The notes under the pieces were generated by a model, which saw only the letters and a program-made list of their open reading frames with translations, did no database searches and was not told where the DNA came from. From Niallia alba (GTDB lineage Bacteria; Bacillota; Bacilli; Bacillales; Cytobacillaceae): 64,000 nucleotides of DNA. The stretch covers positions 2,272,001 through 2,336,000 of the forward strand of contig NZ_JABBPK010000001.1 of NCBI RefSeq assembly GCF_012933555.1, read 5' to 3'. A program made the position numbers and the translations under genes. Numbering within the stretch: position 1 is the stretch's first letter; every line of letters begins with the position of its first letter. This document shows, in pieces, positions 1 through 64,000 of the stretch.

Positions 1-762
1 CTTTTTATTTCTGGATGTTCAACTAATGAACAAACAGAGACAGCGGATAACAATCAAGACACGAGTAAAGAGAAGGTGGAGTTGACCGTTTCTGCTGCTG
101 CTAGTTTGCAAGATGCGTTGTCGGATATTAAAACAGAGTTTGAAAAGGAAAATCCAACTATAAAACTTAATTATAATTTTGGGGCATCAGGTGCACTCCA
201 ACAACAAATTTCTCAAGGGGCTCCTGTAGATATCTTCTTCTCAGCAGCCGAGGATAAATTTCAGAATTTAGTGGATGAGGGACTTATTGAAGAGAGTAAT
301 GGGATTGATTTAGTCGGAAATGACTTAGTATTGGTAATACCGAAAGATTCAACTAAGGGGATCGAAAGTTTTGAAGATTTACCAAAAGCAACTAAAATAG
401 CACTTGGAACACCAGAATCCGTACCAGCAGGACAATATGGTAAGGACACATTAGAAAATTTAGGCCTCTGGAGTACACTAGAGGAAAAAGTTGTTTATGC
501 AAAGGATGTTCGCCAAGTTCTTACATATGTGGAGACGACTAATGTTGACGCCGGTATTGTTTATAAAACAGATGCTTTAACTTCTGAAAAAGTGCAAATT
601 ATTGCTACAGCAGAAGATGATTCACATGATCCGATTATCTATCCAGTTGGGATCATAAAAAATAGTTCCCATCTTGGAGAAGCCGAACTATTCTATAATT
701 ATCTACAAAGCGATAAAGCAATAAAGGTTTTAGAAGAGTACGGATTTAAGGATCTTAAGTAA
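1..762 (+). CDS. modA: Molybdate ABC transporter, substrate-binding lipoprotein (5' end outside window)
   Basis: Extracytoplasmic lipoprotein that captures molybdate (or tungstate) and delivers it to the ModB permease. The frame is open from base 1, and the first residues give a lipobox (I-S-G-C, Cys at residue 6 of the visible part), so the true start lies a few codons before the window. After a polar linker the mature domain opens with TVSAAASLQDAL, typical of the ModA family, and runs to the stop as one type II periplasmic-binding fold. The next gene is modB, 6 bp downstream, so they are one operon. Identification is firm; the ligand is inferred from the family. Confidence 0.9.
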   Translation, partial: LFISGCSTNEQTETADNNQDTSKEKVELTVSAAASLQDALSDIKTEFEKENPTIKLNYNFGASGALQQQISQGAPVDIFFSAAEDKFQNLVDEGLIEESNGIDLVGNDLVLVIPKDSTKGIESFEDLPKATKIALGTPESVPAGQYGKDTLENLGLWSTLEEKVVYAKDVRQVLTYVETTNVDAGIVYKTDALTSEKVQIIATAEDDSHDPIIYPVGIIKNSSHLGEAELFYNYLQSDKAIKVLEEYGFKDLK

Positions 763-768
763 TAAAAA

Positions 769-1425
769 ATGGCAAGTAACTTTTGGTCACCTGTTAAATT
801 ATCCATTGAGATTGCATCTATCTCCACTATATTAGTAATTGTTTTGGGGTTGTTTTTTGGTAAAGTTATGGCTAATAGAAAATTTAAAGGGAAGGTTCTC
901 GTTGATACAATATTTTTATTACCATTAGTGTTACCTCCCACAGTTGTCGGATTTTTGCTGCTTATGATTTTTGGTCGGAACAGTCCAGTTGGCCATTTAA
1001 TGGAATGGATTTTTAACCAACCTGTTTTATTCACTTGGTGGGCTGCACTGATCGCCTCAACAATTGTTGCTTTTCCACTTATGTATCAATCTGCTCGGAC
1101 CGGTTTTGAGGCTGTAGATAGTGATATTGAAAATGCTGCACGTGTAGATGGAGCAAATGCATTTAGAGTATTATGGTACATCACTTTGCCTCTTGCACTT
1201 AAATCGATTGTTTCAGGAGCAATGTTGAGTTTTGCCAGAGCATTAGGCGAATTTGGGGCAACTTTAATGTTTGCAGGAAATATTCCTGGCAAAACGCAAA
1301 CCATTCCAACAGCTATTTATGTTGCGATCGATTCAGGCAATATGGATATGGCTTGGTTATGGGTTGCAAGCATTATCGTAATTTCATTCTTTATGTTGGT
1401 ATGCGTATATTTTATTAGGTCTTGA
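769..1425 (+). CDS. modB: Molybdate ABC transporter permease
   Basis: Integral membrane permease of the molybdate importer, with about five hydrophobic segments. The cytoplasmic EAA-type loop that docks the ATPase is visible at residues 121-141 (ENAARVDGA, then ITLPL). At 218 residues it is close to the usual ModB length, although the C-terminus is slightly short. It starts 6 bp after modA without a good ribosome site, which suggests translational coupling. No modC ATPase follows, so the ATPase must lie upstream of the window, elsewhere, or be shared. Confidence 0.88.
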   Translation: MASNFWSPVKLSIEIASISTILVIVLGLFFGKVMANRKFKGKVLVDTIFLLPLVLPPTVVGFLLLMIFGRNSPVGHLMEWIFNQPVLFTWWAALIASTIVAFPLMYQSARTGFEAVDSDIENAARVDGANAFRVLWYITLPLALKSIVSGAMLSFARALGEFGATLMFAGNIPGKTQTIPTAIYVAIDSGNMDMAWLWVASIIVISFFMLVCVYFIRS

Positions 1426-1503
1426 AGGAATGAATAAGTAATTATTATAGTTACTGGAAGATAATTTTAAAAATTACATAGTGATCTCCTTTAAAATGTT
1501 TTC

Positions 1504-1536
1504 GGACCAATTCAAATGATGAATTGGTCCTTTTCG
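1504..1536 (+). terminator. Rho-independent terminator after modAB
   Basis: Two perfect 11-base arms (GGACCAATTCA / TGAATTGGTCC) flank a 5-base loop and are followed by TTTTCGTT. The position fits the end of the modAB transcript. Confidence 0.8.
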
Positions 1537-1573
1537 TTATGTTGTAAAAACAAATGGAAGAAAAATCCTTCTC

Positions 1574-1589
1574 AAAATGTACACATTTT
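1574..1589. promoter_or_regulatory. Inverted repeat upstream of cydA, possible operator
   Basis: The sequence AAAATGT-AC-ACATTTT is a perfect inverted repeat in the roughly 550-bp AT-rich leader between modB and cydA. cydABCD operons of Bacillus are redox-regulated (Rex, and other factors). This site does not match the Rex consensus, so the cognate protein is unknown. No open frame of note exists in the leader. Confidence 0.35.
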
Positions 1590-1876
1590 AATGATTGTCT
1601 TCTGTGTTAACATCATAATAATAGTGTTAATGTTTATTTAGTGTTTGTATAGTTAGTAAAGTACATAAGTGTAGATTAATTTGGGTATTCTAAAAGAGAA
1701 TCATGAATATAAATGGAGTTAGAATTTAATAAATTCCAGAAAGTTTATATAGATGATGATACAGCTTTATTATGCTCATTATTTCACTTACTAAAAGAGG
1801 AAAATTAATTGTTTAATCTATGAGCAACCTGAACTCATCTAGACTCCTATGGTATTAGCAAGACAGGTGAGATCGC

Positions 1877-1946
1877 TCGCTTCATGGAAAGCGAAATGTT
1901 TTCAGACTGCGGGTTAATACCCACAAACTTTATGAAAACATCCTAA
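1877..1946. repeat. Partial copy of a dispersed intergenic repeat
   Basis: The stretch with TTCATGGAAAGCGAAATG, CAGACTGCGGGT and CCCACAAACTTTATGAAAA resembles the repeat at 21785-21848 (TCCATGGAAAGCGAAGTG, CAGGCTGCAGGT, CACCGCAAACCGTCTTTC) and the partial copy at 43300-43340. It lies just before cydA. It is diverged and its function is unknown. Confidence 0.5.
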
Positions 1947-1970
1947 TAAAAACTAAAGAGGAGGGAAAAC

Positions 1971-3323
1971 ATGGATTTTGATACGGTTACGATTAGTAGA
2001 TTAATCACCGCAATGACCCTAATTTTTCACATAGTCTTTGCAACATTAGGGGTCGGAGTACCATTGTTTATTTCATTAGCTGAATTTATCGGCATTAGAA
2101 AAAAAGACAAACACTATGAATTATTAGCGAAAAGATGGTCTAGGGGGTTTGTTATTACTGTTGCAATTGGAGTAGTAACTGGGACAGCAATTGCCCTGCA
2201 GCTATCTTTAGTATGGCCAAACTTTATGCAACTGGCAGGTAATGTGATTGCCTTACCATTATTTATGGAAGTTTTTGCGTTTTTCTTTGAGGCTATTTTC
2301 TTAGGCATTTATTTATATACATGGGATCGTTTCAAAAGTAAATATACGCACTGGTTATTGACATTGCCAGTTGTGATTGGGGCGGGTATGTCAGCAGTCT
2401 TTATTACTACTGTAAACTCGTTTATGAATTCACCAAATGGTTTTAAGATGGTCGGTGGAGAATTTGTAGCGGTCAATCCGTTAGAAGCAATGTTAAATCC
2501 ATCATCACCAACGAGAATTTTTCATGTGTTAGGTGGTTCCTATTTAACAGTTGCTGCTATTTTAGCAACGATTGCTGCGATTGCGCTATTAAGAAACAAA
2601 GGGGCTCGTGAATATCATCAGAAAGCACTAAAGATGACGGTTATCGCTATGTTTATATTCTCAGTGATAACTGCATTAGCAGGTGATGTCTCGGCAAAAT
2701 ATTTAGCAAAACATCAGACAGAAAAGTTAGCTGCGGCAGAATGGCTTTTTGAATCAGAAGAGAATGCTGATCTCCTTCTTTTTGGATGGTTGAATGAAGA
2801 GAATGAAGTCGTTGGAGCGATTAGAGTACCTGGATTTTTAAGCTTTTTAGCACACGGTGACTTTACGAGTGAGGTAACTGGTTTGGAAGCCACACCAGAA
2901 GAGGAAAGACCACCATTAATCATCCACTATTTATTTGATTCTATGGTATCCATTGGTTTCTTCCTATTAGGTATTTCCTTTTTGTATATTGTGTTAAACA
3001 GGTTTAAACGCTGGAACGAACACAGTAGATTTATGCTTTGGCTAATCGCCATTAGTGGTCCCCTTGCAATGTTAGCTGTGGAACTTGGATGGGTTTTTGC
3101 AGAATTAGGAAGACAGCCTTGGATCGTAAGAGGTTACATGACTGTTGATGAGGCAGCAACTACCTCACCATATATTTTGCATATGTTTTTCTTATTTTTA
3201 GCACTGTATATTGTACTCGGGACATTATTTACGATAACTTTACGAAAATTATTTAAAGATAATCCAGCAGAACTTGAGTTGGAGAAACATTACCCTGAAT
3301 GGAAAGAGGGGGTTAAAAAATGA
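1971..3323 (+). CDS. cydA: Cytochrome bd ubiquinol oxidase subunit I
   Basis: Haem-bearing subunit of the cytochrome bd terminal oxidase, which oxidises quinol and reduces O2 to water in the cytoplasmic membrane. The N-terminal helix carries His20 in LIFHIVFATLG, matching the family's axial haem ligand, and the GRQPW motif of the quinol/haem region lies near residue 380. At 450 residues it has the short Q-loop form usual in Firmicutes. The start has an AGAGGAGG ribosome site. The stop overlaps the cydB start (ATGA), so the two are coupled, and cydCD-type exporter genes follow. Confidence 0.96.
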   Translation: MDFDTVTISRLITAMTLIFHIVFATLGVGVPLFISLAEFIGIRKKDKHYELLAKRWSRGFVITVAIGVVTGTAIALQLSLVWPNFMQLAGNVIALPLFMEVFAFFFEAIFLGIYLYTWDRFKSKYTHWLLTLPVVIGAGMSAVFITTVNSFMNSPNGFKMVGGEFVAVNPLEAMLNPSSPTRIFHVLGGSYLTVAAILATIAAIALLRNKGAREYHQKALKMTVIAMFIFSVITALAGDVSAKYLAKHQTEKLAAAEWLFESEENADLLLFGWLNEENEVVGAIRVPGFLSFLAHGDFTSEVTGLEATPEEERPPLIIHYLFDSMVSIGFFLLGISFLYIVLNRFKRWNEHSRFMLWLIAISGPLAMLAVELGWVFAELGRQPWIVRGYMTVDEAATTSPYILHMFFLFLALYIVLGTLFTITLRKLFKDNPAELELEKHYPEWKEGVKK

Positions 3324-4333
3324 GTTATGAAGTAATCGGAATTACGGTGTTATGGTTGTTTTTATACGGATATCTAATTGTCGCATCTATTGATTTTGGT
3401 GCAGGATTTTTTGCTTACTATGCAAAGATTACAAAGCAAGACCATATCATTAATCAAATTATTTCGCGCTATTTATCGCCTGTTTGGGAAGTAACGAATG
3501 TATTTTTAGTCTTCTTTTTTGTGGGAATCGTCGGTTTTTTTCCGTCTTCAGCCTATTATTATGGATCAGCATTACTTGTACCTGCAAGTTTTGCCATTAT
3601 CTTGTTAGCAATTCGAGGGTCCTTTTACGCTTTTGAAAATTATGGTTCAAAACAAAGTAATATCTATATGTTTCTATATGGAGCCACAGGGCTATTCATT
3701 CCTGCATCGTTATCGGTCGCCTTAACGATTTCAGAAGGGGGCTTTATTTCTGAACAAAATGGTCATGTTTCTTTAAAGTTTTTTGAGTTATTTACTAGTC
3801 CATTAGCATGGAGTATTGTTGCGTTAGCTATTGTTTCTGTTTTATTTATTAGTGCAAGTTTCATTACCTATTATGCATCAAGAGCAAAAGATATTGCAGC
3901 ACTACAGTTGGTACGAAAATGGGCATTATTCTGGGCAACGCCAACCATTATTATGGCGTTAACAACTATGATTGCTTTAAGTGAGAGAAATCGGGTTAAC
4001 TACGAAAATATGTTGGATTTATGGTGGATATTTGGTCTATCGATGGGGTTTTTCTTAATTGGTATTAGTCTATTATATATTGGCAGAAATTATGGTACGG
4101 CCTTTATTGCAATTATGCTGCAATTCTTTTTTGCCTTTTTCGGATACGGAATGGCTAAGTACCCCTATTTGCTCTATCCATACATCAATATAGAAGATAG
4201 TGTTACAAATCCATCCATGGCGCTGGCGCTTATAATTGCTTTTATTGGGGGACTTTTATTATTAGTTCCTTCCCTAATCTTATTGATGCGCTTATTTTTA
4301 TTTGATGCAGATTATGCCAAAGGAAAAAAATGA
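3320..4333 (+). CDS. cydB: Cytochrome bd ubiquinol oxidase subunit II
   Basis: Second structural subunit of the bd oxidase: a polytopic membrane protein of 337 residues with about eight to nine hydrophobic helices. The N-terminal DFGAGFF segment and the SPVWEVTNVFLVFF segment are typical of CydB. Its ATG overlaps the cydA stop by 4 bases, and a ribosome site (AGAGGGGG) lies inside the end of cydA. It is the second gene of cydABCD. Confidence 0.96.
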   Translation: MSYEVIGITVLWLFLYGYLIVASIDFGAGFFAYYAKITKQDHIINQIISRYLSPVWEVTNVFLVFFFVGIVGFFPSSAYYYGSALLVPASFAIILLAIRGSFYAFENYGSKQSNIYMFLYGATGLFIPASLSVALTISEGGFISEQNGHVSLKFFELFTSPLAWSIVALAIVSVLFISASFITYYASRAKDIAALQLVRKWALFWATPTIIMALTTMIALSERNRVNYENMLDLWWIFGLSMGFFLIGISLLYIGRNYGTAFIAIMLQFFFAFFGYGMAKYPYLLYPYINIEDSVTNPSMALALIIAFIGGLLLLVPSLILLMRLFLFDADYAKGKK

Positions 4334-4372
4334 TGAATACGCTAAATTCTAAATTAGAGGGCGGAATCGTTC

Positions 4373-6103
4373 ATGCAAAATTTAAAGAAAACGGTTTGGA
4401 TGCATAAGAAAAAGATTTATTATTTACTTGGATTAACCTTGATACTGGGTATCGCAATTGTTGCACAGGCTTATGTGATGACAAGCATTGTCGATGGTGT
4501 GTTTCTAAAAAACCAGACGTTTTCAGCAGTTATCCCGTGGCTGCTAATGTTACTTGCGATTTTATTTGTAAGGTCCAGTACGGATTATGTAAGTAAGCGG
4601 ATTGGTGTTACGATTGCGAGCGATGTAAAGTCTGATACACGTAAGACTTTATTAAAAAAATATGTTGCTAATTCTGTCCAATTAGCTGAAAAAGGTCAGA
4701 CGGGGAAAAAAGTAAGTATGCTGCTTGATGGTGTAGATGAAATGGACAGTTTTTATAGTCAGTTTATCCCACAGGTTATGCAGAGTACATTTGTGCCAAT
4801 TTTAATGCTTATCGTTATCCTTACACAGCATGTGAATTCAGGCATTATTTTAATGGTCTCTGCTCCATTTATTCCAATTTATATGATAGTGATTGGTATT
4901 AAAACACAAAAAAAATCAGAGGAGAAGTTGGAGAAACTAGCTTCTTTTTCTGGTAAGTTTTTAGAAACCTTACAAGGGCTTGTAACATTAAAGCTATTTG
5001 CACAAACAAATCGGCAAAAAGAAGCATTAGAAAAAAGTAGTTTAAGCTTTCGCGATACTACGCTAGAAATATTGAAAATAGCCTTTACACAATCTTTTGC
5101 ACTTGAACTTATATCAATGTTAAGTATTGGAATTGTAGCTTTAGAACTTGCTATTCAATTAATTATATATGAAAGTATTTCTTTTTTTACTGCATTTCTG
5201 ATTTTAATATTGGTTCCGGAATTTTATACTTCATTAAAAGAACTTGGAGTAACGTTTCATAATGGTAGAAGCAGCATGGGAGCAGCGAAAAAAGTATTGG
5301 AAGTGTTTGATGAAGAAGATGAACCTACTTTATGGGGAAAACAAACTTTTCCAGAGTGGAAAGAGCCACCAACTATTCAGCTTGATCAAGTGAATTTTAC
5401 TTATTCAAATACAAATTTTCGATTGCAAACTGTGACAGCGACTTTCTTACCTAAGCAACAAATTGCTATTGTAGGCGCTAGTGGTGCAGGAAAGACAACC
5501 TTACTTCATTTAATAGCAGGTATGATTACTCCTGACAAGGGCTCGGTTTACATTAATCAAGAAGATCTCATCAAATATACAGAATCTGCTTGGTTGGGAC
5601 AAATTTCTTATATATCACAAAACCCTTATATTTTTTCTGGAACGATAGGTGAAAATATTGCGATGGGTACTACAGAAGAGGTTGGCTTAGAAGCAATTAA
5701 GGGAGCAGCGAAATTAGCGGGACTTGCATCACTGATTGAAACATTAGAACAAGGCTTTGATACTAGAATTGGCGAAGCAGGAAGAGGACTTTCCAGTGGA
5801 GAGAAGCAAAGAGTATCTATTGCACGTGCTTTTCTAAAAAAACCACATATTGTATTGTTGGATGAACCAACGCGTGGACTTGATTTAGCTACTGAAAAAA
5901 TCTTACAGCAATCGATTCAGAAATTAAATGAAACAGCAACGGTGATTACTGTAGCACATCGTTTACATACGATAAAAAATGCTGATCAAATTCTTTTTTT
6001 AGAAAATGGACAGCTACAAGCTGTTGGAACACACGAGTCATTATTAGAAAATTCACCGGCATATAAGGAGTTAGTAATGATCCAAAAAGGGAGGGGAAAA
6101 TAG
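4373..6103 (+). CDS. cydD: ABC exporter half required for cytochrome bd assembly, first subunit (CydD type; called CydC in B. subtilis)
   Basis: Type I ABC half-exporter: a six-helix membrane domain (about residues 15-300) is followed by an ATPase domain with Walker A GASGAGKTT near residue 367, signature LSSGE near 472 and Walker B IVLLDEP near 493. With the next gene it forms the heterodimer that exports thiols (glutathione/cysteine in E. coli) and is needed to mature cytochrome bd. It follows cydB by 39 bp and overlaps its partner by 1 base. Naming differs between E. coli (cydD first) and B. subtilis (cydC first). Confidence 0.9.
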   Translation: MQNLKKTVWMHKKKIYYLLGLTLILGIAIVAQAYVMTSIVDGVFLKNQTFSAVIPWLLMLLAILFVRSSTDYVSKRIGVTIASDVKSDTRKTLLKKYVANSVQLAEKGQTGKKVSMLLDGVDEMDSFYSQFIPQVMQSTFVPILMLIVILTQHVNSGIILMVSAPFIPIYMIVIGIKTQKKSEEKLEKLASFSGKFLETLQGLVTLKLFAQTNRQKEALEKSSLSFRDTTLEILKIAFTQSFALELISMLSIGIVALELAIQLIIYESISFFTAFLILILVPEFYTSLKELGVTFHNGRSSMGAAKKVLEVFDEEDEPTLWGKQTFPEWKEPPTIQLDQVNFTYSNTNFRLQTVTATFLPKQQIAIVGASGAGKTTLLHLIAGMITPDKGSVYINQEDLIKYTESAWLGQISYISQNPYIFSGTIGENIAMGTTEEVGLEAIKGAAKLAGLASLIETLEQGFDTRIGEAGRGLSSGEKQRVSIARAFLKKPHIVLLDEPTRGLDLATEKILQQSIQKLNETATVITVAHRLHTIKNADQILFLENGQLQAVGTHESLLENSPAYKELVMIQKGRGK

Positions 6104-7821
6104 TGAGTGCACTGCAGAAAATAATAAAATTGATGTTAATGGAGAAAAAAGATATTAACATTGCTGTCATATGCGGTTTTATTGCTGGTATTAGCAGTGT
6201 CGGTTTATTTGCTGCGAGCGGTTATCTAATATCTAAGTCTGCATTAATTCCTCCCTTTTATACATTAATTATATTGACTTCAACAGTTAAGTTACTTGGT
6301 CTTGTTAAAGCAGGAGCAAAGTATGGAGAGCGACTTTATTCCCATCGCGCAACATTTACAATTCTAAGTAATTTACGAATAGCTTTCTATGAAAAATTAA
6401 CGCCACTTGTTCCCCAAATTTTTCATAAGTATAGAAGTGGGGATTTATTGGCTCGTGTTGTTGGAGACGTAGAAAGCCTGCAAAATTTCTTCTTAAGGGT
6501 GTTTTATCCTCCGTTAGTTCTTTTGCTTGTTTTTGTCAGTACCATCTTTTTTGTTTGCTTTTATTCACTCGCAATTGCTGTGATTCTCTTACTTGGATTT
6601 TTTTTAACCACTATTATCATTCCGGCCTTATTTTCCTTAAAGCAAGTTAAGATTAAGGGGAAAGTTAGGCAGGAGCGTGGTAATCTATCAACACATATTA
6701 CAGAGGTAATGTATGGATTTCGTGAATTAAAGCTGTTTCATCAATTACCAAGTAAACAACAACAGCTTCTAAGTCATTCTGAATCGTATATTAACCAACA
6801 AAAAGTAGAAAATTTAAATAAAGTATCTAGTCAATCGTTTAATGGTTTTATGACTTTTGTAACAAGTTGGCTTGTCATAGGAGTTGGAGCCTATTTCGTT
6901 GCAAATGGGATGCTTGAGGGGATATTCTTGGCGATGCTTGTCATGATTTCTTTAACTGTCTTTGAGTCTGCTGCACCGATGGCTGTTTTTCCTATTTATA
7001 TGCAAGAAAGCAGAGATGCATCAACACGGTTATATGAAGTAGTTGAAGACTCGAGTTTCGTTAAAGATAGTAGGGAGATTCCTATAAATAAATTACCTAG
7101 CCTTGCACCGTCATTACAGTTTACAGATGTTCAATTCACTTATATGGGGGATTGGCGTAAAACGATTCCAAAATTATCATTCGTGATACCAGCCGGGTCA
7201 AAGACAGCGATTGTCGGTGCTAGTGGCTCCGGAAAATCCACCTTGCTTCAGCTAATCTTAAAGTTACAATATGTAGATGATGGAAAGATTTATTGGGGAG
7301 ATTTTGACACGTCGACTGTATCTAGTGAGGCAATCTGGGAACAAACGCGAGTTGTTTTACAGGAAAATTATTATTTTTACGGCACTATTCGTGAAAATCT
7401 TCAATTAGCTGAATCACAACTTAGTGACACGCAAATGGAAGCAGCATTAGCAAAAGTGAAGCTAGAACATTTTTCACTAGATCATCGCGTGTTAGAAAAA
7501 GGAGAAAATCTTTCAGGCGGTGAAAAACAACGTTTGGCTATTGCAAGAGCATTTTTGAAAAAAGGGCATCTATGGTTATTAGATGAGCCAACCTCATCGC
7601 TCGATGCACAGACAGAACAAAGTGTTTATCAGGAAATCTTTAAATACGCTGAACAGGATACATTTATTTTAGTTAGTCATCGCTTAAATGGTTTAGAGCA
7701 TATGGATCAAATTATTGTAATGGACCATGGAGAAATTGTTGAGTGTGGTTCTTATAACGATTTAATGAATAAACAAGAATATTTTTATAAAATGAAGGTT
7801 TTAGAAGAAAGTTTGCTTTAA
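6103..7821 (+). CDS. cydC: ABC exporter half required for cytochrome bd assembly, second subunit (CydC type; called CydD in B. subtilis)
   Basis: Partner of the preceding half-exporter, 572 residues, starting with a GTG that shares one base with the upstream stop (TAGTG). It has an N-terminal membrane domain and a C-terminal ATPase domain with GASGSGKST near residue 370, LSGGE near 469 and LLDEPTSSLD. It is the last gene of cydABCD; a terminator follows at 7966. Gene order and overlaps support one transcript for oxidase and exporter. Confidence 0.9.
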   Translation: MSALQKIIKLMLMEKKDINIAVICGFIAGISSVGLFAASGYLISKSALIPPFYTLIILTSTVKLLGLVKAGAKYGERLYSHRATFTILSNLRIAFYEKLTPLVPQIFHKYRSGDLLARVVGDVESLQNFFLRVFYPPLVLLLVFVSTIFFVCFYSLAIAVILLLGFFLTTIIIPALFSLKQVKIKGKVRQERGNLSTHITEVMYGFRELKLFHQLPSKQQQLLSHSESYINQQKVENLNKVSSQSFNGFMTFVTSWLVIGVGAYFVANGMLEGIFLAMLVMISLTVFESAAPMAVFPIYMQESRDASTRLYEVVEDSSFVKDSREIPINKLPSLAPSLQFTDVQFTYMGDWRKTIPKLSFVIPAGSKTAIVGASGSGKSTLLQLILKLQYVDDGKIYWGDFDTSTVSSEAIWEQTRVVLQENYYFYGTIRENLQLAESQLSDTQMEAALAKVKLEHFSLDHRVLEKGENLSGGEKQRLAIARAFLKKGHLWLLDEPTSSLDAQTEQSVYQEIFKYAEQDTFILVSHRLNGLEHMDQIIVMDHGEIVECGSYNDLMNKQEYFYKMKVLEESLL

Positions 7822-7965
7822 GAACGAATTCAAAAAATCCTTAGTTGCTTCCTATTCTGGTTAAATTAACAAGCAGCTTTCATTAGGAATAAAATACAAT
7901 CAGCTATCCGGTATGTCGATATTAAAGAAAATATTCTCTCTTTTAATAGACGCTGTATGCTTTAC

Positions 7966-7998
7966 AAACCCTAGCCATTTGCCTAGGGTTTTATTTTA
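7966..7998 (+). terminator. Terminator of cydABCD
   Basis: Arms AAACCCTAG and CTAGGGTTT enclose an 8-base loop, and the 3' arm runs into TTTATTTT. It stands 145 bp after the last cyd gene. Confidence 0.75.
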
Positions 7999-8037
7999 AA
8001 CACATGATTTGATTCGTCTCGATTTTCTTTCTCAATA

Positions 8038-8075
8038 TTGCACCGAGTCCAATAATAATATAGTATTGGATTCGG
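8038..8075 (+). promoter_or_regulatory. Promoter with overlapping inverted-repeat operator of the ArsR/reductase unit
   Basis: TTGCAC (8038) and TAGTAT (8061) form a sigma-A-like pair with 17-bp spacing. Overlying it is a 12-base inverted repeat, CCGAGTCCAATA (8043) and TATTGGATTCGG (8064), with one mismatch. ArsR-family repressors commonly bind such a site over the promoter, so autoregulation is likely. The pairing of this operator with the downstream regulator is inference. Confidence 0.55.
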
Positions 8076-8128
8076 TAATACGGTTCGTCAACTTAAACCA
8101 TTAAACCGAATTTGGAGGTATTAAATGA

Positions 8129-8464
8129 ATGAATAAGCAGGATCAACTAGCTATTATCAAAGAAGATTTTGTTAATTGTCAGCAAGTACTATTGGCGATT
8201 GGGGATGAAACACGGCAATCTATCTTGTTAGTTTTAATGGGAACGGATTGTCAAACAGGCTTACGTGTCGGTGAAATTACGGAGCAAACACATCTTTCTC
8301 GTCCTGCTGTGTCACATCATCTTAAAATTTTGCGAGATGCTGGTATTATTTTAATGCGTAAAGAAGGAACAAAAAACTTTTATTATATTAATGTACGGAC
8401 GAAATTAAGTTTATTAAAAACGCTTGTGTTGGATATTGAAAAGTTAATGAAGGACTTTTATTGA
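8129..8464 (+). CDS. ArsR-family winged-helix transcriptional regulator
   Basis: A 111-residue DNA-binding protein with the ArsR winged helix: the region around residues 20-95 contains GDETRQSILLVL and the recognition helix LSRPAVSHHLKIL. No metal-binding CxC box is visible, so it may sense a redox or small-molecule signal. The start is the second of two close ATGs after GGAGGT; the first (8125) hits a stop after three codons. The NAD(P)H-dependent reductase 40 bp downstream is the probable target, along with its own promoter. Confidence 0.85.
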   Translation: MNKQDQLAIIKEDFVNCQQVLLAIGDETRQSILLVLMGTDCQTGLRVGEITEQTHLSRPAVSHHLKILRDAGIILMRKEGTKNFYYINVRTKLSLLKTLVLDIEKLMKDFY

Positions 8465-8504
8465 AATTATAAATAGAAATATACATTATTTGGAGGTATA
8501 GATT

Positions 8505-9503
8505 ATGAAAGCAATGGTTATAGATCGGTATGGGAAAGTCCCAATGCAATTGACAGAAATGCCCACACCTGAAATGGGTGAATATGAGGTACTCGCAGAA
8601 ATTCATGCTGCTAGTTTTAATCCTATTGATTTTAAAATACGGGATGGGAAAGTGAAATTGTTAGTTAAGTATAAAATGCCGCTTATCCTAGGTAATGACT
8701 TTTCTGGTATTGTAGCAAAGGTTGGCTCAAAAGTGACGCGTTTTAAAGTTGGTGACGCAATATATGGACGTCCACGTAAGAGTAAGATCGGTACTTTCGC
8801 AGAATATATTGCTATTCATGAAAATGATATAGCTTTAAAACCTAAAAATTTGAGTTTTGAAGAAGCTGCATCAATTCCTCTGGTTGGCTTAACATCTTAT
8901 CAAGCGTTACACGACATCATGCAATTAAAAAAAGGACAAAAGATTTTGATTCAAGCTGGAGCTGGTGGAGTTGGAACCTTTGCCATTCAACTGGCAAAAT
9001 TAATGGGTGCCACTGTTGCAACAACTGCTAGTGAAGCTGGTACGAATTTAGTAAAATCTCTTGGTGCAGATGAAATTATTAATTATAAAACAGAAAAATT
9101 TGAAGAGATACTGAGAGATTATGATGCCGTATTTGATACACTTGGGGGCAAGATACTCGAAAAATCATTCGATATTATTAAAGACGGAGGAAAAATTGTT
9201 TCCGTTTCCGGAGTGCCGAATGCTCGTTTTGGTAAAGAATATGGTTCAGGATTTATTAAAACATTATTGTTTTCAGCAGCAAGTCATAAACTTACGGCAC
9301 TTGAAAAAAAACATAATGTTTCATATACGTTTTTGTTTATGAAGCCAAGTGGAGAACAATTACAAATCATTGCAGACTTTATAGAGACTGGTAAAATCAA
9401 ACCTGTAATTGATAGAGTATTCTCTTTTAAAGATGCTCAAAAGGCGATGGAATATGCGGAGTCTGGCAGGGCAAAAGGGAAAATTATTTTAAAAGTCAGA
9501 TAG
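8505..9503 (+). CDS. Zinc-free medium-chain dehydrogenase/quinone-oxidoreductase-type NADP-dependent reductase
   Basis: A 332-residue member of the MDR superfamily: a GroES-like N-terminal domain (about 1-115) and a Rossmann domain with AGAGGVG near residue 150. The catalytic zinc ligands of alcohol dehydrogenases are absent, which places it with the quinone oxidoreductase/enoyl reductase branch. The substrate cannot be told. It follows the ArsR gene in the same direction with a GGAGGT site and ends before a terminator, so the pair looks like an inducible stress or detoxification unit. Confidence 0.85.
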   Translation: MKAMVIDRYGKVPMQLTEMPTPEMGEYEVLAEIHAASFNPIDFKIRDGKVKLLVKYKMPLILGNDFSGIVAKVGSKVTRFKVGDAIYGRPRKSKIGTFAEYIAIHENDIALKPKNLSFEEAASIPLVGLTSYQALHDIMQLKKGQKILIQAGAGGVGTFAIQLAKLMGATVATTASEAGTNLVKSLGADEIINYKTEKFEEILRDYDAVFDTLGGKILEKSFDIIKDGGKIVSVSGVPNARFGKEYGSGFIKTLLFSAASHKLTALEKKHNVSYTFLFMKPSGEQLQIIADFIETGKIKPVIDRVFSFKDAQKAMEYAESGRAKGKIILKVR

Positions 9504-9591
9504 TTATCAAACGAAGCGAAAAAAGTTTTAGCTTACCTATTTCTCATGATTTTCTATGACTTATCCCAATTTAAATAGATAATAAATTTTC

Positions 9592-9622
9592 ACCAGAGTT
9601 TCTCCTGTTACTCTGGTTTTTT
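9592..9622 (+). terminator. Terminator after the reductase gene
   Basis: Arms ACCAGAGT and ACTCTGGT enclose a 10-base loop, followed by TTTTTTG. Confidence 0.8.
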
Positions 9623-9833
9623 GTTAAATCTCAACAATCATCTTGTGATAGCTTCATTTAAACTATTTTTCTGGAAGGCTTTCGTTGATCTAATACATAA
9701 GGACTAGTATTCTTTCTTAATTTAGGAATAACATTTATTTTTTGGGGAATTTACGGGGGTTTCGTTGAATAAAACTATAAAATAAGAACTTTTCAATAAA
9801 GACTTTTTCATACTATATTTTAGGGGTGACAAA

Positions 9834-10277
9834 ATGCCAAGAGTAAGTTACAAAAGTTCAGATGTTGACTTAATGGCAAGGATGATGAGAGCAGAAGCCG
9901 AAGGTGAAGGACCGCAAGGAATGTTATACGTTGGAAATGTAATTGTTAATCGCCTTAAAGCGGATTGTACAGATTTTGTAGATTTAAGAACCATTTCACA
10001 AGTCATTTTTCAAGTACAAGGAGGAAATTATTCTTTTGAAGCGGTTCAAAAAGGGAATGTGTTTTATCAAAGAGCCAGAGCTGCTGAAAAGAAATTAGCA
10101 AAACAAAATTTAGATTATTGGCGAGAGCACCCAGGGAAATATGCTCTTTGGTATTTTAATCCATATGCTCCGTGCCCTCCAACATGGTATGACCAACCTT
10201 TTGCAGGTCAATATAAAGATCACTGTTTTTATGAACCAAAAGCTGGAACATGTGAAAGTGTTTATATTGGAGGTTAA
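9834..10277 (+). CDS. cwlJ: Spore cortex-lytic cell wall hydrolase, CwlJ type
   Basis: A hydrolase_2 (SleB/CwlJ) family protein of 147 residues that fits the one-domain CwlJ form: no signal peptide and no peptidoglycan-binding repeat, unlike SleB. The N-terminal block LMARMMRAEAEGE contains the conserved glutamate, followed by YVGNVIVNRL and, near the end, YFNPYAPCPP. CwlJ sits in the spore coat and degrades muramic-lactam cortex during germination. A CATACTAT box at 9809 resembles a sigma-E -10 element, which would fit mother-cell expression, but its -35 is not clear. The SD is AGGGGTGA. Confidence 0.88.
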   Translation: MPRVSYKSSDVDLMARMMRAEAEGEGPQGMLYVGNVIVNRLKADCTDFVDLRTISQVIFQVQGGNYSFEAVQKGNVFYQRARAAEKKLAKQNLDYWREHPGKYALWYFNPYAPCPPTWYDQPFAGQYKDHCFYEPKAGTCESVYIGG

Positions 10278-10373
10278 GCTTCCTTTTCTAATTGTTATTT
10301 AAGTTTCTTTTACTATAAAGGTTGGCTAGTGCAAGAAGACCTTCAAAATCCTTCCACACACCATCAAACTAAG

Positions 10374-10540
10374 TAAGCAATCATTAAACAAAATATTTGG
10401 TTCTCTATTCTTATTAAAATTATTGCGTTAGTAATGATATTCCCGGGATGTTAACTCTTTGAATGGCAGTATTAAGCGATACAGGAGCAGCTTTAATCGT
10501 TATTTTAAATGGATTACGATTAATTCAAATGAAAGGTTAA
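10374..10540 (+). pseudogene. Relic of the C-terminus of a heavy-metal P1B-type ATPase (CadA/ZntA-like)
   Basis: Two out-of-phase pieces read as the end of a cation-transporting ATPase. Frame one (from 10377) gives AIIKQNIWFS then IKIIALVMIFPG; after a shift, frame two (10448-10540) gives GMLTL, a stop in place of the usual Trp, then MAVLSDTGAALIVILNGLRL and a short tail. This is the last membrane helix pair of CadA-type pumps. There is no trace of the ATPase core. It is a dead remnant, the rest having been lost by deletion. Confidence 0.75.
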
Positions 10541-10578
10541 AAAAGAGATGTCCATTTAAAACGGCATCTCTTTTATTT
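10541..10578 (+). terminator. Terminator after the ATPase relic
   Basis: Arms AAAAGAGATG and CATCTCTTTT flank a 14-base loop, with a T-rich tail. It directly follows the relic's stop and can act in both directions for the convergent DUF3231 gene. Confidence 0.75.
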
Positions 10579-10611
10579 ATGTTTCTTGTTCTTCTTAATG
10601 TAAATATAAAA

Positions 10612-11604
10612 TTAAGTTAATTCTGTTCGGTCATCTGCCTCTGGTAATTGCTCCATCCATCCTTTTTTAATCATTAGTTTACCGAACAACGAAATTGTTT
10701 TTAAATCTCTTAAAATGGCTGCGTCGCAATGTCCTAGTATGTCTATTCTCATGCTTGTTATCATGGCAGTTGTATAATACGTTGCTGCTAAATGAAATAG
10801 AAAACCTATATGAAAGGTCATTAGTCTTTCTGAGAAAGGTGCAACTACAGAATTTGTTGTTTCTCCATCTAGTAAGTTTGGAGAGTGAAGATTTTCTTTT
10901 TCAAATAAAGAAGTGAAAATACTGATGTTCTTATGAATTGTTTGTGAGCACTGCTCCATAAACTTAAGAATTTCTTTATCTTGAATAACTTGTTTAAACC
11001 CATTAAGTAGTGTTTTCGTTACAATGCTCTTCTTTAAATTAAAATAAATATTTCCTGCCTCCATAGTATTCAAAGGCCTTTTGTCTCCAAATGAGTCCAT
11101 TATATAGGTTAGTTGGGTAGGAGACTTTCCAGTTTGTTTTGTAGAAAAATAAGGAGATCGTTGATAGATTCCTTTATCTAATAGAACTTCAATTGATTTA
11201 TTATAAAGATCCATTGTATCAATATTGCATTGATAAAAATGGTTTCGGACATCTTTTCTGGCGGAATTACTAAAAGAAAGAGTGTATCCGGATAGACCAT
11301 GTAAGGTCATATCATGTATGTAAATTAACCAAAAGTTATCTGTAAATAGAGCCGGAGCATTTAAATGAACATCATTTTCTGTAAATCCATTTGGAAGGTC
11401 TATATTTTCAGACTTAAAAAAGTCTTTAACCATTTCTAAATGTTTATGAGAGAGATTTAAAGTAAATTTAAAAAGAGAAAGAATCTCTGGATCTTTAGCT
11501 GTTGCTAAAACATGTTTACTAATGCAAGTCGACATGGTATTTTGAATATATTGCGTCCACAATCCTGTAATTTCTGAAGAAGTTAATCTTTGCTTATTAT
11601 TCAT
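10612..11604 (-). CDS. DUF3231 family protein
   Basis: A 330-residue cytoplasmic protein made of two similar all-helical halves (about residues 12-165 and 185-325), as in DUF3231, whose halves are predicted to be ferritin-like bundles. Each half begins with a block of the type SEITGLWTQYI / MEAGNIYFNLKKS. The family is confined mostly to Bacillaceae, often in spore-formers; its function is unknown. The start has GGAGGT eight bases upstream. It stands alone, facing away from the AraC gene. Confidence 0.8.
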   Translation of the reverse strand: MNNKQRLTSSEITGLWTQYIQNTMSTCISKHVLATAKDPEILSLFKFTLNLSHKHLEMVKDFFKSENIDLPNGFTENDVHLNAPALFTDNFWLIYIHDMTLHGLSGYTLSFSNSARKDVRNHFYQCNIDTMDLYNKSIEVLLDKGIYQRSPYFSTKQTGKSPTQLTYIMDSFGDKRPLNTMEAGNIYFNLKKSIVTKTLLNGFKQVIQDKEILKFMEQCSQTIHKNISIFTSLFEKENLHSPNLLDGETTNSVVAPFSERLMTFHIGFLFHLAATYYTTAMITSMRIDILGHCDAAILRDLKTISLFGKLMIKKGWMEQLPEADDRTELT

Positions 11605-11885
11605 AGATGGACCTCCAATTTATTAAACTGATGATAGTATGCCCTAAATATCTTTTTGCTATTAATTTTTGTAAGGAGATGAAGGGAGCTTATAGATTGA
11701 AATAGAGGAAAGAACGGAGAGAATCTAAAATTTCTTTTTTTGCTAAAAGCAACAAATATTATTCCACGAATGTGGAGTCATGCCACAGCTGTCCTTTACC
11801 TCTATAAAAGCTACTTTTTTAGGCAATAAATGTCGTACGAAACGTCTTTCATTTTCTTAAAATAGATAACGAAAGGAGGAAATGT

Positions 11886-12731
11886 ATGGATTGGCTTGAT
11901 CGAATGAACAATGTTTTAGACTACATAGAAGAGAATTTAGAAGAAGAAATAGACTACAAACAATTAGCGAAGATTGCTTATTGTTCGGAATTTCATTTTT
12001 CAAGAATGTTTGCATCTATATCAGGAATTTCTTTATCCGAATATATTAGACGCAGACGCTTAACTCTTGCTGCGTTTGAGTTGCAAAAAAGCGATAAGCG
12101 AATTTTAGAGATTGCGAATATGTATGGGTATGAATCAGCTGATGCTTTTTCTCGCGCTTTTAAAAAATTACATGGAATAAAACCTTCGGAATGCCGCCAG
12201 CAAGGAACACAACTGAAGGCCTTTCCTAAAATCTCCTTTCAGTTATCCATAAAAGGAGATACGGAAATGGAATATAGAATCGAAAATTTAGACTTTGAAT
12301 TAAGAATCATTGGGAAGAGTAATTCGGTTAAAACAAGTCGAGCGTTTAAAACAATTCCAACGATTTGGAGTAAGGCGAAAAAAGATGGATTTATGCAGGA
12401 ATTGATTGATCTGTCATGGGAAAATCCAAAGTGTTCGCTGGAAGGGATCTTGGGTGTGTGTGGGAAAGAAGCGGCCATAATGGATGAAGCATTTAATTAT
12501 TTTACGGGTGTTCGGTATGATGGCGATGCAAGGGAAGGAATGGAAACATTAATTATTCCACCAGCAACATGGGCTGTTTTTCCAAATATTGTAGAAGCCT
12601 GGAAACGATTATATGCCGAGTGGGTTCCTACATCTGGTTATGAACTTGCCAATCTACCATGCATGGAATGTTACTATGGGCCAGGACACAAACCACGGCA
12701 TGAATTATGGGTGCCAATCATTTCTAAATAA
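11886..12731 (+). CDS. AraC-family regulator with GyrI-like effector-binding domain
   Basis: A 281-residue regulator. Residues 1-105 form two AraC helix-turn-helix units (YCSEFHFSRMFASISG and YESADAFSRAFKKLHG), placed N-terminally as in the Rob/MarA-like group. Residues 125-280 match the GyrI-like small-molecule-binding domain. Such proteins usually sense hydrophobic drugs and activate efflux genes. An ABC exporter follows 230 bp downstream on the same strand and could be a target, but this is inference. The SD is AAAGGAGG. Confidence 0.87.
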   Translation: MDWLDRMNNVLDYIEENLEEEIDYKQLAKIAYCSEFHFSRMFASISGISLSEYIRRRRLTLAAFELQKSDKRILEIANMYGYESADAFSRAFKKLHGIKPSECRQQGTQLKAFPKISFQLSIKGDTEMEYRIENLDFELRIIGKSNSVKTSRAFKTIPTIWSKAKKDGFMQELIDLSWENPKCSLEGILGVCGKEAAIMDEAFNYFTGVRYDGDAREGMETLIIPPATWAVFPNIVEAWKRLYAEWVPTSGYELANLPCMECYYGPGHKPRHELWVPIISK

Positions 12732-12763
12732 GACTTTTATAAATGTTGGTTTGAATAACAAAA

Positions 12764-12797
12764 AGCCTTCTTTTTTCATAGAGAGGGCTGTTTGTTA
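12764..12797 (+). terminator. Probable terminator after the AraC gene
   Basis: AGCCTTCT pairs with AGAGGGCT (one G-U) across a 10-base loop, followed by GTTTGTT. The T-tract is weak. Confidence 0.5.
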
Positions 12798-12961
12798 GGA
12801 AAGTGTTGGGATATATTGACAATGTTTTTCCGCTACTTTAAAATTTTAAATAAATCTATTAATTCTAATATATTTTGTGAATGAAATCACATGATTTTTT
12901 ATATCTAATAAATGGCAAAGGAGAAAAAACTTAAAATTAATGGAATAGGAAGAAGTAGATC

Positions 12962-14614
12962 ATGCAAAAAATTATAAATTGTTTTCGAGATCATAGTACA
13001 ACTAGATTAAAGTGGCTGTTTTTATTTACAATCTTTTTACTAATCATTTCTGCTATCACTGCATTAGTACCAATTAAATTTGTTGAGAAGATTGTTAACA
13101 GTCTTTCGGAAGAAGCAACAGCAAGTCAAATTGTCTATTTTGGCTGTCTTTATGTATTATTTCAAGTTATAAATTATTGTTTTCAAGCAATCTCCCGAAG
13201 TATGGCAGACTATGTACAATACAATGTTGGAAATAATCTACAGCTAAAACTTTTTCGAAAATTGATGTATGCAGAACTATTGGCATTAGAGAAAAAGAAT
13301 GTATTTGAAACATCCAATATTTTAATGGAAGATTGTACCTATGTTAATAATCAACTAATGAAGCCTGTTATCCAATCTGTTTTTGCCTTTACTTCTTTTT
13401 GTACTGCTTTGATTTACATGCTTACAATTAACATTCAGCTTACGTTTATAATGGTTCCATTAGGTATCATAACAGCTTTTGCTTCTCATGCAATTCAAAA
13501 AAGAACAGATCTCAATATTACCAACCAAAGAAAAGGATCGCATCAATTGTGGAAAGTTTTTCTGGAAGGGATTTCTGGTATCAAAACCATTCGAGTTTTT
13601 CAATATAAAGAACATTATACAACGAAAGTACAGGAGCGTAATAACAAATTAAAGAAGATTAATATAAAGCAAAGCTACATTGAAAATATTTCAGAAAATC
13701 TTATTGGTTTATTGTTCATGCTATCAATTGGAACAATCCTTATCGTATCTGCATTTATGGTACACCAACAACAGGTCTCAATTGGTAGTATGCTTGCGAT
13801 TTTATTATATAACCATATGCTGACAGACCCTTTTTTAGAAATTGTTGAGATTCGCAATAAAACAACAAAACTTCGCATTTCCCTTGACCGTATATACAGT
13901 ATTTTTTCCCTTAAAGAAGATAGTCTCCTAAATGCTGTGGCTGAATCAATTGACACAATGGAAGTTTCGGGACTATCTTTTGCTTATGAAAATAAAAATA
14001 TTATTGATAATCTGAGCTTTACTGTCACGAAACCAGCTAACATATGTATTATGGGACCTAGCGGATGTGGTAAGTCCACCTTAGCGAAGATTTTATCCAA
14101 GTTGTATGATACAGGGGAAAATAGCGTGGAATTTTATAAAGGTGGTCAATCAATCGCGAAGCCTCATGTCTCCTATTTAATGCAGGATGCCTATCTATTT
14201 GATTTATCAATCGAGGAAAATATCAAATTAGCCAATCCTAACATAACAAGAAAACAATTCAATGAATTGATATCATTAAGTTGTCTTGAAAATGTTTTAG
14301 AACGGCATCAGGATATCCCAATTGGTATGAATGGTAGCAGACTTTCTGGAGGAGAAAGAAAGAGAGTTCTTATTGCCCAAACGCTAGCTAAACCAAACTC
14401 TGATATCCTTCTTTTTGATGAGTTGTCTAGCTCATTGGATATAAGCACCGCAGAGAAAATCTTTCGGAATTTGGCTGATTTACGAATGAATAAAATATGC
14501 ATTTTCATTGAGCATTCAGATGCATATTTACATTATATGAACATTATATTTCATTACAAAGACGGTAATTTTCATAAAATTGACAATGGAACTATGTGTT
14601 TAGAAAAATCTTAA
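12962..14614 (+). CDS. ABC exporter, fused permease/ATPase
   Basis: Type I ABC half-exporter of 550 residues with membrane helices at about 17-300 and an ATPase domain: GPSGCGKST near residue 365, LSGGE near 460 and LLFDELSSSLD. The Walker B region has DEL in place of the usual DEP, so it is a divergent member. The substrate (lipid, peptide or drug) cannot be read from sequence. It is monocistronic, with an AGGAAG ribosome site, downstream of an AraC/GyrI-type regulator. Confidence 0.85.
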   Translation: MQKIINCFRDHSTTRLKWLFLFTIFLLIISAITALVPIKFVEKIVNSLSEEATASQIVYFGCLYVLFQVINYCFQAISRSMADYVQYNVGNNLQLKLFRKLMYAELLALEKKNVFETSNILMEDCTYVNNQLMKPVIQSVFAFTSFCTALIYMLTINIQLTFIMVPLGIITAFASHAIQKRTDLNITNQRKGSHQLWKVFLEGISGIKTIRVFQYKEHYTTKVQERNNKLKKINIKQSYIENISENLIGLLFMLSIGTILIVSAFMVHQQQVSIGSMLAILLYNHMLTDPFLEIVEIRNKTTKLRISLDRIYSIFSLKEDSLLNAVAESIDTMEVSGLSFAYENKNIIDNLSFTVTKPANICIMGPSGCGKSTLAKILSKLYDTGENSVEFYKGGQSIAKPHVSYLMQDAYLFDLSIEENIKLANPNITRKQFNELISLSCLENVLERHQDIPIGMNGSRLSGGERKRVLIAQTLAKPNSDILLFDELSSSLDISTAEKIFRNLADLRMNKICIFIEHSDAYLHYMNIIFHYKDGNFHKIDNGTMCLEKS

Positions 14615-14744
14615 GAATTATGAAGTCGTTCCTTTTATATAGAAGATAAATTAATAATCTAAACGAACAGTAGCAAGTTTACATTCGCTTTTACGAAGTT
14701 TTATACTTAGCGACAAAAGGATATAAGAAAGATAGTAAAATGGA

Positions 14745-14775
14745 ATAAAAGGCAATCAGTTCTCTCCTGATTGCC
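14745..14775 (-). terminator. Terminator on the minus strand for the CBO0543-like gene
   Basis: Arms GGCAATCAG and CTGATTGCC pair exactly. On the minus strand the stem runs into TTTTATTCC. It overlaps the last codons of the extended reading frame described at 14756-15247. Confidence 0.7.
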
Positions 14776-15247
14776 TAATAGCCGCTTTGCTAATCAAGCC
14801 CATTATTAATTTCACCAATAAAAACGTTCCTGCGATTGAAAGAAAACTATGTGCGGATGTCCAAGATTTTTAATATTTAATTAAATTTGTTTTTCTTTCG
14901 ATCCAGTGTTCAGCAAATGTAGAGGGAACGCTAAACAATAAGGTCTTCATCAATGTCCCTGCAATGCTTGAATTTTTCGTTACTTGATTGTAGTAGATAC
15001 AAGTTACAGGGAAAAGCAGATAGCTAAATAGTACACTAACATCAAATGTTTTTAACAATTTTACTGGATAGGTTAGATATCCTTTTTTTACTAAAAGATT
15101 ATCTAAAATAGAGGCTATATAACTTTTCAGTAAGAAAATAATCAGCCAATCTTTTAATGGAGGTTTTCGAAGTAGATGAAAGAAAGAACCAATTCCTATC
15201 ACACATAAAATTCTTAAGAACATTTTTTCATGTTTTTGTCTCTTCAT
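14756..15247 (-). pseudogene. CBO0543-like membrane protein with an in-frame TAA (stop at 14870)
   Basis: The first 125 codons encode a polytopic membrane protein with the segment YLTYPVKLLK and FSYLLFPVTCIYYNQ, typical of small CBO0543-type proteins of Bacillaceae. It stops at TAA 14870-14872, yet the same frame continues without another stop for 38 codons (KSWTSAHSFLSIAG and a last membrane helix) to TGA at 14756. The full 163 codons match the 153-157 residue relatives nearby. A single nonsense change is the simplest reading; the 125-residue product may still be made. Its function is unknown. Confidence 0.6.
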
Positions 15248-15399
15248 CGTAATTCTTCATTCTCCTTTGTTTTAATTTTAGTTTAACCAAAGTAGAATTT
15301 TTCATCGTGAATTTTTAATGGGGAATAAGTTGAAGTATATGGTAAGACTATGATAGCGATAAACTTTAAATAAACCCTGCTCATAGAACAGGGCTTTGG

Positions 15400-15940
15400 T
15401 TAATCCTTAAAATCTCCCTTAAGAATAGAGTACATATATAAATCATCAAATTTTCCGCATGTATATTCATAATGTCTTAATAAACCTTCACGTAAGAAAC
15501 CGTGTTTTTCCACTAATTTTTGTGAAGATATATTTAATGGCTCGATTAATGCTTCGATTCTTTCTAAGTTAAGATGCTGGAATCCATAAGCAAGCACAGC
15601 TTCTAACGCCTCGCCGGCGATGCCTTGGCCCCAATACTTTCTGCTTAATTCGTAGCCTATTTCGGATTTATAATGCTTTGGCTGCCTATTTAGAAAACCG
15701 CAGCTACCGATCACGGTATCCTCATTTTTTAATGTAATGCACCATCTTATTCCAGTGCCTTTTTCCCAGATTGATTTGTACCAATCTATTTCCTCTAAGA
15801 CATCCTCAACAGACTTGTATGGTTCAAGCCCCATATGTTGAACAACTTCTTGATCAGATAAGTATGTAAACATATCTTTAGCGTCTTCAGAAGTTACGTT
15901 TCTTAAGCGTAAACGCTCTGTTTCGATAATTGGGAATGTA
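15400..15940 (-). pseudogene. GNAT N-acetyltransferase (RimJ/RimL type), main part, split by an ISLre2 insertion
   Basis: The fragment encodes an almost complete acetyl-CoA-dependent GNAT domain: FPIIETERLRLRNVTSEDA at its start, the acetyl-CoA loop GYELSRKYWGQGIAGEAL, and a C-terminal VEKHGFLREG block. Reading across the removed IS gives the original start MKHTFPIIETER, with the first codons now at 17580-17596. The reading frame currently extends into the element to an ATG at 16125, adding about 60 unrelated residues. The gene therefore lacks its own start and ribosome site and is probably inactive. Confidence 0.85.
15932..15940. repeat. Left 9-bp target-site duplication of the ISLre2 element
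   Basis: GGGAATGTA directly precedes the left end and is repeated exactly at 17580-17588. Nine bases is the usual duplication for the ISLre2 family. Confidence 0.9.
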
Positions 15941-15973
15941 GTATGAGTAAAATGTTTGTGGGAGAATAAATAT

Positions 15974-16019
15974 CCTTTTTGTCTAGTTGGGGGACGCGTC
16001 CTCCAACTAGACAAAAAGG
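15974..16019. other. Long perfect hairpin inside the left end of the ISLre2 element
   Basis: A 17-base arm, CCTTTTTGTCTAGTTGG, is repeated inverted at 16003-16019. The spacer is itself nearly self-complementary (GGACGCGTCC). Such structures inside IS ends can stop read-in transcription toward the transposase; that role is inferred. Confidence 0.7.
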
Positions 16020-16123
16020 CCACCAAGCGAGAGCGCGGTAGCTGGAAAAAATTAAGCATTAAAAAAGAGAGCATCCTTTTGTAAAGTAGAATTTGGCGAA
16101 AACTACGAAAAGGAGAGGCTCTC

Positions 16124-17461
16124 ATGAATCAATGTAACACAAAAATGCCATCATTAAAAGAATTGGAAAAAACTTTATTTCGAACACTACAAATGACGTT
16201 TCAAGAAATCCTTATTCAAACGTTAGAAAATTGGGATCAAGAGATTGCCAAGCAACGAGACAAAAGAAGATTTGCTTTACGTGATAAACGAGAAATACGA
16301 TTAGATACAGCGTTTGGAGCTGTGGAGCTGAAGCGTAATTATTATTTTGATCGTGTGACTAAAAAATATATTTGTCTATTAGATCACTATTTACAGTTTC
16401 AGGGGAATAAGGGATTTAGTCCGCTACTAGAAGAATGGGGGTTAGAACTAGCGACGAATGGCTCCTCCTATCGAAAGGCGGTGGAAACGTTCGAACAATT
16501 TTTAGGCTATTCGGCGATGAGCCACGAAGCATTACGGCAACATCTTCTTCAAACAAGCGTACTTCCCGCTAAGGAAAAACGCCCTTTTCAAAAGGTATTG
16601 TTTGTAGAAGTAGATGGATTATATGTGAAGAGTCAAGAAAAGAAAAAGCGTGGATGGGAGTTGAAATTCGCCGCTGTACACGAGGGATGGAAAGAAAACG
16701 GAAAGCGAATCAGGCTCCGAAATAAAAGGCATTTTCTTTATGAAGGAAAAGAACCCTTTTGGGAAGCTTTTGAAACGTTCTTACAGAATCATTATGCGTA
16801 TGATCCTACCCAAACCTTGCTTATTATTAATGGTGATGGAGCAGGCTGGATAACGGCATGTCGGGAGTATTTTCGGGAACGCGCCTTTTTCACCATGGAC
16901 CGTTTTCATGTCGCTCGTTCGATGAAGCAACTAATGAAGAGCCATCCTCGATACCGCTACATGAAAAGAGCGTTAAGAAACTACCAGGTAGAAACATTAC
17001 TTCTAGAGTTGAATAGCGCAGTAGGAACAATGGATACACCAGAAGAAGAAGAAAAACTAGAGCATTTCCTTGCCTTTTTAACGCATCATCAGGAAACCAT
17101 AAAAGATTACCGTAGTTGGTTACAGGAAAAAGGTGTGGACACGACAGCGTATCGTCCAATGGGAAGTGCAGAGGCGATGATGAATCAATTAGCCAAACGA
17201 TTAAAGAATGGAAGAGCATGGAGCAAAAAAGGGGTCATGAGCATGGCGCGCTTGTGGATTGGATTGAAGGATGACCTATCCATCCAAACGATATATGGGA
17301 AATGGGAAAAAGCCACGGAAAAATCAAAGAAAGAGCATCGACCGAAAAGAAAAATACCCACAAAATTAGTAACAGAAACCGTGCGTCAGAACATGCCATA
17401 CTTAAATCAAGCGATTGGAAAACCCGTTCACTTTGCCTTACAGGGATTAAAAGGTTTTTAA
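16124..17461 (+). CDS. ISLre2-family transposase
   Basis: A 445-residue transposase with the UPF0236/ISLre2 pattern: an N-terminal helical part with the block LRDKREIRLDTAFG, a central core with VEVDGLYVKSQ and LLIINGDGAGWI (acidic residues expected in the catalytic core) and DRFHVARSMKQ. The start has a strong AAAAGGAGAGG site. It ends about 118 bp before the right end of the element. The C-terminus may be a little short compared with relatives, so full activity is not certain. Confidence 0.88.
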   Translation: MNQCNTKMPSLKELEKTLFRTLQMTFQEILIQTLENWDQEIAKQRDKRRFALRDKREIRLDTAFGAVELKRNYYFDRVTKKYICLLDHYLQFQGNKGFSPLLEEWGLELATNGSSYRKAVETFEQFLGYSAMSHEALRQHLLQTSVLPAKEKRPFQKVLFVEVDGLYVKSQEKKKRGWELKFAAVHEGWKENGKRIRLRNKRHFLYEGKEPFWEAFETFLQNHYAYDPTQTLLIINGDGAGWITACREYFRERAFFTMDRFHVARSMKQLMKSHPRYRYMKRALRNYQVETLLLELNSAVGTMDTPEEEEKLEHFLAFLTHHQETIKDYRSWLQEKGVDTTAYRPMGSAEAMMNQLAKRLKNGRAWSKKGVMSMARLWIGLKDDLSIQTIYGKWEKATEKSKKEHRPKRKIPTKLVTETVRQNMPYLNQAIGKPVHFALQGLKGF

Positions 17462-17579
17462 AAAATGAGAGAATCAACAGTTGGAAGAACAAAACCAATT
17501 GGAAAGCGGATACAAACTTAGAGGTTTTACTTTATAAAAAAGGGAGCTAAAAAAACTCCCACAAAAACTTGACTCAATC

Positions 17580-17596
17580 GGGAATGTATGCTTCAT
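17580..17596 (-). pseudogene. Detached start of the split GNAT gene (with right target duplication)
   Basis: On the minus strand the five codons ATG-AAG-CAT-ACA-TTC (M-K-H-T-F) precede the right copy of the duplication (17580-17588), with AAGGAG upstream at about 17606. Joined to 15940 after removing the element, they restore MKHTFPIIETER, the expected GNAT N-terminus. Confidence 0.85.
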
Positions 17597-17744
17597 TGAC
17601 AATGCTCCTTAATAGTAAATACAATAGACTTTAGTACATACTTCAACAAACGAACGGATAAATCCTTTTTTTTCTATATTTTCATGATAGAAGGAAGCGT
17701 CTGTAAGAATAACATGCAAGAATTTTGGAGGAGGAAGGGATACA

Positions 17745-18452
17745 ATGGATTTGGAAACCGTTATGCAAGAACTCGAAGCACTTGGAAAGGAAAGGCTGAA
17801 AAAGATGTATATGAACAATGGTGCTAAGGAGCCAGTTTTTGGTGTAGCAACTGGGGCGATGAAGCCGATTGCTAGAAAAATAAAGAAAAATCAGCCTTTA
17901 GCTGAAGAGTTATATGCAACGGGTAACTATGATGCCATGTATTTTGCTGGTGTCATTTGTGATCCTCCAATTATGACAGAGGAAGATTTTGAGCGATGGA
18001 TAGATGCTGCTTATTTTTATATGCTGTCCGATTTCGTGGTGGCAGTATCTTTAGCAGAAACAAATTTTGCCCAAGCTGTTGCTGATAGATGGATTGAGAG
18101 CGGGGAAGAACTACGAATGTCAGCTGGGTGGAGTTGTTATTGCTGGCTTTTAGGAAATCGACAGGACGCTGAATTTAGTGAAAGTAAGCTTGCGAGTATG
18201 CTCGATCAAGTGAAAAATACAATTCACCAATCTCCAGATACGGTGAAATCGGCGATGAATAACTTTATTGCTACTGTGGCTATTTCCTTTGTGCCCCTTC
18301 ATGAGAAAGCAGTCGAAACTGCTAAAGATGTAGGATTAGTGGAAATTAAGAAGGGCAAGAAAAAAAGCACTGTTTCTAATGTTTCGGAAAGAATTCAAAA
18401 GGAAGTAGATAGAGGCATGCTTGGCTTTAAACGTAAATATGTAAGATGTTAA
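17745..18452 (+). CDS. DNA alkylation repair protein (AlkD-like HEAT-repeat glycosylase family)
   Basis: A 235-residue all-helical protein of the AlkC/AlkD superfamily. AlkD proteins remove alkylated bases using a HEAT-repeat cradle. The N-terminal block KKMYMNNGAKEPVFGVATGAM and the central WIDAAYFYMLSDFVVAVSLAE are family-like, and the lysine-rich C-terminus (KKGKKKS) suits DNA contact. The expected catalytic aspartate was not assigned with confidence, so glycosylase activity is not assured. A strong GGAGGAGG site precedes the ATG, and a terminator follows. Confidence 0.8.
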   Translation: MDLETVMQELEALGKERLKKMYMNNGAKEPVFGVATGAMKPIARKIKKNQPLAEELYATGNYDAMYFAGVICDPPIMTEEDFERWIDAAYFYMLSDFVVAVSLAETNFAQAVADRWIESGEELRMSAGWSCYCWLLGNRQDAEFSESKLASMLDQVKNTIHQSPDTVKSAMNNFIATVAISFVPLHEKAVETAKDVGLVEIKKGKKKSTVSNVSERIQKEVDRGMLGFKRKYVRC

Positions 18453-18486
18453 ACCTAATCAAACTTTCCAAGTAGAATAGCGAAAC

Positions 18487-18534
18487 AAAGGCCAAATTCC
18501 CCTATAGTCAAAAAGGGAAATTTGGCCTTTTGTT
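18487..18534. terminator. Bidirectional terminator between AlkD-like and CBO0543-like genes
   Basis: AAAGGCCAAA-TTCCC pairs with GGGAA-ATTTGGCCTTTT with one bulge. T-runs exist on both strands, and it lies between convergent genes. Confidence 0.75.
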
Positions 18535-18540
18535 TTATTG

Positions 18541-19011
18541 TCATTCTTTAAAGCCTTTCCTAAACCAGAAAGCAAACTTTTTAACAAGATATAAAACAAT
18601 TAGATCAATACTGACAGCAAACCACCAATGCCAGTCAATATCATGCACAAGATCACTGCTTCTCTCTATTAAAAACATATAAAGATGCATACCGTTACTG
18701 AAAATTAGGTAATGAATCCATACTCTTATCCAATTCTTCTTTTCCGGATAATAAAGAATGAAAAAAACAGCAAAGGTCGGCAAAACTAAATAATAGAGGG
18801 AGAAACTCATTTTTGTTGCCTGCTCAAATTCTCGGTATGGAAAGCTTACTAACTTCATATTTACTTGGATAAGTTGAAATATCCATGCTGTAGCATGAGC
18901 AAATAAAAAGATAATTTGAAAATACCGTTTTTTCTCTTTTGGAATAAATTTAATGAGTAAAAACAAACAGACAATCCATGAAAGAAGTAAAATAACTAGT
19001 TCCTTATTCAT
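18541..19011 (-). CDS. CBO0543-like small membrane protein
   Basis: A 156-residue protein with five predicted membrane helices. Markers shared with its neighbours include FPYREFEQATKMSFSLYYLV, a central VFFILYYPEK and a C-terminal helix after WHWWF. It is the most intact member of a local family on this strand (14756, 19045, 19590, 28080). Such proteins recur in multiple copies in Bacillaceae and clostridia, with no known function. The ribosome site is weak. Confidence 0.6.
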   Translation of the reverse strand: MNKELVILLLSWIVCLFLLIKFIPKEKKRYFQIIFLFAHATAWIFQLIQVNMKLVSFPYREFEQATKMSFSLYYLVLPTFAVFFILYYPEKKNWIRVWIHYLIFSNGMHLYMFLIERSSDLVHDIDWHWWFAVSIDLIVLYLVKKFAFWFRKGFKE

Positions 19012-19044
19012 TTATATTTCCGTTCCTTTTAGCTCTTTTTTAAA

Positions 19045-19500
19045 TCAATTATAATAGGTATGGTTAATAAATAATGTGACCATTACGGATATTAGTGTAT
19101 AAGAGCCGTGCCAACTTTGATAGTCCACGAGTTCTGTATGTCTCTCTATGATAACTTCCAGACAAGTGAAGAATCCAGCAAAGAGGAAGTAATAAAAGAA
19201 TGTACCGATTTTCCTGAATTTTTTAGGGAAGTATTAACTAAAAATAATCGCTGTTACGGGAAAAAGAAAAAATTCAAACGTAAAACTAGAACGATTAAAT
19301 TCGTTTGCAAAGGAGAAAAGCTGAATTGGATAGTCAATCATTTTCCATTCAACTGCAAGTAATCCAGCAGGCCAAGTGATAATCTGCAGGGATAAAAATA
19401 ATACCCACGCTTCTCTAGCTTTTTTTCTCGGAACAAACAAGAAAATAGCAAGAATGCTTATTGCAATAATTCCGACTAAAATCCATCTTTCCATATTCAT
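19045..19500 (-). pseudogene. CBO0543-like membrane protein interrupted by an in-frame TAA
   Basis: The frame from ATG 19500 (site GGTGAAG) reads 88 codons to FPVTAIIFS, meets TAA at 19234-19236, and then continues in the same frame for 62 codons (YFPKKFRKIGTFFYYFLF, then CLEVIIERHTELVDYQSW) to TGA at 19045. Total length, 151 codons plus stop, equals the intact relatives. Only one base change separates it from an open gene. The stop lies mid-protein, so the visible product would lack two helices. Confidence 0.7.
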
Positions 19501-19589
19501 GGTAACTTCACCTGCTCAAATAGATAGTTAATCATAGTATTACCATTAGGAAAGAAAGTATCCGAAAAGTGAAGTCCTAGTTTATTAAG

Positions 19590-20051
19590 TTATATTGATT
19601 TTTCTATTTTTTGGATAAAACGATAATATGTAATAACTAAATATAATAAAAAAGGATTAAGTAAAGCGGAATACCACCATTTCCACCAACCATAATGGAA
19701 GTAGCCCCAAGGTTCTGGGAAAAGGGCAATGAATTCATAGAGTAAGAAAGCAAAATTCCATAGGCAGATGGCAATTATTTTCTTTGTAATAGATTTCTTG
19801 AATGGAAAGCAATTGAGAAAGAGTATATTAACTGGAGGTACTAAAAATAAAGCATACAATAAAACATGCCACTCTATTGCTATCGTAAAATACCAATATG
19901 CATGAAGCTTAAAATCAATTATTATATCAAATAATAGTTGAAACGCTATGGAAAAAATATAGATATGTAGAATTTGATTTTTGTTTAAATGTTTATTTAA
20001 TCGGAAAGCACAGTAGTTAAAAACAAATATTGAAATTATTAAGCCAACCAC
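19590..20051 (-). CDS. CBO0543-like small membrane protein
   Basis: About 153 residues and four to five membrane helices, with the block EWHVLLYALFLVPPVN, NCFPFKKS and the C-terminal signature PWGYFHYGWWKWWYS. It is clearly paralogous to the gene at 28080 (HILFLVPPVN, PWGYFHYGWWRLSYS). The start is taken as GTG at 20051, which aligns with the ATG of that paralog and lies 11 bases after AGGAG; in-frame ATGs at 20072 and 20060 are alternatives. Its function is unknown. Confidence 0.55.
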   Translation of the reverse strand: MVGLIISIFVFNYCAFRLNKHLNKNQILHIYIFSIAFQLLFDIIIDFKLHAYWYFTIAIEWHVLLYALFLVPPVNILFLNCFPFKKSITKKIIAICLWNFAFLLYEFIALFPEPWGYFHYGWWKWWYSALLNPFLLYLVITYYRFIQKIEKSI

Positions 20052-20072
20052 ATTGATCATTTCTCCTATCAT

Positions 20073-20680
20073 TGCATAATATTTCCTTTATTTTACTAAA
20101 TTATACCTGAAATTTAAATAGTAATTTCTTACATTTAGAGTCATTTATAAAGATGCAAAATGATTCTTAAAAAGTATTTTTTTAATGTGTTTATATTTGT
20201 AACGATTTTAGTTGTCTATAGAGGAATGGGAAGAGTTAGTTGCTAAACATAAATGCTAGATTGCGATTTTGGGATTCTTATATACAATGGGTTGCCCTTT
20301 TAACGAAGAAAGTTGGAGCGGTGGAGATTAGAAGAGGGGATTCGATGATAAAACAGCAAACATATTTACTGCTTGCTGTCTTTATCATAATGTTTCCAAA
20401 CATAACCATTAAACTTTAGATTTTGTATTTGTTAATAGGGATTAGAAATGAGACTAATTCTAGAAACAATTGTAACATCAAATTATCACCTGCCTGATCA
20501 TATATATTGAGGTAGAAGTAAGATAATGCACTTATTTCATTAAAATTAAATTTGGTTATCTGTACTATGTAAGTTCTCCAAGAATCAGGAGAAAAAAATG
20601 CTGTTTTTCAATAGCCAAATCGAAATGAATGCATATGATAAAGTGGATGGACAACCAATATTTTTGCCAGCTAGGAACAA
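20073..20680. other. Long non-coding stretch with decayed-looking short frames
   Basis: No credible gene is seen over 600 bp. A 24-codon frame at 20345-20419 has a GAGGGG site and encodes a short hydrophobic peptide (LLLAVFIIMF). Two short open pieces at 20211-20335 read as protein-like fragments (for example AILGFLYTMG), but no family could be named. It may be the remains of a deleted gene. Confidence 0.3.
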
Positions 20681-20686
20681 GCAAAA

Positions 20687-20722
20687 GCTCTGCTCATTCA
20701 TCCTGAGTAGAGCGATTTTTTA
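20687..20722 (+). terminator. Terminator-like hairpin
   Basis: GCTCTGCTCA pairs with TGAGTAGAGC (one G-U), followed by GATTTTTTAT. No gene immediately precedes it, which again suggests a lost upstream gene. Confidence 0.6.
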
Positions 20723-20812
20723 TCCCACTCTTAACGGACAGTAAGACTCCCCCAAGCTTATGAGTATACGAGGAAGAAAGGTGGGAGATTAACTGTCCGT
20801 AAAGGTCCGATT

Positions 20813-20871
20813 AGTTCAACTAACCATCAGTGGGGGAGCAAGGAAAACCCCCACTGATGGTTAGTTGAACT
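20813..20871. repeat. Perfect 24-bp-stem hairpin (MITE-like or terminator)
   Basis: The 24 bases at 20813-20836 (AGTTCAACTAACCATCAGTG and GGGG) are exactly inverted at 20848-20871 around an 11-base loop. Just upstream, CGGACAGT (20739 region) and ACTGTCCG (20792 region) bracket another imperfect stem. The stem is far longer than a normal terminator and has no T-run. Confidence 0.7.
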
Positions 20872-20932
20872 TTATATAACTAATAAGGAAGCTCAATAAT
20901 CAATGCTTTTTTGATTAATGTGTATGGATATC

Positions 20933-21535
20933 TTATCTGGGGACGTTTTTTCTTGCTTTGAAGCTGATGGGTGGTTGGATTCGGCTTGAATCAGGCGGAC
21001 CGATGATAACAGATTCTTTCAGTGCTGAAAATGCATCAGCAACCTTTTTTGAATCTATTCCATAAGCTGCTTCAAATACTTCTGGCGGAGTTAGGCGCAA
21101 TGTATCAGAACCTTCCGCACTTTCAAATTGGTCATTATTAAAAAAGAGATGTAAATGCAATTTATCTGTGGCTGGTCGAATCCAGTGCCACCACGCCATT
21201 GGTATAAATACTACATCACCAGGTTTTGCATGGTAATGATGCAGTTTCCGTGTATCAGGATCAACAATGGAAATCATCGCTTCTCCTGATACAATGACAT
21301 CCAATTCCCAAGCATTTGGATGCCAATGGGGTTCTCTCATATGTCCTTTTGTTAAAAATAAATCGACAAATGACCCACCAATCATGGCTGGCAACTGAGT
21401 AGAGGTTACTTTATAAGCGATATTTTCTGGATTTCTTTCAAAAAGCACATTGTCACGCGTATTATAAATAAGATTGGGAGTTCCGCTTGATTGATGAATA
21501 TTAGTGTTATCAGGAATATAGCCCGACTTTGACAT
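20933..21535 (-). CDS. Cupin-domain protein
   Basis: A 200-residue single-cupin protein. The first cupin motif HWHPNAWELDVIVSGEA supplies two His and a Glu for a metal; the second, PGDVVFIPMAWWHWI, supplies a His. It may be an oxalate-decarboxylase-like or sugar-binding cupin; the substrate is unknown. The start is the ATG (MSKSGY) seven bases after TTGGAGG; an upstream in-frame TTG is part of that ribosome site. It stands alone, upstream of a manganese catalase on the same strand. Confidence 0.82.
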   Translation of the reverse strand: MSKSGYIPDNTNIHQSSGTPNLIYNTRDNVLFERNPENIAYKVTSTQLPAMIGGSFVDLFLTKGHMREPHWHPNAWELDVIVSGEAMISIVDPDTRKLHHYHAKPGDVVFIPMAWWHWIRPATDKLHLHLFFNNDQFESAEGSDTLRLTPPEVFEAAYGIDSKKVADAFSALKESVIIGPPDSSRIQPPISFKARKNVPR

Positions 21536-21784
21536 GAAATTTGCCTCCAATACATAAATTTTGGCACAAAGAAAAGGAATAGTATCTTATTTTTTTATAT
21601 GCTTTTGAAATCACAATGGTGATAAAGAGGAAATGGCAAGAAAAACAGACTGGGACAAAACAAAATATATAATAGATAAAGACGAACAATCTCTAATTTC
21701 GTGGCGAAACCAACTCGTTCCATCATTTTTTTAAAAGAAAATATAATGAGTAGGAAATACAAAGCAGACGGAATACACGCAGCT

Positions 21785-21848
21785 CCATGGAAAGCGAAGT
21801 GCCTTCAGGCTGCAGGTGATCACCGCAAACCGTCTTTCTTAAAATGAA
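21785..21848. repeat. Dispersed intergenic repeat, reference copy
   Basis: The block TCCATGGAAAGCGAAGTG, TCAGGCTGCAGGTGATCACC and AAACCGTCTTTCTTAAAATG recurs in part at 43300-43340 (CTGCGGGTGACCACC, AAACCTTCTTTCTTAAAATG) and, more diverged, at 1877-1946. The copies at 21785 and 43300 are each followed by the same terminator-like hairpin. Confidence 0.65.
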
Positions 21849-21912
21849 TAAAACCCCAAAACAATTATACGAACTTTTCTTATCATGTACGTATAATCGT
21901 TCGGGGTTATTT
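21847..21912 (-). terminator. Terminator of the manganese catalase gene, part of a repeated unit
   Basis: On the minus strand AATAACCCCGAACGATTATACG pairs with the inverted copy at the other side of an 18-base loop and ends in TTTTATTC. The same sequence, interrupted by an IS3 element, is seen at 43338-45060. Confidence 0.7.
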
Positions 21913-21953
21913 GGTTGAAAATACTTATGTTTCAGCTTCTTTTTTATATAAAA

Positions 21954-22835
21954 TTAATTATTTAAATCAGAAAGACCAGGTGCATGTTCATTTGGCATAT
22001 CTGGTAGCTCTGGAACTGGATAACCTTGAGGTGGTGGAACAACATTCAAGTCGCCGTTATTTCGGCTAGGGGTTGTTCCTTGGAAAATCTCACCGATTCT
22101 TGTATTATCGAGCCTGAAATTAAATTGTGCATTATGGAAGCCCATGTCCACATATTTTCGACATTCTGGATATTTATTAATATCATAGTTAGGAACAGGA
22201 AGAATTTTTCCCCAATCTACGCCTAATGTTTCTAATGCTTTAGCGAAGGCATTTTGATGCGCGTTATCGCGGACGATTAAAAAGGCAATTGTTTCTCTTA
22301 ATGTTTTGTTGTTGCTCATTTCATAAATTCGTGATTTTTGCAGCACTCCTGTTGACTCTAGAACAACATTATTTAAGAGATTTGCGATTAGATTCCCATG
22401 ATCATATACCCAAGATGCATTCCAGGGATTCCCCCCTGCATCAACAGGAAGAGAGGATTTAGCGCCCATAATATAATGATGGGGGTTAGCGCCGCCTTTG
22501 ATTACATCATCTAAAGGTGCACCGTCACTGGCTAAATTACCTGGCATATTTTCACCTGAGTCGTTCAGCAATTGATTAATCGTGGATTGAACAAGTTCTA
22601 CATGGCTAAGTTCTTCCAAAAACACCCCGCGGATAAGATCACGATATTGCTTTGCTTTTCCGCGGAAGTTGGCACTTTGAAAAGAGAACTGCATCATTGT
22701 TCTCATTTCTCCAAATTGCCCACCTAATGCTTCTTGCAACACTTTTGCGGCATTGGGATCTGGCTTGTCGGGGACAATCATATTGATTAAATCTTCTCTA
22801 TAAAAATACATGCGTACATCTATCTCCTTTTTCAT
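21954..22835 (-). CDS. Manganese (non-haem) catalase
   Basis: A 293-residue dimanganese catalase that dismutates H2O2. The four-helix core carries the metal-binding pattern: the GEMRTMMQFSFQS helix, VFLEELSHVELVQ with Glu and His ligands, and IVRDNAHQNAF with Glu/His positions. Relatives in B. subtilis (YdbD, YjqC, CotJC) include spore-coat proteins. The Pro-rich tail (VPPPQGYPVPELPDMP) is usual. The start is taken as ATG 22835 (MKKEIDV), 10 bases after AAAGGGA; the upstream GTG overlaps the ribosome site. Confidence 0.92.
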   Translation of the reverse strand: MKKEIDVRMYFYREDLINMIVPDKPDPNAAKVLQEALGGQFGEMRTMMQFSFQSANFRGKAKQYRDLIRGVFLEELSHVELVQSTINQLLNDSGENMPGNLASDGAPLDDVIKGGANPHHYIMGAKSSLPVDAGGNPWNASWVYDHGNLIANLLNNVVLESTGVLQKSRIYEMSNNKTLRETIAFLIVRDNAHQNAFAKALETLGVDWGKILPVPNYDINKYPECRKYVDMGFHNAQFNFRLDNTRIGEIFQGTTPSRNNGDLNVVPPPQGYPVPELPDMPNEHAPGLSDLNN

Positions 22836-22971
22836 AATCTGCACATCCCTTTTATCATTCCAAAAGAGGATAAGGCTATACAGGAAGCTTCAAAAATGGA
22901 AATTTTTTGATAGGAAAAGGTGTTTGCTTTTGTTAGAGTAAATGTAGTAATTATTTGATGGAGGGAAAAAT

Positions 22972-23526
22972 ATGAATAGGTTAGTCATCATGACGGTTGG
23001 CATGACGCACAGTGGAAAGTCAACATTTGCCCAGATGCTAGAAAGCAGGCTTAGAAATGCGCTTGTTATTGATCAAGATAATCATGCTGAATTTTTACAG
23101 ACATATTATGAAAAACTTTTGCCAAAGGATGGAGCTAATCATATTAAACATGCCCTGACAAAAACAATCGTGGATTATGCTGTTAATCATTCTAACTGTC
23201 ATCTTATTTTAAGTAATGCTAATCGTAATCGCGAAAGTCGGATGGAATTGCTTCGATATTATAAAACAAATGGTTTTATGACGGTCCTTGTACATTTTAA
23301 TCTTCCGATAGACCTACTAAAGGTGCGAATTGCCAAAAGTGAGCGGGATATATTACGTTTAAGAACGGCGTCTACTTACGAAGAGATTCTTAATCGTCAG
23401 CATGAGCAAACAGGGGGCATGGCACTAGATCCAGCAGAAGGGGAAGCCGATTATCTATTCACAGTGAAGCAGGAAGAAGATGTACCTATTATTAGGGATT
23501 TGATTGTTAATCTTACAAAAGGTTAG
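22972..23526 (+). CDS. P-loop AAA-family ATPase / kinase-like protein
   Basis: A 184-residue P-loop NTPase with Walker A GMTHSGKST near residue 10, followed by NALVIDQDNHAEF. It resembles the zeta-toxin/polynucleotide-kinase group, which phosphorylates small molecules or nucleic acids. The basic block RNRNRESRMELL may form the lid. No antitoxin-like gene lies next to it. It is monocistronic, with a GATGGAGGG site and a terminator downstream. The substrate is unknown. Confidence 0.75.
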   Translation: MNRLVIMTVGMTHSGKSTFAQMLESRLRNALVIDQDNHAEFLQTYYEKLLPKDGANHIKHALTKTIVDYAVNHSNCHLILSNANRNRESRMELLRYYKTNGFMTVLVHFNLPIDLLKVRIAKSERDILRLRTASTYEEILNRQHEQTGGMALDPAEGEADYLFTVKQEEDVPIIRDLIVNLTKG

Positions 23527-23563
23527 AGCATTAATTATAAACATGCTGCTAAAAAATATGGTT

Positions 23564-23612
23564 CCTGAGTGAAGAGTGCAGTTTCCTCGGCTCCATTCCA
23601 CTCAGGATTTTT
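23564..23612 (+). terminator. Terminator after the P-loop protein gene
   Basis: CCTGAGTG and CACTCAGG flank a 27-base loop that contains a small internal pairing; ATTTTTAATC follows. Confidence 0.65.
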
Positions 23613-23643
23613 AATCTTTTTTATCTAATAAGGCAAAAAAATC

Positions 23644-24009
23644 TTAAAAAACATCATTTTCCTTAAATAAATAGTAAGATAATAACTTCTCTGTATTTGC
23701 TTTTAATTCTGTATTAGCAAATCGATGGACTTCGTGATAGTTTGCTACATAGTAATGGTATTCGGTAAAGTTCTTATCCAAATTGCCCTTTATTAGTTTT
23801 ATTTTCTTTTGACGCATTTTTTCCTTGAATCCTTTTAAGTCATCTTGGACTTTTTTCATCGTATGTTCAATTAAATTTAGATAAACTTGATTAAGTTTAA
23901 AGGGAGTTGTTTTTGCTTGCTGGTAATCTCTTTCTAAAACAGTTAGTAAGAGGGGCAAATAAATGAGATGTTCCAGTATTTTTGTGTCTTCCTTTGATAG
24001 TCTATTCAT
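23644..24009 (-). CDS. YhjD-family protein
   Basis: A 121-residue cytoplasmic, helix- and lysine-rich protein. The opening LSKEDTKILEHLIYLPLLLTVLERD and the block PFKLNQVYLNLIEHTM match the YhjD family of Bacillus, whose function is unknown. The start ATG 24009 follows GAGGAAATCACC, so the upstream extension is not used. It follows a yolD-like gene by 16 bp behind two LexA boxes, so it probably belongs to the SOS response. Confidence 0.7.
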   Translation of the reverse strand: MNRLSKEDTKILEHLIYLPLLLTVLERDYQQAKTTPFKLNQVYLNLIEHTMKKVQDDLKGFKEKMRQKKIKLIKGNLDKNFTEYHYYVANYHEVHRFANTELKANTEKLLSYYLFKENDVF

Positions 24010-24025
24010 GGTGATTTCCTCTAAA

Positions 24026-24355
24026 TTACAAGCGTTCCACATCGATCAGCAGATGAAATGGAATATAGTGAATGGTATTGGTTTCTTCCTCAATTCGAAG
24101 TTCTCTTTTTATGTAGTCAATAAAAACGGTTCTTCCAATGAGTATTTCGATAAACCCATTTTTAAATAATGAAAATTGCAGGAACAAATGGTATTCCATT
24201 CCTTCGTGAATCAGTAAATCGATATCATTTAACTTTTCTTGATCTAATTTTGGTTTTTTCACTTTCTTCTCATTTAATAGCTCTTCCTTCACAGAAGCAA
24301 CATGTTCTGGCAGCATTAGCGCTACCCATTTTTTTGTTCCACGGTCTTTAATCAT
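24026..24355 (-). CDS. YolD-like family protein
   Basis: A 109-residue protein. The N-terminal block DRGTKKWVALMLPEHVASVKEE is the YolD hallmark; YolD-like proteins usually sit next to Y-family polymerases (UvrX, YqjW) and have been proposed as UmuD-like partners. A second copy at 30879 shares DRGTIKWTAMMLPEHVQSIK. Here no polymerase gene is adjacent; YhjD follows instead. Two LexA boxes and a promoter precede it. Confidence 0.85.
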   Translation of the reverse strand: MIKDRGTKKWVALMLPEHVASVKEELLNEKKVKKPKLDQEKLNDIDLLIHEGMEYHLFLQFSLFKNGFIEILIGRTVFIDYIKRELRIEEETNTIHYIPFHLLIDVERL

Positions 24356-24389
24356 GAAAACACACTCCTTCTATCTATTATAATAACTA

Positions 24390-24401
24390 GAACGCTTGTT
24401 C
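24390..24401. promoter_or_regulatory. LexA box 1 upstream of yolD-yhjD
   Basis: GAACGCTTGTTC fits the Bacillus LexA consensus (GAAC-N4-GTTC). On the minus strand it falls between a TTGAAA -35 and a TATTATAAT -10 region, so bound LexA would block the promoter. Confidence 0.8.
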
Positions 24402-24419
24402 CTTTCAATATATTTTTAA

Positions 24420-24431
24420 GAACGTTTGTTC
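24420..24431. promoter_or_regulatory. LexA box 2 upstream of yolD-yhjD
   Basis: GAACGTTTGTTC, 30 bp (three helical turns) from box 1, also fits GAAC-N4-GTTC. Two phased boxes suggest tight SOS repression. Confidence 0.8.
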
Positions 24432-24577
24432 GTTTTTAGTGTATGCTAAATGAACAAATATATGTAAATGAAAAAATGCGCAGAGTATGAACACAATGGA
24501 AGATGAATCACGTCCGATACTTTTTTGTGAATAGAAACAAATCTATAGGGAGTTGATTTTCGAAAAGGAACAAAAAG

Positions 24578-24601
24578 AAGGAGAGGGCTGAGCCTCACCT
24601 T
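24578..24601 (-). terminator. Terminator of the DUF2164 gene
   Basis: AAGGAGAGG and CCTCACCTT (one mismatch) enclose GCTGAG-like loop bases. On the minus strand a T-rich tail (CTTTTTGTTCCTTTT) follows. Confidence 0.5.
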
Positions 24602-24626
24602 TGGATAGAAAGAGAACAAAAGTCTC

Positions 24627-24869
24627 TTATTTAGTAGGCCTTTCCAGCGTTAATAGCTCGTCTTCAAGAGAGCTTGCTCTTTCTTCGACTATTTTTCTGG
24701 CATCCTTAACCCCAGCATTGTAAAAATGAGGAGCAAGGGATTCCTTCACAAAGTCTAGTACTCTTTCTGCGGCAAATTCAGAAATCTCTTCCTCTCTTTC
24801 TTGTGAGAAGAAGTATTGAATATCTGCAATCATGGCATTTTGCTGTTCTTTTGTAAGCTTATAAAACAT
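24627..24869 (-). CDS. DUF2164 family protein
   Basis: An 80-residue small acidic cytoplasmic protein. The pattern LTKEQQNAMIADIQYFFSQE, ...FYNAGVKDARKIV matches DUF2164, for which no function is established. The start is ATG 24869 (MFYKLTKEQ) after GGTGGAG. It is 17 bp downstream of the GNAT gene on the same strand and is probably co-transcribed with it. Confidence 0.75.
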   Translation of the reverse strand: MFYKLTKEQQNAMIADIQYFFSQEREEEISEFAAERVLDFVKESLAPHFYNAGVKDARKIVEERASSLEDELLTLERPTK

Positions 24870-24886
24870 CGTAACTCCACCTTTTT

Positions 24887-25444
24887 TTATTTTGGGCTCT
24901 TTTCCCATTCTTCGCGCAGCAAACCATAGATAACATGGTCTACATAATGGTCATAAAGCCATTCCGCTTGTCTGATTATTCCTTCTTCTGTAAACCCTAG
25001 TCTTTCTGGAAGTGCTCTGCTTTTTTTGTTTTCGGTTGCTGCAGCAATTTCGATACGGTTAAGATTTAATTCAGTGAATCCATATGAAATAAAAGCTTGG
25101 CATGCTTTTGTCATAATTCCATTTCCTTGATATTCTTCACCTAACCAGTAGCCAATTTTCCCAATCTTACTCGTACGGTTAATCTCATTGTAGCCGATTG
25201 TTCCAGTTATACTTCCTTTATACAGGATGGCAACAGATTTTGGGTAGCCTCCTGTTTCAAGAATTCCTTGAAGCCTTTGGCGAATATTCTCTTTTGTGTC
25301 ATCTACTGTTTGCGTGTAATCGAGCCAGCCGAGCCATTCTTTTAAATAAGTTTTATTTTTCATTGTTAATTGAAAAAATTCTTCCGCATCGTCTAAACGA
25401 AACACTCTTAAGGTTAAATCCTCATTGATTGTATACTGAAACAT
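24887..25444 (-). CDS. GNAT acetyltransferase, RimJ/RimL (YdaF-like) type
   Basis: A 185-residue acetyl-CoA-dependent N-acetyltransferase. The opening LTLRVFRLDDAEEFFQL, the acetyl-CoA loop IGYWLGEEYQGNGIMTKA and ENKKSRALPERLGFTEEG fit ribosomal-protein-type RimL/YdaF acetyltransferases; in E. coli RimL acetylates L7/L12. The real substrate here is unknown. The start has GGAGGG upstream. It is followed closely by DUF2164. Confidence 0.85.
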   Translation of the reverse strand: MFQYTINEDLTLRVFRLDDAEEFFQLTMKNKTYLKEWLGWLDYTQTVDDTKENIRQRLQGILETGGYPKSVAILYKGSITGTIGYNEINRTSKIGKIGYWLGEEYQGNGIMTKACQAFISYGFTELNLNRIEIAAATENKKSRALPERLGFTEEGIIRQAEWLYDHYVDHVIYGLLREEWEKSPK

Positions 25445-25629
25445 CTATGTGTCCCTCCAGTTAAATTATGTATGTTCTTTCATTGTAAGGGAAATCGATT
25501 GGAAGTTCATTACTTTTTTTCTTCGTGAACACAATAGTTGTAATTCGAGACATCTCCTGTTTTAATAGGAGAAGAAGTGATCATTTTGCTTTACGATTAT
25601 TGTGTTTTCTTAAGGAGGATATATAGATA

Positions 25630-26679
25630 GTGGAAATAGGAATAAGTACATTTGTGGAAACTACACCAGACCCACATTCAGGGAAGGTAGTTAGCCATGC
25701 AGAAAGAATTCGCCAAGTAGTAGAGGAAATTATTTTAGCAGATAAAGTGGGGTTAGATGTCTTTGGTGTAGGGGAACATCATCGAAAAGATTACGCAGCC
25801 TCAGCACCTGCGATGATTTTAGCAGCAGCTGCCACACAAACAAGTCATATCCGTTTAACAAGCGCAGTTACCGTTCTTTCTTCCGATGATCCAGTCCGCG
25901 TGTTTCAAGACTTTGCAACTTTGGACGGATTATCTAATGGACGTGCCGAAATTATGGCTGGCCGCGGTTCCTTTATTGAATCATTTCCGCTCTTTGGCTA
26001 TGATTTAAATGACTATAATGAATTATTTGATGAAAAATTAGACTTGCTTTTAAAATTGCAAGCATCAGAGAAAGTAACATGGAGTGGAAAGCATCGTGCA
26101 GCCATTAATAATCTAGGCGTCTATCCTCGTCCAGTGCAAGATCCATTGCCAATATGGATTGGAAGCGGAGGAAATAGTGAGTCTGTAGTACGTGCCGGGA
26201 TTCTTGGTTTACCGCTAGTTCTAGCAATTATTGGAGGAAATCCAGCGCAATTTGCACCTCTTGTAGATCTCTATTACCGTGCAGTTGAGCATGCTGGCCA
26301 TGATCCGAAAAAGTTAACGGTTGCTTCTCATTCTCATGGGTTCGTTGGAGAGGATACACTACTCGCAGCAGATGCTTTCTTCCCGTCTACCCAATATGCA
26401 ATGAATGTACTTGGAAAAGAAAGAGGATGGGGACCTTATACAAGAGAAACCTTTGATGCAGCCCGGAGTGAAAACGGAGCACTGTATGTAGGAGATCCAC
26501 GCACAGTAGCAGATAAAATTATTGCTTTGCGCAAAAACGTTGGTATTACTCGTTTTATGCTCCATGTTCCTGTTGGCAGCATGCCCCATGATCAAGTGAT
26601 GCGAGCAATTGAATTGCTTGGTACAGAAGTAGCTCCACTTGTCCGCAAAGAAATCGCAGCATGGGAAAGTGAAAGCTAA
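25630..26679 (+). CDS. LLM-class flavin-dependent oxidoreductase (luciferase-like)
   Basis: A 349-residue TIM-barrel flavoprotein of the bacterial luciferase-like family, expected to use reduced FMN. The blocks DVFGVGEHHRKDYA, SDDPVRVFQDFATLDGLSNGRAE and PIWIGSGGNSESV are typical. The start is GTG 25630, eleven bases after GGAGG. It is monocistronic, ending in a hairpin shared with the convergent gene. Its substrate is unknown. Confidence 0.88.
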   Translation: MEIGISTFVETTPDPHSGKVVSHAERIRQVVEEIILADKVGLDVFGVGEHHRKDYAASAPAMILAAAATQTSHIRLTSAVTVLSSDDPVRVFQDFATLDGLSNGRAEIMAGRGSFIESFPLFGYDLNDYNELFDEKLDLLLKLQASEKVTWSGKHRAAINNLGVYPRPVQDPLPIWIGSGGNSESVVRAGILGLPLVLAIIGGNPAQFAPLVDLYYRAVEHAGHDPKKLTVASHSHGFVGEDTLLAADAFFPSTQYAMNVLGKERGWGPYTRETFDAARSENGALYVGDPRTVADKIIALRKNVGITRFMLHVPVGSMPHDQVMRAIELLGTEVAPLVRKEIAAWESES

Positions 26680-26680
26680 A

Positions 26681-26722
26681 AAATATCGGGAATGCTTCTT
26701 AGCGAGCATTCCCAATATTTTT
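26681..26722. terminator. Bidirectional terminator overlapping the end of the convergent gene
   Basis: GGGAATGCT and AGCATTCCC, extended by AAATAT/ATATTT, form a strong stem with T-runs on both sides. The stop codon of the minus-strand gene (26699) lies in the loop. Confidence 0.8.
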
Positions 26723-27166
26723 ATCTGATACGATAAATTTTTGAAACCAGTAATTAAGAAAAGACAGGCCATATGAAGTCAAGAATAAATGAATAGATGT
26801 GAATTTTTTCAATTTATAGAAGCCTACTTTTTGAAAAAATGCATTTAACGGATAAGCAAAAATAAGATCCATGATTAAATTTACTAATGTATATACAAGA
26901 AACCTTTTATGTGTTAAATGAAATATCCAAATATTAATGACTACAAAAGGGCCGAATATAAATCCCAATGCATCTGCGACTAGTGAGTTTAATCCACCTT
27001 TTACTTTCCACCATTTAAAGATAAGGGATAAAAGTGTTTCAACTAAAAGAATAGAAGCAGAGAAAAAAGTGACGGGAATAAATTTTTTGATAATTGATTT
27101 TGGAAGAAACAACAGGCTTCCCCAACTTATTAAAACCATGCATATTCGCAAAAAAACAATCGACAT
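26699..27166 (-). CDS. Hypothetical four-helix membrane protein
   Basis: A 155-residue integral membrane protein with about four hydrophobic helices and no recognised catalytic motif. Features include WKVKGGLNSLVADALGFIFG and NLIMDLIFAYPLNAFF. It is unlike the CBO0543-like genes around it, although similar in size. The ribosome site is GGAGAT. Its last codons lie in the shared terminator stem. Confidence 0.6.
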   Translation of the reverse strand: MSIVFLRICMVLISWGSLLFLPKSIIKKFIPVTFFSASILLVETLLSLIFKWWKVKGGLNSLVADALGFIFGPFVVINIWIFHLTHKRFLVYTLVNLIMDLIFAYPLNAFFQKVGFYKLKKFTSIHLFLTSYGLSFLNYWFQKFIVSDKNIGNAR

Positions 27167-27321
27167 AGGTCGCCATCTCCATTTTAAAAGTTTTTAATGG
27201 TGAAAAATGAAACCGTTTTTAGTTTTCGTCAATTTTTCGATACTATCCTAAAAATGATAATTTGAATCGAAAAATATACAGTAGCGAAAGTTGATCTGTG
27301 TCTGTGAGCGTAAGCCGTACA

Positions 27322-27355
27322 AAATAAAAAATCCATCATTAATTAATGATGGATT
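27322..27355 (-). terminator. Terminator overlapping the end of the DUF3973 gene
   Basis: AATCCATCATTA and TAATGATGGATT form a perfect stem with almost no loop, followed on the minus strand by TTTTTATTTTG. Confidence 0.75.
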
Positions 27356-27533
27356 GACAGTAAGGACAAGTGATATCAGTTACCTGCTTAAATTCAATTC
27401 GTTTAAAGTCAGATCTTTTAAAGGTGGAATACGATTTATACTTCGATCCACACATACAATAATTTTTGTCCTTTACAACATGTCTAACACACGGTTTTTC
27501 ATCAGTTACTACAGTTGGGTAAAACATAACCAT
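27339..27533 (-). CDS. DUF3973-type small cysteine-rich protein under a c-di-GMP riboswitch
   Basis: A 64-residue protein with paired cysteines (CVRH, CMCG, CPYC near the C-terminus) that could form a zinc knuckle. The opening FYPTVVTDEKPCVRHVVKDK matches the DUF3973 family of Bacillaceae, whose function is unknown. The start is ATG 27533, six bases after AGAGG. A c-di-GMP-I riboswitch lies 75 bp upstream on the same strand, so expression should follow cyclic di-GMP levels. Confidence 0.7.
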   Translation of the reverse strand: MVMFYPTVVTDEKPCVRHVVKDKNYCMCGSKYKSYSTFKRSDFKRIEFKQVTDITCPYCQSIIN

Positions 27534-27607
27534 AACATTCCTCTTTTCTAATTTTATAAGGCAAATTAGACAGGAAGATTTTATTAACAAGATATACGAT
27601 ATAATCT

Positions 27608-27680
27608 TGGCAACCCGGCTGCCATAGCAGTTGCTTTAGGCCCGTGGCTTTGCGTCTTTTACTTTCGTAAAATTTGCCCA
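27608..27680 (-). promoter_or_regulatory. Cyclic di-GMP-I (GEMM-I) riboswitch
   Basis: On the minus strand the conserved GEMM-I core is present: GACGCAAAGCCACGGGCCTA, a GCAACTGC stem, then TATGGCAGCCGGGTTGCC, with the P1 helix formed by GGCAA (27674-27678 side) and TTGCC. These are signature residues of the class. The only gene downstream is the DUF3973 ORF. No clear intrinsic terminator follows, and CTAATTT/AAATTAG close to the ribosome site suggests translational control (inference). Confidence 0.92.
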
Positions 27681-27834
27681 AATTTAATTTTACCATGTTA
27701 TTCCGTTAATTCAAGGTATATAGTCATGATTTTTTTATATTTTTGTAAAAAAAGTGAGTTTATAGTCCTATTTATTGTCTAGTAAGCAGAAATGGAAAGG
27801 ATAAATAATGATTTTAATCCGCATGTTTGGGGAT

Positions 27835-28039
27835 ATCAGCCAAAAATTCGATATATCAGCCAAACGCAAAAGGAAATCAGCCAAAAATTCAATATATCAG
27901 CCAAACGCAAGAAGAAATCAGCCAAAAATTCAATATATCAGCCAAACGCAAGAAGAAATCAGCCAAAAATTCAATATATCAGCCAAACGCAAGAAGAAAT
28001 CAGCCAAAAATTCGATATATCAGCCAAACCAAACAATCA
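27835..28039. repeat. Array A: ten ATCAGCCAAA cores at alternating 20/21-bp spacing
   Basis: The core starts at 27835, 27855, 27876, 27896, 27917, 27937, 27958, 27978, 27999 and 28019: five 41-bp units, each with two cores. The two spacers alternate (AATTCAATAT-like, CGCAAGAAGAA-like) and are almost identical between units. All three forward frames are open only because the repeat lacks stops. A second array at 39764 has the same geometry. Even phasing near two helical turns suggests a protein-binding array. Confidence 0.9.
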
Positions 28040-28079
28040 TAAGAAAAAACTAAAAACTAAGGCGTACTCACTCCAGGAA

Positions 28080-28553
28080 TTACGCCGAAAGGGATTTCTT
28101 CTCCAGCTTAGATATTAGCTTATAATATTTTATTAAAATAAATAATAAGATCGGGTTAATGAGAAACGAGTAGGAGAGTCGCCACCAGCCATAATGAAAA
28201 TAACCCCATGGAGATGGGAGTAAAGTGAGCCACTCATATCCTACAATGATAAAATTCCATATGAAAATAAATAAAACTTTATGTAGAACACTCTTTTTCA
28301 TCGGATAAAGATTTAGGAAAATAATATTGACAGGTGGTACTAAAAATAAAATGTGAATAATGGATTCCCAATCCACTTCTGATTTACTGAAGTACCAGTA
28401 GGCATGGTATCCTACATCTACATATAAATCAAAAAGTTGCTGGAAAGAGATAGTGAATAGCCATATATGTAAAATTTGGTTCCATGTTAATTTCTTATTT
28501 GTTTTATAAGCAATAAAGTTAAATAAAAAGACAGAGAGCAATAATCCAATCAT
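28080..28553 (-). CDS. CBO0543-like small membrane protein
   Basis: A 157-residue protein with about five membrane helices, paralogous to 19590-20051: both carry FLVPPVNI, a P-rich turn and PWGYFHYGWW near the C-terminus. The start is ATG 28553, six bases after AAGGGG; an upstream in-frame TTG overlaps that site. It ends 40 bp from repeat array A. Its function is unknown. Confidence 0.6.
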   Translation of the reverse strand: MIGLLLSVFLFNFIAYKTNKKLTWNQILHIWLFTISFQQLFDLYVDVGYHAYWYFSKSEVDWESIIHILFLVPPVNIIFLNLYPMKKSVLHKVLFIFIWNFIIVGYEWLTLLPSPWGYFHYGWWRLSYSFLINPILLFILIKYYKLISKLEKKSLSA

Positions 28554-28625
28554 AGCAATCCCCTTAAGCAATCAGATAGTTATACTATTTACTTTTTTGA
28601 TTAGATTATCCTGTTTTTTAAATTT

Positions 28626-29366
28626 TTACATATCCTCTTCCTCGAATATATCCTTTAACATTTTCTCACGATATTGTAAAAAGTATTTAGTGATTTGATA
28701 GTGCTCCGTATTTTCGTACTCTGTTTCCTCTATTTGGTCTCCATCAAAGCTCAGTATCGTTGCATTAGGATACCCTAATAGAATAGGAGAATGGGTGGCA
28801 ATAATAAATTGGCAGTCTTCTGTTTCCGCTAAATCATGGAGGATGCGGAGAAAGCTTAGTTGCCGTTGCGGTGATAATGCTGCTTCAGGCTCATCCAGTA
28901 AATAAATTGCTTCTCCTTTAAAGCGATGAAGAAAGAGAGAGAGAAAGGATTCACCATGCGATTGCTCTAATAATGATTTACCACCATAGCTTCCATATTT
29001 TTTTTTCAGATCGAGCTCATCCAGTTGATCAATATGTGTAGCAAATTGATAAAAAGATTCTGCCCGTAGAAAAAATCCATTCGTTAGCTTAGTAGGGGAC
29101 CAGGATAGCTGCAAATATTCTCCTAAATCGGACTGGGAAGAATGAACGTCATAACTGTTATTTCTGCCGCCGCCTGCTGTGTTGAATTGGCATTGATAGC
29201 TAATAGCTTCAAGTAAGGTAGACTTTCCAGATCCATTTTCCCCAACGAAAAACGTCACCTTACTTTTGAAATCAAGAGAGCCTAAATTGCTAAGGGCAGG
29301 GATAGTAAAAGGATATTGACTTTTTGACAGGATATTTTCCTCTTTTAATCGGATTCTCTTTAGCAT
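28626..29366 (-). CDS. AAA-family ATPase of the ABC/SMC-like type
   Basis: A 246-residue soluble ATPase with Walker A GENGSGKST at about residue 42, and YLLDEPEAALSPQRQ plus ATHSPIL near the C-terminus, as in the small AAA_21/RecF-like ATPases (for example the RloC/OLD-related or YhaN-type groups). No transporter permease or nuclease domain is fused. The role is unknown. A GAGGTG site precedes the ATG. Confidence 0.82.
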   Translation of the reverse strand: MLKRIRLKEENILSKSQYPFTIPALSNLGSLDFKSKVTFFVGENGSGKSTLLEAISYQCQFNTAGGGRNNSYDVHSSQSDLGEYLQLSWSPTKLTNGFFLRAESFYQFATHIDQLDELDLKKKYGSYGGKSLLEQSHGESFLSLFLHRFKGEAIYLLDEPEAALSPQRQLSFLRILHDLAETEDCQFIIATHSPILLGYPNATILSFDGDQIEETEYENTEHYQITKYFLQYREKMLKDIFEEEDM

Positions 29367-29421
29367 TGATACACCTCATTTTTTATTTTGGCTGTTTTCG
29401 TAAAGTTTGTTGCGATTACCC

Positions 29422-29533
29422 GCAGCCGGAATACACTTCGCTTTCCGTGGGGCTAAGCTTAAGCCTCCTCATTCGCTTCTGGGGTCTCAGACTGTCTCGC
29501 TAATCCCCGTGGCGTCTCGTGTATTCCAGCTGC
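29422..29533. repeat. Dispersed Bacillaceae-type hairpin repeat
   Basis: GCAGCCGGAATACAC (29422) and GTGTATTCCAGCTGC (29519) form the outer stem with one mismatch. Inside lie CGCTTTCCGTGGGGC and a GGGGTCTCAGACTGTCTCGC segment with CCCCGTGG, which pair with each other. It fills the gap between the ATPase and polymerase genes. Similar blocks recur in Bacillaceae intergenic regions; no function is assigned. Confidence 0.65.
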
Positions 29534-29597
29534 TCCAATTTTCCAACTAATTGTTTTTTTCTATTGAAAAAAACAACAATTCTTTAGAAAACAGCCT

Positions 29598-30863
29598 TTA
29601 TTTTTTATGCCCGCCAAGAAGCTGAGCTCGTTGTAAGGCAGTACCGCCAGAAGTGTAGGAAACAGCACGGAGGAGAGCGGTCGATCCATAGCGATTTCGA
29701 ATAGTATCAACAACATATCCAAGCTTTCTTTTTTTCCAGCCACCTGTATCAAATAAATCTAATTGCATGTCATAATCATTCTCTAATTTTGTAATAGAAA
29801 CAGAAATTTGTCTAACAGTTTGTCCCCGGTAGTTTTCCTGAAACAATTCCAGACAAACTTGATAAATAATCATGGTTATATTAGTTGGATTTTCGATTGT
29901 TCGAGAGCGCAGAAAACCGCCGCTGAATTCATCTTTGCTGTATGAAATACCTAATGTGACCGTCCGCCCTGCATGATGGTTGCTTCGTGCTCTTTTGGCT
30001 ACATCTTCACACATTTCAAGGAGAACAGATTTAATTTCCTGGAGTTTCTTATAGTCCCGTAATAAAATTTGGCTTTTACCATAGCTGATTTGTCCCTGCA
30101 TAATGGGGGCGCCGATTTCAGATAAATCAATTCCCCAGGCATGATGGTAAAGCTGGTTACCCATAATGCCAAATTTTTTCTCCAGCAACGCTAAATCATA
30201 ACGCGCTAATTGGCCAACAGAGAAAATCCCCATATTATTTAATGTTTTTTCCGTTCGTTTTCCAATCCCCCACATATCGCGTAAAGGGGAAATAGGCCAT
30301 AACTTATGAGGAATGTCTTCATAAGACCAGCTGCTGATTCCGTTATCTGCTTTTTTTGCTTCTAAATCAAGGCAAAGCTTTGCCATAAGCATATTTGGGC
30401 CGATTCCAATAGTGGAAGGCAAACCAAACTCCCGCATAATATCCGCTTTTAGTTTCTGTGCTATTTCCAATGGGGAGCCTAAGCTTTTTTCCATTCCGCC
30501 TACATCAAGAAAGCTTTCATCGACAGAGTAGGTATGAACAGCAGAAGGAGGGACGTATCGAAAAAACAATTTCGTTATTTCGGTCGATACCCGAACGAAT
30601 AGTCCCATTTGTGGATTACTTACGATAATTCTAGAATCATCTGGTATTTCAAAAAGTCTAGAGCCTGTTTTTATGCGAAAGTCTTTCTTCATGGCAGGAG
30701 ATGCCGCTAGAACAACGCTACCTTTTTGTTCGGTATTTCCGACCACAACAAGATGGCAAGCGAGGGGATCTAATCCTTTTGTGACAGCGGTAATGCTCGC
30801 ATAGAAGCTTTTTATATCAATACACAGAATCGCTCTATTGGGAAATTGCGTATAATCAAACAC
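29598..30863 (-). CDS. Y-family DNA polymerase (UvrX/YqjW, PolY2 type)
   Basis: A 421-residue translesion polymerase. The catalytic acidic residues sit in CIDIKSFYASI near residue 15 and YSVDESFLDVG near residue 113; an HhH region (LRDMWGIGKRTEKTL) and a little-finger domain follow. The C-terminal part matches UvrX/YqjW rather than DinB. It is co-transcribed with the upstream yolD-like gene (15 bp apart) behind a LexA box, so it should be DNA-damage-induced. Confidence 0.9.
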   Translation of the reverse strand: MFDYTQFPNRAILCIDIKSFYASITAVTKGLDPLACHLVVVGNTEQKGSVVLAASPAMKKDFRIKTGSRLFEIPDDSRIIVSNPQMGLFVRVSTEITKLFFRYVPPSAVHTYSVDESFLDVGGMEKSLGSPLEIAQKLKADIMREFGLPSTIGIGPNMLMAKLCLDLEAKKADNGISSWSYEDIPHKLWPISPLRDMWGIGKRTEKTLNNMGIFSVGQLARYDLALLEKKFGIMGNQLYHHAWGIDLSEIGAPIMQGQISYGKSQILLRDYKKLQEIKSVLLEMCEDVAKRARSNHHAGRTVTLGISYSKDEFSGGFLRSRTIENPTNITMIIYQVCLELFQENYRGQTVRQISVSITKLENDYDMQLDLFDTGGWKKRKLGYVVDTIRNRYGSTALLRAVSYTSGGTALQRAQLLGGHKK

Positions 30864-30878
30864 GGTAATGCTCCTTTT

Positions 30879-31208
30879 TTAATCGTTTTGTATGTTTACT
30901 AAGCTGTGAAAAGGAATAGAGTGCGTATGATTATTCGTATCTAGAATACGAAGCTCACGTTTTAAATGATCAATATAGGTTGTTTGGCCGGTTAAACGAT
31001 AAATCGTCCCATTTTTAAAAATATCATAGTGAAGCAAAAGATTATATTCGATTCCTTCGAGTAAAAGTAGTTCCATTTCTTGTATTTTATCTTCTTCTAA
31101 AATAGGCATTTTTATTTTTTTTGCTTCCTCTAGAGCGTCTTTTATACTTTGAACATGCTCTGGCAACATCATCGCTGTCCATTTAATTGTGCCTCGATCA
31201 CGTAGCAT
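30879..31208 (-). CDS. YolD-like family protein, partner of the Y-family polymerase
   Basis: A 109-residue YolD-like protein with DRGTIKWTAMMLPEHVQSIK at its N-terminus. It precedes the polymerase gene by 15 bp, the classic yolD-uvrX order. YolD has been proposed to act like UmuD with the polymerase. It is paralogous to 24026-24355. Confidence 0.88.
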   Translation of the reverse strand: MLRDRGTIKWTAMMLPEHVQSIKDALEEAKKIKMPILEEDKIQEMELLLLEGIEYNLLLHYDIFKNGTIYRLTGQTTYIDHLKRELRILDTNNHTHSIPFHSLVNIQND

Positions 31209-31242
31209 TTTAAATCATCTCCTCAGTGGCTCTATTATAACA

Positions 31243-31254
31243 GAACAAATGTTC
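31243..31254. promoter_or_regulatory. LexA box upstream of yolD-uvrX
   Basis: GAACAAATGTTC fits GAAC-N4-GTTC (CGAACATTTGTTCT on the minus strand). It lies 35 bp before the start, close to a TATAAT-like element (TTATAATAG). Confidence 0.85.
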
Positions 31255-31428
31255 GTAATCAAGAAGAGATAAAAGAAAAATAACTTGTAAAATGAGGAAA
31301 AAGATTATAACGTTTAAAATTTTGCGCATCCAAAATTATCAAAAGAATTCTTAATAATCAATAAAACAAGAATTGACAACAAGAATTTATCGTGCTAATA
31401 TTTTGTTAATTCGAAAAAGTGAATAAAA

Positions 31429-31541
31429 ACTCTTATGTAGAGAGGTGGAGGGACTGGCCCATTGAAACCTCAGCAACCATTCTTTTTAAAGAAAAGGTGC
31501 TAATTCCAGCAAAGCCATTCATGGCTTTGAAAAATAAGAGG
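31429..31541 (+). promoter_or_regulatory. SAM-I (S-box) riboswitch of metE
   Basis: S-box elements are present in order: CTTAT-GTAGAGAGGTGGAGG, GACTGGCCC, TGAAACCTCAGCAACC, AAAGGTGCTAATTCCAGCA, and the P1 closing arm ATAAGAG. Binding of S-adenosylmethionine favours the terminator that follows at 31563. Confidence 0.96.
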
Positions 31542-31562
31542 GGGATAAAGATACAAGACGGA

Positions 31563-31596
31563 GCCTCTCTTATTTTATAAATAAGGGAGGTTTTTA
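31563..31596 (+). terminator. Regulated terminator of the SAM-I riboswitch
   Basis: CCTCTCTTAT pairs with ATAAGGGAGG (one G-U), then TTTTTATTTTT. Its 5' arm can also pair with the P1 3' strand (ATAAGAGG), as expected for a switch. Confidence 0.85.
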
Positions 31597-31629
31597 TTTT
31601 TCTCGTAATGAACGAAAAAACTGAATAAC

Positions 31630-31802
31630 CGCAAATAGGTGCTGTGAATTCCACTTCATAGCTTAAAAGGGAAGACCGGTTAGAGTCCGGCACGGTCCCG
31701 CCACTGTGAGGAGGAGCAAATTCTCATATCCACTGTCTTTTTTAGATGGGAAGGGGAGAAGGAGTGATGATTCTAAGTCAGGAGACCTGCCTATTTTGTA
31801 AG
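31630..31802 (+). promoter_or_regulatory. Adenosylcobalamin riboswitch of metE
   Basis: The B12-box architecture is clear: AAATAGGTGCT, TTAAAAGGGAAGACCGGT, AGAGTCCGGCACGGTCCCGC, CACTGTGA and the closing GTCAGGAGACCTGCCTATTT. It follows the SAM-I unit on the same transcript. High cobalamin would shut off this B12-independent enzyme, since MetH could take over. Confidence 0.95.
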
Positions 31803-31900
31803 CAAGCTACTCTACGTGGATATAGAGGAGGGAGAATATGTGTTGGGATAAAGATTGTCTCAATTCTAGTTAGTGCTGAACTTAAATGAGCGTATCTCAT

Positions 31901-31984
31901 AAAAGTCTGACTCCACTATTTATCTAAGAAGCAAGAAGGTAGAGAGCTTCTATATAGATACAATGTGGACGTCAGACTTTTTTT
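31901..31984 (+). terminator. Regulated terminator of the cobalamin riboswitch
   Basis: AAAAGTCTGAC (31901) pairs with GTCAGACTTTTT (31971) around a long inner stem (TCCACTATTTATCT region with the complementary AGATACAATGTGGA), ending in a T-run just before metE. Confidence 0.85.
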
Positions 31985-32029
31985 ACTAACTTTTGCCTGA
32001 GATAAAAAAATAGGAAATGGGGAAGCAGA

Positions 32030-34315
32030 ATGTACAAAAGTTCTAATTTAGGCTATCCGAGAATTGGAGAAAAAAGAGAATGGAAAAGAGCATTGGAGCG
32101 TTACTGGAAGGGTGACTGTTCGGAAGAAGAGCTTTTGCAAGAAACGAAGAACCTTCGATTGAAAAACTTACAGAAGCAAAAGTTGCAAGGAATTGATTTA
32201 ATTCCTGTCGGTGATTTTAGTTTCTATGACCATGTATTAGATACGGCTACTATGTTCGGGCAAGTGCCATCAAGATTTGCTTATAATGGGGGCAAGGTTC
32301 CTTTACAAACTTATTTTCAGATTGCGCGTGGAAATACAACTGCAGTAGCAGCAGCAATGAAAAAGTGGTTCAATACAAACTATCACTATATAGTACCTGA
32401 GCTCGGGGAAAGAAAGCCAACATTAACAGAAAATCGTCCGTTGTTCTTTTATCGGGAAGCAAAAGAAGCATTAGGAATCGAAGGAAAACCAGTATTGTTA
32501 GGACCACTGACCTTTATAAAATTAGCAAAAGGCTATGAAGAAGATAAACTGGAAGAAACAGTGGCATCTTATCTTCCTTTATATGCGCAGATTTTAAAGG
32601 AGCTAGAAGCAGAAGGAGTGAAATGGATTCAAATAGACGAACCATATTTAGTCACAGATGTTACACCAAGAGAATGGCAAATAACGCAGCAAATATATCA
32701 TACCTTGCAAGAGGCGGCACCAAAATTAAAGGTGATTCTTCAAACCTATTTTGACGCCGTGACAGATTATGAAACTATCATTTCTTTACCTGTAGCAGGA
32801 ATCGGCTTAGATTTTGTTCATGATGACGGACAACATTTAGCATCTATTCAGCAATACGGATTTCCTGAAGATAAAATCCTTGCAGCAGGCATTATTGATG
32901 GCAGAAATGTGTGGAGAACTAATTTAGAAGAAAAATGGGGCTTGCTTGCGAAGATCCAGAAGGCTGTAGGAAGTGAAAATATCATTATCCAGCCATCATC
33001 AAGCTTACTTCATGTACCAGTAACGGTGAAGGAAGAGCAAATAGATCCAATTGTAAAAGTAGCACTTTCTTTTGCTGATGAAAAATTGCAAGAAATAAGT
33101 ACGTTAACAGAGGGAGTCAGAAAAGGAAAAGCAGCCATTCAAGCACAAATCGACCAAAGTGTAGAAGCAATTAGCAAATTAAACGCTTCCTCAGCAAGAA
33201 ATAATCAAATCCTTCATGAAGAATTAAATAGAGCTTCTGATAAGCCAGAAAGAAGTGAAAATGTAACGATAAGACAGCAAGCACAACAAGGAGCTTTTTC
33301 GCTCCCAATTCTTCCGACAACCACGATTGGAAGTTTTCCGCAGACCAAGGAAGTACGAAAGGAGCGGTTAAGATGGCGAAAAGGAGAAATAACCAATGAA
33401 GAATATGAAACTTTCATTCAAGCAGAAATAAAAAAATGGATTGAGATTCAAGAAGACTTAGGATTAGATGTATTTGTACATGGAGAATTCGAACGGACAG
33501 ACATGGTTGAATATTTTGGTGAAAAACTAGCTGGTTTTCAGTTTACAACATACGGTTGGGTTCAATCCTATGGTTCCCGCTGTGTGAAACCACCTATTAT
33601 TTATGGAGATGTAGCGTATGTGAAGCCAATGACGGTGAAAGAAACCGTCTATGCTCAAAGTCTGACAACTAAGCCTGTAAAAGGAATGCTGACAGGACCG
33701 ATTACGATTTTAAACTGGTCCTTTGTAAGAGATGATATTTCAAGAGCAGAAGTAGCGAAACAAATAGCTTTCAGCCTTAAGAAAGAAGTGGAGGAGCTCG
33801 AGAGAAACGATATTCGCATGATTCAAGTAGATGAGCCGGCCATTCGTGAAGGGTTGCCATTAAAAAAGGAGAGATGGAAACCATATTTAGACACAGCAGT
33901 TTACTCTTTTAAACTTGCAACAACTTCTGTGGAAAAAGAAACGCAAATTCATACACATATGTGTTATTCAAATTTTGAAGACATTATTGATGCCATCGAT
34001 GCTCTGGATGTGGATGTAATTTCGATCGAAACTTCCAGAAGTCACGGCGAATTTATTCAAACATTTGCGAAGAAAACCTATGATAAAGGAATCGGGCTTG
34101 GCGTATATGATATACATAGTCCTAGGGTGCCAACAAAAGAAGAAATTACCCAAAACATTGAACATGCTTTAGGCGTTCTTGATCCACACTTGTTCTGGAT
34201 TAATCCGGATTGCGGATTGAAAACAAGAAATGAAGAAGAAACAATCGGTGCATTAGAGGTAATGGTAGAGGCAGCAAAAGAAACAAGAGAAAAACTAGTA
34301 GTGAAGAATTTGTGA
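32030..34315 (+). CDS. metE: Cobalamin-independent methionine synthase
   Basis: A 761-residue enzyme that transfers methyl from 5-methyltetrahydropteroyl-triglutamate to homocysteine to give methionine, without B12. The N-terminal domain opens with [19 protein letters not shown]; the C-terminal catalytic barrel has [12 protein letters not shown], the zinc ligands in HTHMCYSNF and NPDCGLKTR, and the [10 protein letters not shown] block. It is full length. It is controlled by two riboswitches in series and ends in a terminator. Confidence 0.97.
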
Positions 34316-34323
34316 AAGATCCC

Positions 34324-34357
34324 AAAAAACTTGTGACATTAGTCGCGAGTTTTTTTT
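34324..34357 (+). terminator. Terminator of metE
   Basis: AAAAACTTGTGAC pairs with GTCGCGAGTTTTT using two G-U pairs; the run TTTTTTTT follows. Confidence 0.75.
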
Positions 34358-34371
34358 AGGGGGGTAGTTAA

Positions 34372-36047
34372 ATGGAACTACAAGAGATTCAGCGCCTATT
34401 TCCAAGTGAAGATGGAAACAAAGAGCAGCAACAGTATTTACTAGATTTAAGGAATAGATTAATTAAAGAGGTAGATTCCTATAAGAATCCGAATAAATCT
34501 ATTCTTGGGGAAACAAAGAACAGAGATGATGATTTTTATCGGCAGCTAGTGGAGCAATCAATCGTTCTACAAAGTGGAAAAATATGTAAGCAGTAGTTGA
34601 AGATTTACTAGAATTAGTAAAAGGACATCCATACCATACACATAAATTTGTAACCAATGTATTACCGATGGCAAGTATTCCAGGGATTATTGGAATGCTG
34701 ACAACCATTCTTGTAAATGGAAATAATTTATGGGATGTATATGGACCAGCTGGAGCTGAAGCTGAGGTGAAGGTTGTTTCCATGATGTCTAAGTTAGTAG
34801 GATACGATCATACGAAAAGCTTTGGATATACAACATGGGGCGGACAAGGGGCTGTATTTACAGGTTTACGCTTAGCTATTGCGAAAAAATATCCCAAAGC
34901 AAAAGAAGAAGGGATTCCTTCTAATTTATATTGCTTTGCATCAGAAGGCGCTCATTATAGCTTACTAAAATCGGTCGAAGCAACAGGAATCGGAAGCAAC
35001 CATTTAATCCGTGTGAAAACAACAGAAGATCATTCGATGGACATTGGTGATTTAAAAGAGAAATTAGTAAATGTAATCGAAGCGGGCGGCATACCTATAT
35101 ATATTGTAGCAACAACTGGTACAACTGACTCGTTTGGAATTGACAATGTAAAAGAGGTAAAAGATGTAATTGCATCCTTAATGGATACATACGGAATAGA
35201 GGATATTCATGTCCATGCGGACTCCGCATTAGGTGGCTTTTATAGTCTTTTTACCTCTTATGATTTTGAAAAAAAACCATTGCAATTTGAAGAAAATGTG
35301 TTAGAAGGATTAGCTAGTATTAAAGAACGCATGCAGTATGTATCTTTAGCAGATAGTTTGTGCTTTGATTTCCAAAAGCTTGGACAGACACCTTATTTAA
35401 CAAGCTTATTTTTAGCAAAAGACGGAGGCTCTCTAGGTTTACTAGATTTAGAAGAATTTGAGACTCCATATGTTGGTAATCATGGTTATGGCAGCTATCA
35501 TACTGGTTATACACTAGAATGCTCACGAGTGGCAAGTTCGATTGCGATTTATGCCGCATTACAAGCTTTTGGAGTCGAGGGCTATCAACAAATACTAGCA
35601 AACTATGTTCGTGTTAATCTAGCATTCCGTGAAAAATTAGAAAAGCAGTTTCCAACTGTTTCCGTTATTAATCCTACGATTGGGCCTGTTAGCGTATTCC
35701 GTTTATACGCAGAGAAAGCAGAATGGAAGGAAGAAATGGCTGGTAAATCATCAAGCACAGCAATCGAACAAATGAATCAGCTAAATCAGAAGTTATTCGA
35801 ACTACTCGGAAGAGATAGAGAAGAATACTTTTTTGGGGATACGAAAAAGGTGTGTATGATTGCAGCAAACGATTCAGAAGAACGTTATCCAGTATATGCT
35901 TCCAAATTTTTCTCTATCTCTCCTTTTACAGAAGAAAAGCATATGGATGAAATCATTGAATTTTTGAAACCAAGAATAGCAGAAGTCCTAAAAAACGCTG
36001 AATTAGTGACAGAACAGGAGGAAAAAGAACTTGAGCTTAGCTACTAA
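34372..36047 (+). pseudogene. Pyridoxal-dependent (group II) decarboxylase, frameshifted
   Basis: The first part (34372-34596) gives 74 residues and then slips: the continuing protein is in another frame (AVVEDLLELVKGHPYHTHKF) and runs to 36047. One missing base in the A-rich run GGAAAAATATG near 34580 explains it. The whole, about 558 residues, has the PLP-enzyme core: TWGGQGAVFTG, HVHADSALGG and the PLP-lysine region SLCFDFQKLGQT. It resembles glutamate/aromatic amino acid decarboxylases. It may be truly broken or a sequencing error in a homopolymer. Confidence 0.75.
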
Positions 36048-37727
36048 GAAAAAACAAAGTTCTATCTTTAAGAAAAATTTACAAGGATATTTACTCCCGC
36101 TAATTATTAGTAGTTTAATCTTTACTGCTGTTACGATAGTATTTACGCGAGGAATCGTTGAAAATCAAGTATTAAAAGGGTTTGAACAAACAATAGAAGC
36201 CAATCTTCAAGTAGCTGCTAATGAAATTGAACGAGAATATATAGAAGAAGCAGAAAAAGGAAATCAAGAAGCATATCAAAAGCTGCTTAGTCCATTAAAT
36301 GACTTAAAAGCACAAACAAACGTAGAAAATGTCTACGTCTTAGGGAAAGCTGGGGATGATGGACATATCATTGCCTTAAGTGAGACAGATGAGAACGGAA
36401 GCGAATATCGATTTACGGATGAGATGAATCGTGCATTAGCAGGAGAAAAATTATTCAGTGAAATTTATGAAGATGAATTTGGTACCCACAAATCTATATT
36501 TGTACATGTGGATGGGACACAAGCAATACTTGGGATAGATATGGATGCTTCTTTTATAAAAGAATTATACGCACAAATTATCTATGTATTGGTAGGCCTT
36601 ATTTTAATCGTATTACTACTTGGTAGTCTTATTGCATACTGGATGAGCAAACGTATTTCTAAACCAATTGTAGCATTAGCAAAATATGTAGAACCTCTGG
36701 CAGAAGGAGATTTCACTAGTGAGACATTAAAGGTGACATCTAATGATGAAATAGGCGCTTTAACAGCTAATGTTAACAAAATGGTAACACAACTAAAAGA
36801 TTTAATTGGTGAGGTATCCATCAACTCGGAGCAAGTAGCAGCAACTTCTCAGCAACTATATTCTAGCACCGAGCAAACAAGCTCTTCTATTAGATGATTA
36901 ATGACTCGATACAAGAAGTAGCATCTGGAACAAATGAACAAACAAATGCAATTGAAGAAATTAGTGGGGCAGTAGAAAAAATTGCGCATCATTTAGAAGA
37001 TATGACTGGGAAAATTAAAGAGGTTACGAATGCTGCAACAGGAACAGCCGAAATTTCAGAAGAGGGCTCGAATGTTGTAGGCAAAGCGATTAAGCAAATG
37101 CAAATTATTAATACGAATGTTAGCGAATCGGCTGATGTCATTAAGTATTTACATGAAAGTTCTAATCAAATTAATGAGATAGTTACTTTGATTACAAATA
37201 TTGCTGGGCAAACAAATTTACTAGCGCTAAATGCATCGATCGAAGCAGCACGTGCTGGAGAGCATGGAAAAGGATTTTCGGTAGTAGCAGAAGAAGTTCG
37301 AAAGCTTGCAGAAGAATCAGCTAGCGCGGCAAATCAAATTAGTGAAAAAATCGTCTTCATCCAAGATCAGCCGATTAAAACTGTTGAGACGATGTCAAAA
37401 GGATATGAAGCCGTTCGAACAGGCATTATGACTGTGGACGAAGCAGGCTCTTCATTTGAAAATATTCGCAAGTCTGTTCATATTGTCGCAAATCAAATTT
37501 CAGCTATGGAAGAAAAAGTGGTTGAAATGAACGAAAGTGGCAGCAAAATCGCCACATCACTGGATAACCTATCTGAGAGCTCTAGCGAATTTTCAGGACA
37601 TGCCCAAAATGTGTCCGCCGCATCGGAAGAGCAAACAGCTGTGATGGAAGAAATGGTGTCAGCAACAAACACTTTATCTCAAATGGCAGAATCACTACAA
37701 ACAATCGTAAATAAATTTAAACTTTAA
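36031..37727 (+). pseudogene. Methyl-accepting chemotaxis receptor, frameshifted
   Basis: The first part (36031-36897) starts with TTG after GGAGGAAAAAGAAC and overlaps the decarboxylase end by 17 bp. It encodes a helix at 19-40, an extracellular sensor, a second helix near 186-205, HAMP, and ends at [11 protein letters not shown]. The frame from 36894 continues [16 protein letters not shown] into the signalling hairpin ([27 protein letters not shown]). One lost base at about 36892 links them into a 565-residue receptor. Repair by a sequencing correction is possible. Confidence 0.8.
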
Positions 37728-37734
37728 TACTACT

Positions 37735-37806
37735 AAAAAGGGGGAGCTTCCTAAATTATTGATTGTATCATTCAAGATGCTGTCTAATTTATGGGTCGCT
37801 CCTTTT
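37735..37806 (+). terminator. Possible terminator after the chemotaxis receptor
   Basis: AAAAAGGGGGAGC and GCTCCTTTTT can pair over a loop of about 50 bases. The long loop lowers confidence. Confidence 0.4.
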
Positions 37807-38009
37807 TATATGGTGAGATCTGTCAAAGATTCGCCATAAAGTTTTGAGCAAAAAGCTGAATAAAATCAACATTTCATGTATAATATTAGTGGCTTTAAGA
37901 AACGGCAGTTAGATAAATGCCGAAACATAACAAATAAAAGTTGAAGAAGTACCATGTTTTTATCTATAATAAATAAGTTGAATGTATAAGCAGAAAGAGA
38001 GTGTTCATA

Positions 38010-38729
38010 ATGGGTCGTAAATGGAACAATATTAAAGACAAAAAAGCTTCAAAAGACGCAAATACTAGTCGTGTTTATGCAAAATTCGGACGTGAAATCT
38101 TTGTAGCGGCTAAACAAGGGGAACCAGATCCAGAATCTAACCAAGCGCTAAAAGTTGTGCTAGAGCGCGCAAAAACATATAGTGTACCAAAACATATTAT
38201 TGACCGTGCAATTGAAAAAGCAAAAGGCGGTTCAGAAGAAACATATGACGAGCTTCGCTATGAAGGCTTTGGTCCTAACGGTTCGATGGTAATCGTCGAT
38301 GCTTTAACAAATAACGTAAATAGAACAGCTTCAGATGTTCGTGCCGCATTTGGTAAAAATGGCGGAAACATGGGAGTAAGTGGTTCCGTTTCTTATATGT
38401 TTGATGCAACAGCAGTTATCGGCGTAGAAGGAAAAACAGAAGAAGAAGCATTAGAGCTTCTAATGGAAGCAGATGTAGATGTACGCGATATCATGGAAGA
38501 AGAAGATTCTGTTATTGTATATGCAGAACCAGATCAATTCCATGCCGTACAAGAAGCATTCAAACAAGCAGGCGTAACAGAATTCACTGTAGCTGAACTA
38601 ACAATGCTTGCACAAAACGACGTAACATTAGATCCAGAAGCACAAGCACAATTCGAGAAAATGATCGATGCAATCGAAGATCTAGACGATGTGCAGCAAG
38701 TGTATCATAATGTGGATTTAGGCGAGTAA
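38010..38729 (+). CDS. yeeI: YebC/PmpR-family protein, YeeI type (YebC2)
   Basis: A 239-residue protein matching B. subtilis YeeI throughout: [20 protein letters not shown], then [19 protein letters not shown], and the [20 protein letters not shown] block of the YebC fold. YebC proteins were named transcription regulators; more recent work links them to translation of proline-rich sequences. The start is ATG 38010; an in-frame GTG three codons upstream lies too near the AGAGAG site. It stands alone with its own terminator. Confidence 0.93.
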
Positions 38730-38741
38730 TATAGAGAATTG

Positions 38742-38788
38742 AGCCCCACTCTTGTATGACAGAAATCATACAAGAGTGGGGCTTTTCT
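38742..38788 (+). terminator. Terminator of yeeI
   Basis: An 18-base perfect stem (AGCCCCACTCTTGTATGA and its inverse) with a 6-base loop is followed by TTTTCTTT. Confidence 0.9.
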
Positions 38789-39031
38789 TTATTGGTAGCA
38801 GATGGTGATTAAGAGTTTTTATATGATTAGAAAATCAAAAATGTTTCGCCGAGCTCAGTTACAGCATTTGCTTTTCTAAACAACTTGACATTAACATGAC
38901 TCGTAACATTACCACTTCATAATTTATTTCCCCATTTTCATAAAAGCTCCCTGATTCTCTTGTTGTGTATTTCTAGGATGGATTTTCATAAATTAGGAAA
39001 TACTAGAAGAAAAAATTAAGGATGGGATCTT

Positions 39032-39322
39032 ATGAAGAAAAGATACTGGCTGCTTTTACTACTTTGCTTTGCCTTAATGATTTCTATTGTAACTAATCCT
39101 TCAGATAAAGATGAATATGCAGAATGGGTTGGGGATCAAATTAAACAAGAAGAGGGACCATTACTAGGATTACTTGGTGGATCTTTGATTAAAATGGGTA
39201 CAACGAAAAAAGATTTTGTCTTGTTTACGCTCTATGAAACAAAATATAGTAATAATACTGATAAAGCTTTGTTAGCAATAGGGATATTCAATAACTTTAT
39301 ATGGTTAAAGGAAGGAGAGTAG
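39032..39322 (+). CDS. DUF4359 domain protein, secreted or membrane-anchored
   Basis: A 96-residue protein with an N-terminal hydrophobic helix (WLLLLLCFALMISIV) and the block NPSDKDEYAEWVGDQIK, typical of DUF4359. A glycine-rich stretch (GLLGGSLIKMGTTKKDF) and a final beta-rich part follow. No function is known for the family. Its stop overlaps the terminator stem. It is preceded by about 240 bp without a gene. Confidence 0.75.
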   Translation: MKKRYWLLLLLCFALMISIVTNPSDKDEYAEWVGDQIKQEEGPLLGLLGGSLIKMGTTKKDFVLFTLYETKYSNNTDKALLAIGIFNNFIWLKEGE

Positions 39323-39344
39323 CATTTTAAGCTACTCTTTTTTG
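39316..39344 (+). terminator. Terminator of the DUF4359 gene
   Basis: AGAGTAGC and GCTACTCT enclose a 7-base loop, followed by TTTTTTG. Confidence 0.85.
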
Positions 39345-39381
39345 CTGGGATAAGAGCTTCGATTAACCAAACTCTGTTTTT

Positions 39382-39484
39382 TACAAAAGAAAGAGAAAGG
39401 ATATCTTTTCCTTTTGTCGAATGAAGTTAGTATTCTTACTTTATCAAAAAAGGGCTAATCAAGATGAATACAATAATCCACAGA
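39382..39484 (+). repeat. Diverged duplicate of the VOC gene leader (first copy)
   Basis: AAAGGATATCTTTTCCTTTTG and ATGAATACAATAATCCACAG resemble AAAGGATATATTTTCCTTAT and ATGAATACACTAATCCACAG at 39936-40033, which is the leader and start of the VOC gene. The copy now leads into a different, decayed reading frame. Confidence 0.6.
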
Positions 39485-39742
39485 CTATCAAAAAATATAT
39501 GCACTTTAATAGCTGCATTTGGGGGTCTAATTGGTAGTAGCATAACCTGAACTATAATTGATAAGGTATCAGGAAAAAACATTTTAATAATTTCTGATAT
39601 TATATGTTCTATAACAGTGTTTTTTTGTTATGGTCTAATTTGCTTGAAAGCTCCCCATTAATTGCATTAATAATCATTGGTTTGGAGGCAGTTGCATCGG
39701 GATTTACGAATTTTACATCGATTCCTGAATCTCTTTTGTGAA
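39464..39742 (+). pseudogene. Relic resembling an MFS transporter segment
   Basis: From ATG 39464 the frame reads SKNICTLIAAFGGLIGSSIT, stop, then IIDKVSGKNILIISDIICS and a membrane-like stretch, stop, with a further piece LIALIIIGLEAVASGF in a shifted frame. The pattern GGxIxxxIIDKxSxKxILIISD is like the loop 2-3 region of MFS transporters. It has at least two stops and is not functional. Its first codons come from the duplicated VOC start. Confidence 0.5.
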
Positions 39743-39763
39743 ATTATGAAACTTAGTAAGGAA

Positions 39764-39917
39764 ATCAGCCGAAATAAGAATATATCAGCCAAAGTAACAA
39801 GGAAATCAGCCAAAAAAAGAATATATCAGCCAAAGTAACAAGGAAATCAGCCAAAAAATAAATATATCAGCCAAAGTAGCGAGGAAATCAGCCAAAAAAT
39901 AAATATATCAGCCAAAC
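39764..39917. repeat. Array B: eight ATCAGCC cores at alternating 20/21-bp spacing
   Basis: Cores start at 39764, 39784, 39805, 39825, 39846, 39866, 39887 and 39907: four 41-bp units. The core and alternating geometry equal those of array A at 27835, but the spacers differ (AATAAGAATAT-like and GTAACAAGGAA-like). Shared flanks are GGAA/GAA before one core and ATAT before the other. It lies about 95 bp upstream of the VOC gene. Confidence 0.9.
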
Positions 39918-40012
39918 CACGCTATATATAAACAAAATACAAAGAAAAGGATATATTTTCCTTATCGCTGAATATAAGAAGAAATTGTACCCTATTCAAA
40001 AGGAGAATAATA

Positions 40013-40438
40013 ATGAATACACTAATCCACAGAGTGGGAACGATTTATCTCCCTGTTGTAAATCCAGAGGTAGCTTCAAACTGGTATCAAGAAAAATTAG
40101 GAGCAATAGAAAATTTCAGAAATGAAGATAAAGCCATTCTGGACTTTGCAAATCAAAGCTTCTTTCTTGTTAAAGCAAAAGAAGGAGTAAAGGCTATTTT
40201 TCAAGATCATAGAGGCAATGAGCATTTTTTCATGACATTTGAAGTAGACGGAATTGACCAATTAAGGAAACTTCATTCCTTGCTAAAGGAAAAAGGAGTT
40301 ACGGTTGGTAATATCGAGGATAGAGGGCATCCAGGTAATAATTTTGTCTTTTACGATTTGGATGGAAATAAATTTGATGTATGGAGTGAGTTAAGTCCAA
40401 GCTTTAAAGAGAAATATCTAATTAATCAACAAAAATAA
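40013..40438 (+). CDS. VOC (glyoxalase/bleomycin resistance) superfamily protein
   Basis: A 141-residue two-beta-alpha-beta-beta-beta-unit metal-binding fold: IYLPVVNPEVASNWYQEKLGA and NFVFYDLDGNKFDVW are typical of VOC proteins, the latter often providing the metal-binding Glu/His position (here Asp). It may be a dioxygenase, a lyase or a resistance protein; the substrate is unknown. The SD is AAAGGAG. Confidence 0.85.
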   Translation: MNTLIHRVGTIYLPVVNPEVASNWYQEKLGAIENFRNEDKAILDFANQSFFLVKAKEGVKAIFQDHRGNEHFFMTFEVDGIDQLRKLHSLLKEKGVTVGNIEDRGHPGNNFVFYDLDGNKFDVWSELSPSFKEKYLINQQK

Positions 40439-40492
40439 ATAATACATAACTCTATCATCCCCAGAGCACACTATGTTTTTGGAGGTGGCATT

Positions 40493-40807
40493 ATGGATGA
40501 AAAAGACTATCAAAAAATATATGACGAATACTTACAACAAGCAAAAGGCCAAGCGCAAATGGAAGCCGCTGAGGAAATTGATTCAGGTGTAGAGCAAATT
40601 GTTGCAGTTCGTAAAAATGATGATGATGATATTATTGCTTTTAAAACAAGTAGTGGAAGAGAATTAGATTATATTACCGCCCTTGAAGAAGCAAAAGCAG
40701 GGAAGCTTGCGCATGTTGATGTTTTTCATAAGTATGGCAGAGATATTATACGTAGTGAACCAGATGGGATTAAAGAAAATAACTTAGATAATTTGCCTTC
40801 TTTTTAA
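40493..40807 (+). CDS. DUF3892 domain protein
   Basis: A 104-residue protein with VEQIVAVRKNDDDDIIAFKTSSGRELDY and EAKAGKLAHVDVFHKYG, which match the small DUF3892 domain (about 80 residues) frequent in Bacillaceae. Its function is unknown. A good GGAGGTGG site precedes the ATG. A short acidic N-terminal helix is added to the domain. Confidence 0.8.
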   Translation: MDEKDYQKIYDEYLQQAKGQAQMEAAEEIDSGVEQIVAVRKNDDDDIIAFKTSSGRELDYITALEEAKAGKLAHVDVFHKYGRDIIRSEPDGIKENNLDNLPSF

Positions 40808-40896
40808 AAGGAAAAAGGAAGAAGAGAATGTTCATTTGGATATTCTCTTCTATGCGATCCACTTATATTTGCTGTAAGGTCCATTGGGGTGAGAGA

Positions 40897-41388
40897 GTGA
40901 TAAGTATAAACACATATATATTTGATTTGAAAAGAGATAAAGTCAATATTACAGATGAGAAAGCAATAAGCATATCAAGTGATTACCAAATGCGAAACAA
41001 CAGTTTGCTAGAGGGGTTCATACATATAACATATTATGATCAAAGCGTTATTTCAGAGGAACATTGCGATGATGTTGAATTAATGTGGATTGGGTTTCTT
41101 CGAATGACTCTACAATACTTGGAAAATGGATATGGAGAAACAAGTTATTTCATTCACAATCAAATCTGGAAAATGGAAAGGATTCATACAAGGAAAGAAA
41201 AGCAGGTGTTATTCCGTATTATAAATAATAAAATGGAAAAATTCCTTTTTGACGAACGGATATTTATGAAAGAATTAATAAAAAGCGCTGAAGAATTTAC
41301 AAGCTTTGTAAGTATGCTAGCACATCCAAACAGCATAACTGTATTAGCCCCATTATTAAAAAAAATGATCAATATTTCTATTGACTAA
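40897..41388 (+). CDS. Hypothetical protein
   Basis: About 163 residues from the GTG at 40897 (VISINTYIF) after GGGGTGA; a longer frame from 40828 has no ribosome site. It is mixed alpha/beta, with no signal peptide or membrane segment and no motif I recognise. It contains ELMWIGFLRMTLQYLENGYG and a final helical part with MLAHPNSITVLAPLL. It follows DUF3892 by about 90 bp and may be co-transcribed. Confidence 0.5.
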   Translation: MISINTYIFDLKRDKVNITDEKAISISSDYQMRNNSLLEGFIHITYYDQSVISEEHCDDVELMWIGFLRMTLQYLENGYGETSYFIHNQIWKMERIHTRKEKQVLFRIINNKMEKFLFDERIFMKELIKSAEEFTSFVSMLAHPNSITVLAPLLKKMINISID

Positions 41389-41469
41389 AATTTTTATATA
41401 AGTTAATATTTCTAAAATAAATACGGAATATTCGGCTAAGAAGAGAAGAGTAATTTTGATTCATTATTT

Positions 41470-41740
41470 AAAGAGAGCTCCGGTTGGTGAAAAGGAGTAA
41501 TAAGGATCTTAATGAAAAAAGGCTTGGAGCTTTCGCACGGATCAAAGATGATGGTTCATTTTTTTGTGATACTGCGACGGGATCTCCCGTTATAGAGATA
41601 GGGTATAATCAACTATTTAGCGTTGCCGTACCCGAAGAGGTTGATGTGGCAACATATCAATAAACTGGGGTGGTACCACGAAGTTGTTAATAATAACTCT
41701 CGTCCTCAAGATGAATAATCTTGGGGGTGGGAGTTTTTTT
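41470..41740 (+). promoter_or_regulatory. T-box leader of lysS
   Basis: Stem I landmarks AGAGAGCTCCGGTTGGTGAAA and the GGAGCTTTC side are followed by a stem with GTTGCC/GGCAAC, the T-box GGGGTGGTACCACG (41667-41680) and a terminator (CGTCCTCAAGAT with ATCTTGGGGGTGGGAG and TTTTTTT). The specifier loop contains A-rich codons (AATGAAAAAAGG), compatible with lysine, but the exact specifier was not fixed. Uncharged tRNA-Lys should promote read-through. Confidence 0.9.
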
Positions 41741-41805
41741 ATTTTAATAGATAAATTGGTATGTAAAGATTCGATAAACGAACAAAAAGACGGGAGTGCA
41801 ACAGA

Positions 41806-43266
41806 ATGAGTCAGGAACAAACAACTCGGAGAATAGAGAAATTAGAGACTTTAAGATCAGAAGGGGTTTTGATATATCCAGAAAGATTCCAGACAAACTA
41901 TGAACTTTATGAAGCGTCATTGCTTGAAGATGGTACATCAGGAGTTCAAGTAGCAGGAAGAATCATGGGGGTTCGTCGGTTTAGTAAATTTAGTTTTATC
42001 ACCATTTCAGACATACAAGGGAGTCTGCAACTACTTTTGAAAAAAGAGGAGGTTGGGGAGCAGTCTGCTATTGATTTCGGGAACTTTTTTGATGTAGGCG
42101 ATTTTATTGGCGTGGAAGGGAAGATGTATTCGACAAAAACAAAGGAAAAAACGCTTCGGATTGAAAAATATGTTTTACTTGGAAAAGGATTGCACCCATT
42201 GCCAGAAAAATGGCATGGATTAAGCAATATAGATACCCGTTATCGACAACGTTATTTAGATTTAATGATGACAAAAGAAACACAAGATCGGATGTTACTG
42301 CGAACAAAGTTAGTGCGTGCCGTTCGTAGATTTCTTGAAGAAAAAGATTTTTTAGAAGTGGAAACACCTGTATTACAGCATACTTCTTCTGGTGCGATAG
42401 CTCGTCCATTTAGAACCTATCATCATTCGTTAGATACAGAATTAAATTTACGAATTGCACCAGAGACTTACTTGAAAAGATTAATTGTAGGTGGTTTTAC
42501 AAAAGTATTTGAGTTTGCAAAATGCTTTAGAAATGAAGGGATCAGTCCTCAACATCTTCAAGAATTTACAATGGTGGAAGGCTATGCAGCTTATTGGAAT
42601 TATGAAGATACAATGGCTCTCATGCGTGAAATGATTTTATATGTTCTGAACCATGCTTTTGATACAACCGTTATTACTATTCAAGGAAAAACAATTGATT
42701 TTTCTTTAGAATGGAATGTTGTTTCATTTAGGGAGTTAATTCTAAAAGATACAGGCATTGATATCGATTTATTTCCCGATGTAAAAGACTTATATGAAGA
42801 AACAAAGCGGAGAAATATTTATTTAGAACAAGACAGTATCGAAACTTTAGGTAGGGGGAACTTTATCGATCTTCTATATAAAAAAATGTGTCGTCCACAA
42901 TTAATAGAACCAACCTTTTTAATCAACCACCCAATTGATTTATCACCATTAGCAAGAGCGAATAATGATAATCCAGCAATTACCGATCGTTTTCAATTAG
43001 TAGTTAATGGGGCGGAAATTATCAATGCATATTCAGAATTAGTAGATCCTATCGAACAAAGAAGAAGATTAGAGGCACAAGCAGTTTTGAAAAGTGGCGG
43101 TGATTTAGAAGCAATGGAAATGGATGAGGACTACTTATTGGCAATGGAATATGGAATGCCGCCAATTTCTGGTTGGGGATTCGGAATTGAACGTTTATTA
43201 ATGGTGTTAACAGATAGTGAGACGATTAAAGATTGTATATTGTTTCCATTAACGAAAAAAAATTGA
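41806..43266 (+). CDS. lysS: Lysyl-tRNA synthetase, class II
   Basis: A 486-residue aminoacyl-tRNA synthetase that charges tRNA-Lys. It has an N-terminal OB-fold anticodon-binding domain (about 50-140, GVQVAGRIMGVRRFSKFSF), motif 2 FRNEG, and motif 3 GWGFGIERLLM. The sequence is distinct from the usual housekeeping LysS in several places (for example MSQEQTTRRIEKLETLRSEG at the start), so it may be a second, T-box-controlled copy. No terminator follows; an IS3 element is inserted nearby. Confidence 0.92.
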   Translation: MSQEQTTRRIEKLETLRSEGVLIYPERFQTNYELYEASLLEDGTSGVQVAGRIMGVRRFSKFSFITISDIQGSLQLLLKKEEVGEQSAIDFGNFFDVGDFIGVEGKMYSTKTKEKTLRIEKYVLLGKGLHPLPEKWHGLSNIDTRYRQRYLDLMMTKETQDRMLLRTKLVRAVRRFLEEKDFLEVETPVLQHTSSGAIARPFRTYHHSLDTELNLRIAPETYLKRLIVGGFTKVFEFAKCFRNEGISPQHLQEFTMVEGYAAYWNYEDTMALMREMILYVLNHAFDTTVITIQGKTIDFSLEWNVVSFRELILKDTGIDIDLFPDVKDLYEETKRRNIYLEQDSIETLGRGNFIDLLYKKMCRPQLIEPTFLINHPIDLSPLARANNDNPAITDRFQLVVNGAEIINAYSELVDPIEQRRRLEAQAVLKSGGDLEAMEMDEDYLLAMEYGMPPISGWGFGIERLLMVLTDSETIKDCILFPLTKKN

Positions 43267-43299
43267 ATGAAACTTTCTAGTAATTTCACCTGTATTCCG

Positions 43300-43377
43300 T
43301 CTGCGGGTGACCACCACAAACCTTCTTTCTTAAAATGAATAAAACCCCGAACGATTATACGCACATGCTAAGTGATA
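43300..43377. repeat. Dispersed repeat copy and hairpin half, cut by the IS3 element
   Basis: CTGCGGGTGACCACC, AAACCTTCTTTCTTAAAATG and ACCCCGAACGATTATACG match the reference copy at 21785-21880. The hairpin's other half (GGGGTTATTTGGTTGAAAAT) is found after the element at 45052-45075. Confidence 0.75.
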
Positions 43378-43440
43378 TGCTCCCCTATAGGTAGACAGAT
43401 TAAAAAATAAAAATCTGGTTACTTGTAGGGGAGTATTTTT

Positions 43441-44118
43441 ATGCCTAGAAAATCTTATTCTGTAGAAGAGAAATATCAAATAGTGAAAGCTTTTGGGGAA
43501 GTAAATTCGTCACTCCGGGTTTCATCGATTTATAAGGTGCACTATTCTACCGTTTTGGAATGGAAATATAAATTTGATACATTCGGTTTAGAAGGACTAA
43601 AAGAGAGTTCTTCCTGGAAAAAGTATTCTAAAGAACTAAAATTATCCGCTATTCAAGATTATGCCTCTGGAAATTACTCGATTCGTGAAATTACGAGAAT
43701 GTATGAAATATCCGATCCATCTGTCCTTAGAGGGTGGATTAAGAAGTATAATAGTCATAGTGAAATAAAAGATACGTCACAAGGAAGGACGAGCTCTATG
43801 ACTAAGGGAAGAAAAACGACTTGGGAAGAACGAATACAAATTGTGCTAGATTGTTTAGGGAACAAAAAAGACTATCAAGAAGCAGCTAATACTCATCAGG
43901 TTTCTTATCAACAAATCTATCAATGGGTTAAGAAGTATGAAGATGGCGGAGTAGATGCATTGAAAGATAGGCGTGGTTCTACGAAAGAGGAATTAGAGCT
44001 AACTCCAGAGGAGAAAATGACTCTTCAAATGAAAAAGTTAGAAAGAGAAAATGAGCGATTACGTGCAGAAAACTTATTTTTAAAAAAGTTAGAGGAGATA
44101 GAAAGGAGGCAAAAATAA
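43441..44118 (+). CDS. IS3-family transposase OrfA (helix-turn-helix)
   Basis: A 225-residue DNA-binding protein with two to three helix-turn-helix repeats (SVEEKYQIVKAFGEVNSS, SIREITRMYEISDPSVLRGW, YQEAANTHQVSYQQIYQW) and a C-terminal leucine-zipper-like coil (KLERENERLRAENLFLKKLEE). It binds the element ends and fuses to OrfB by frameshifting. Confidence 0.9.
   Translation: MPRKSYSVEEKYQIVKAFGEVNSSLRVSSIYKVHYSTVLEWKYKFDTFGLEGLKESSSWKKYSKELKLSAIQDYASGNYSIREITRMYEISDPSVLRGWIKKYNSHSEIKDTSQGRTSSMTKGRKTTWEERIQIVLDCLGNKKDYQEAANTHQVSYQQIYQWVKKYEDGGVDALKDRRGSTKEELELTPEEKMTLQMKKLERENERLRAENLFLKKLEEIERRQK
44082..44088 (+). other. Programmed -1 frameshift heptamer A_AAA_AAG
   Basis: In the OrfA frame the codons TTA-AAA-AAG give the classic A AAA AAG slip sequence. 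After a -1 shift the frame is open through to the OrfB stop at 44999, with the link reading VRGDRKEAKISQIQSEDKY. This is the normal way IS3 elements make OrfAB. Confidence 0.85.
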
Positions 44119-44999
44119 GTCAAATCCAATCGGAGGATAAGTATATCGCTATTCAAGAGATCCATCAGGAAGAGAATATAAGCATTCGTTTACTGAGTGA
44201 AATAGCGGGAATTGCACGATCCGCCTATTATAAGTGGCTTCATCGCGTTCCTTCTTCTCAAGAGCTATTGAATGAGAAAATCATGAAAGAGATGAAAATT
44301 CTCCATGAAAAAGTGGAGGGCATCTTCGGTTATCGCCAAATGACTCTTCACATGAATAGACAGTTTAAAGAAAGATGGAATCATAAAAGAATTTATCGAC
44401 TAATGAAAGTGGTTGGCTTACGCTCGATTATTCGTATCAAGAAAAAACGTTATAAACGCTCCGTTCCCCAACAAGTGGCAGAGAATATCTTAAATCGGGA
44501 ATTTACTGCAACAAAACCAAATGAAAAGTGGGTGACGGATGTGACAGAATTTAAGTATGGTTCATCAAAGAAGGCATATTTAAGTGCCATTCGGGATCTA
44601 TATGATGGATCCATTGTTAGCTATGTTTTAGGACAATCGAATAATAATGAACTTGTATTCCAAACGCTTGATCAAGCAACCGTACTTTTATTGGAGGAAG
44701 AACATCCGATTATCCATAGTGATCGAGGGTATCAGTATACTTCAAAAGGTTTTAAGCTTAAAGTAGACGTAGCAGAGATAACACACAGTATGTCACGAGT
44801 TGGAAAGTGTATTGATAATGGTCCAATGGAGTCTTTTTGGGGGACACTGAAATGTGAAAAGTATTATTTACACAAATATAAGACCTTTGAAGAACTTTCT
44901 CTTGCGATAGATGACTATATCCAATTTTATAATAACAATAGATATCAAAAACGATTAAACGGCCTTAGCCCTATGGAATATAGAGTTAAAGCCGCTTAG
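44103..44999 (+). CDS. IS3-family transposase OrfB (DDE integrase core)
   Basis: The catalytic half, read as a -1 fusion to OrfA. An N-terminal HTH_21 region (SEIAGIARSAYYKWL) leads to the rve/DDE core with the three acidic positions in VTDVTEF, HSDRGYQYTS and NGPMESFWGTLKCE. An independent ATG at 44268 exists, but it would omit the N-terminal region. Length and motifs appear intact. Confidence 0.9.
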   Translation, partial: KEAKISQIQSEDKYIAIQEIHQEENISIRLLSEIAGIARSAYYKWLHRVPSSQELLNEKIMKEMKILHEKVEGIFGYRQMTLHMNRQFKERWNHKRIYRLMKVVGLRSIIRIKKKRYKRSVPQQVAENILNREFTATKPNEKWVTDVTEFKYGSSKKAYLSAIRDLYDGSIVSYVLGQSNNNELVFQTLDQATVLLLEEEHPIIHSDRGYQYTSKGFKLKVDVAEITHSMSRVGKCIDNGPMESFWGTLKCEKYYLHKYKTFEELSLAIDDYIQFYNNNRYQKRLNGLSPMEYRVKAA

Positions 45000-45176
45000 A
45001 TCTTTTTTATTATTTCCACTGTCTACTTGACAGGGGGCAGTTCAACTGTTTGGGGTTATTTGGTTGAAAATACTTATGTCCCCGCTTCCTAATTTCTATA
45101 AATCCAAAAGGAAAATGGCAATTCTGTAACCATAAAAAAGAATAAAACATCAGCCTAATTTCAGATTTATCTCCCG

Positions 45177-46508
45177 TTAGGAAATCTGAAACTTTTTAAT
45201 CTGTTTATTTAACTGCACTGCTAAAATATCTAACTCTTTAGCAGCACTTGCAATGATTTCAGTAGAAGCTAATTGTTCTTGTCCTACTGCAGCTATTTCT
45301 TCTGTACTTGCAGCTATTTCTTCCACATGTGATGTTAAGTCTTGAATTTGATTAGACACTGTTTGAGAATTTTTATTTACAGTCTTCATAGCGGCGGCTG
45401 TTTGTGTAAATCCATCGACAATTCCTTCATGCATTCTTCTAATTTTATCAAAAGCCTCTTTTGTAATATTTAAGGTTTCTTTTTGTTCAGCTACTAATTT
45501 ATTGGATTGTTCAATATTGGAAACAGCTAAGTCTGTCTTCTCAGAAGTCTTTTCAATAATGGATGTTATTTCACTTGCTGAATTAGATGTTTCTTCTGCT
45601 AACTTTCTAATTTCATCTGCTACCACGGAAAATCCTTTTCCAGCCTCGCCAGCTCGAGCAGCTTCTATAGATGCATTTAATGCCAATAAATTTGTTTGTT
45701 CTGCAATGGAGGTAATAATACCAACAAAACCAGTAACTTGATTAATCATTCCTTTTAATTCGTTAATGGAATGATTTACTCCATTTGATACATGAAGCGT
45801 TTCTTCCATTTTCTTTGTCTGAATATCGACACTGGATTGACCTTCCGTAATAGACTCTAACGAGTGTGCAGCTTGTTCTACATTTTCAGAAGTTTTCGTA
45901 GCTATCCCATCGATTAAAGAAACGACACCTGATAAAGTCTTACTAATCTCACTCATTGTCTCGGCTTGTTCAGAGTTACCTGTTGCAAGCTGATCTATCG
46001 TTTTCACCATTTGGGTTATGGAGCTTACATTTTCAGCTGTATTTTTACTCAGGTTATTTGAGTGATTAGTGACAGTTGAAGACACTATTTGTAAGTCAGA
46101 AGTTAGATTCTTCAGTGTTTTTCTAGTTTCATATAGTGCTCTTGCCATATGGCCAGTTTGGTCTTTTATTTCTATTAATCTTTCTAACTCATCATCTGTA
46201 TCAACTAAATTTAAATCAGCCGTTTTTTGAGCAAATTCCGTCACTTTCACAATTGGTTTTTCAATCGCTTTTCCTAGAATATAAGATAATATAACGCCAA
46301 TAATTAAAGAAATAAACAATCCCCACAATACTGGTGTAGGAATCATAAATCCTGTTTGCATTTGTTGTGCCGCTTCTACGTTCGAAGTAGGATCAGCAGT
46401 TTCACTACCGCTACTACTCATGATTAATGATGCGCCTACATTAATAATAGCGACTAACACAGAGTTTAATAATGATAAGAGAATAATTTTCGTAGATATT
46501 TTTTTCAT
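45177..46508 (-). CDS. Methyl-accepting chemotaxis protein with minimal sensor domain
   Basis: A 443-residue receptor with two hydrophobic helices (about 8-28 and 57-77) enclosing only about 30 residues, which include Ser-rich [10 protein letters not shown], so there is no folded extracellular sensor. A HAMP domain (about 78-130) and a signalling domain follow with the hairpin tip [28 protein letters not shown]. It may sense membrane state or the short loop's ligand. It is monocistronic. Confidence 0.9.
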
Positions 46509-46987
46509 AAAGTCATGACCGCCGTTTATAATTTAATATTTTTGAATGCTCAATAATAGATAAATTGGCATTCGTTGGATGAAAAAATATACAATAATTA
46601 GAAAGAATTATATATTTTTAAGCATAAAACCTAGTAAAATCATTTTCTTTTTCTTCTGGTTTTTAAGTATTCTTCTATGATCCTCCTTATTGTAAATCTT
46701 TGAACTGATAATGGATTTTATTATTACGAATTAACCTTAATTTAACCTTAAGAGACGATAGATGAAATGGATGGTGGAGATTAGTTAAACAAGGATTTAT
46801 AAAAGTTTTGTAGAATTGTAAAGTATAGAGGACAGAGTAAGCCTAACCAGTATTCGAATAGATAAATAAGCTAAACATCTGATTAACAAGGATTCAATTG
46901 AAGTGTATTAATCATCTATTAGCTAGGGCTGCTATCTTACAAGGATGAACAAACTTGACAGTACCAAACATAGACAGGAGTGAAGTT

Positions 46988-47656
46988 ATGAAATTTCTGC
47001 TTACATCTGGAGGCATCAATAACAAAAGCATACACGACGCACTGGTTGACATGCTAGGAAAGCCGATTGCTGAATCAAACGCCCTGTGCATCCCCACTGA
47101 GATGTATGGGCACCCTTGGGTTGGCCCTCGCGTCAAAGCCTGGCAGTTCATCAGTGGGAAGGAAGAGAATCCCATGGTCGGCCTCGGTTGGAAGTCGGTC
47201 GGCGTATTGGAGCTCACAGCGCTTCCGAGTATCGATGAAAACCGATGGATACCGCTGGTTCAGGAAACAGATGTATTGCTGGTGTCAGGCGGTGACGCCC
47301 TTTATCTGTGCCACTGGATGCATCAATCCGGACTGGCAGACCTTTTACCATCCCTGAACTCAGTTTATGTGGGAATGAGTGCTGGGAGCATGGTGATGAC
47401 GCCTAAAATAGGAGAATACTTCGTTGGCTGGGATCCACCAGGTGGGGGTGATGAAACACTGAGACTAGTGGATTTTTCAATCTTTCCACACCTGGATCAT
47501 GAGATGCTGCCGGGAAACACCATGGCTGCTGCAGAGAGATGGGCAGCCGAGATGCAGGGACCTGCATATGCAATTGACGATCAAACTGCAATCAAAGTAG
47601 TTGACGGAGCGGTAGAAGTTTTATCTGAAGGGAATTGGAGACTATTTACACCTTGA
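46988..47656 (+). CDS. Peptidase E-like (S51) dipeptidase
   Basis: A 222-residue peptidase of family S51, which cleaves Asp-Xaa dipeptides in well-studied members. The nucleophile elbow is GMSAGSMV, near residue 127, preceded by DVLLVSGGDALYLCHWM. The start is ATG 46988 after AGGAGTGAAG. The coding sequence is visibly richer in G+C (many CTG, GCC and GGC codons) than its neighbours, which suggests recent transfer. Confidence 0.82.
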   Translation: MKFLLTSGGINNKSIHDALVDMLGKPIAESNALCIPTEMYGHPWVGPRVKAWQFISGKEENPMVGLGWKSVGVLELTALPSIDENRWIPLVQETDVLLVSGGDALYLCHWMHQSGLADLLPSLNSVYVGMSAGSMVMTPKIGEYFVGWDPPGGGDETLRLVDFSIFPHLDHEMLPGNTMAAAERWAAEMQGPAYAIDDQTAIKVVDGAVEVLSEGNWRLFTP

Positions 47657-47740
47657 GCATCCTATACGCCCGTTTCTTGATATACTCTCATGGAATAGTG
47701 GGATAGTTCGACAAGTTTCGGAGGCGTCGCTGTGACCTAA

Positions 47741-47885
47741 CCTCTTAACACCATTAGCAAGCGCGAATAATCATAACTCAGCATTACTGCTTGATTTATT
47801 TAGTAGTAAATGGCGCTGAAATTATCAATGCTTATTCAGAATGAGTGGATCCTTTAGAGCAAAGAAGAAGATTAGAGGCAAAAAC
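47741..47885 (+). pseudogene. Relic of the 3' part of a lysS gene
   Basis: The DNA parallels lysS 42948-43082 for about 140 bases: CACCATTAGCAAGCGCGAAT, GAAATTATCAATGCTTATTC and CAAAGAAGAAGATTAGAGGC recur with few differences. The frame is broken by substitutions and indels (including a TGA in place of the TTA of SELVDP). It is the remains of a second class II LysRS. Confidence 0.85.
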
Positions 47886-47933
47886 AAAAGAGACCAAAAG
47901 GGAAGTAACTATCCTTTTTTGGTCTCTTTTGTT
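47886..47933 (+). terminator. Terminator behind the lysS relic
   Basis: AAAAGAGACCAAAAGGGA and TCCTTTTTTGGTCTCTTTT form a long stem with a T-rich tail. It is probably the former lysS terminator. Confidence 0.8.
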
Positions 47934-48150
47934 TTTATAGGGATTTAATAGATTAGGAGCATTACTCAAGTTCATTTAAACTGAGCAAGCCTTTATTGAA
48001 ATTTTAATCTTTCACACTTCAAACAAATATCTACTGAAATAAAGTTAATCTTGGAATATACTATTATCATTGGGCTAATATTGATAAATTATCCTAACAT
48101 TCCGATATTTTCAAAAGGAATAATATAAAACTACCATGGGAGAGCATAGA

Positions 48151-49086
48151 ATGAAAAAGAAAATGAACTATTTAATCATGATTTTAATGACCATCTTTAT
48201 GGTTGGTTGTACCAACGTAGAAGATACATCCATTAAAAATGGAGAAACAGATCCACAAGAAGAAACCACAGATAATACAAATAAAAATAGTGAAGAAAAA
48301 GAAACTATCACTAAGGTCGATGAACCAGTAGCGGAGGAAACTCCAACCCAATCAAGAAAAGAACTGTTCAAAGGATACAAACTTATTGAAGTTGATGGTG
48401 GTGATTTGTCTGGAAATCGTGACCCTAACGTCGTGGTTGACATTGGTTATGGGGACCGTGAATACTGGGCATTTACGAATGAATACGGGCAATTAGTACG
48501 TGTTGTTGCTGATGAAATCATTCTACAAGATGACGATAACGAACCTGTATTATCATCTGGTAGATACTACCCTGATGAGGCAAAGGTTCCTGGTGTGGAA
48601 AGTGCCGTTTTAGATGAAGGGCATATCATAGCTGATTCTCTCGGAGGGGTATCGAATGCTTATAATATTACCCCCCAAGATAGTACGCTCAACCGACATG
48701 GGGATCAAGCTTATATGGAAGAAGTGATCCGCAAGGCAGGTGGAGCCACAAATTTTGAAGCAATTATCACTTATCCGAATACGGAAACGCAAATTCCTTC
48801 CAGTTATCAGTATACCTATACAATGAACGGAAATGTCATTACGGATTCATTTGACAATGTGAATCCTGACGAAGTAAACGAATCACTCGGTTTAACAGGT
48901 AGTGAGCCTTCCGATTCAAGTAGTTCAAACATAAACGATGATATTTCTAGTATTGATACAAATGGAAATGGTATCGTGACAATCGCAGAAGCAAAAGCAG
49001 CCGGTTTCAGTATGCCAATAACAAGTGATCATTGGTTGTACAAATATATGCGCGATAATGATAATGACGGTATGGTAGGGGAGTAA
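48151..49086 (+). CDS. Secreted lipoprotein with DNA/RNA non-specific endonuclease domain and EF-hand-like tail
   Basis: A 311-residue lipoprotein: signal peptide with lipobox MVGC near residue 20, an acidic linker (residues 25-65), then a nuclease-like domain (about 70-235) in which GHIIADSLGG carries the His of the non-specific endonuclease family and ITPQDSTLNRHGDQAYME follows. A Ser/Asp linker leads to DTNGNGIVTIAEAKAAGF and DNDNDGMVGE, two calcium-loop-like segments of excalibur type. It would act outside the cell, on DNA for nutrient use or competition. The start is ATG 48151. Confidence 0.75.
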   Translation: MKKKMNYLIMILMTIFMVGCTNVEDTSIKNGETDPQEETTDNTNKNSEEKETITKVDEPVAEETPTQSRKELFKGYKLIEVDGGDLSGNRDPNVVVDIGYGDREYWAFTNEYGQLVRVVADEIILQDDDNEPVLSSGRYYPDEAKVPGVESAVLDEGHIIADSLGGVSNAYNITPQDSTLNRHGDQAYMEEVIRKAGGATNFEAIITYPNTETQIPSSYQYTYTMNGNVITDSFDNVNPDEVNESLGLTGSEPSDSSSSNINDDISSIDTNGNGIVTIAEAKAAGFSMPITSDHWLYKYMRDNDNDGMVGE

Positions 49087-49165
49087 ACCTCTAGAACTTT
49101 AGGAGAGTGGAAAACTCCTCCGACACTAAACAATTATATTTAATCAATAAAAAGGAGGGGATTTT

Positions 49166-49342
49166 TTGAATTCATTTATCGAAGTAACGGATAAAAAGTC
49201 CAAAGAAAAAATATTGATTAACACTTTGTTAGTAATAGAAGTAAGAGAAAATCGTATAACAGTAGCGAATGGTTTCTCCGTAAACACATATAAAACCGTA
49301 GAAACTTACGAGGAAATAAAGGCTAAATTGAATGCCAGATAA
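49166..49342 (+). CDS. Small protein, FlbD-like in pattern
   Basis: A 58-residue frame with TTG start eight bases after AAAAGGAGGGG. It reads as a short beta-rich protein (FIEVTDKKSKEKILINTLLV, then NRITVANGFSVN and a terminal helix). The layout loosely recalls small FlbD-like proteins, but the match is not firm. The perfect ribosome site and codon usage argue that it is real. A terminator follows. Confidence 0.6.
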   Translation: MNSFIEVTDKKSKEKILINTLLVIEVRENRITVANGFSVNTYKTVETYEEIKAKLNAR

Positions 49343-49389
49343 TATTCTTTTAACTTCAGAAAAATAGGAAACGAATTAAAACGGTAAAA

Positions 49390-49422
49390 ATGTAGCTGAT
49401 ACTATCAGTTGCATTTTTTTTT
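49390..49422 (+). terminator. Terminator after the small gene
   Basis: ATGTAGCTGAT pairs with ATCAGTTGCAT (two G-U) and TTTTTTTTT follows. Confidence 0.75.
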
Positions 49423-49653
49423 GCAATTATAGGCATCTCAATAGTCACCTAATTCAATTTATGGTAAGCACTAAGTAAGCTTCACTCGTTCTTTGTGAGC
49501 CTCCTTAGCTGCAGTTGGTTTCTAAATGTATGTTTATGAAAGTAAATGGGGAATGAAACAAGATTTTTTAACATTTTTTGTGATAATATACCTATTAATT
49601 ATAATCTAATGATAGAATTAAAATAAATTAGTTCTTTCAAGGAAGTGTACATA

Positions 49654-50178
49654 ATGGATTTTTTTACGGGAGTAAAATTGGGATTTGAGTTGTTTTGGGG
49701 GATTATTACTGCTGAACCAATGCTAACGCTAGTACTTGTCATATTTTTTATAGGATCAGTTGTTTTAGCTTCTATAGTCACCTTTTTTAGACAACAAAAG
49801 TTAAAGAAATCAGGGATACTAGAAGTTGATAAAATGAAGGGAAAAGTCTTTGAGGAATATCTACAAGTTTTATTAAGAAATAAAGGATATAAGGCAAATT
49901 TAACTTCAGTAACAGGTGACTATGGTGCTGATCTTGTGCTATCAAATAATGATAAAAAAATTGTCGTGCAAGCCAAGCGGTATAAAAAGAAGGTTGGATT
50001 GAAAGCTGTTCAAGAGGTTGTATCTGCTAAAAACTATTATAAGGCTGATGAATGTTGGGTTATTACAAACAACTATTTTACTGCACCCGCTGTCAAATTA
50101 GCACACTCAAATAATGTATTATTAATCGATAGAGACTTATTGATGAAGTGGATGTTAGAAATAAAAAAGGGAGCATAA
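49654..50178 (+). CDS. Membrane-anchored Mrr-like restriction endonuclease domain protein
   Basis: A 174-residue protein with two N-terminal hydrophobic helices (about residues 1-48) and a C-terminal Mrr_cat nuclease domain. The PD-(D/E)xK core is visible: Glu in GKVFEEYLQVLL, GDYGADLVL, and IVVQAKRYKKKVG (QxK). The start ATG 49654 follows AAGGA by 8 bases. Membrane-bound Mrr-like nucleases have been linked to DNA turnover or defence; no methylase is adjacent. Confidence 0.8.
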   Translation: MDFFTGVKLGFELFWGIITAEPMLTLVLVIFFIGSVVLASIVTFFRQQKLKKSGILEVDKMKGKVFEEYLQVLLRNKGYKANLTSVTGDYGADLVLSNNDKKIVVQAKRYKKKVGLKAVQEVVSAKNYYKADECWVITNNYFTAPAVKLAHSNNVLLIDRDLLMKWMLEIKKGA

Positions 50179-50192
50179 TTTACATAAAATAG

Positions 50193-50240
50193 TATAATAA
50201 ACGGGTTAATCTGATTAGATTAACCCGTTTATTATATCTG
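50193..50240 (+). terminator. Terminator after the Mrr-like gene
   Basis: A 20-base perfect stem (TATAATAAACGGGTTAATCT and its inverse) encloses a GATT loop. Confidence 0.8.
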
Positions 50241-50286
50241 GCTTATACAATGGAAATCTTATTATGGAAAGGAGCTACTAATAAAA

Positions 50287-50361
50287 ATGGTTGAAAAAAA
50301 GTATTTAAGTATAAAAGAGATGATTTCCTTACCAATATTATCAAATACTAATAGCTGTTAA
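50287..50361 (+). pseudogene. 24-codon remnant with a PucR-like N-terminus, or a leader peptide
   Basis: The frame MVEKKYLSIKEMISLPIL is like the start of PucR-family activators (LTIKELLELPIL type), and then ends at TNSC-stop. It has a good AAAGGAG ribosome site six bases upstream of a spacer and is followed two bases later by a strong terminator. It is either the 5' stub of a deleted regulator or a short leader peptide. Confidence 0.5.
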
Positions 50362-50362
50362 T

Positions 50363-50410
50363 AAAAAGCGTTTAAAACCTTTTTATATAAGGTTTTAAAC
50401 GCTTTTTATT
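50363..50410 (+). terminator. Strong terminator after the 24-codon frame
   Basis: AAAAAGCGTTTAAAACCT and AGGTTTTAAACGCTTTTT pair perfectly around a 9-base AT-rich loop, followed by ATTTATATTT. Confidence 0.85.
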
Positions 50411-50514
50411 TATATTTTAATTCAGTTTAAGAAGTATTAACACGTACTTCTTAAATAATACTGCGCCATAAATAAACCAGATAGAGATTCTAGCTGGAGT
50501 TGTTACAAGCTTAA

Positions 50515-51912
50515 TTATTTTGCCATTTCCCAGCATTGCATTAATTGGTGAATGCTTTCCTCGATTTTCTCTAATGGGATGCCTCCAAATCCTAACAGAA
50601 ATGTTGGATGCTTATATTCTATTGGTTTTAACAGATAATCGCTTAAAGGATAAATGGAGATATGGCTTTTTGCTGCGATGGCTTTTAACTCATTTTCACT
50701 TTTTTCCAGCGGAAGGGAAATTAAAATATGCATCCCGGCTTGATCTCCAGTGATGATGACTTCAGGATATTCTGTTTTAAAGATATAGGTCAGTTTATCA
50801 AGTTTCTTACGATAAATTTTCCGCATACGGTTTAAGTGCTTTGAAAAGTAACCGTCTCTCATGAAGCTGGCTACTATATGCTGGTCAAATCTTGGGACAG
50901 TTGCTGAATAATAACTGAACGTTTCCTTATATTTTTTCAGCAATGTGGAAGGCAAAAGAAAATAGGCCAATCGCAATGAGGGCATTAATGACTTGGTGAA
51001 CGTACTTAGATAAATCACCTTATCGTTTTGGTCCATCCCGTGTAAGGCGGGAATAGGTTTACCAGTGTAACGAAATTCGCTGTCGTAATCGTCTTCAATG
51101 ATATAGCGATTTTTACTTTTTGCTGCCCACTGCATTAACTGTGTTCTTCTTGTGGCGGAAAGAATTGCACCTGTCGGAAATTGATGGGAAGGCGTAATAT
51201 AGACCACATTCGCATTTGTTTTTTCAAGTTGTTCCACAATCAATCCGTCTTCATCAACTGGAATAGGGATCGCTTTATTTTGTAGCTGAATTCTCGGGCT
51301 TGCTGAATAGCCAGGATTTTCAAGGGCTAAGTTTGAATCATTTTCAAGCAACCTTAAAATCATGGGAAAGAGTTGTTCTGTTCCTGAACCAATCACAATT
51401 TGTTCCGGTTTACATATAATCCCACGCGATTGATATAGGTATTTGGCTATTTCAGTCCGTAAAGTGTATTCCCCTTGGGGTTCTCCAATCTGTAGCAACT
51501 CCTTCGACGGGGTATCATATAAAGTTTTTGCATACTTTCTCCACTGTGAGAAGGGAAAGGACTCTGTATCGATTTTTCCAGGATGAAAGTCAAACCGGAT
51601 CGTTTTTTTCTCTGTATCCTCCATAGGCAACTCAACATGTTCTGTTTCAATATAAGGTAATTCATTTATATCTTCTACAAAAAAACCAATCCGTGGTTTT
51701 GATACAATAAAGCCCTCTGCAACCAGTTGAGCATATGCCACTTCAATAGTTGTTTGGCTGATGTTTAAAAAATCGGCCAATTTTTTTTTGGAGGGGAGTT
51801 GCGTTCCAACTTCAATTTGTTGGCTCAAAATAGCGGCTTTGATACCCATATAAAGCTGCTCATACAAGGGTTTTGTTGCGTTTTTATTCAATTCAAACAT
51901 AAGCATATCCAT
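50515..51912 (-). CDS. MocR/PdxR-type GntR regulator with aminotransferase-like domain
   Basis: A 465-residue regulator: N-terminal GntR winged helix (LPSKKKLADFLNISQTTIEVAYAQL at about 35-60) fused to an aminotransferase fold I domain (from about 110), with the PLP-lysine in STFTKSLMPSLRLAY and an AlaAT-like NPGYSASP region. MocR proteins sense PLP or amino compounds. The start is ATG 51912 after GGAGGG; the longer frame has no site. It is divergent from an ECF S-component gene, which is the probable target. Confidence 0.88.
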   Translation of the reverse strand: MDMLMFELNKNATKPLYEQLYMGIKAAILSQQIEVGTQLPSKKKLADFLNISQTTIEVAYAQLVAEGFIVSKPRIGFFVEDINELPYIETEHVELPMEDTEKKTIRFDFHPGKIDTESFPFSQWRKYAKTLYDTPSKELLQIGEPQGEYTLRTEIAKYLYQSRGIICKPEQIVIGSGTEQLFPMILRLLENDSNLALENPGYSASPRIQLQNKAIPIPVDEDGLIVEQLEKTNANVVYITPSHQFPTGAILSATRRTQLMQWAAKSKNRYIIEDDYDSEFRYTGKPIPALHGMDQNDKVIYLSTFTKSLMPSLRLAYFLLPSTLLKKYKETFSYYSATVPRFDQHIVASFMRDGYFSKHLNRMRKIYRKKLDKLTYIFKTEYPEVIITGDQAGMHILISLPLEKSENELKAIAAKSHISIYPLSDYLLKPIEYKHPTFLLGFGGIPLEKIEESIHQLMQCWEMAK

Positions 51913-52061
51913 TCGGGAACCCTCCTTTCTGACCATGTTATTTTTATATAAATTGACACTTTTTATATTGTCAGATTTTATTATACTAGTAATCATGGAA
52001 AAAGAGGAGATTCTTTTTTATAAACTGAAAAACAAACACTTGAAGGAAGAGGATGATTTGC

Positions 52062-52583
52062 ATGTTTGCGACTGAACAAAACAAAACGAGAATTCTGGTT
52101 CTCAATGCACTATTTATTACTTTAACGTTTCTTGCTACAATGTTTATCAACATCAGGCTGCCATTGATGGGAAATGGAGGACTAATCCATTTGGGTAACG
52201 TGCCGTTTTTGATTGCTGCGTTTATTTTTGGCAAGAAATCAGGTGCGATTGTAGGCGCTTTTGGAATGGCTTTATTCGATATTATGTCAGGATGGACATT
52301 GTGGGCTCCGTTCACATTTGTTATCGTTGGTACTATGGGATATATAGCTGGACTTATTGTGGAAAAGATGCCTGGCAAAAAATCTTTTGTCTATCTACTA
52401 GCAGTTGCTGTTGCCATGATCATCAAAGTTGTCGGCTACTATTTTACAGAAGTGATCCTTTATGGAAACTGGATCCTGCCATTCGGCTCCGTCCCAGGTA
52501 ATATCATGCAACTTGTCATCGCCGGTATCATCGTCGTGCCACTAACAAAAGGGTTTAAGCAAAGAATTGTGCGTACTCAATAA
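52062..52583 (+). CDS. ECF transporter S component, probable vitamin B6-type
   Basis: A 173-residue membrane protein with five to six helices and the ECF S-component pattern: an early LNALFITLTFLATMF helix, PLMGNGGLIHLGNVPFLIAAF, and AFGMALFDIMSGWTLWAPFT. It would bind a vitamin and share a general ECF module encoded elsewhere. Divergent pairing with a MocR (PLP-sensing) regulator suggests pyridoxal or pyridoxine uptake, an inference. The start is ATG 52062, nine bases after GGAAGAGG. Confidence 0.72.
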   Translation: MFATEQNKTRILVLNALFITLTFLATMFINIRLPLMGNGGLIHLGNVPFLIAAFIFGKKSGAIVGAFGMALFDIMSGWTLWAPFTFVIVGTMGYIAGLIVEKMPGKKSFVYLLAVAVAMIIKVVGYYFTEVILYGNWILPFGSVPGNIMQLVIAGIIVVPLTKGFKQRIVRTQ

Positions 52584-52622
52584 GAGTGCCTCAATAAGGG
52601 TGCCAGGCACCATAAAAAGACA

Positions 52623-52672
52623 AAAGGTATTTAAATGTCCTTGCTGAGAGGACATTTAAATACCTTTATTTA
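52623..52672 (+). terminator. Terminator after the ECF S-component gene
   Basis: AAAGGTATTTAAATGTCC and GGACATTTAAATACCTTT form an 18-base perfect stem with a 9-base loop; ATTTATTTTA follows. Confidence 0.85.
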
Positions 52673-52687
52673 TTTTATAGAAAAGAA

Positions 52688-53423
52688 AACCCTGGGCTAT
52701 GCCTAGGGTTCCAAAAAGCTTACAGCGTGGTATTAAAAAAACTTCCTCAAGGTGCTAAAATATTTTTTGGTTCGCCAACCGAAAATAAATAGCCAGGAGG
52801 AAGTTCTTATGTCAAAAGACAATAATAGTTTAGCACACACAACTTGGAATTGTAAGTATCACATAGTATTTGCACCAAAATATAGAAGACAAATAATTTA
52901 CGGGAAAATTAAGAAAGATATTGGACAAATCTTACGTACCTTGTGTGAGAGGAAAGGCGTGGAGATAATAGAAGCAACAGCGTGTAAGGATCACGTACAT
53001 ATGTTAGTGAGTATTCCGCCAAAATTAAGTGTATCAGCATTCGTAGGATATCTAAAAGGAAAAAGTAGCTTGATGATATTTGATCGACATGCACAACTGA
53101 AATATAAGTATGGAAATCGAAAATTTTGGTGTACAGGATATTATGTAGATACGGTAGGAAGAAACAAGAAGGTAATAGAAGAATATATACGTAATCAAAT
53201 ACAAGATGATATAGTCGCAGAACAATTAACGATGATGGAATATATCGATTCATTCACAGGGGAAGAAGTAAAGAAAAAGAAACGAAAAAATTAAGGGGAG
53301 AAGGCCTTTGGGGTCTGGCCAGTAAAAGTAGTACAATTGGCGAACCTTTCAGTAGCCCTTTAGGATTTGATCAGTAACAAAGGCTTTCAGCCGCAGAGAA
53401 AACCACCCGTTCTCACGGGTGGT
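52688..53423 (+). mobile_element. IS200-like element (tnpA only)
   Basis: One Y1 transposase gene lies between two end hairpins: AACCCTGGGC/GCCTAGGGTT (52688-52710) and ACCACCCGT/ACGGGTGGT (53402-53423). There is no tnpB. IS200/IS605 elements have such subterminal hairpins and no inverted repeats or target duplication; the exact cleavage points just outside were not fixed. Confidence 0.75.
52809..53294 (+). CDS. tnpA: IS200/IS605-family transposase TnpA (Y1 HUH)
   Basis: A 161-residue Y1 transposase that moves single-stranded DNA. The metal-binding HUH motif is in KDHVHMLVSIPP and the catalytic Tyr is expected in the C-terminal helix around NKKVIEEYIRNQ. The start ATG 52809 follows GGAGGAAG; the longer upstream frame is not needed. 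Length is typical. Confidence 0.92.
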   Translation: MSKDNNSLAHTTWNCKYHIVFAPKYRRQIIYGKIKKDIGQILRTLCERKGVEIIEATACKDHVHMLVSIPPKLSVSAFVGYLKGKSSLMIFDRHAQLKYKYGNRKFWCTGYYVDTVGRNKKVIEEYIRNQIQDDIVAEQLTMMEYIDSFTGEEVKKKKRKN

Positions 53424-53477
53424 CCTTATTTTATTGAAAAAAGGATAAATTATGCTTCGAAATGTATAAATTTAGTT

Positions 53478-53882
53478 TTAGCCGAATCTTTTAAAAATAT
53501 AAGTAACCCCGTTCAAACAAATTAATATTAGTAACTCTACAAAAGCAAAAACAAATATAGTTAAAAATAAATCAAAGTAGAATTCGCCTCCAGATATAAA
53601 ATCTGTCTTATCCGTTGTCCATGATTTAAATAGAATGAATAGGAAAATGGAGAATAGTAGTCCTATATAAATACATGTCCAGTGATGATAAAAATCTATT
53701 TTAAATTTACTGCGCCAAATCCATACATTCAAAGGCAAAAAAGAGATAAGAAAATATAAATGCAGCAATAGGAAATTGGGATTATGAACAGAAAAGAATA
53801 AATACTGATTTAGACAAAAGATGGCGATATTTAATAAGATTATTAGAAATGATTGCTTTTGCAAATAAATACCCCCAATCAA
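53478..53882 (-). CDS. Hypothetical membrane protein
   Basis: Up to 134 residues and four hydrophobic helices. No family is recognised. An alternative TTG start at 53864 has a GGGGG stretch at the right distance. It follows another small membrane-protein gene (53907) by 24 bp on the same strand, so the two may form an operon. Confidence 0.5.
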   Translation of the reverse strand: MIGGIYLQKQSFLIILLNIAIFCLNQYLFFSVHNPNFLLLHLYFLISFLPLNVWIWRSKFKIDFYHHWTCIYIGLLFSIFLFILFKSWTTDKTDFISGGEFYFDLFLTIFVFAFVELLILICLNGVTYIFKRFG

Positions 53883-53906
53883 AATTCATTTATTCAATAG
53901 AGAGAA

Positions 53907-54173
53907 TCAAGGTTCATTCCAAAAAAATGAACTAATGAGAGGTATTACTACCGTTAATGTGAGAATAAGGAAATTGCCTATAAGACCGCTAATTTTAAAG
54001 AATCCTCTTTTTCCTAAGAACCCACAGATAATCCCAATGAGTGGAAAAAGCCAAAGGAGTAATATAGAGAAAGTATTGGGAAAAGCAATGTTCATAAAAA
54101 ACGGAAGGATATAAGCCACAAGAGCTATTACAAAAATAACAAAAGAAGCTTTGCTAAAAAAATTATGTTTCAT
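53907..54173 (-). CDS. Hypothetical small membrane protein
   Basis: An 88-residue protein with three hydrophobic helices and a glycine-rich turn (LIGIICGFLGKRGFFKISG), of a type often seen in small DUF-like Bacillus membrane proteins. I cannot name a family with confidence. The site is GAGGATAC before the ATG. Confidence 0.55.
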   Translation of the reverse strand: MKHNFFSKASFVIFVIALVAYILPFFMNIAFPNTFSILLLWLFPLIGIICGFLGKRGFFKISGLIGNFLILTLTVVIPLISSFFWNEP

Positions 54174-54259
54174 AGTATCCTCTTTTCCTTTTTTTGTTTA
54201 ATATTACCATAATAGTGATTTTTCTAAAATAGCGAAATGGAAGAATAGGAGCTCGATAG

Positions 54260-54778
54260 ATGTCTGTATACTTCACCAACCAAGCAGTGGAAGTGGTCAA
54301 TAACTTAAATAAAAACGGCTTTTTAACTGGGAACGGGGAGTTTGTGGATAAAGATTTCCTCCCTTCCTATAAGTGGATGATTGAACAAATGGATAAGAGA
54401 ATAAATAATAATGGTTTGATGCCTATTTGGCTATGGGCGACAAAACCGAATTTAAGAGAGGAAGGTCATTTTAACAAAGGAACAAAAGCTGTATGTTTAA
54501 CAGTCGAAATACCAGAAAATAAAGTTCTTCTTTCTGATTTTGATGCTTGGCACTGTGTGTTAAATGACGGCTTTTGTATGATTTCAGAGGAAGAAGATAG
54601 GTTGTTTGAACAGGGAAAATTAACGATTACAAAGAAACAAAGCTGGGAAAGAATATTTCACTTAGCAAAATTACGCAACTCAGAAATGTGGAATAATGGG
54701 GACCAAATTGTTCAGGGAGTTACATCCGTGATTCAGAAAGAACAGATTTTGAACATAGAATATTTTATTGCTAATTAA
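54260..54778 (+). CDS. DUF3841 family protein
   Basis: A 172-residue soluble protein. FLPSYKWMIEQMDKRI, PIWLWATKPNLREEGHF and VLLSDFDAWHCVLND are the conserved DUF3841 blocks. No activity is known. It is monocistronic. Confidence 0.82.
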   Translation: MSVYFTNQAVEVVNNLNKNGFLTGNGEFVDKDFLPSYKWMIEQMDKRINNNGLMPIWLWATKPNLREEGHFNKGTKAVCLTVEIPENKVLLSDFDAWHCVLNDGFCMISEEEDRLFEQGKLTITKKQSWERIFHLAKLRNSEMWNNGDQIVQGVTSVIQKEQILNIEYFIAN

Positions 54779-54874
54779 GATCGTTTCATGGACATAATAT
54801 AATGGATAAAAAAGGAGGAAATATCTTTTCCATATGGAATGTAATACGCATGTCATAGTTTAGGAGTGAAATAG

Positions 54875-55756
54875 ATGAAAAAAATTTTAGTACTTGGTGG
54901 AACACGTTTTTTCGGAAGAAAGCTTGTGGAAGTGCTGTTGGAAGAGGGGCATCAGGTTACGATAATGACCCGTGGGACAACAAGTCATCCATTTGACGAT
55001 CAAGTGGAGCATATCATCGGTGATCGCTCTATGAAGGAACAACTTAAAAATCATTTTGAAGGACGAAAATTTGATATTGTTTATGACAATATTTGCTATA
55101 CATCGAATGAAGCAAGGGATTTCTGTGAAGTTTTTAACGGGAATATTGGCAAACTTGTGTTTACATCTTCCTTGTCGACGTATTCTGCAGATGGAAAAGA
55201 AAAAAGAGAAGAAGACTTTGATCCTTATGATTATCCGATAGCATGGGGAGATAAAGAAGCTTTTACATATAATGAAGGAAAGCGACAAGCGGAAGCTGTT
55301 TTCTTTCAGTATGCAACATTTCCAGTTGTGGCAGTTAGGTTTCCCATCGTGTTAGGGGAAGATGATTACACACGCCGTTTGCATTTTCATGTGGAGCGGA
55401 TTCAGCAAGGAAAAACGATTGGTTTTGTTAATATGGATGCAGAAATGTCCTTTATTCTTGCCTCAGAAGCTGCTGCATTCCTAAAATGGACAGGTTTGTC
55501 AGACGTGGAAGGTCCATTTAATGCAACGGCAAATGGAAAAATTTCAATGAGAGAATTAATCTGTATAATCGAAAAGATTACAGGGCATGCTGCGAAAATA
55601 ACGTTAGAAGGGGACGAGGAAAATACATCCCCATTTGCGATTCCTGCCACATGGTATATGAATACGGAAAAGGCAGAAAAAGCAGGTTTTGTGTTCACTA
55701 ATCTAGATGAATGGTTAAGACCTTTGATTGAGGGGATTGCAAGTAATATTAAGTAA
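54875..55756 (+). CDS. NAD-dependent epimerase/dehydratase-like (extended SDR) protein
   Basis: A 293-residue SDR with an N-terminal Rossmann glycine motif LGGTRFFGRKLVE (a slight variant of GxxGxxG) and FTSSLSTYSADG near residue 98. The catalytic YxxxK may be YNEGKRQAE (position about 132). Its substrate, perhaps a nucleotide sugar, is unknown. A usual GGAGTG site precedes the ATG. Confidence 0.8.
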   Translation: MKKILVLGGTRFFGRKLVEVLLEEGHQVTIMTRGTTSHPFDDQVEHIIGDRSMKEQLKNHFEGRKFDIVYDNICYTSNEARDFCEVFNGNIGKLVFTSSLSTYSADGKEKREEDFDPYDYPIAWGDKEAFTYNEGKRQAEAVFFQYATFPVVAVRFPIVLGEDDYTRRLHFHVERIQQGKTIGFVNMDAEMSFILASEAAAFLKWTGLSDVEGPFNATANGKISMRELICIIEKITGHAAKITLEGDEENTSPFAIPATWYMNTEKAEKAGFVFTNLDEWLRPLIEGIASNIK

Positions 55757-55883
55757 AATTTTACATCATTAATTCCTCTAATTTCTTCATTATAAGGATA
55801 TCCTTTTTCCTGCACTGGAAAGAATAGTGATTTTTTCGAACGGAAATACTAGAAAAAACAGGAATAAAGGTAGGAGGAAAACG

Positions 55884-56192
55884 ATGCCTCGCAAAGATGA
55901 AGGGATTAGCAAAGAAGTAGTAAAGGAACCTACTAATACGAAAAAGAAAGAAGGGGAAGTGGATAAACTAAACCGCATGTTAGCGGCAGTGTTGGAGTAT
56001 ATTTCTGATGATGAGGTAGAAGAAATCGACATTGAATACATATTGGATCAAACAGAAGGACTTCGGGCCTGGTGGAATCAATATCGAGAGAAAAACCGCA
56101 AGCTTATGGAAGAGGAAATTAAAGAATCTTTAGGAGAATTATCACTCGAACAACTGGAGAAAATCCGGGAACAAATTAAAGCTAAGCAATAG
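55884..56192 (+). CDS. Hypothetical charged helical protein
   Basis: A 102-residue, highly charged cytoplasmic protein, mostly helical, with a C-terminal coil (KLMEEEIKESLGELSLEQLEKIREQ). No family is recognised. The start is ATG 55884 after TAGGAGG. The terminator stem begins 2 bp after its stop. Confidence 0.6.
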   Translation: MPRKDEGISKEVVKEPTNTKKKEGEVDKLNRMLAAVLEYISDDEVEEIDIEYILDQTEGLRAWWNQYREKNRKLMEEEIKESLGELSLEQLEKIREQIKAKQ

Positions 56193-56193
56193 C

Positions 56194-56233
56194 AAAAATG
56201 GTTTTCATCGTGGAGGATGAAAACCATTTTTTT
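56194..56233. terminator. Bidirectional terminator
   Basis: AAAAATGGTTTTCATC and GATGAAAACCATTTTT form a 16-base stem with T-runs on both strands, between convergent genes. Confidence 0.85.
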
Positions 56234-57401
56234 AACTGTTTGAAGGTAATGAACTTTTTTCTTTCCACCTAGATAAAGCAATCATCATAATGCAACAAAG
56301 AATCATCATCATGACAAATACTTGCTTATCATAAGAGATATAGTCCCTTATTAATCCAGCTATAATGGGAATAATCCCACCAATCATGTACCCAATTCCT
56401 TGCATCATCGAAGTCCAGGCACTTGCTTCTTGGGAAGAGTTTGTGGCGTTTAATGGCAAAGCCAAGGCAAGGGGAAATAACCCTCCAAGTCCTACAGCAA
56501 TTAGTCCGGTAGCAATCCAAGGAGTAACTAGGGGATAAAGGAACAGCAATAAACCAATAAACACAAATCCAATACTACCTAATAACCAAGCTTTTTCGTT
56601 TTTATATAGATCAGCTAGAGAAGGAATTAGGAAGCTAAAAATCATTTGAATAATGGTAAAAAAGGTAATGAGTGTCCCAGATTGAGTGCCGTTAAAGCCC
56701 AGTGATTGAGCAATTGGTGCAAGCCAAGTACTAATCGTGTAAAAAATTCCCGATTGTAAGCCAAATAAGAGCGTAAACATCCACGCTTTTTTATTTTTCC
56801 ATGGTAGCTGAGTTGGTATCTTGGAGGTAAGAGCAATCTCTCTATCTTTGACCATTTGCGGATACCAAAAAAGTAAACCGATTACGGCAAAAATGCTCCA
56901 GCTTGCAAGAGCTAGTTGCCAAGAATTATTTAAGTACTTTTGCAAAGGTAACATCAATCCAGCGCTAAAGGATGCTCCTAATCCCATCCCTACAGAATAG
57001 ATGCCAATCATCATCCCGATTTGATGGGGGAATTGTTGCTTGATATAACCAGAAACAAGTGGTCCGGCGATCGCTATGCCAATCCCGATAAAAAAGGCGG
57101 TAAGGAGCAAGGTGAAAGCAGAATGACTGAAAGCGCGTAAAGCAGTAGCAACTCCAATAAGAACTAAGCAAGCAGCAATTGTTCTTTCTAAACCGAATCG
57201 TGCACTTATTTTCACTGCAAAAAATGCAAAAAAACCCATGCAAATAACCGGAATTGCGGTCAATAAACTAACAATCCCATTGGATAAATGTAAATCAGCT
57301 CGAACGCTTTCTAAAACTGGGGAGATTGCCGCAATACTTGTTCTTAGATTAAATGATACGAAAAAAAGTGCAATAATCATCAAAACTATTTGTTTCTTCA
57401 T
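56232..57401 (-). CDS. MFS transporter, CynX/NimT (YycB-like) group
   Basis: A 389-residue carrier with 12 hydrophobic helices. The opening FFVSFNLRTSIAAISPVLESVRADL and the block GIAIAGPLVSGYIKQQFPHQIG match the CynX/YycB group, which moves anions such as cyanate, or nitroimidazole analogues; the real substrate is unknown. It follows the GntR/FadR gene by 74 bp on the same strand and is probably regulated by it. Confidence 0.85.
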   Translation of the reverse strand: MKKQIVLMIIALFFVSFNLRTSIAAISPVLESVRADLHLSNGIVSLLTAIPVICMGFFAFFAVKISARFGLERTIAACLVLIGVATALRAFSHSAFTLLLTAFFIGIGIAIAGPLVSGYIKQQFPHQIGMMIGIYSVGMGLGASFSAGLMLPLQKYLNNSWQLALASWSIFAVIGLLFWYPQMVKDREIALTSKIPTQLPWKNKKAWMFTLLFGLQSGIFYTISTWLAPIAQSLGFNGTQSGTLITFFTIIQMIFSFLIPSLADLYKNEKAWLLGSIGFVFIGLLLFLYPLVTPWIATGLIAVGLGGLFPLALALPLNATNSSQEASAWTSMMQGIGYMIGGIIPIIAGLIRDYISYDKQVFVMMMILCCIMMIALSRWKEKSSLPSNS

Positions 57402-57475
57402 TTTCAGTCCATCCTTTTATTTTTTTAATAAATACATCATATCATCAGACGTTTAAAGTTGAAAATAAGGAGCTG

Positions 57476-58153
57476 TTATAGCTCCAAGTTATTAAGTACA
57501 TATTGAATAGCTTTTTTCTCATCCTGAGCTAAAATCGCCTCAAATAGTTGTTGATGAATTTCGGAATTATCTCTGTAATTGCTTTGATGCAAAAGAAAAT
57601 TACTTAAAATCCTTGTTAACACAGGGGTGAAAGCTTGATAGAGGTCAAATAAAACTTTATTATGACTTGCCTTTGCAATAGCAAGATGAAATTCAATATC
57701 GGCTTCTACATAGGTGGCATAATTTCCATTTTGCAAGGCGTGGTACCGTTTATCTAACCATGATTTTATATGTAATAAATCTTCTTGCGTTCTTCGTTTG
57801 ACAGCCAATTTGACGATCTCTTGATCTAACATTGTCCTTGCTTCATAAATATCGTTTGTATCCGCCTGCTTAAGCTGTTGATCAAAGGATGTTTCATTTG
57901 CCCAATCCAGTGAGATGATTCGTGTCCCTCTTCCTTGCTTCACTTCAAGAATACCAGCATGCACGAGCACCTTTATAGCCTCACGAAGGGTTGAACGACC
58001 AACCGAAAATTCTTCCATTAACTGGGGCTCAGGAGGAAGGCGATCCCCAACTTTAAAGGTACCAGAAAATATTTTATTTTTAAGTTGTTCAATGATTTCA
58101 TCTGTCAATTTTCTTCCTGTTACTTTAGAAAATGAGGATGAATGATTCGTCAT
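57476..58153 (-). CDS. FadR-type GntR transcriptional regulator
   Basis: A 225-residue regulator: N-terminal GntR winged helix (LPPEPQLMEEFSVGRSTLREAIKVL) and a helical FCD effector domain with metal-site His positions (IEFHLAIAKASHN, NSEIHQQLFEAIL). The start is ATG 58153 after AAGGAG. It controls a downstream MFS gene most likely. The ligand is probably an organic acid. Confidence 0.88.
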   Translation of the reverse strand: MTNHSSSFSKVTGRKLTDEIIEQLKNKIFSGTFKVGDRLPPEPQLMEEFSVGRSTLREAIKVLVHAGILEVKQGRGTRIISLDWANETSFDQQLKQADTNDIYEARTMLDQEIVKLAVKRRTQEDLLHIKSWLDKRYHALQNGNYATYVEADIEFHLAIAKASHNKVLFDLYQAFTPVLTRILSNFLLHQSNYRDNSEIHQQLFEAILAQDEKKAIQYVLNNLEL

Positions 58154-58303
58154 GCTTTTCACTCTCCTTAACGATAGCACATATTCTTCTCCGTATAATT
58201 TAATTGTTCTAAATATACCATAGTTTAAAAAGAAACATAAATAGTGGATGTGAACACCATCTTCCTTTGATAGAATAAGAGGATGGAATATCTTAGTAGA
58301 ATG

Positions 58304-58358
58304 TTAAGAAATTCTTAAGAATTTTACTTATGGAAATTTAAGATTTTTTTCATATGAT
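58304..58358 (+). promoter_or_regulatory. Promoter with TTAAGA direct repeats upstream of the two-component operon
   Basis: TTAAGA occurs at 58304, 58315 and 58338 (11 and 23 bp apart), and the first two also make the palindrome TTAAGAA-A-TTCTTAA. A TATGAT -10 lies at 58353. OmpR-family regulators bind tandem direct repeats near this phasing, so autoregulation is plausible. Confidence 0.5.
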
Positions 58359-58392
58359 AGAGACATCCAAGAGAGAGAGCAGGTGCGTAGAG

Positions 58393-59085
58393 TTGGGGAA
58401 CTACAATGTGTTAGTAGTAGATGATGAAAAAGAAATTAGAGATGCAATTGAAATTTATCTTAAAAACGAAGGAATAACGGTTTTAAAAGCAAGTGATGGT
58501 GTAGAAGCTTTAGATCTATTAATGGAAAAAACGATCCATTTAATTCTAATGGATATAATGATGCCGAATTTAGACGGTATTTCTGCTACTTATAAAATTA
58601 GAGAGCAAAAAAATATCCCCATTATTATGCTAAGTGCAAAAAGTGAGGATACCGACAAAATATTAGGATTACAAATTGGAGCAGATGATTACATAACTAA
58701 ACCCTTTAATCCCATGGAACTAGTCGCAAGAGTGAAATCACAACTGAGAAGATATGTGACACTTGGAACTTTTGATGGAGTAAAGAAAAAAATAGATTTA
58801 AATGGTTTAACCTTAGACCAAGAGGCAAAGGAAGTCGCGGTGAATGGAGAATGCGTAAAGCTAACACCTATTGAATACAAAATAGTAGATCTATTGATGA
58901 AAAATGCAGGCAGAGTATTCTCTATTACGGAAATTTATGAAAGTGTATGGAAAGAACCTGGATACAATGCCGAAAATACGGTAGCAGTACATATTCGAAA
59001 AATACGTGAGAAAATCGAAGTAGATCCAAAGAATCCTCGATTTTTAAAGGTGGTGTGGGGCATTGGCTACAAAATCGAGAGGTAA
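58393..59085 (+). CDS. OmpR/VanR-family response regulator
   Basis: A two-component DNA-binding response regulator of about 230 residues: receiver domain with acidic pocket VVDDE, phospho-Asp in LILMDIMMPN, Lys in DDYITKPF, then a winged-helix output domain with GRVFSITEIYESVWKEPG. The start is taken as TTG 58393 (LGNYNVLVVDD); an ATG at 58354 overlaps the -10 element. It is co-transcribed with the kinase gene, which overlaps it by 23 bp. Confidence 0.88.
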   Translation: MGNYNVLVVDDEKEIRDAIEIYLKNEGITVLKASDGVEALDLLMEKTIHLILMDIMMPNLDGISATYKIREQKNIPIIMLSAKSEDTDKILGLQIGADDYITKPFNPMELVARVKSQLRRYVTLGTFDGVKKKIDLNGLTLDQEAKEVAVNGECVKLTPIEYKIVDLLMKNAGRVFSITEIYESVWKEPGYNAENTVAVHIRKIREKIEVDPKNPRFLKVVWGIGYKIER

Positions 59086-61333
59086 AGTTCTTTTTTTAGT
59101 TTGGACATTACTTATTACAATCGGACTTAGTGGAATTACATCTTTAGACATATGGTTTAATAGATATTTGCAAACAGATTATTATAAAACCGCTATCTTT
59201 CAAAATAGGATGAATTACTTTATTGGTCTTCTTAGTGATTATGAATTATATTCTGTTCCGCTAGAAGAAGCAAAGAAGAACATCACAGTGACGCAAGAAG
59301 AAATCAATGATTACCGTTATTATTATGGAGATCTTAATGAACAAATCCAAAATATAAAAAGTCAGTATGAGGAGCAAATTCAAACAGCTAAAGAGACGGG
59401 AAGCAATGAAGCAGAACAGCTATACATAGAAGAAAGAGATAAGAAAATCTCTGATATAACGAAAAATTTTCAAAGTGATGAATATGTAGAAGCAAAGATA
59501 GAAAAAGAAAAATTACGACAATTAGACGAATACTATCAAGAACTACAGTACGGGGAATACGATTATAAAGACTGGGCAGATTCTTTCCAGTATTACTTTA
59601 AAAATAAGAAAACAGGAGAAATAGTAACAAATCTAAATCCTTCCACTGGCGAAACCGTGGAAAGTATGTTGAATCAGAAAAATACAAAATTTCTTCAGGA
59701 TATTCATGTTGATCCAAAAGATGAGTGGGAGCATCAATACATTTCATTAGATTCTCCTTGGTATGAGTTTGGTTCGTCAGATACAGTTGCGACTGAAGTT
59801 TCGATTTTAAATGGCATAAAGAAGAATATAGGCAGCTTTGAGGGACAAATTGCTGTTCCTGACAACTTAAATGCAGATAGTATGTTAAATAAAGACGAGG
59901 AAAACTATAAAATACAGCAAAAACAAGTAATTTGGTTTAGTGTTATTAGTATCATCAGTTTAGCTGTAAGCTGCTTTTTCCTCTTAACGAGAAGAAGCAT
60001 CTTAAAACAATGGGAATGGTCGTTTTATAAAAAAGTTCCGATTGATATTGGGGTTATCTTACTGTTAATTAGTATAATAGTTGCGATAATTGGTCTTTGG
60101 GGAGTATATGATCAATTTGAGATCCAACTGTATAATGAAGGGGAATCTTGGAAAGATGTTATTCTATTTGGATGCTTAGCATGGCTTTTTATATCCTTAT
60201 CATTTGTCCAAATATCTCTTTTATATAAAGATAAATTAAAAGGTCAAAAATTAACTTGGGCAAATACATTTATAAATACATGTTTTAAAGCGATGAAAAG
60301 ACCTTTCATTCTATTATTTTCGAGTAGAACACCGCTGACTAAATTGATTCTCTGTTTGGTTATTGTTTTCGGATTAGGCATTGGATTACTACTGACGATT
60401 ATGATTCCAATTATCGCTCCACTCTATCTTGTAGTATTGATTATTATTGGAATCCCAGCCATCAATTATTTAGTGAAAACTACCAACTCACTAAATGAGC
60501 TTGTTGTATATACAAATGATATAATGAGTGGTCAAAAAGTGAGTGATTTAGCTATTAAAAATTCTAGTGAACTTGCAACATTGGCAGATAATATCAATAC
60601 ATTAAAAAATGGTGTAATTATCTCTCAAAATGCACAAGCAAAAAGCGAACGACTAAAAACAGAATTAATTACGAACGTCAGTCATGATTTACGGACTCCT
60701 TTAACATCGATTATCAATTACACAGAATTATTGAAAAATAAAAATCTATCAGAAGAAGAAAAAGAAGGATATGTAGCTATTATTGACCGGAAATCACAAC
60801 GGTTAAAAGTATTGATTGATGACTTATTTGAGGTCTCTAAAATGGTAAGCGGCAATGTGGAACTAAAAAAGGAAAAGGTAGATTTAGTCCAGCTTTTACA
60901 GCAAGCATTAGGGGAATATGATGAAAATATAAGAGCTTCTACTCTTGATTTTCGCGTTACCAAACAAGAACCATCGATTTATGCAGTTGTTGATGGGCAG
61001 AAGCTTTGGAGAGTATTTGATAATTTAATAGGTAACATTTTGAAATATTCTTTAGAGCATTCACGAGTCTATATTTCTATTAAATTAGAAAAAGAGCAAG
61101 CTATTCTTCAATTTAAAAATATATCAAAGTATGAGCTTGATGATAATTTGGATGAATTATATGAGCGTTTTAAACGAGGCGATACATCGAGACATACAGA
61201 TGGATCAGGCCTTGGGCTTGCAATTGCCAAATCGATCATCGACCTTCATGAGGGAATGATCACAATTGATACAGATGGGGATTTATTTAAAGTTACGCTA
61301 GCGCTGAATGTAAATGACATGCAGCAAAACTAA
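59063..61333 (+). CDS. Sensor histidine kinase with large extracytoplasmic domain
   Basis: A 756-residue membrane kinase: a first helix near residues 9-27, then about 270 residues outside with a coiled-coil-like stretch (QIQNIKSQYEEQIQTAKETG), four to six helices near 295-480, HAMP-like linker, HisKA with NVSHDLRTPL near 540, and HATPase with DNLIGNILKYS and GSGLGLAIAKSI. The start is TTG within the regulator's end. The stimulus is unknown, perhaps cell-envelope-related by resemblance to VanS-type kinases. Confidence 0.88.
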   Translation: MATKSRGKVLFLVWTLLITIGLSGITSLDIWFNRYLQTDYYKTAIFQNRMNYFIGLLSDYELYSVPLEEAKKNITVTQEEINDYRYYYGDLNEQIQNIKSQYEEQIQTAKETGSNEAEQLYIEERDKKISDITKNFQSDEYVEAKIEKEKLRQLDEYYQELQYGEYDYKDWADSFQYYFKNKKTGEIVTNLNPSTGETVESMLNQKNTKFLQDIHVDPKDEWEHQYISLDSPWYEFGSSDTVATEVSILNGIKKNIGSFEGQIAVPDNLNADSMLNKDEENYKIQQKQVIWFSVISIISLAVSCFFLLTRRSILKQWEWSFYKKVPIDIGVILLLISIIVAIIGLWGVYDQFEIQLYNEGESWKDVILFGCLAWLFISLSFVQISLLYKDKLKGQKLTWANTFINTCFKAMKRPFILLFSSRTPLTKLILCLVIVFGLGIGLLLTIMIPIIAPLYLVVLIIIGIPAINYLVKTTNSLNELVVYTNDIMSGQKVSDLAIKNSSELATLADNINTLKNGVIISQNAQAKSERLKTELITNVSHDLRTPLTSIINYTELLKNKNLSEEEKEGYVAIIDRKSQRLKVLIDDLFEVSKMVSGNVELKKEKVDLVQLLQQALGEYDENIRASTLDFRVTKQEPSIYAVVDGQKLWRVFDNLIGNILKYSLEHSRVYISIKLEKEQAILQFKNISKYELDDNLDELYERFKRGDTSRHTDGSGLGLAIAKSIIDLHEGMITIDTDGDLFKVTLALNVNDMQQN

Positions 61334-61335
61334 AC

Positions 61336-61506
61336 ATGAATAAAAAACAAGCAACCCATCTGTATGCATTAGTATATCCGATTATTAGGAATAAAAAGAC
61401 CGCAAAAAAAATAGTAATTGATATGCTTCGGATCGATCAAAAATTAGGAGAGAAAGAGCTTGCTCGCAAAGCGATTAATAGAGCGATTGAAACAGTAAAA
61501 AGATAA
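61336..61506 (+). CDS. Small basic hypothetical protein
   Basis: A 56-residue, lysine-rich, helical frame starting 2 bp after the kinase stop. It begins MNKKQATHLYALVYPIIRNK and ends in a repeated-looking helix. No family is known. Ribosome binding would depend on sequence at the end of the kinase gene (ATGCAGC), which is weak; coupling is possible. A terminator follows directly. Confidence 0.5.
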   Translation: MNKKQATHLYALVYPIIRNKKTAKKIVIDMLRIDQKLGEKELARKAINRAIETVKR

Positions 61507-61514
61507 GATAGGAT

Positions 61515-61557
61515 AAAAAATACTTTCTTTAATTATAAAAAGGAAGTATTTTTTTTA
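61515..61557 (+). terminator. Terminator of the two-component operon
   Basis: AAAAAATACTTTC pairs with the GGAAGTATTTTTTTT side (one mismatch); an AT-rich loop lies between. Confidence 0.75.
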
Positions 61558-61621
61558 ACTAGAAATTTATGTTAAAATAGTGGAAAGATTGCGAATAATC
61601 ACGGAAGGAAGGAAACAGAAG

Positions 61622-62560
61622 GTGGCTATCAAAAAAATCGGTATAGTTGGGCTTGGAGCGATAGGGGCAGTTTACGGAAAAATGCTTCAAAACATCGAAG
61701 AATTAGAAGTGAAAATCATTGTCGATGAACACCGGAAAACAAAATATGAAAAAGAAAAGTTTTACATAAATGGAGAAGAAACATCCTATCATTATATCAA
61801 TCCAGAAACACAATCAGACTCATTTGATTTGCTTCTCCTCGCAGTAAAATATGGACAACTCCAAGAAGCAATCTCCCTTATTCGTCCATTTGTAGGAGAA
61901 CAAACAGTTATCCTATCCTTATTAAATGGAATTACGAGCGAAGAAGAAATTGCAAAAAGCTATGGAGAAGAAAAGGTTCTCTATTCAATTTGTAATGGGA
62001 TTGACTCAACAAGAGAAGACAACCGAATTTATTATAGCAATGCTGGAATCATTACTTTTGGGGAGAAAGAAAATTTAGAGCTGACGGATCGTGTGAAAGA
62101 AGTAAAGCATTGCTTAGAACGTGCAAATATATCAGTGGATGTACCGGCAGATATGGAAAGGGCATTATGGAATAAGTTCATGATAAATGTAGGCATGAAT
62201 CAAGCTTCAGCTGTGACCCGAGCTCCCTACGCTTTCTTTCAAAAAGAAGGTCCAGCAAGAGAACTAGCCAAAAGTGCCATGAAGGAAGTAATTAAGCTAG
62301 CTCAGGCAAAGCGAATTGACCTAACAGAACAAGATATGGATTATTTTTTTGCCAATGTCTTAAGCAAAGTTGGTGGAACAGGAAAGACATCGATGCTACA
62401 GGATATTGAAGCGGGAAGAAAAACGGAAGTAGCTCTGTTCGCTGAAAAAGTAATCGATTATGGACAGAAGCTTGGTATCGAAACGCCTATTAATCAAGCA
62501 TTCTATCGAATTATTAAAACAGTGGAGGAAATGCAAGAAGAGAATAGCTTGATACATTGA
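61622..62560 (+). CDS. Ketopantoate reductase-like (2-dehydropantoate 2-reductase) protein
   Basis: A 312-residue NADPH enzyme of the ApbA/PanE family. The start is GTG 61622 (VAIKKIGIVG) after GGAAGGAAGG; the longer frame lacks a site. Rossmann motif GLGAIGAVYG, the conserved Lys and Asn region NGITSEEEI and ALWNKFMINVGMNQASA, and the C-terminal GRKTEVALFAEKVI are family marks. It may make pantoate, or serve as a paralog with other 2-oxoacids, since no pan operon is near. Confidence 0.85.
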   Translation: MAIKKIGIVGLGAIGAVYGKMLQNIEELEVKIIVDEHRKTKYEKEKFYINGEETSYHYINPETQSDSFDLLLLAVKYGQLQEAISLIRPFVGEQTVILSLLNGITSEEEIAKSYGEEKVLYSICNGIDSTREDNRIYYSNAGIITFGEKENLELTDRVKEVKHCLERANISVDVPADMERALWNKFMINVGMNQASAVTRAPYAFFQKEGPARELAKSAMKEVIKLAQAKRIDLTEQDMDYFFANVLSKVGGTGKTSMLQDIEAGRKTEVALFAEKVIDYGQKLGIETPINQAFYRIIKTVEEMQEENSLIH

Positions 62561-62652
62561 TGGTGTTAAAAAAAGTTCTCTTCTACCGATAAAGGGGAGA
62601 GAAAATGGGATGTACGGTATAGTAGGGGGAATTTTCTATCTTGGAGGTGTAA

Positions 62653-63222
62653 ATGAAATTTTATTTAATAAGACATGGACAGACAGAATGGAATGTAGAC
62701 GGAAAAATACAAGGTAGTACAGATATAGAGCTAAATACTGAAGGACTTATTCAGGCAGCACAATTAAGTGAAAAAATCCAAAATTTAAATTATCCTTTTT
62801 CAAAAATATATTCAAGTCCACAACAGAGAGCCGTTCAAACAGCTGAAATATTGAGTAGGGAAACTGCCATTGATTATGAAGTAAAGGATGGTCTAGAAGA
62901 GATTAATTTGGGAGAGTGGGAAGGTCTTTCGTGGAGGGAAGTCCAAGACACATACCCTCAAGAATTTGATCAGTGGTTAAAAAATCGAAAATATACAAAG
63001 CCTCCCAAAGGAGAATCTTACCAAGAAATGATAGATCGCGTGTTATCAGCATTAAACAAAATATTAAGGGAAACAAATGAAGATGCTGTAATTGTTACAC
63101 ATAGTGCGGTGATTATGTGTTTACAATGCTATCTAACAAATACACCATTTGAAGAAATGACGAAATTTAAGACAGAAAATAGTTCTATTACAGAGATAGA
63201 TGCAGAGTTGCTTCGTGTATAG
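62653..63222 (+). CDS. Histidine phosphatase superfamily protein (phosphoglycerate mutase-like)
   Basis: A 189-residue phosphatase whose RHG motif (YLIRHGQTEWNVDGKIQG) carries the phospho-accepting His, with a second His in VIVTHSAVIM near residue 147 and SSPQQRAVQTAEIL. The substrate is unknown; such proteins act on sugar or vitamin phosphates. An AGGTGT site precedes the ATG. A relic of a related gene is at 63738. Confidence 0.88.
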   Translation: MKFYLIRHGQTEWNVDGKIQGSTDIELNTEGLIQAAQLSEKIQNLNYPFSKIYSSPQQRAVQTAEILSRETAIDYEVKDGLEEINLGEWEGLSWREVQDTYPQEFDQWLKNRKYTKPPKGESYQEMIDRVLSALNKILRETNEDAVIVTHSAVIMCLQCYLTNTPFEEMTKFKTENSSITEIDAELLRV

Positions 63223-63256
63223 CGCTTGATTAAATTTAGAGAACGGGGGAAATCAA

Positions 63257-63688
63257 TTGGTTCAAAACACACACCAGCAAAATTCGCTGCCTAAACATAT
63301 CGTTTCAGCGGCAACGGTTGTAATTAACGAAAAAAAGGAACTTCTTTTAATTAAAGGACCTAAAAGAGGCTGGGAAATGCCAGGTGGACAAGTGGAAGAG
63401 GGAGAGTCGTTAAAAGACGCTGCAGTAAGGGAAACGAAAGAGGAATCGGGTATTGATATTGAAGTAGTGAAATTTTGTGGGATATTCCAAAATGTAGACT
63501 GTTCCATATGCAACACGTTGTTCTCAGCCAAACCAATTGGAGGGAAATTAACTACATCATCTGAAAGCTTAGAAGTGGGATTTTTTCCTATCGAAGAAGC
63601 TCTAAAAATGGTAACATATAAGAATTTCAGGAAAAGAATCGAGCAATGCTTGGATGAAAACAGCCAACCTTTTTGTGTAGAGTTTTAA
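63257..63688 (+). CDS. Nudix hydrolase
   Basis: A 143-residue Nudix protein cleaving nucleoside diphosphate-linked substrates. The Nudix box GGQVEEGESLKDAAVRETKEE fits GX5EX7REUXEEXGU. The start is TTG 63257 (LVQNTHQQNS) after ACGGGGGAA. It may be a mutator-type or RNA-cap hydrolase, but specificity is unknown. Confidence 0.88.
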   Translation: MVQNTHQQNSLPKHIVSAATVVINEKKELLLIKGPKRGWEMPGGQVEEGESLKDAAVRETKEESGIDIEVVKFCGIFQNVDCSICNTLFSAKPIGGKLTTSSESLEVGFFPIEEALKMVTYKNFRKRIEQCLDENSQPFCVEF

Positions 63689-63737
63689 AGGAGCGGCAGA
63701 AAAATCACAAAAAAACAAAACAAGTGGGGAATACAAA

Positions 63738-63928
63738 ATGTTTTTACGATATCCAGGAAAAAGGGTATTAATCGTTAGCCATGGTACTTTCATTGGACTG
63801 ACCCTTAACAAATTCTTTCAACAGTTTTTCAAGACACTTATATAGATAATACTTCCCTTACTATTTTAAATCATTTTGGCGGAAACTGGGAATGTACTCT
63901 ATATAATTGTACAAAGCATATTATATGA
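63738..63928 (+). pseudogene. Relic of a histidine phosphatase C-terminus
   Basis: From ATG 63738 the frame reads KRVLIVSHGTFIGLTLNKFF, then slips; the second frame gives DTYIDNTSLTILNHFGGNWE and ends at TGA 63926. VSHGTFIGLTL is the second-His motif of phosphoglycerate-mutase-like proteins. The N-terminal RHG region is missing. A one-base shift and a 5' deletion have killed it. Confidence 0.7.
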
Positions 63929-63983
63929 TGTCGTTATTTTAGAACTAGGATATTAAATAATAGGAAAAGGGCGGTGAAATTAT

Positions 63984-64000
63984 TTGAGCAGCTACAAAGC
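63984..64000 (+). CDS. Possible start of a gene cut by the window end
   Basis: A TTG follows GGGCGGTGAAAT by about seven bases, and five codons (L-S-S-Y-K) are visible before the window ends. It could be a real start, but too little is shown to name it. Confidence 0.3.

Follow-up and report, generated by a model that had tools for sequence, protein, structure and literature searches.

Direct repeats that are spaced by about one or two helical turns and bound side by side are found in plasmid iterons and in parC/ParR arrays. Homing endonucleases and restriction systems combine a nuclease-fold protein with fast-changing specificity and with gain and decay of the gene. Repeats of constant length were reportedly treated already in a 2020 J. 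Bacteriol. paper by Subirana and Messeguer, which is said to be the predecessor of their later study. In the later study, these authors describe tandem repeats of constant length, of 20–21 nt and of 52 nt, in Bacillus (PMC8161180). According to the excerpted text, the 20–21 nt repeats are mostly non-coding, species-specific in sequence with a short conserved word, and patchy among species; the authors note that the unit corresponds to two helical turns and propose a protein that could polymerise on DNA only if the size of the repeats is constant, and the excerpt names no protein for these repeats (PMC8161180). Intergenic direct repeats with no known binder are also represented, as far as the excerpt goes, by the TAACTGA heptamers of Beggiatoaceae (PMC4679880).

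The arrays described here share with the 20–21 nt Bacillus repeats, as excerpted, the unit length, a mostly non-coding location, a species-specific sequence with a short conserved word, several families per genome, and patchiness (PMC8161180). They go beyond that excerpt in having a gene-linked candidate partner, a putative recognition code, 20/21 alternation, arrays of distinct spacers, synteny, and a GC-skew flip. The TAACTGA repeats, in the part excerpted, differ in that distant lineages share one heptamer, which in one genome mostly precedes start codons directly (PMC4679880). In contrast to iterons and parC/ParR arrays, we find about 20 arrays dispersed over a chromosome, with a core private to each gene lineage, no rep or par neighbour seen, and neither an initiator gene with an origin nor a single site beside a partition operon; the arrays lie between ordinary genes or beside genes for NERD-HTH proteins (neighbours judged by eye), i.e., proteins that join a NERD domain (PF08378) to a zinc ribbon of four cysteines and to an HTH-like segment at the C-terminus. 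The comparison with a parC/centromere or iteron array that was drawn in an earlier, sequence-only reading is not supported: the arrays are dispersed rather than one per replicon, and the linked gene encodes a NERD-HTH protein, not Par or Rep. Unlike homing and restriction systems, this one shows no conserved partner gene among its gene neighbours, and the sites are multi-copy phased arrays. Other NERD proteins differ from the subfamily considered here, which adds the zinc ribbon and the HTH-like segment and travels with phased arrays.

The window, i.e., the whole stretch of 64,000 nucleotides of Niallia alba that was analyzed, contains two arrays (Table 1; G000 denotes the Niallia genome). Exact copies of ATCAGCCAAA in array 1 start at 27835, 27855, 27876, 27896, 27917, 27937, 27958, 27978, 27999, and 28019, with start-to-start gaps of 20, 21, 20, 21, 20, 21, 20, 21, and 20. 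The ten cores 20/21 bp apart claimed by the sequence-only reading are thus confirmed, by the exact copies at 27835-28028 as well as by shuffling and TRF: the window has 28 matches to ATCAGCCAAA with at most one mismatch against 7.95 expected, a count of at least 28 was reached in 0 of 100 shuffles, and TRF reports a 41-bp unit in 4.8 copies with 97% matches. The two alternating spacer types of that reading are likewise borne out in array 1 by their distinct tails, which, immediately before the next core, are ATAT for the 20-bp spacing and GAA/GGAA for the 21-bp spacing.

Table 1. Features of the two arrays in the window, with the linked candidate gene (window positions unless another coordinate system is given).
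Feature	Position	Strand	Remark
Array 1	27835..28028	+	Ten ATCAGCCAAA cores, 20/21-bp phase (41-bp unit)
Array 2	39764..39916	+	Eight cores, the first ATCAGCCGAA; phase as array 1, spacers differ
Left flank of array 1	27755..27834	.	G minus C = +11 per 80 bp
Right flank of array 1	28029..28108	.	G minus C = -8 per 80 bp
163-aa ORF	28080..28571	-	3′ end 51 bp from array 1; neighbour, not partner
Candidate binding-protein gene	G000 C1:4626437-4627366 (outside window)		Between two further ATCAGCC arrays

A coding repeat was rejected. ORFs of 108 and 81 aa run across array 1 and look spurious, because the unit is 41 bp long and their Pfam matches are below every cut-off. The earlier contention that array 1 is not a gene stands on the same two grounds, with the small correction that these two frames do cross it. 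Rfam gave no match at array 1 itself. A c-di-GMP-I riboswitch aptamer (Rfam RF01051, 81.4 bits) is located at 27606-27688 on the minus strand, upstream of a small minus-strand ORF (27339-27590), between that ORF and array 1. Isolated exact copies of ATCAGCCAAA outside the arrays are present at 14470-14479 (-) and 51753-51762 (-).

The pattern ATCAGCC-N13/14-ATCAGCC occurs as 364 pairs in the whole genome; its reversed counterpart does not occur. About 20 ATCAGCC arrays are dispersed in the genome, one of them at 2186731, and this is the outcome of the genome-wide search for 20/21-phased pairs that had been proposed as a check of the sequence-only reading. Nineteen of the arrays were read in detail. 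In the window and 16 array loci of G000, the latter selected by the 20/21 spacing, 354 of the 361 distances of at most 100 bp to the next core are 20 or 21 bp; the others are 18 (one), 41 (five), and 42 (one). The core is common to all 19 arrays read, and the spacers are private to each array. Alternation of 20 and 21 dominates in 17 of the 19, while L095 and L096 consist mostly of blocks of 21 or 20. When one consensus per array is compared, positions 0–8 are invariant and the middle of the spacer is nearly free; the usual tails are ATAT-like in the 20-bp subunit and GGAT/GGAA-like in the 21-bp subunit. The outer three cores have 41 mismatches at the left ends vs 15 at the right ends in G000; the corresponding numbers for G382 and G113 together are 14 and 14. 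Three words form arrays in this genome: ATCAGCC, ATTCGCG, and GCAAGTAA.

Spacer composition depends on the replication strand, which was set by dnaA at the start of C1, with ter taken between 2.66 and 3.93 Mb, where the skew changes sign. Spacer purine content is 0.65–0.86 in the 14 co-oriented arrays and 0.38–0.56 in the five anti-oriented ones. The split is clean; therefore, spacers drift with a strand bias while the core stays constant. A strict leading-strand orientation of the arrays was dropped, the number of co-oriented arrays being 14 of 19 if ter lies in that interval. The same interval of C1 (2.66-3.93 Mb, ~1.27 Mb) contains none of the listed ATCAGCC array ends, a count obtained with end patterns that can miss some.

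Another line of evidence comes from relatives, among which ATCAGCC arrays are found mainly in Niallia circulans NBRC 13626 and Bacillus sp. 522_BSPC. Thirteen comparisons, covering 11 of the 19 arrays, show an array at the corresponding gene junction, with its orientation unchanged, in one or the other of these genomes. In all 13, the core is identical and the 20/21 spacing is kept; the flanks are 74–94% identical, the spacers are different, and the copy numbers mostly differ (29 vs 6, 52 vs 8, 20 vs 4). This pattern suggests that selection acts on the core and the phase. The sequence-only reading would have been weakened by a lack of copies in relatives and by cores drifting as freely as spacers; on the contrary, two relatives keep the core and not the spacers.

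The gap between spoIID and spoIIQ was compared in 13 congeners. The five genomes with an array there are the closest by SpoIID (88–91% identity to G000), and in four of the five the array lies between the spoIID stop codon and the terminator. In G007, the 560 bp examined are array throughout. A terminator with no array follows spoIID in G010, G004, G011, G001, G006, and G005; in G002 (L139), a different repeat, of the CGCTTTCCGTGGGG type, occupies the position of the array in the relatives; and the G003 stretch ends too early for an array to be judged. The spoIID arrays of G008 (L129) and G009 (L132) have ATCAGCG, AAGAGCC, and ATGAGCC in phase in their left part and ATCAGCC in their right part. 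They look as if the word had changed, with the newer units on the right.

Similar arrays with other words are widespread in the order. A search with three cores (at most 3 mismatches) gave matches in 85 of 397 genomes and in 50 of 136 genera; the reversed pattern matched in 13 genomes, in two of which (G120 and G319) it did so almost as often as the forward one. Many of the matches are whole arrays with a word of their own (ATCAGCG, ATCGGCC, ATTAGCC, ATCAACC, ATCTGCC), and others are single chance matches. The follow-up set comprised 24 of 30 loci, from which repeat loci of the same arrays and two chance-like matches in G401 had been dropped. At loci of other genera that were selected by this spacing, 112 of 130 distances to the next core are 20 or 21 bp, and the remainder are 40–42 bp. 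The own-word arrays of these genera often have unrepeated spacers: 22 of 25 and 14 of 15 units are distinct in two arrays of G382, as are 8 of 8 and 14 of 14 in G113, and the phase holds in both genomes. CRISPR was rejected, as the sequence-only reading had claimed: spacers repeat within the Niallia arrays, and where they vary elsewhere they are just 13–14 bp long. Among the array neighbours inspected, no gene was recognised as cas. The inverted hairpin repeats of REP/BIME elements were not seen either, the cores of the arrays examined being direct repeats.

The candidate partner of the arrays was found beside them: two Niallia arrays enclose the gene for a 317-aa protein (Table 1). A tblastn search with this protein matched six loci, and four of these belong to other genera, where the neighbouring arrays have different cores; the loci searched were mostly array loci, so this result serves as a lead only. 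The NERD domain was matched in four proteins at E-values from 5.5e-21 to 3.8e-13 (75.6, 59.1, 62.8, and 50.4 bits vs a cut-off of 22.1). At the catalytic positions, D...(E/D)xK, each of the 102 aligned proteins has Asp, Glu/Asp, and Lys, respectively. It should be noted that the NERD assignment rests on Pfam and that of the HTH on a sequence pattern, because structure prediction of one protein sequence returned a mean pLDDT of 37; a search for a solved structural relative gave no convincing one. A NERD-HTH profile matched in 323 of the 397 genomes at E ≤0.001, often several times in each, and not all of these genomes necessarily have arrays. All five proteins in the profile came from array loci, so the top-scoring loci may favour array-flanked subfamilies.

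Linkage of gene and array was assessed by looking for 8-mers of whatever sequence that recur four or more times at 20/21 bp. Such a chain is present within ~1.5 kb at 64 of the first 99 profile-found loci, six of which were counted even though they have no full gene at 1e-10; 45 of these arrays are upstream, 33 of them no more than 200 bp away from the profile match, and 19 are downstream. In a fresh set, the chain was present at 29 of 40 loci. Control loci gave 1 of 20 and 0 of 21, and twelve periods without 20 or 21 gave 0–1 of 99. Overall, 93 of 139 loci (59 first loci and 80 more from the listed profile matches) have an array, mostly with its own core, vs 1 of 41 controls (Fisher 8e-15), and 46 have none by this detector. 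Periods of 19/20 and 21/22 were positive at 10 and 16 of 59 loci, i.e., for arrays built of 20 only or 21 only. Apart from NERD, the most frequent neighbour family recurs at 8 of 109 loci, all eight from one genus; next come a transporter, at seven loci, and a SpoIIQ-like gene, at five. This tally of neighbours is also where a cognate methyltransferase gene, as in restriction-modification, was looked for. The SpoIIQ-like gene, named by resemblance, lies beside NERD-HTH at L254, L312, L376, L389, and L390; together with the ATCAGCC array (L106) in the spoIID-spoIIQ gap, this is perhaps a favoured site.

All 20 genomes that have at least three three-core matches and few or no reversed ones have a NERD-HTH profile match (81% overall). 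Within Niallia, the match is at E 1e-145 or better in all five genomes with ATCAGCC arrays; among the other eight congeners, the best are 1.6e-119 (G003), 1.9e-102 (G002), and 7.8e-86 (G010), the rest being 1e-5 or worse or without a match. G007, G008, G009, G003, and G002 have copies that are broken or split. The candidate binding partner of the arrays is, as the best reading of these comparisons, the NERD-HTH protein family.

If each lineage of the gene has its own word, a word read beside the gene should recur elsewhere in the genome. TTACTRTCC, read beside a NERD-HTH gene, forms 109, 71, 26, and 6 pairs in G103, G060, G097, and G137, four genomes of three genera chosen for having the word beside the gene; there are no pairs in 16 other genomes and none with the reversed control, and the arrays include loci away from the gene. 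In the same way, the word beside the NERD-HTH gene in G426 and G107 is the word of the arrays that the order search found elsewhere in these genomes. Triples of ATTCGC were found in five of 14 genomes, namely G003, G012, G000, G007, and G413. The word adjoins the gene in G003, G413, and G012; G000 has an apparent counterpart of the linked gene of G012, and G007 has a broken copy beside its array. The genomes without triples are G009, with a copy that contains one stop; G008, with a split copy; G002 and G010, which have other paralogues; and five congeners whose best match, if any, is at 1e-5 or worse.

A further line of evidence is covariation between the protein and the core. Cores were aligned by a motif model that took no account of the proteins, and the alignment gave the family pattern TGRCNNATA; in this register the Niallia core reads TGGCTGAT, the complement of ATCAGCCA. 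Of 64 arrays, 62 were aligned (short or ambiguous proteins being left out and ambiguous letters removed); the covariation set contained 51 arrays below 80% identity (52 after realignment), and the hold-out 27 of 29. Among 2319 column pairs, the top-ranking one joins helix+7 to core base 1, and the one in third place joins helix+2 to core base 5; the second-ranking pair falls outside the HTH. Pairs above z 4 make up 2.2% in the HTH vs 0.7–0.8% elsewhere. Lys at helix+7 goes with G at core base 1 in 25 of 25 arrays, and other residues do so in 6 of 23. At helix+2, Arg goes with C at base 5 (10/16), Ile/Val with A (8/10), and Ala/Ser/Thr/Pro/Glu/Asn with G (19/22).

In the hold-out, Lys+7 again goes with G (8/10 vs 5/14, p 0.04) and Arg+2 with C (3/5 vs 1/22, p 0.013); Ile/Val+2 with A (4/6 vs 5/21, p 0.07) and small or acidic residues at +2 with G (6/11 vs 6/16, p 0.31) are not significant there. 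Base 5 was predicted correctly in 13 of 22 hold-out cases (p 0.14 vs the commonest base, 0.012 vs one in three); by a split on register score made afterwards, 10 of 11 were correct at a score of at least 9.5 and 3 of 11 below it. Close pairs of which 29 were usable fall into 10 whose residues at +2 differ in class and 19 whose residues do not; base 5 differs in seven of the former and in four of the latter (p 0.015), and the same test for helix+7 was not significant (p 0.21). The proteins of L248 and L249 (79% identical) have His and Asp at helix+3 and T and G at core 4, and also differ by Pro/Asn at the start of the helix. The helix residues covary with the core bases, more weakly in the hold-out and partly through shared ancestry.

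Gene context was called for 57 of 59 arrays: 20 lie between convergent, 36 between tandem, and one between divergent genes, vs 10, 56, and 16, respectively, of the control gaps of at least 160 bp, taken from G000 only. In tandem settings, 17 arrays are on the gene strand and 19 opposite. Half of the 76 gene 3′ ends that face an array are within ~100 bp of it. The term “intergenic” is only approximate here, because six arrays fall inside a longer ORF by the crude ORF caller used (L113, L124 twice, L125, L213, L189).

GC skew flips at most arrays, from G-rich on the left to C-rich on the right, within ~150 bp and independently of gene direction. The left flank is positive in 17 of 19 arrays of G000 and in 12 of 16 and 16 of 24 arrays of the second and third sets; the right flank is negative in 18 of 19, 16 of 16, and 22 of 24. 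Control gaps, from G000 only, show little flip. The shift is from C to G rather than plain C to T. Counts of the Chi-like AGCGG in the flanks are 3 vs 0 in G000, 9 vs 2 in G382, and 12 vs 6 in the 16 arrays of other genera, including G382.

Taken together, we consider it very probable that the arrays are binding sites of proteins with a NERD domain, a zinc ribbon, and an HTH, each of which reads a core of its own. The phased arrays (about 20 in this genome), the retention of the core in synteny, and the candidate partner lend support to the protein-binding array proposed by the sequence-only reading. Each protein would read its asymmetric core of 7–9 bp by a recognition helix placed in the major groove. 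Cores repeated every 20/21 bp, i.e., every two turns, would line up adjacent molecules along a single face of the DNA helix, where binding along the array is probably cooperative; a protein filament is something we infer from the spacing only. One array is usually beside the protein's own gene, more often upstream of it, and this suggests autoregulation, which likely tunes expression. Other arrays would be sites scattered between genes, as a rule near 3′ ends and in either orientation. Cores would change together with the recognition helix, and gene lineages would for this reason have private words. The nuclease domain probably acts, because its catalytic residues are kept in 102 of 102 proteins. 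Cutting at the arrays followed by repair would fit the fast turnover of copy number, the skew flip, and the broken copies; a parked or structural protein, or a roadblock at gene ends, would fit the positions and the strand neutrality.

Among the alternatives, the least probable in our opinion is a neutral minisatellite, in which repeats arise by tandem slippage and neither unit length nor core has a meaning. It would account for the strong variation in copy number between syntenic arrays (29 vs 6, 52 vs 8, 20 vs 4), for the near-identity of units within Niallia arrays, and for the left part of the G008/G009 spoIID array, where even mutated cores are duplicated. Nevertheless, it is the spacers that vary between arrays while core and phase stay, spacer purine content tracks the replication strand with the core unchanged, nearly all spacers in G382 and G113 are distinct with the phase kept, and gene linkage and covariation are left unexplained. 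An RNA element, i.e., arrays acting as transcribed repeats in 3′ UTRs or small RNAs, a possibility that PMC8161180 discusses, is highly improbable as well: the near-equal numbers of tandem arrays on either strand and the strict two-turn spacing, a property of B-DNA, argue against it, as do the Rfam result at array 1 and the flanks, which pair with their own partners no better than with swapped ones (a stem between flanks was rejected at permutation p 0.44 to 0.76). In its favour are the four Niallia genomes with the array between the spoIID stop codon and the terminator, and the transcription of 52-nt repeats in B. coagulans mentioned in the excerpted text (PMC8161180).

A relation by neighbourhood only, with NERD-HTH genes and arrays sharing hypervariable regions and another protein binding, seems to us improbable. 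Both partners do turn over, and 46 of 139 genes have no detected array; against this stand the rarity of any non-NERD neighbour (at most 8 of 109 loci, in one genus), the gene lineages with their own cores, the cores that predict arrays elsewhere, and the covariation of recognition-helix columns with the core. The last alternative keeps the same binding pair and makes it selfish and homing-like: NERD would cut at the arrays, and repair would expand, homogenise, and spread them. The fully kept catalytic residues, the broken or split copies in five genomes, the two arrays flanking the Niallia gene, and a skew flip such as strand-specific exposure during repeated cutting might leave are consistent with it, whereas the reach of the skew (~150 bp), its C-to-G character, and the stability of syntenic arrays across species are not what it would lead one to expect. 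We hold it to be possible, though on the unlikely side. Extended to the whole order, it would become a self-propagating system in which an active nuclease assembles on its private array and cuts or nicks it, repair expands and homogenises arrays and seeds them at gene ends, and the pair drifts to new words by a simple helix code; bacteria would then have their own version of the hotspot or homing systems that evolve fast. In this full form we regard it as doubtful.

The binding of NERD-HTH proteins to private arrays, if it holds, would provide many natural protein-word pairs and with them a readable DNA recognition code that comes with a nuclease fold. A large class of bacterial satellites would be explained as well, and so would spurious repeat ORFs and breaks in assemblies. 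Repeats that keep their length and change their sequence have been known from the literature since 2020–2021 with neither a partner nor a function, and the gene family now gives a testable pairing. The repeat class alone was already known; the NERD-HTH partner, the private words, and the recognition code are new among the matches listed from open-licence PMC papers, none of which links NERD proteins with 20–21 nt repeats. No system known to us pairs a protein of nuclease fold with phased arrays that are private to it.

Carriage by mobile elements was considered and rejected. The 33 IMG/VR stretches that matched have equal spacing (21/21, one 20/20), none of them alternating, and several are runs of heptamers or decamers. 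For plasmids and phages there was no blastn match, a weak negative, since blastn cannot detect arrays with different spacers.

Some arrays carry additional words. Most of those at L108-L120 (G382, G113) have a form of TCGACAnnnTTCgaCAAAttTCGCC past the last core, made of TGTCGA words at 10-bp steps on the opposite strand and absent from the Niallia arrays; we take these right ends to resemble tandem Spo0A boxes. Extra TTGGCGCTC words at similar steps lie beside the ATCAGCG arrays of G120 (L124, L125), a genome that also gave many matches to the reversed control pattern. Finally, ATCAGCC arrays seem to break assemblies, because several draft contigs of N. circulans NBRC 13626 (L034, L043, L072) appear to end inside them.
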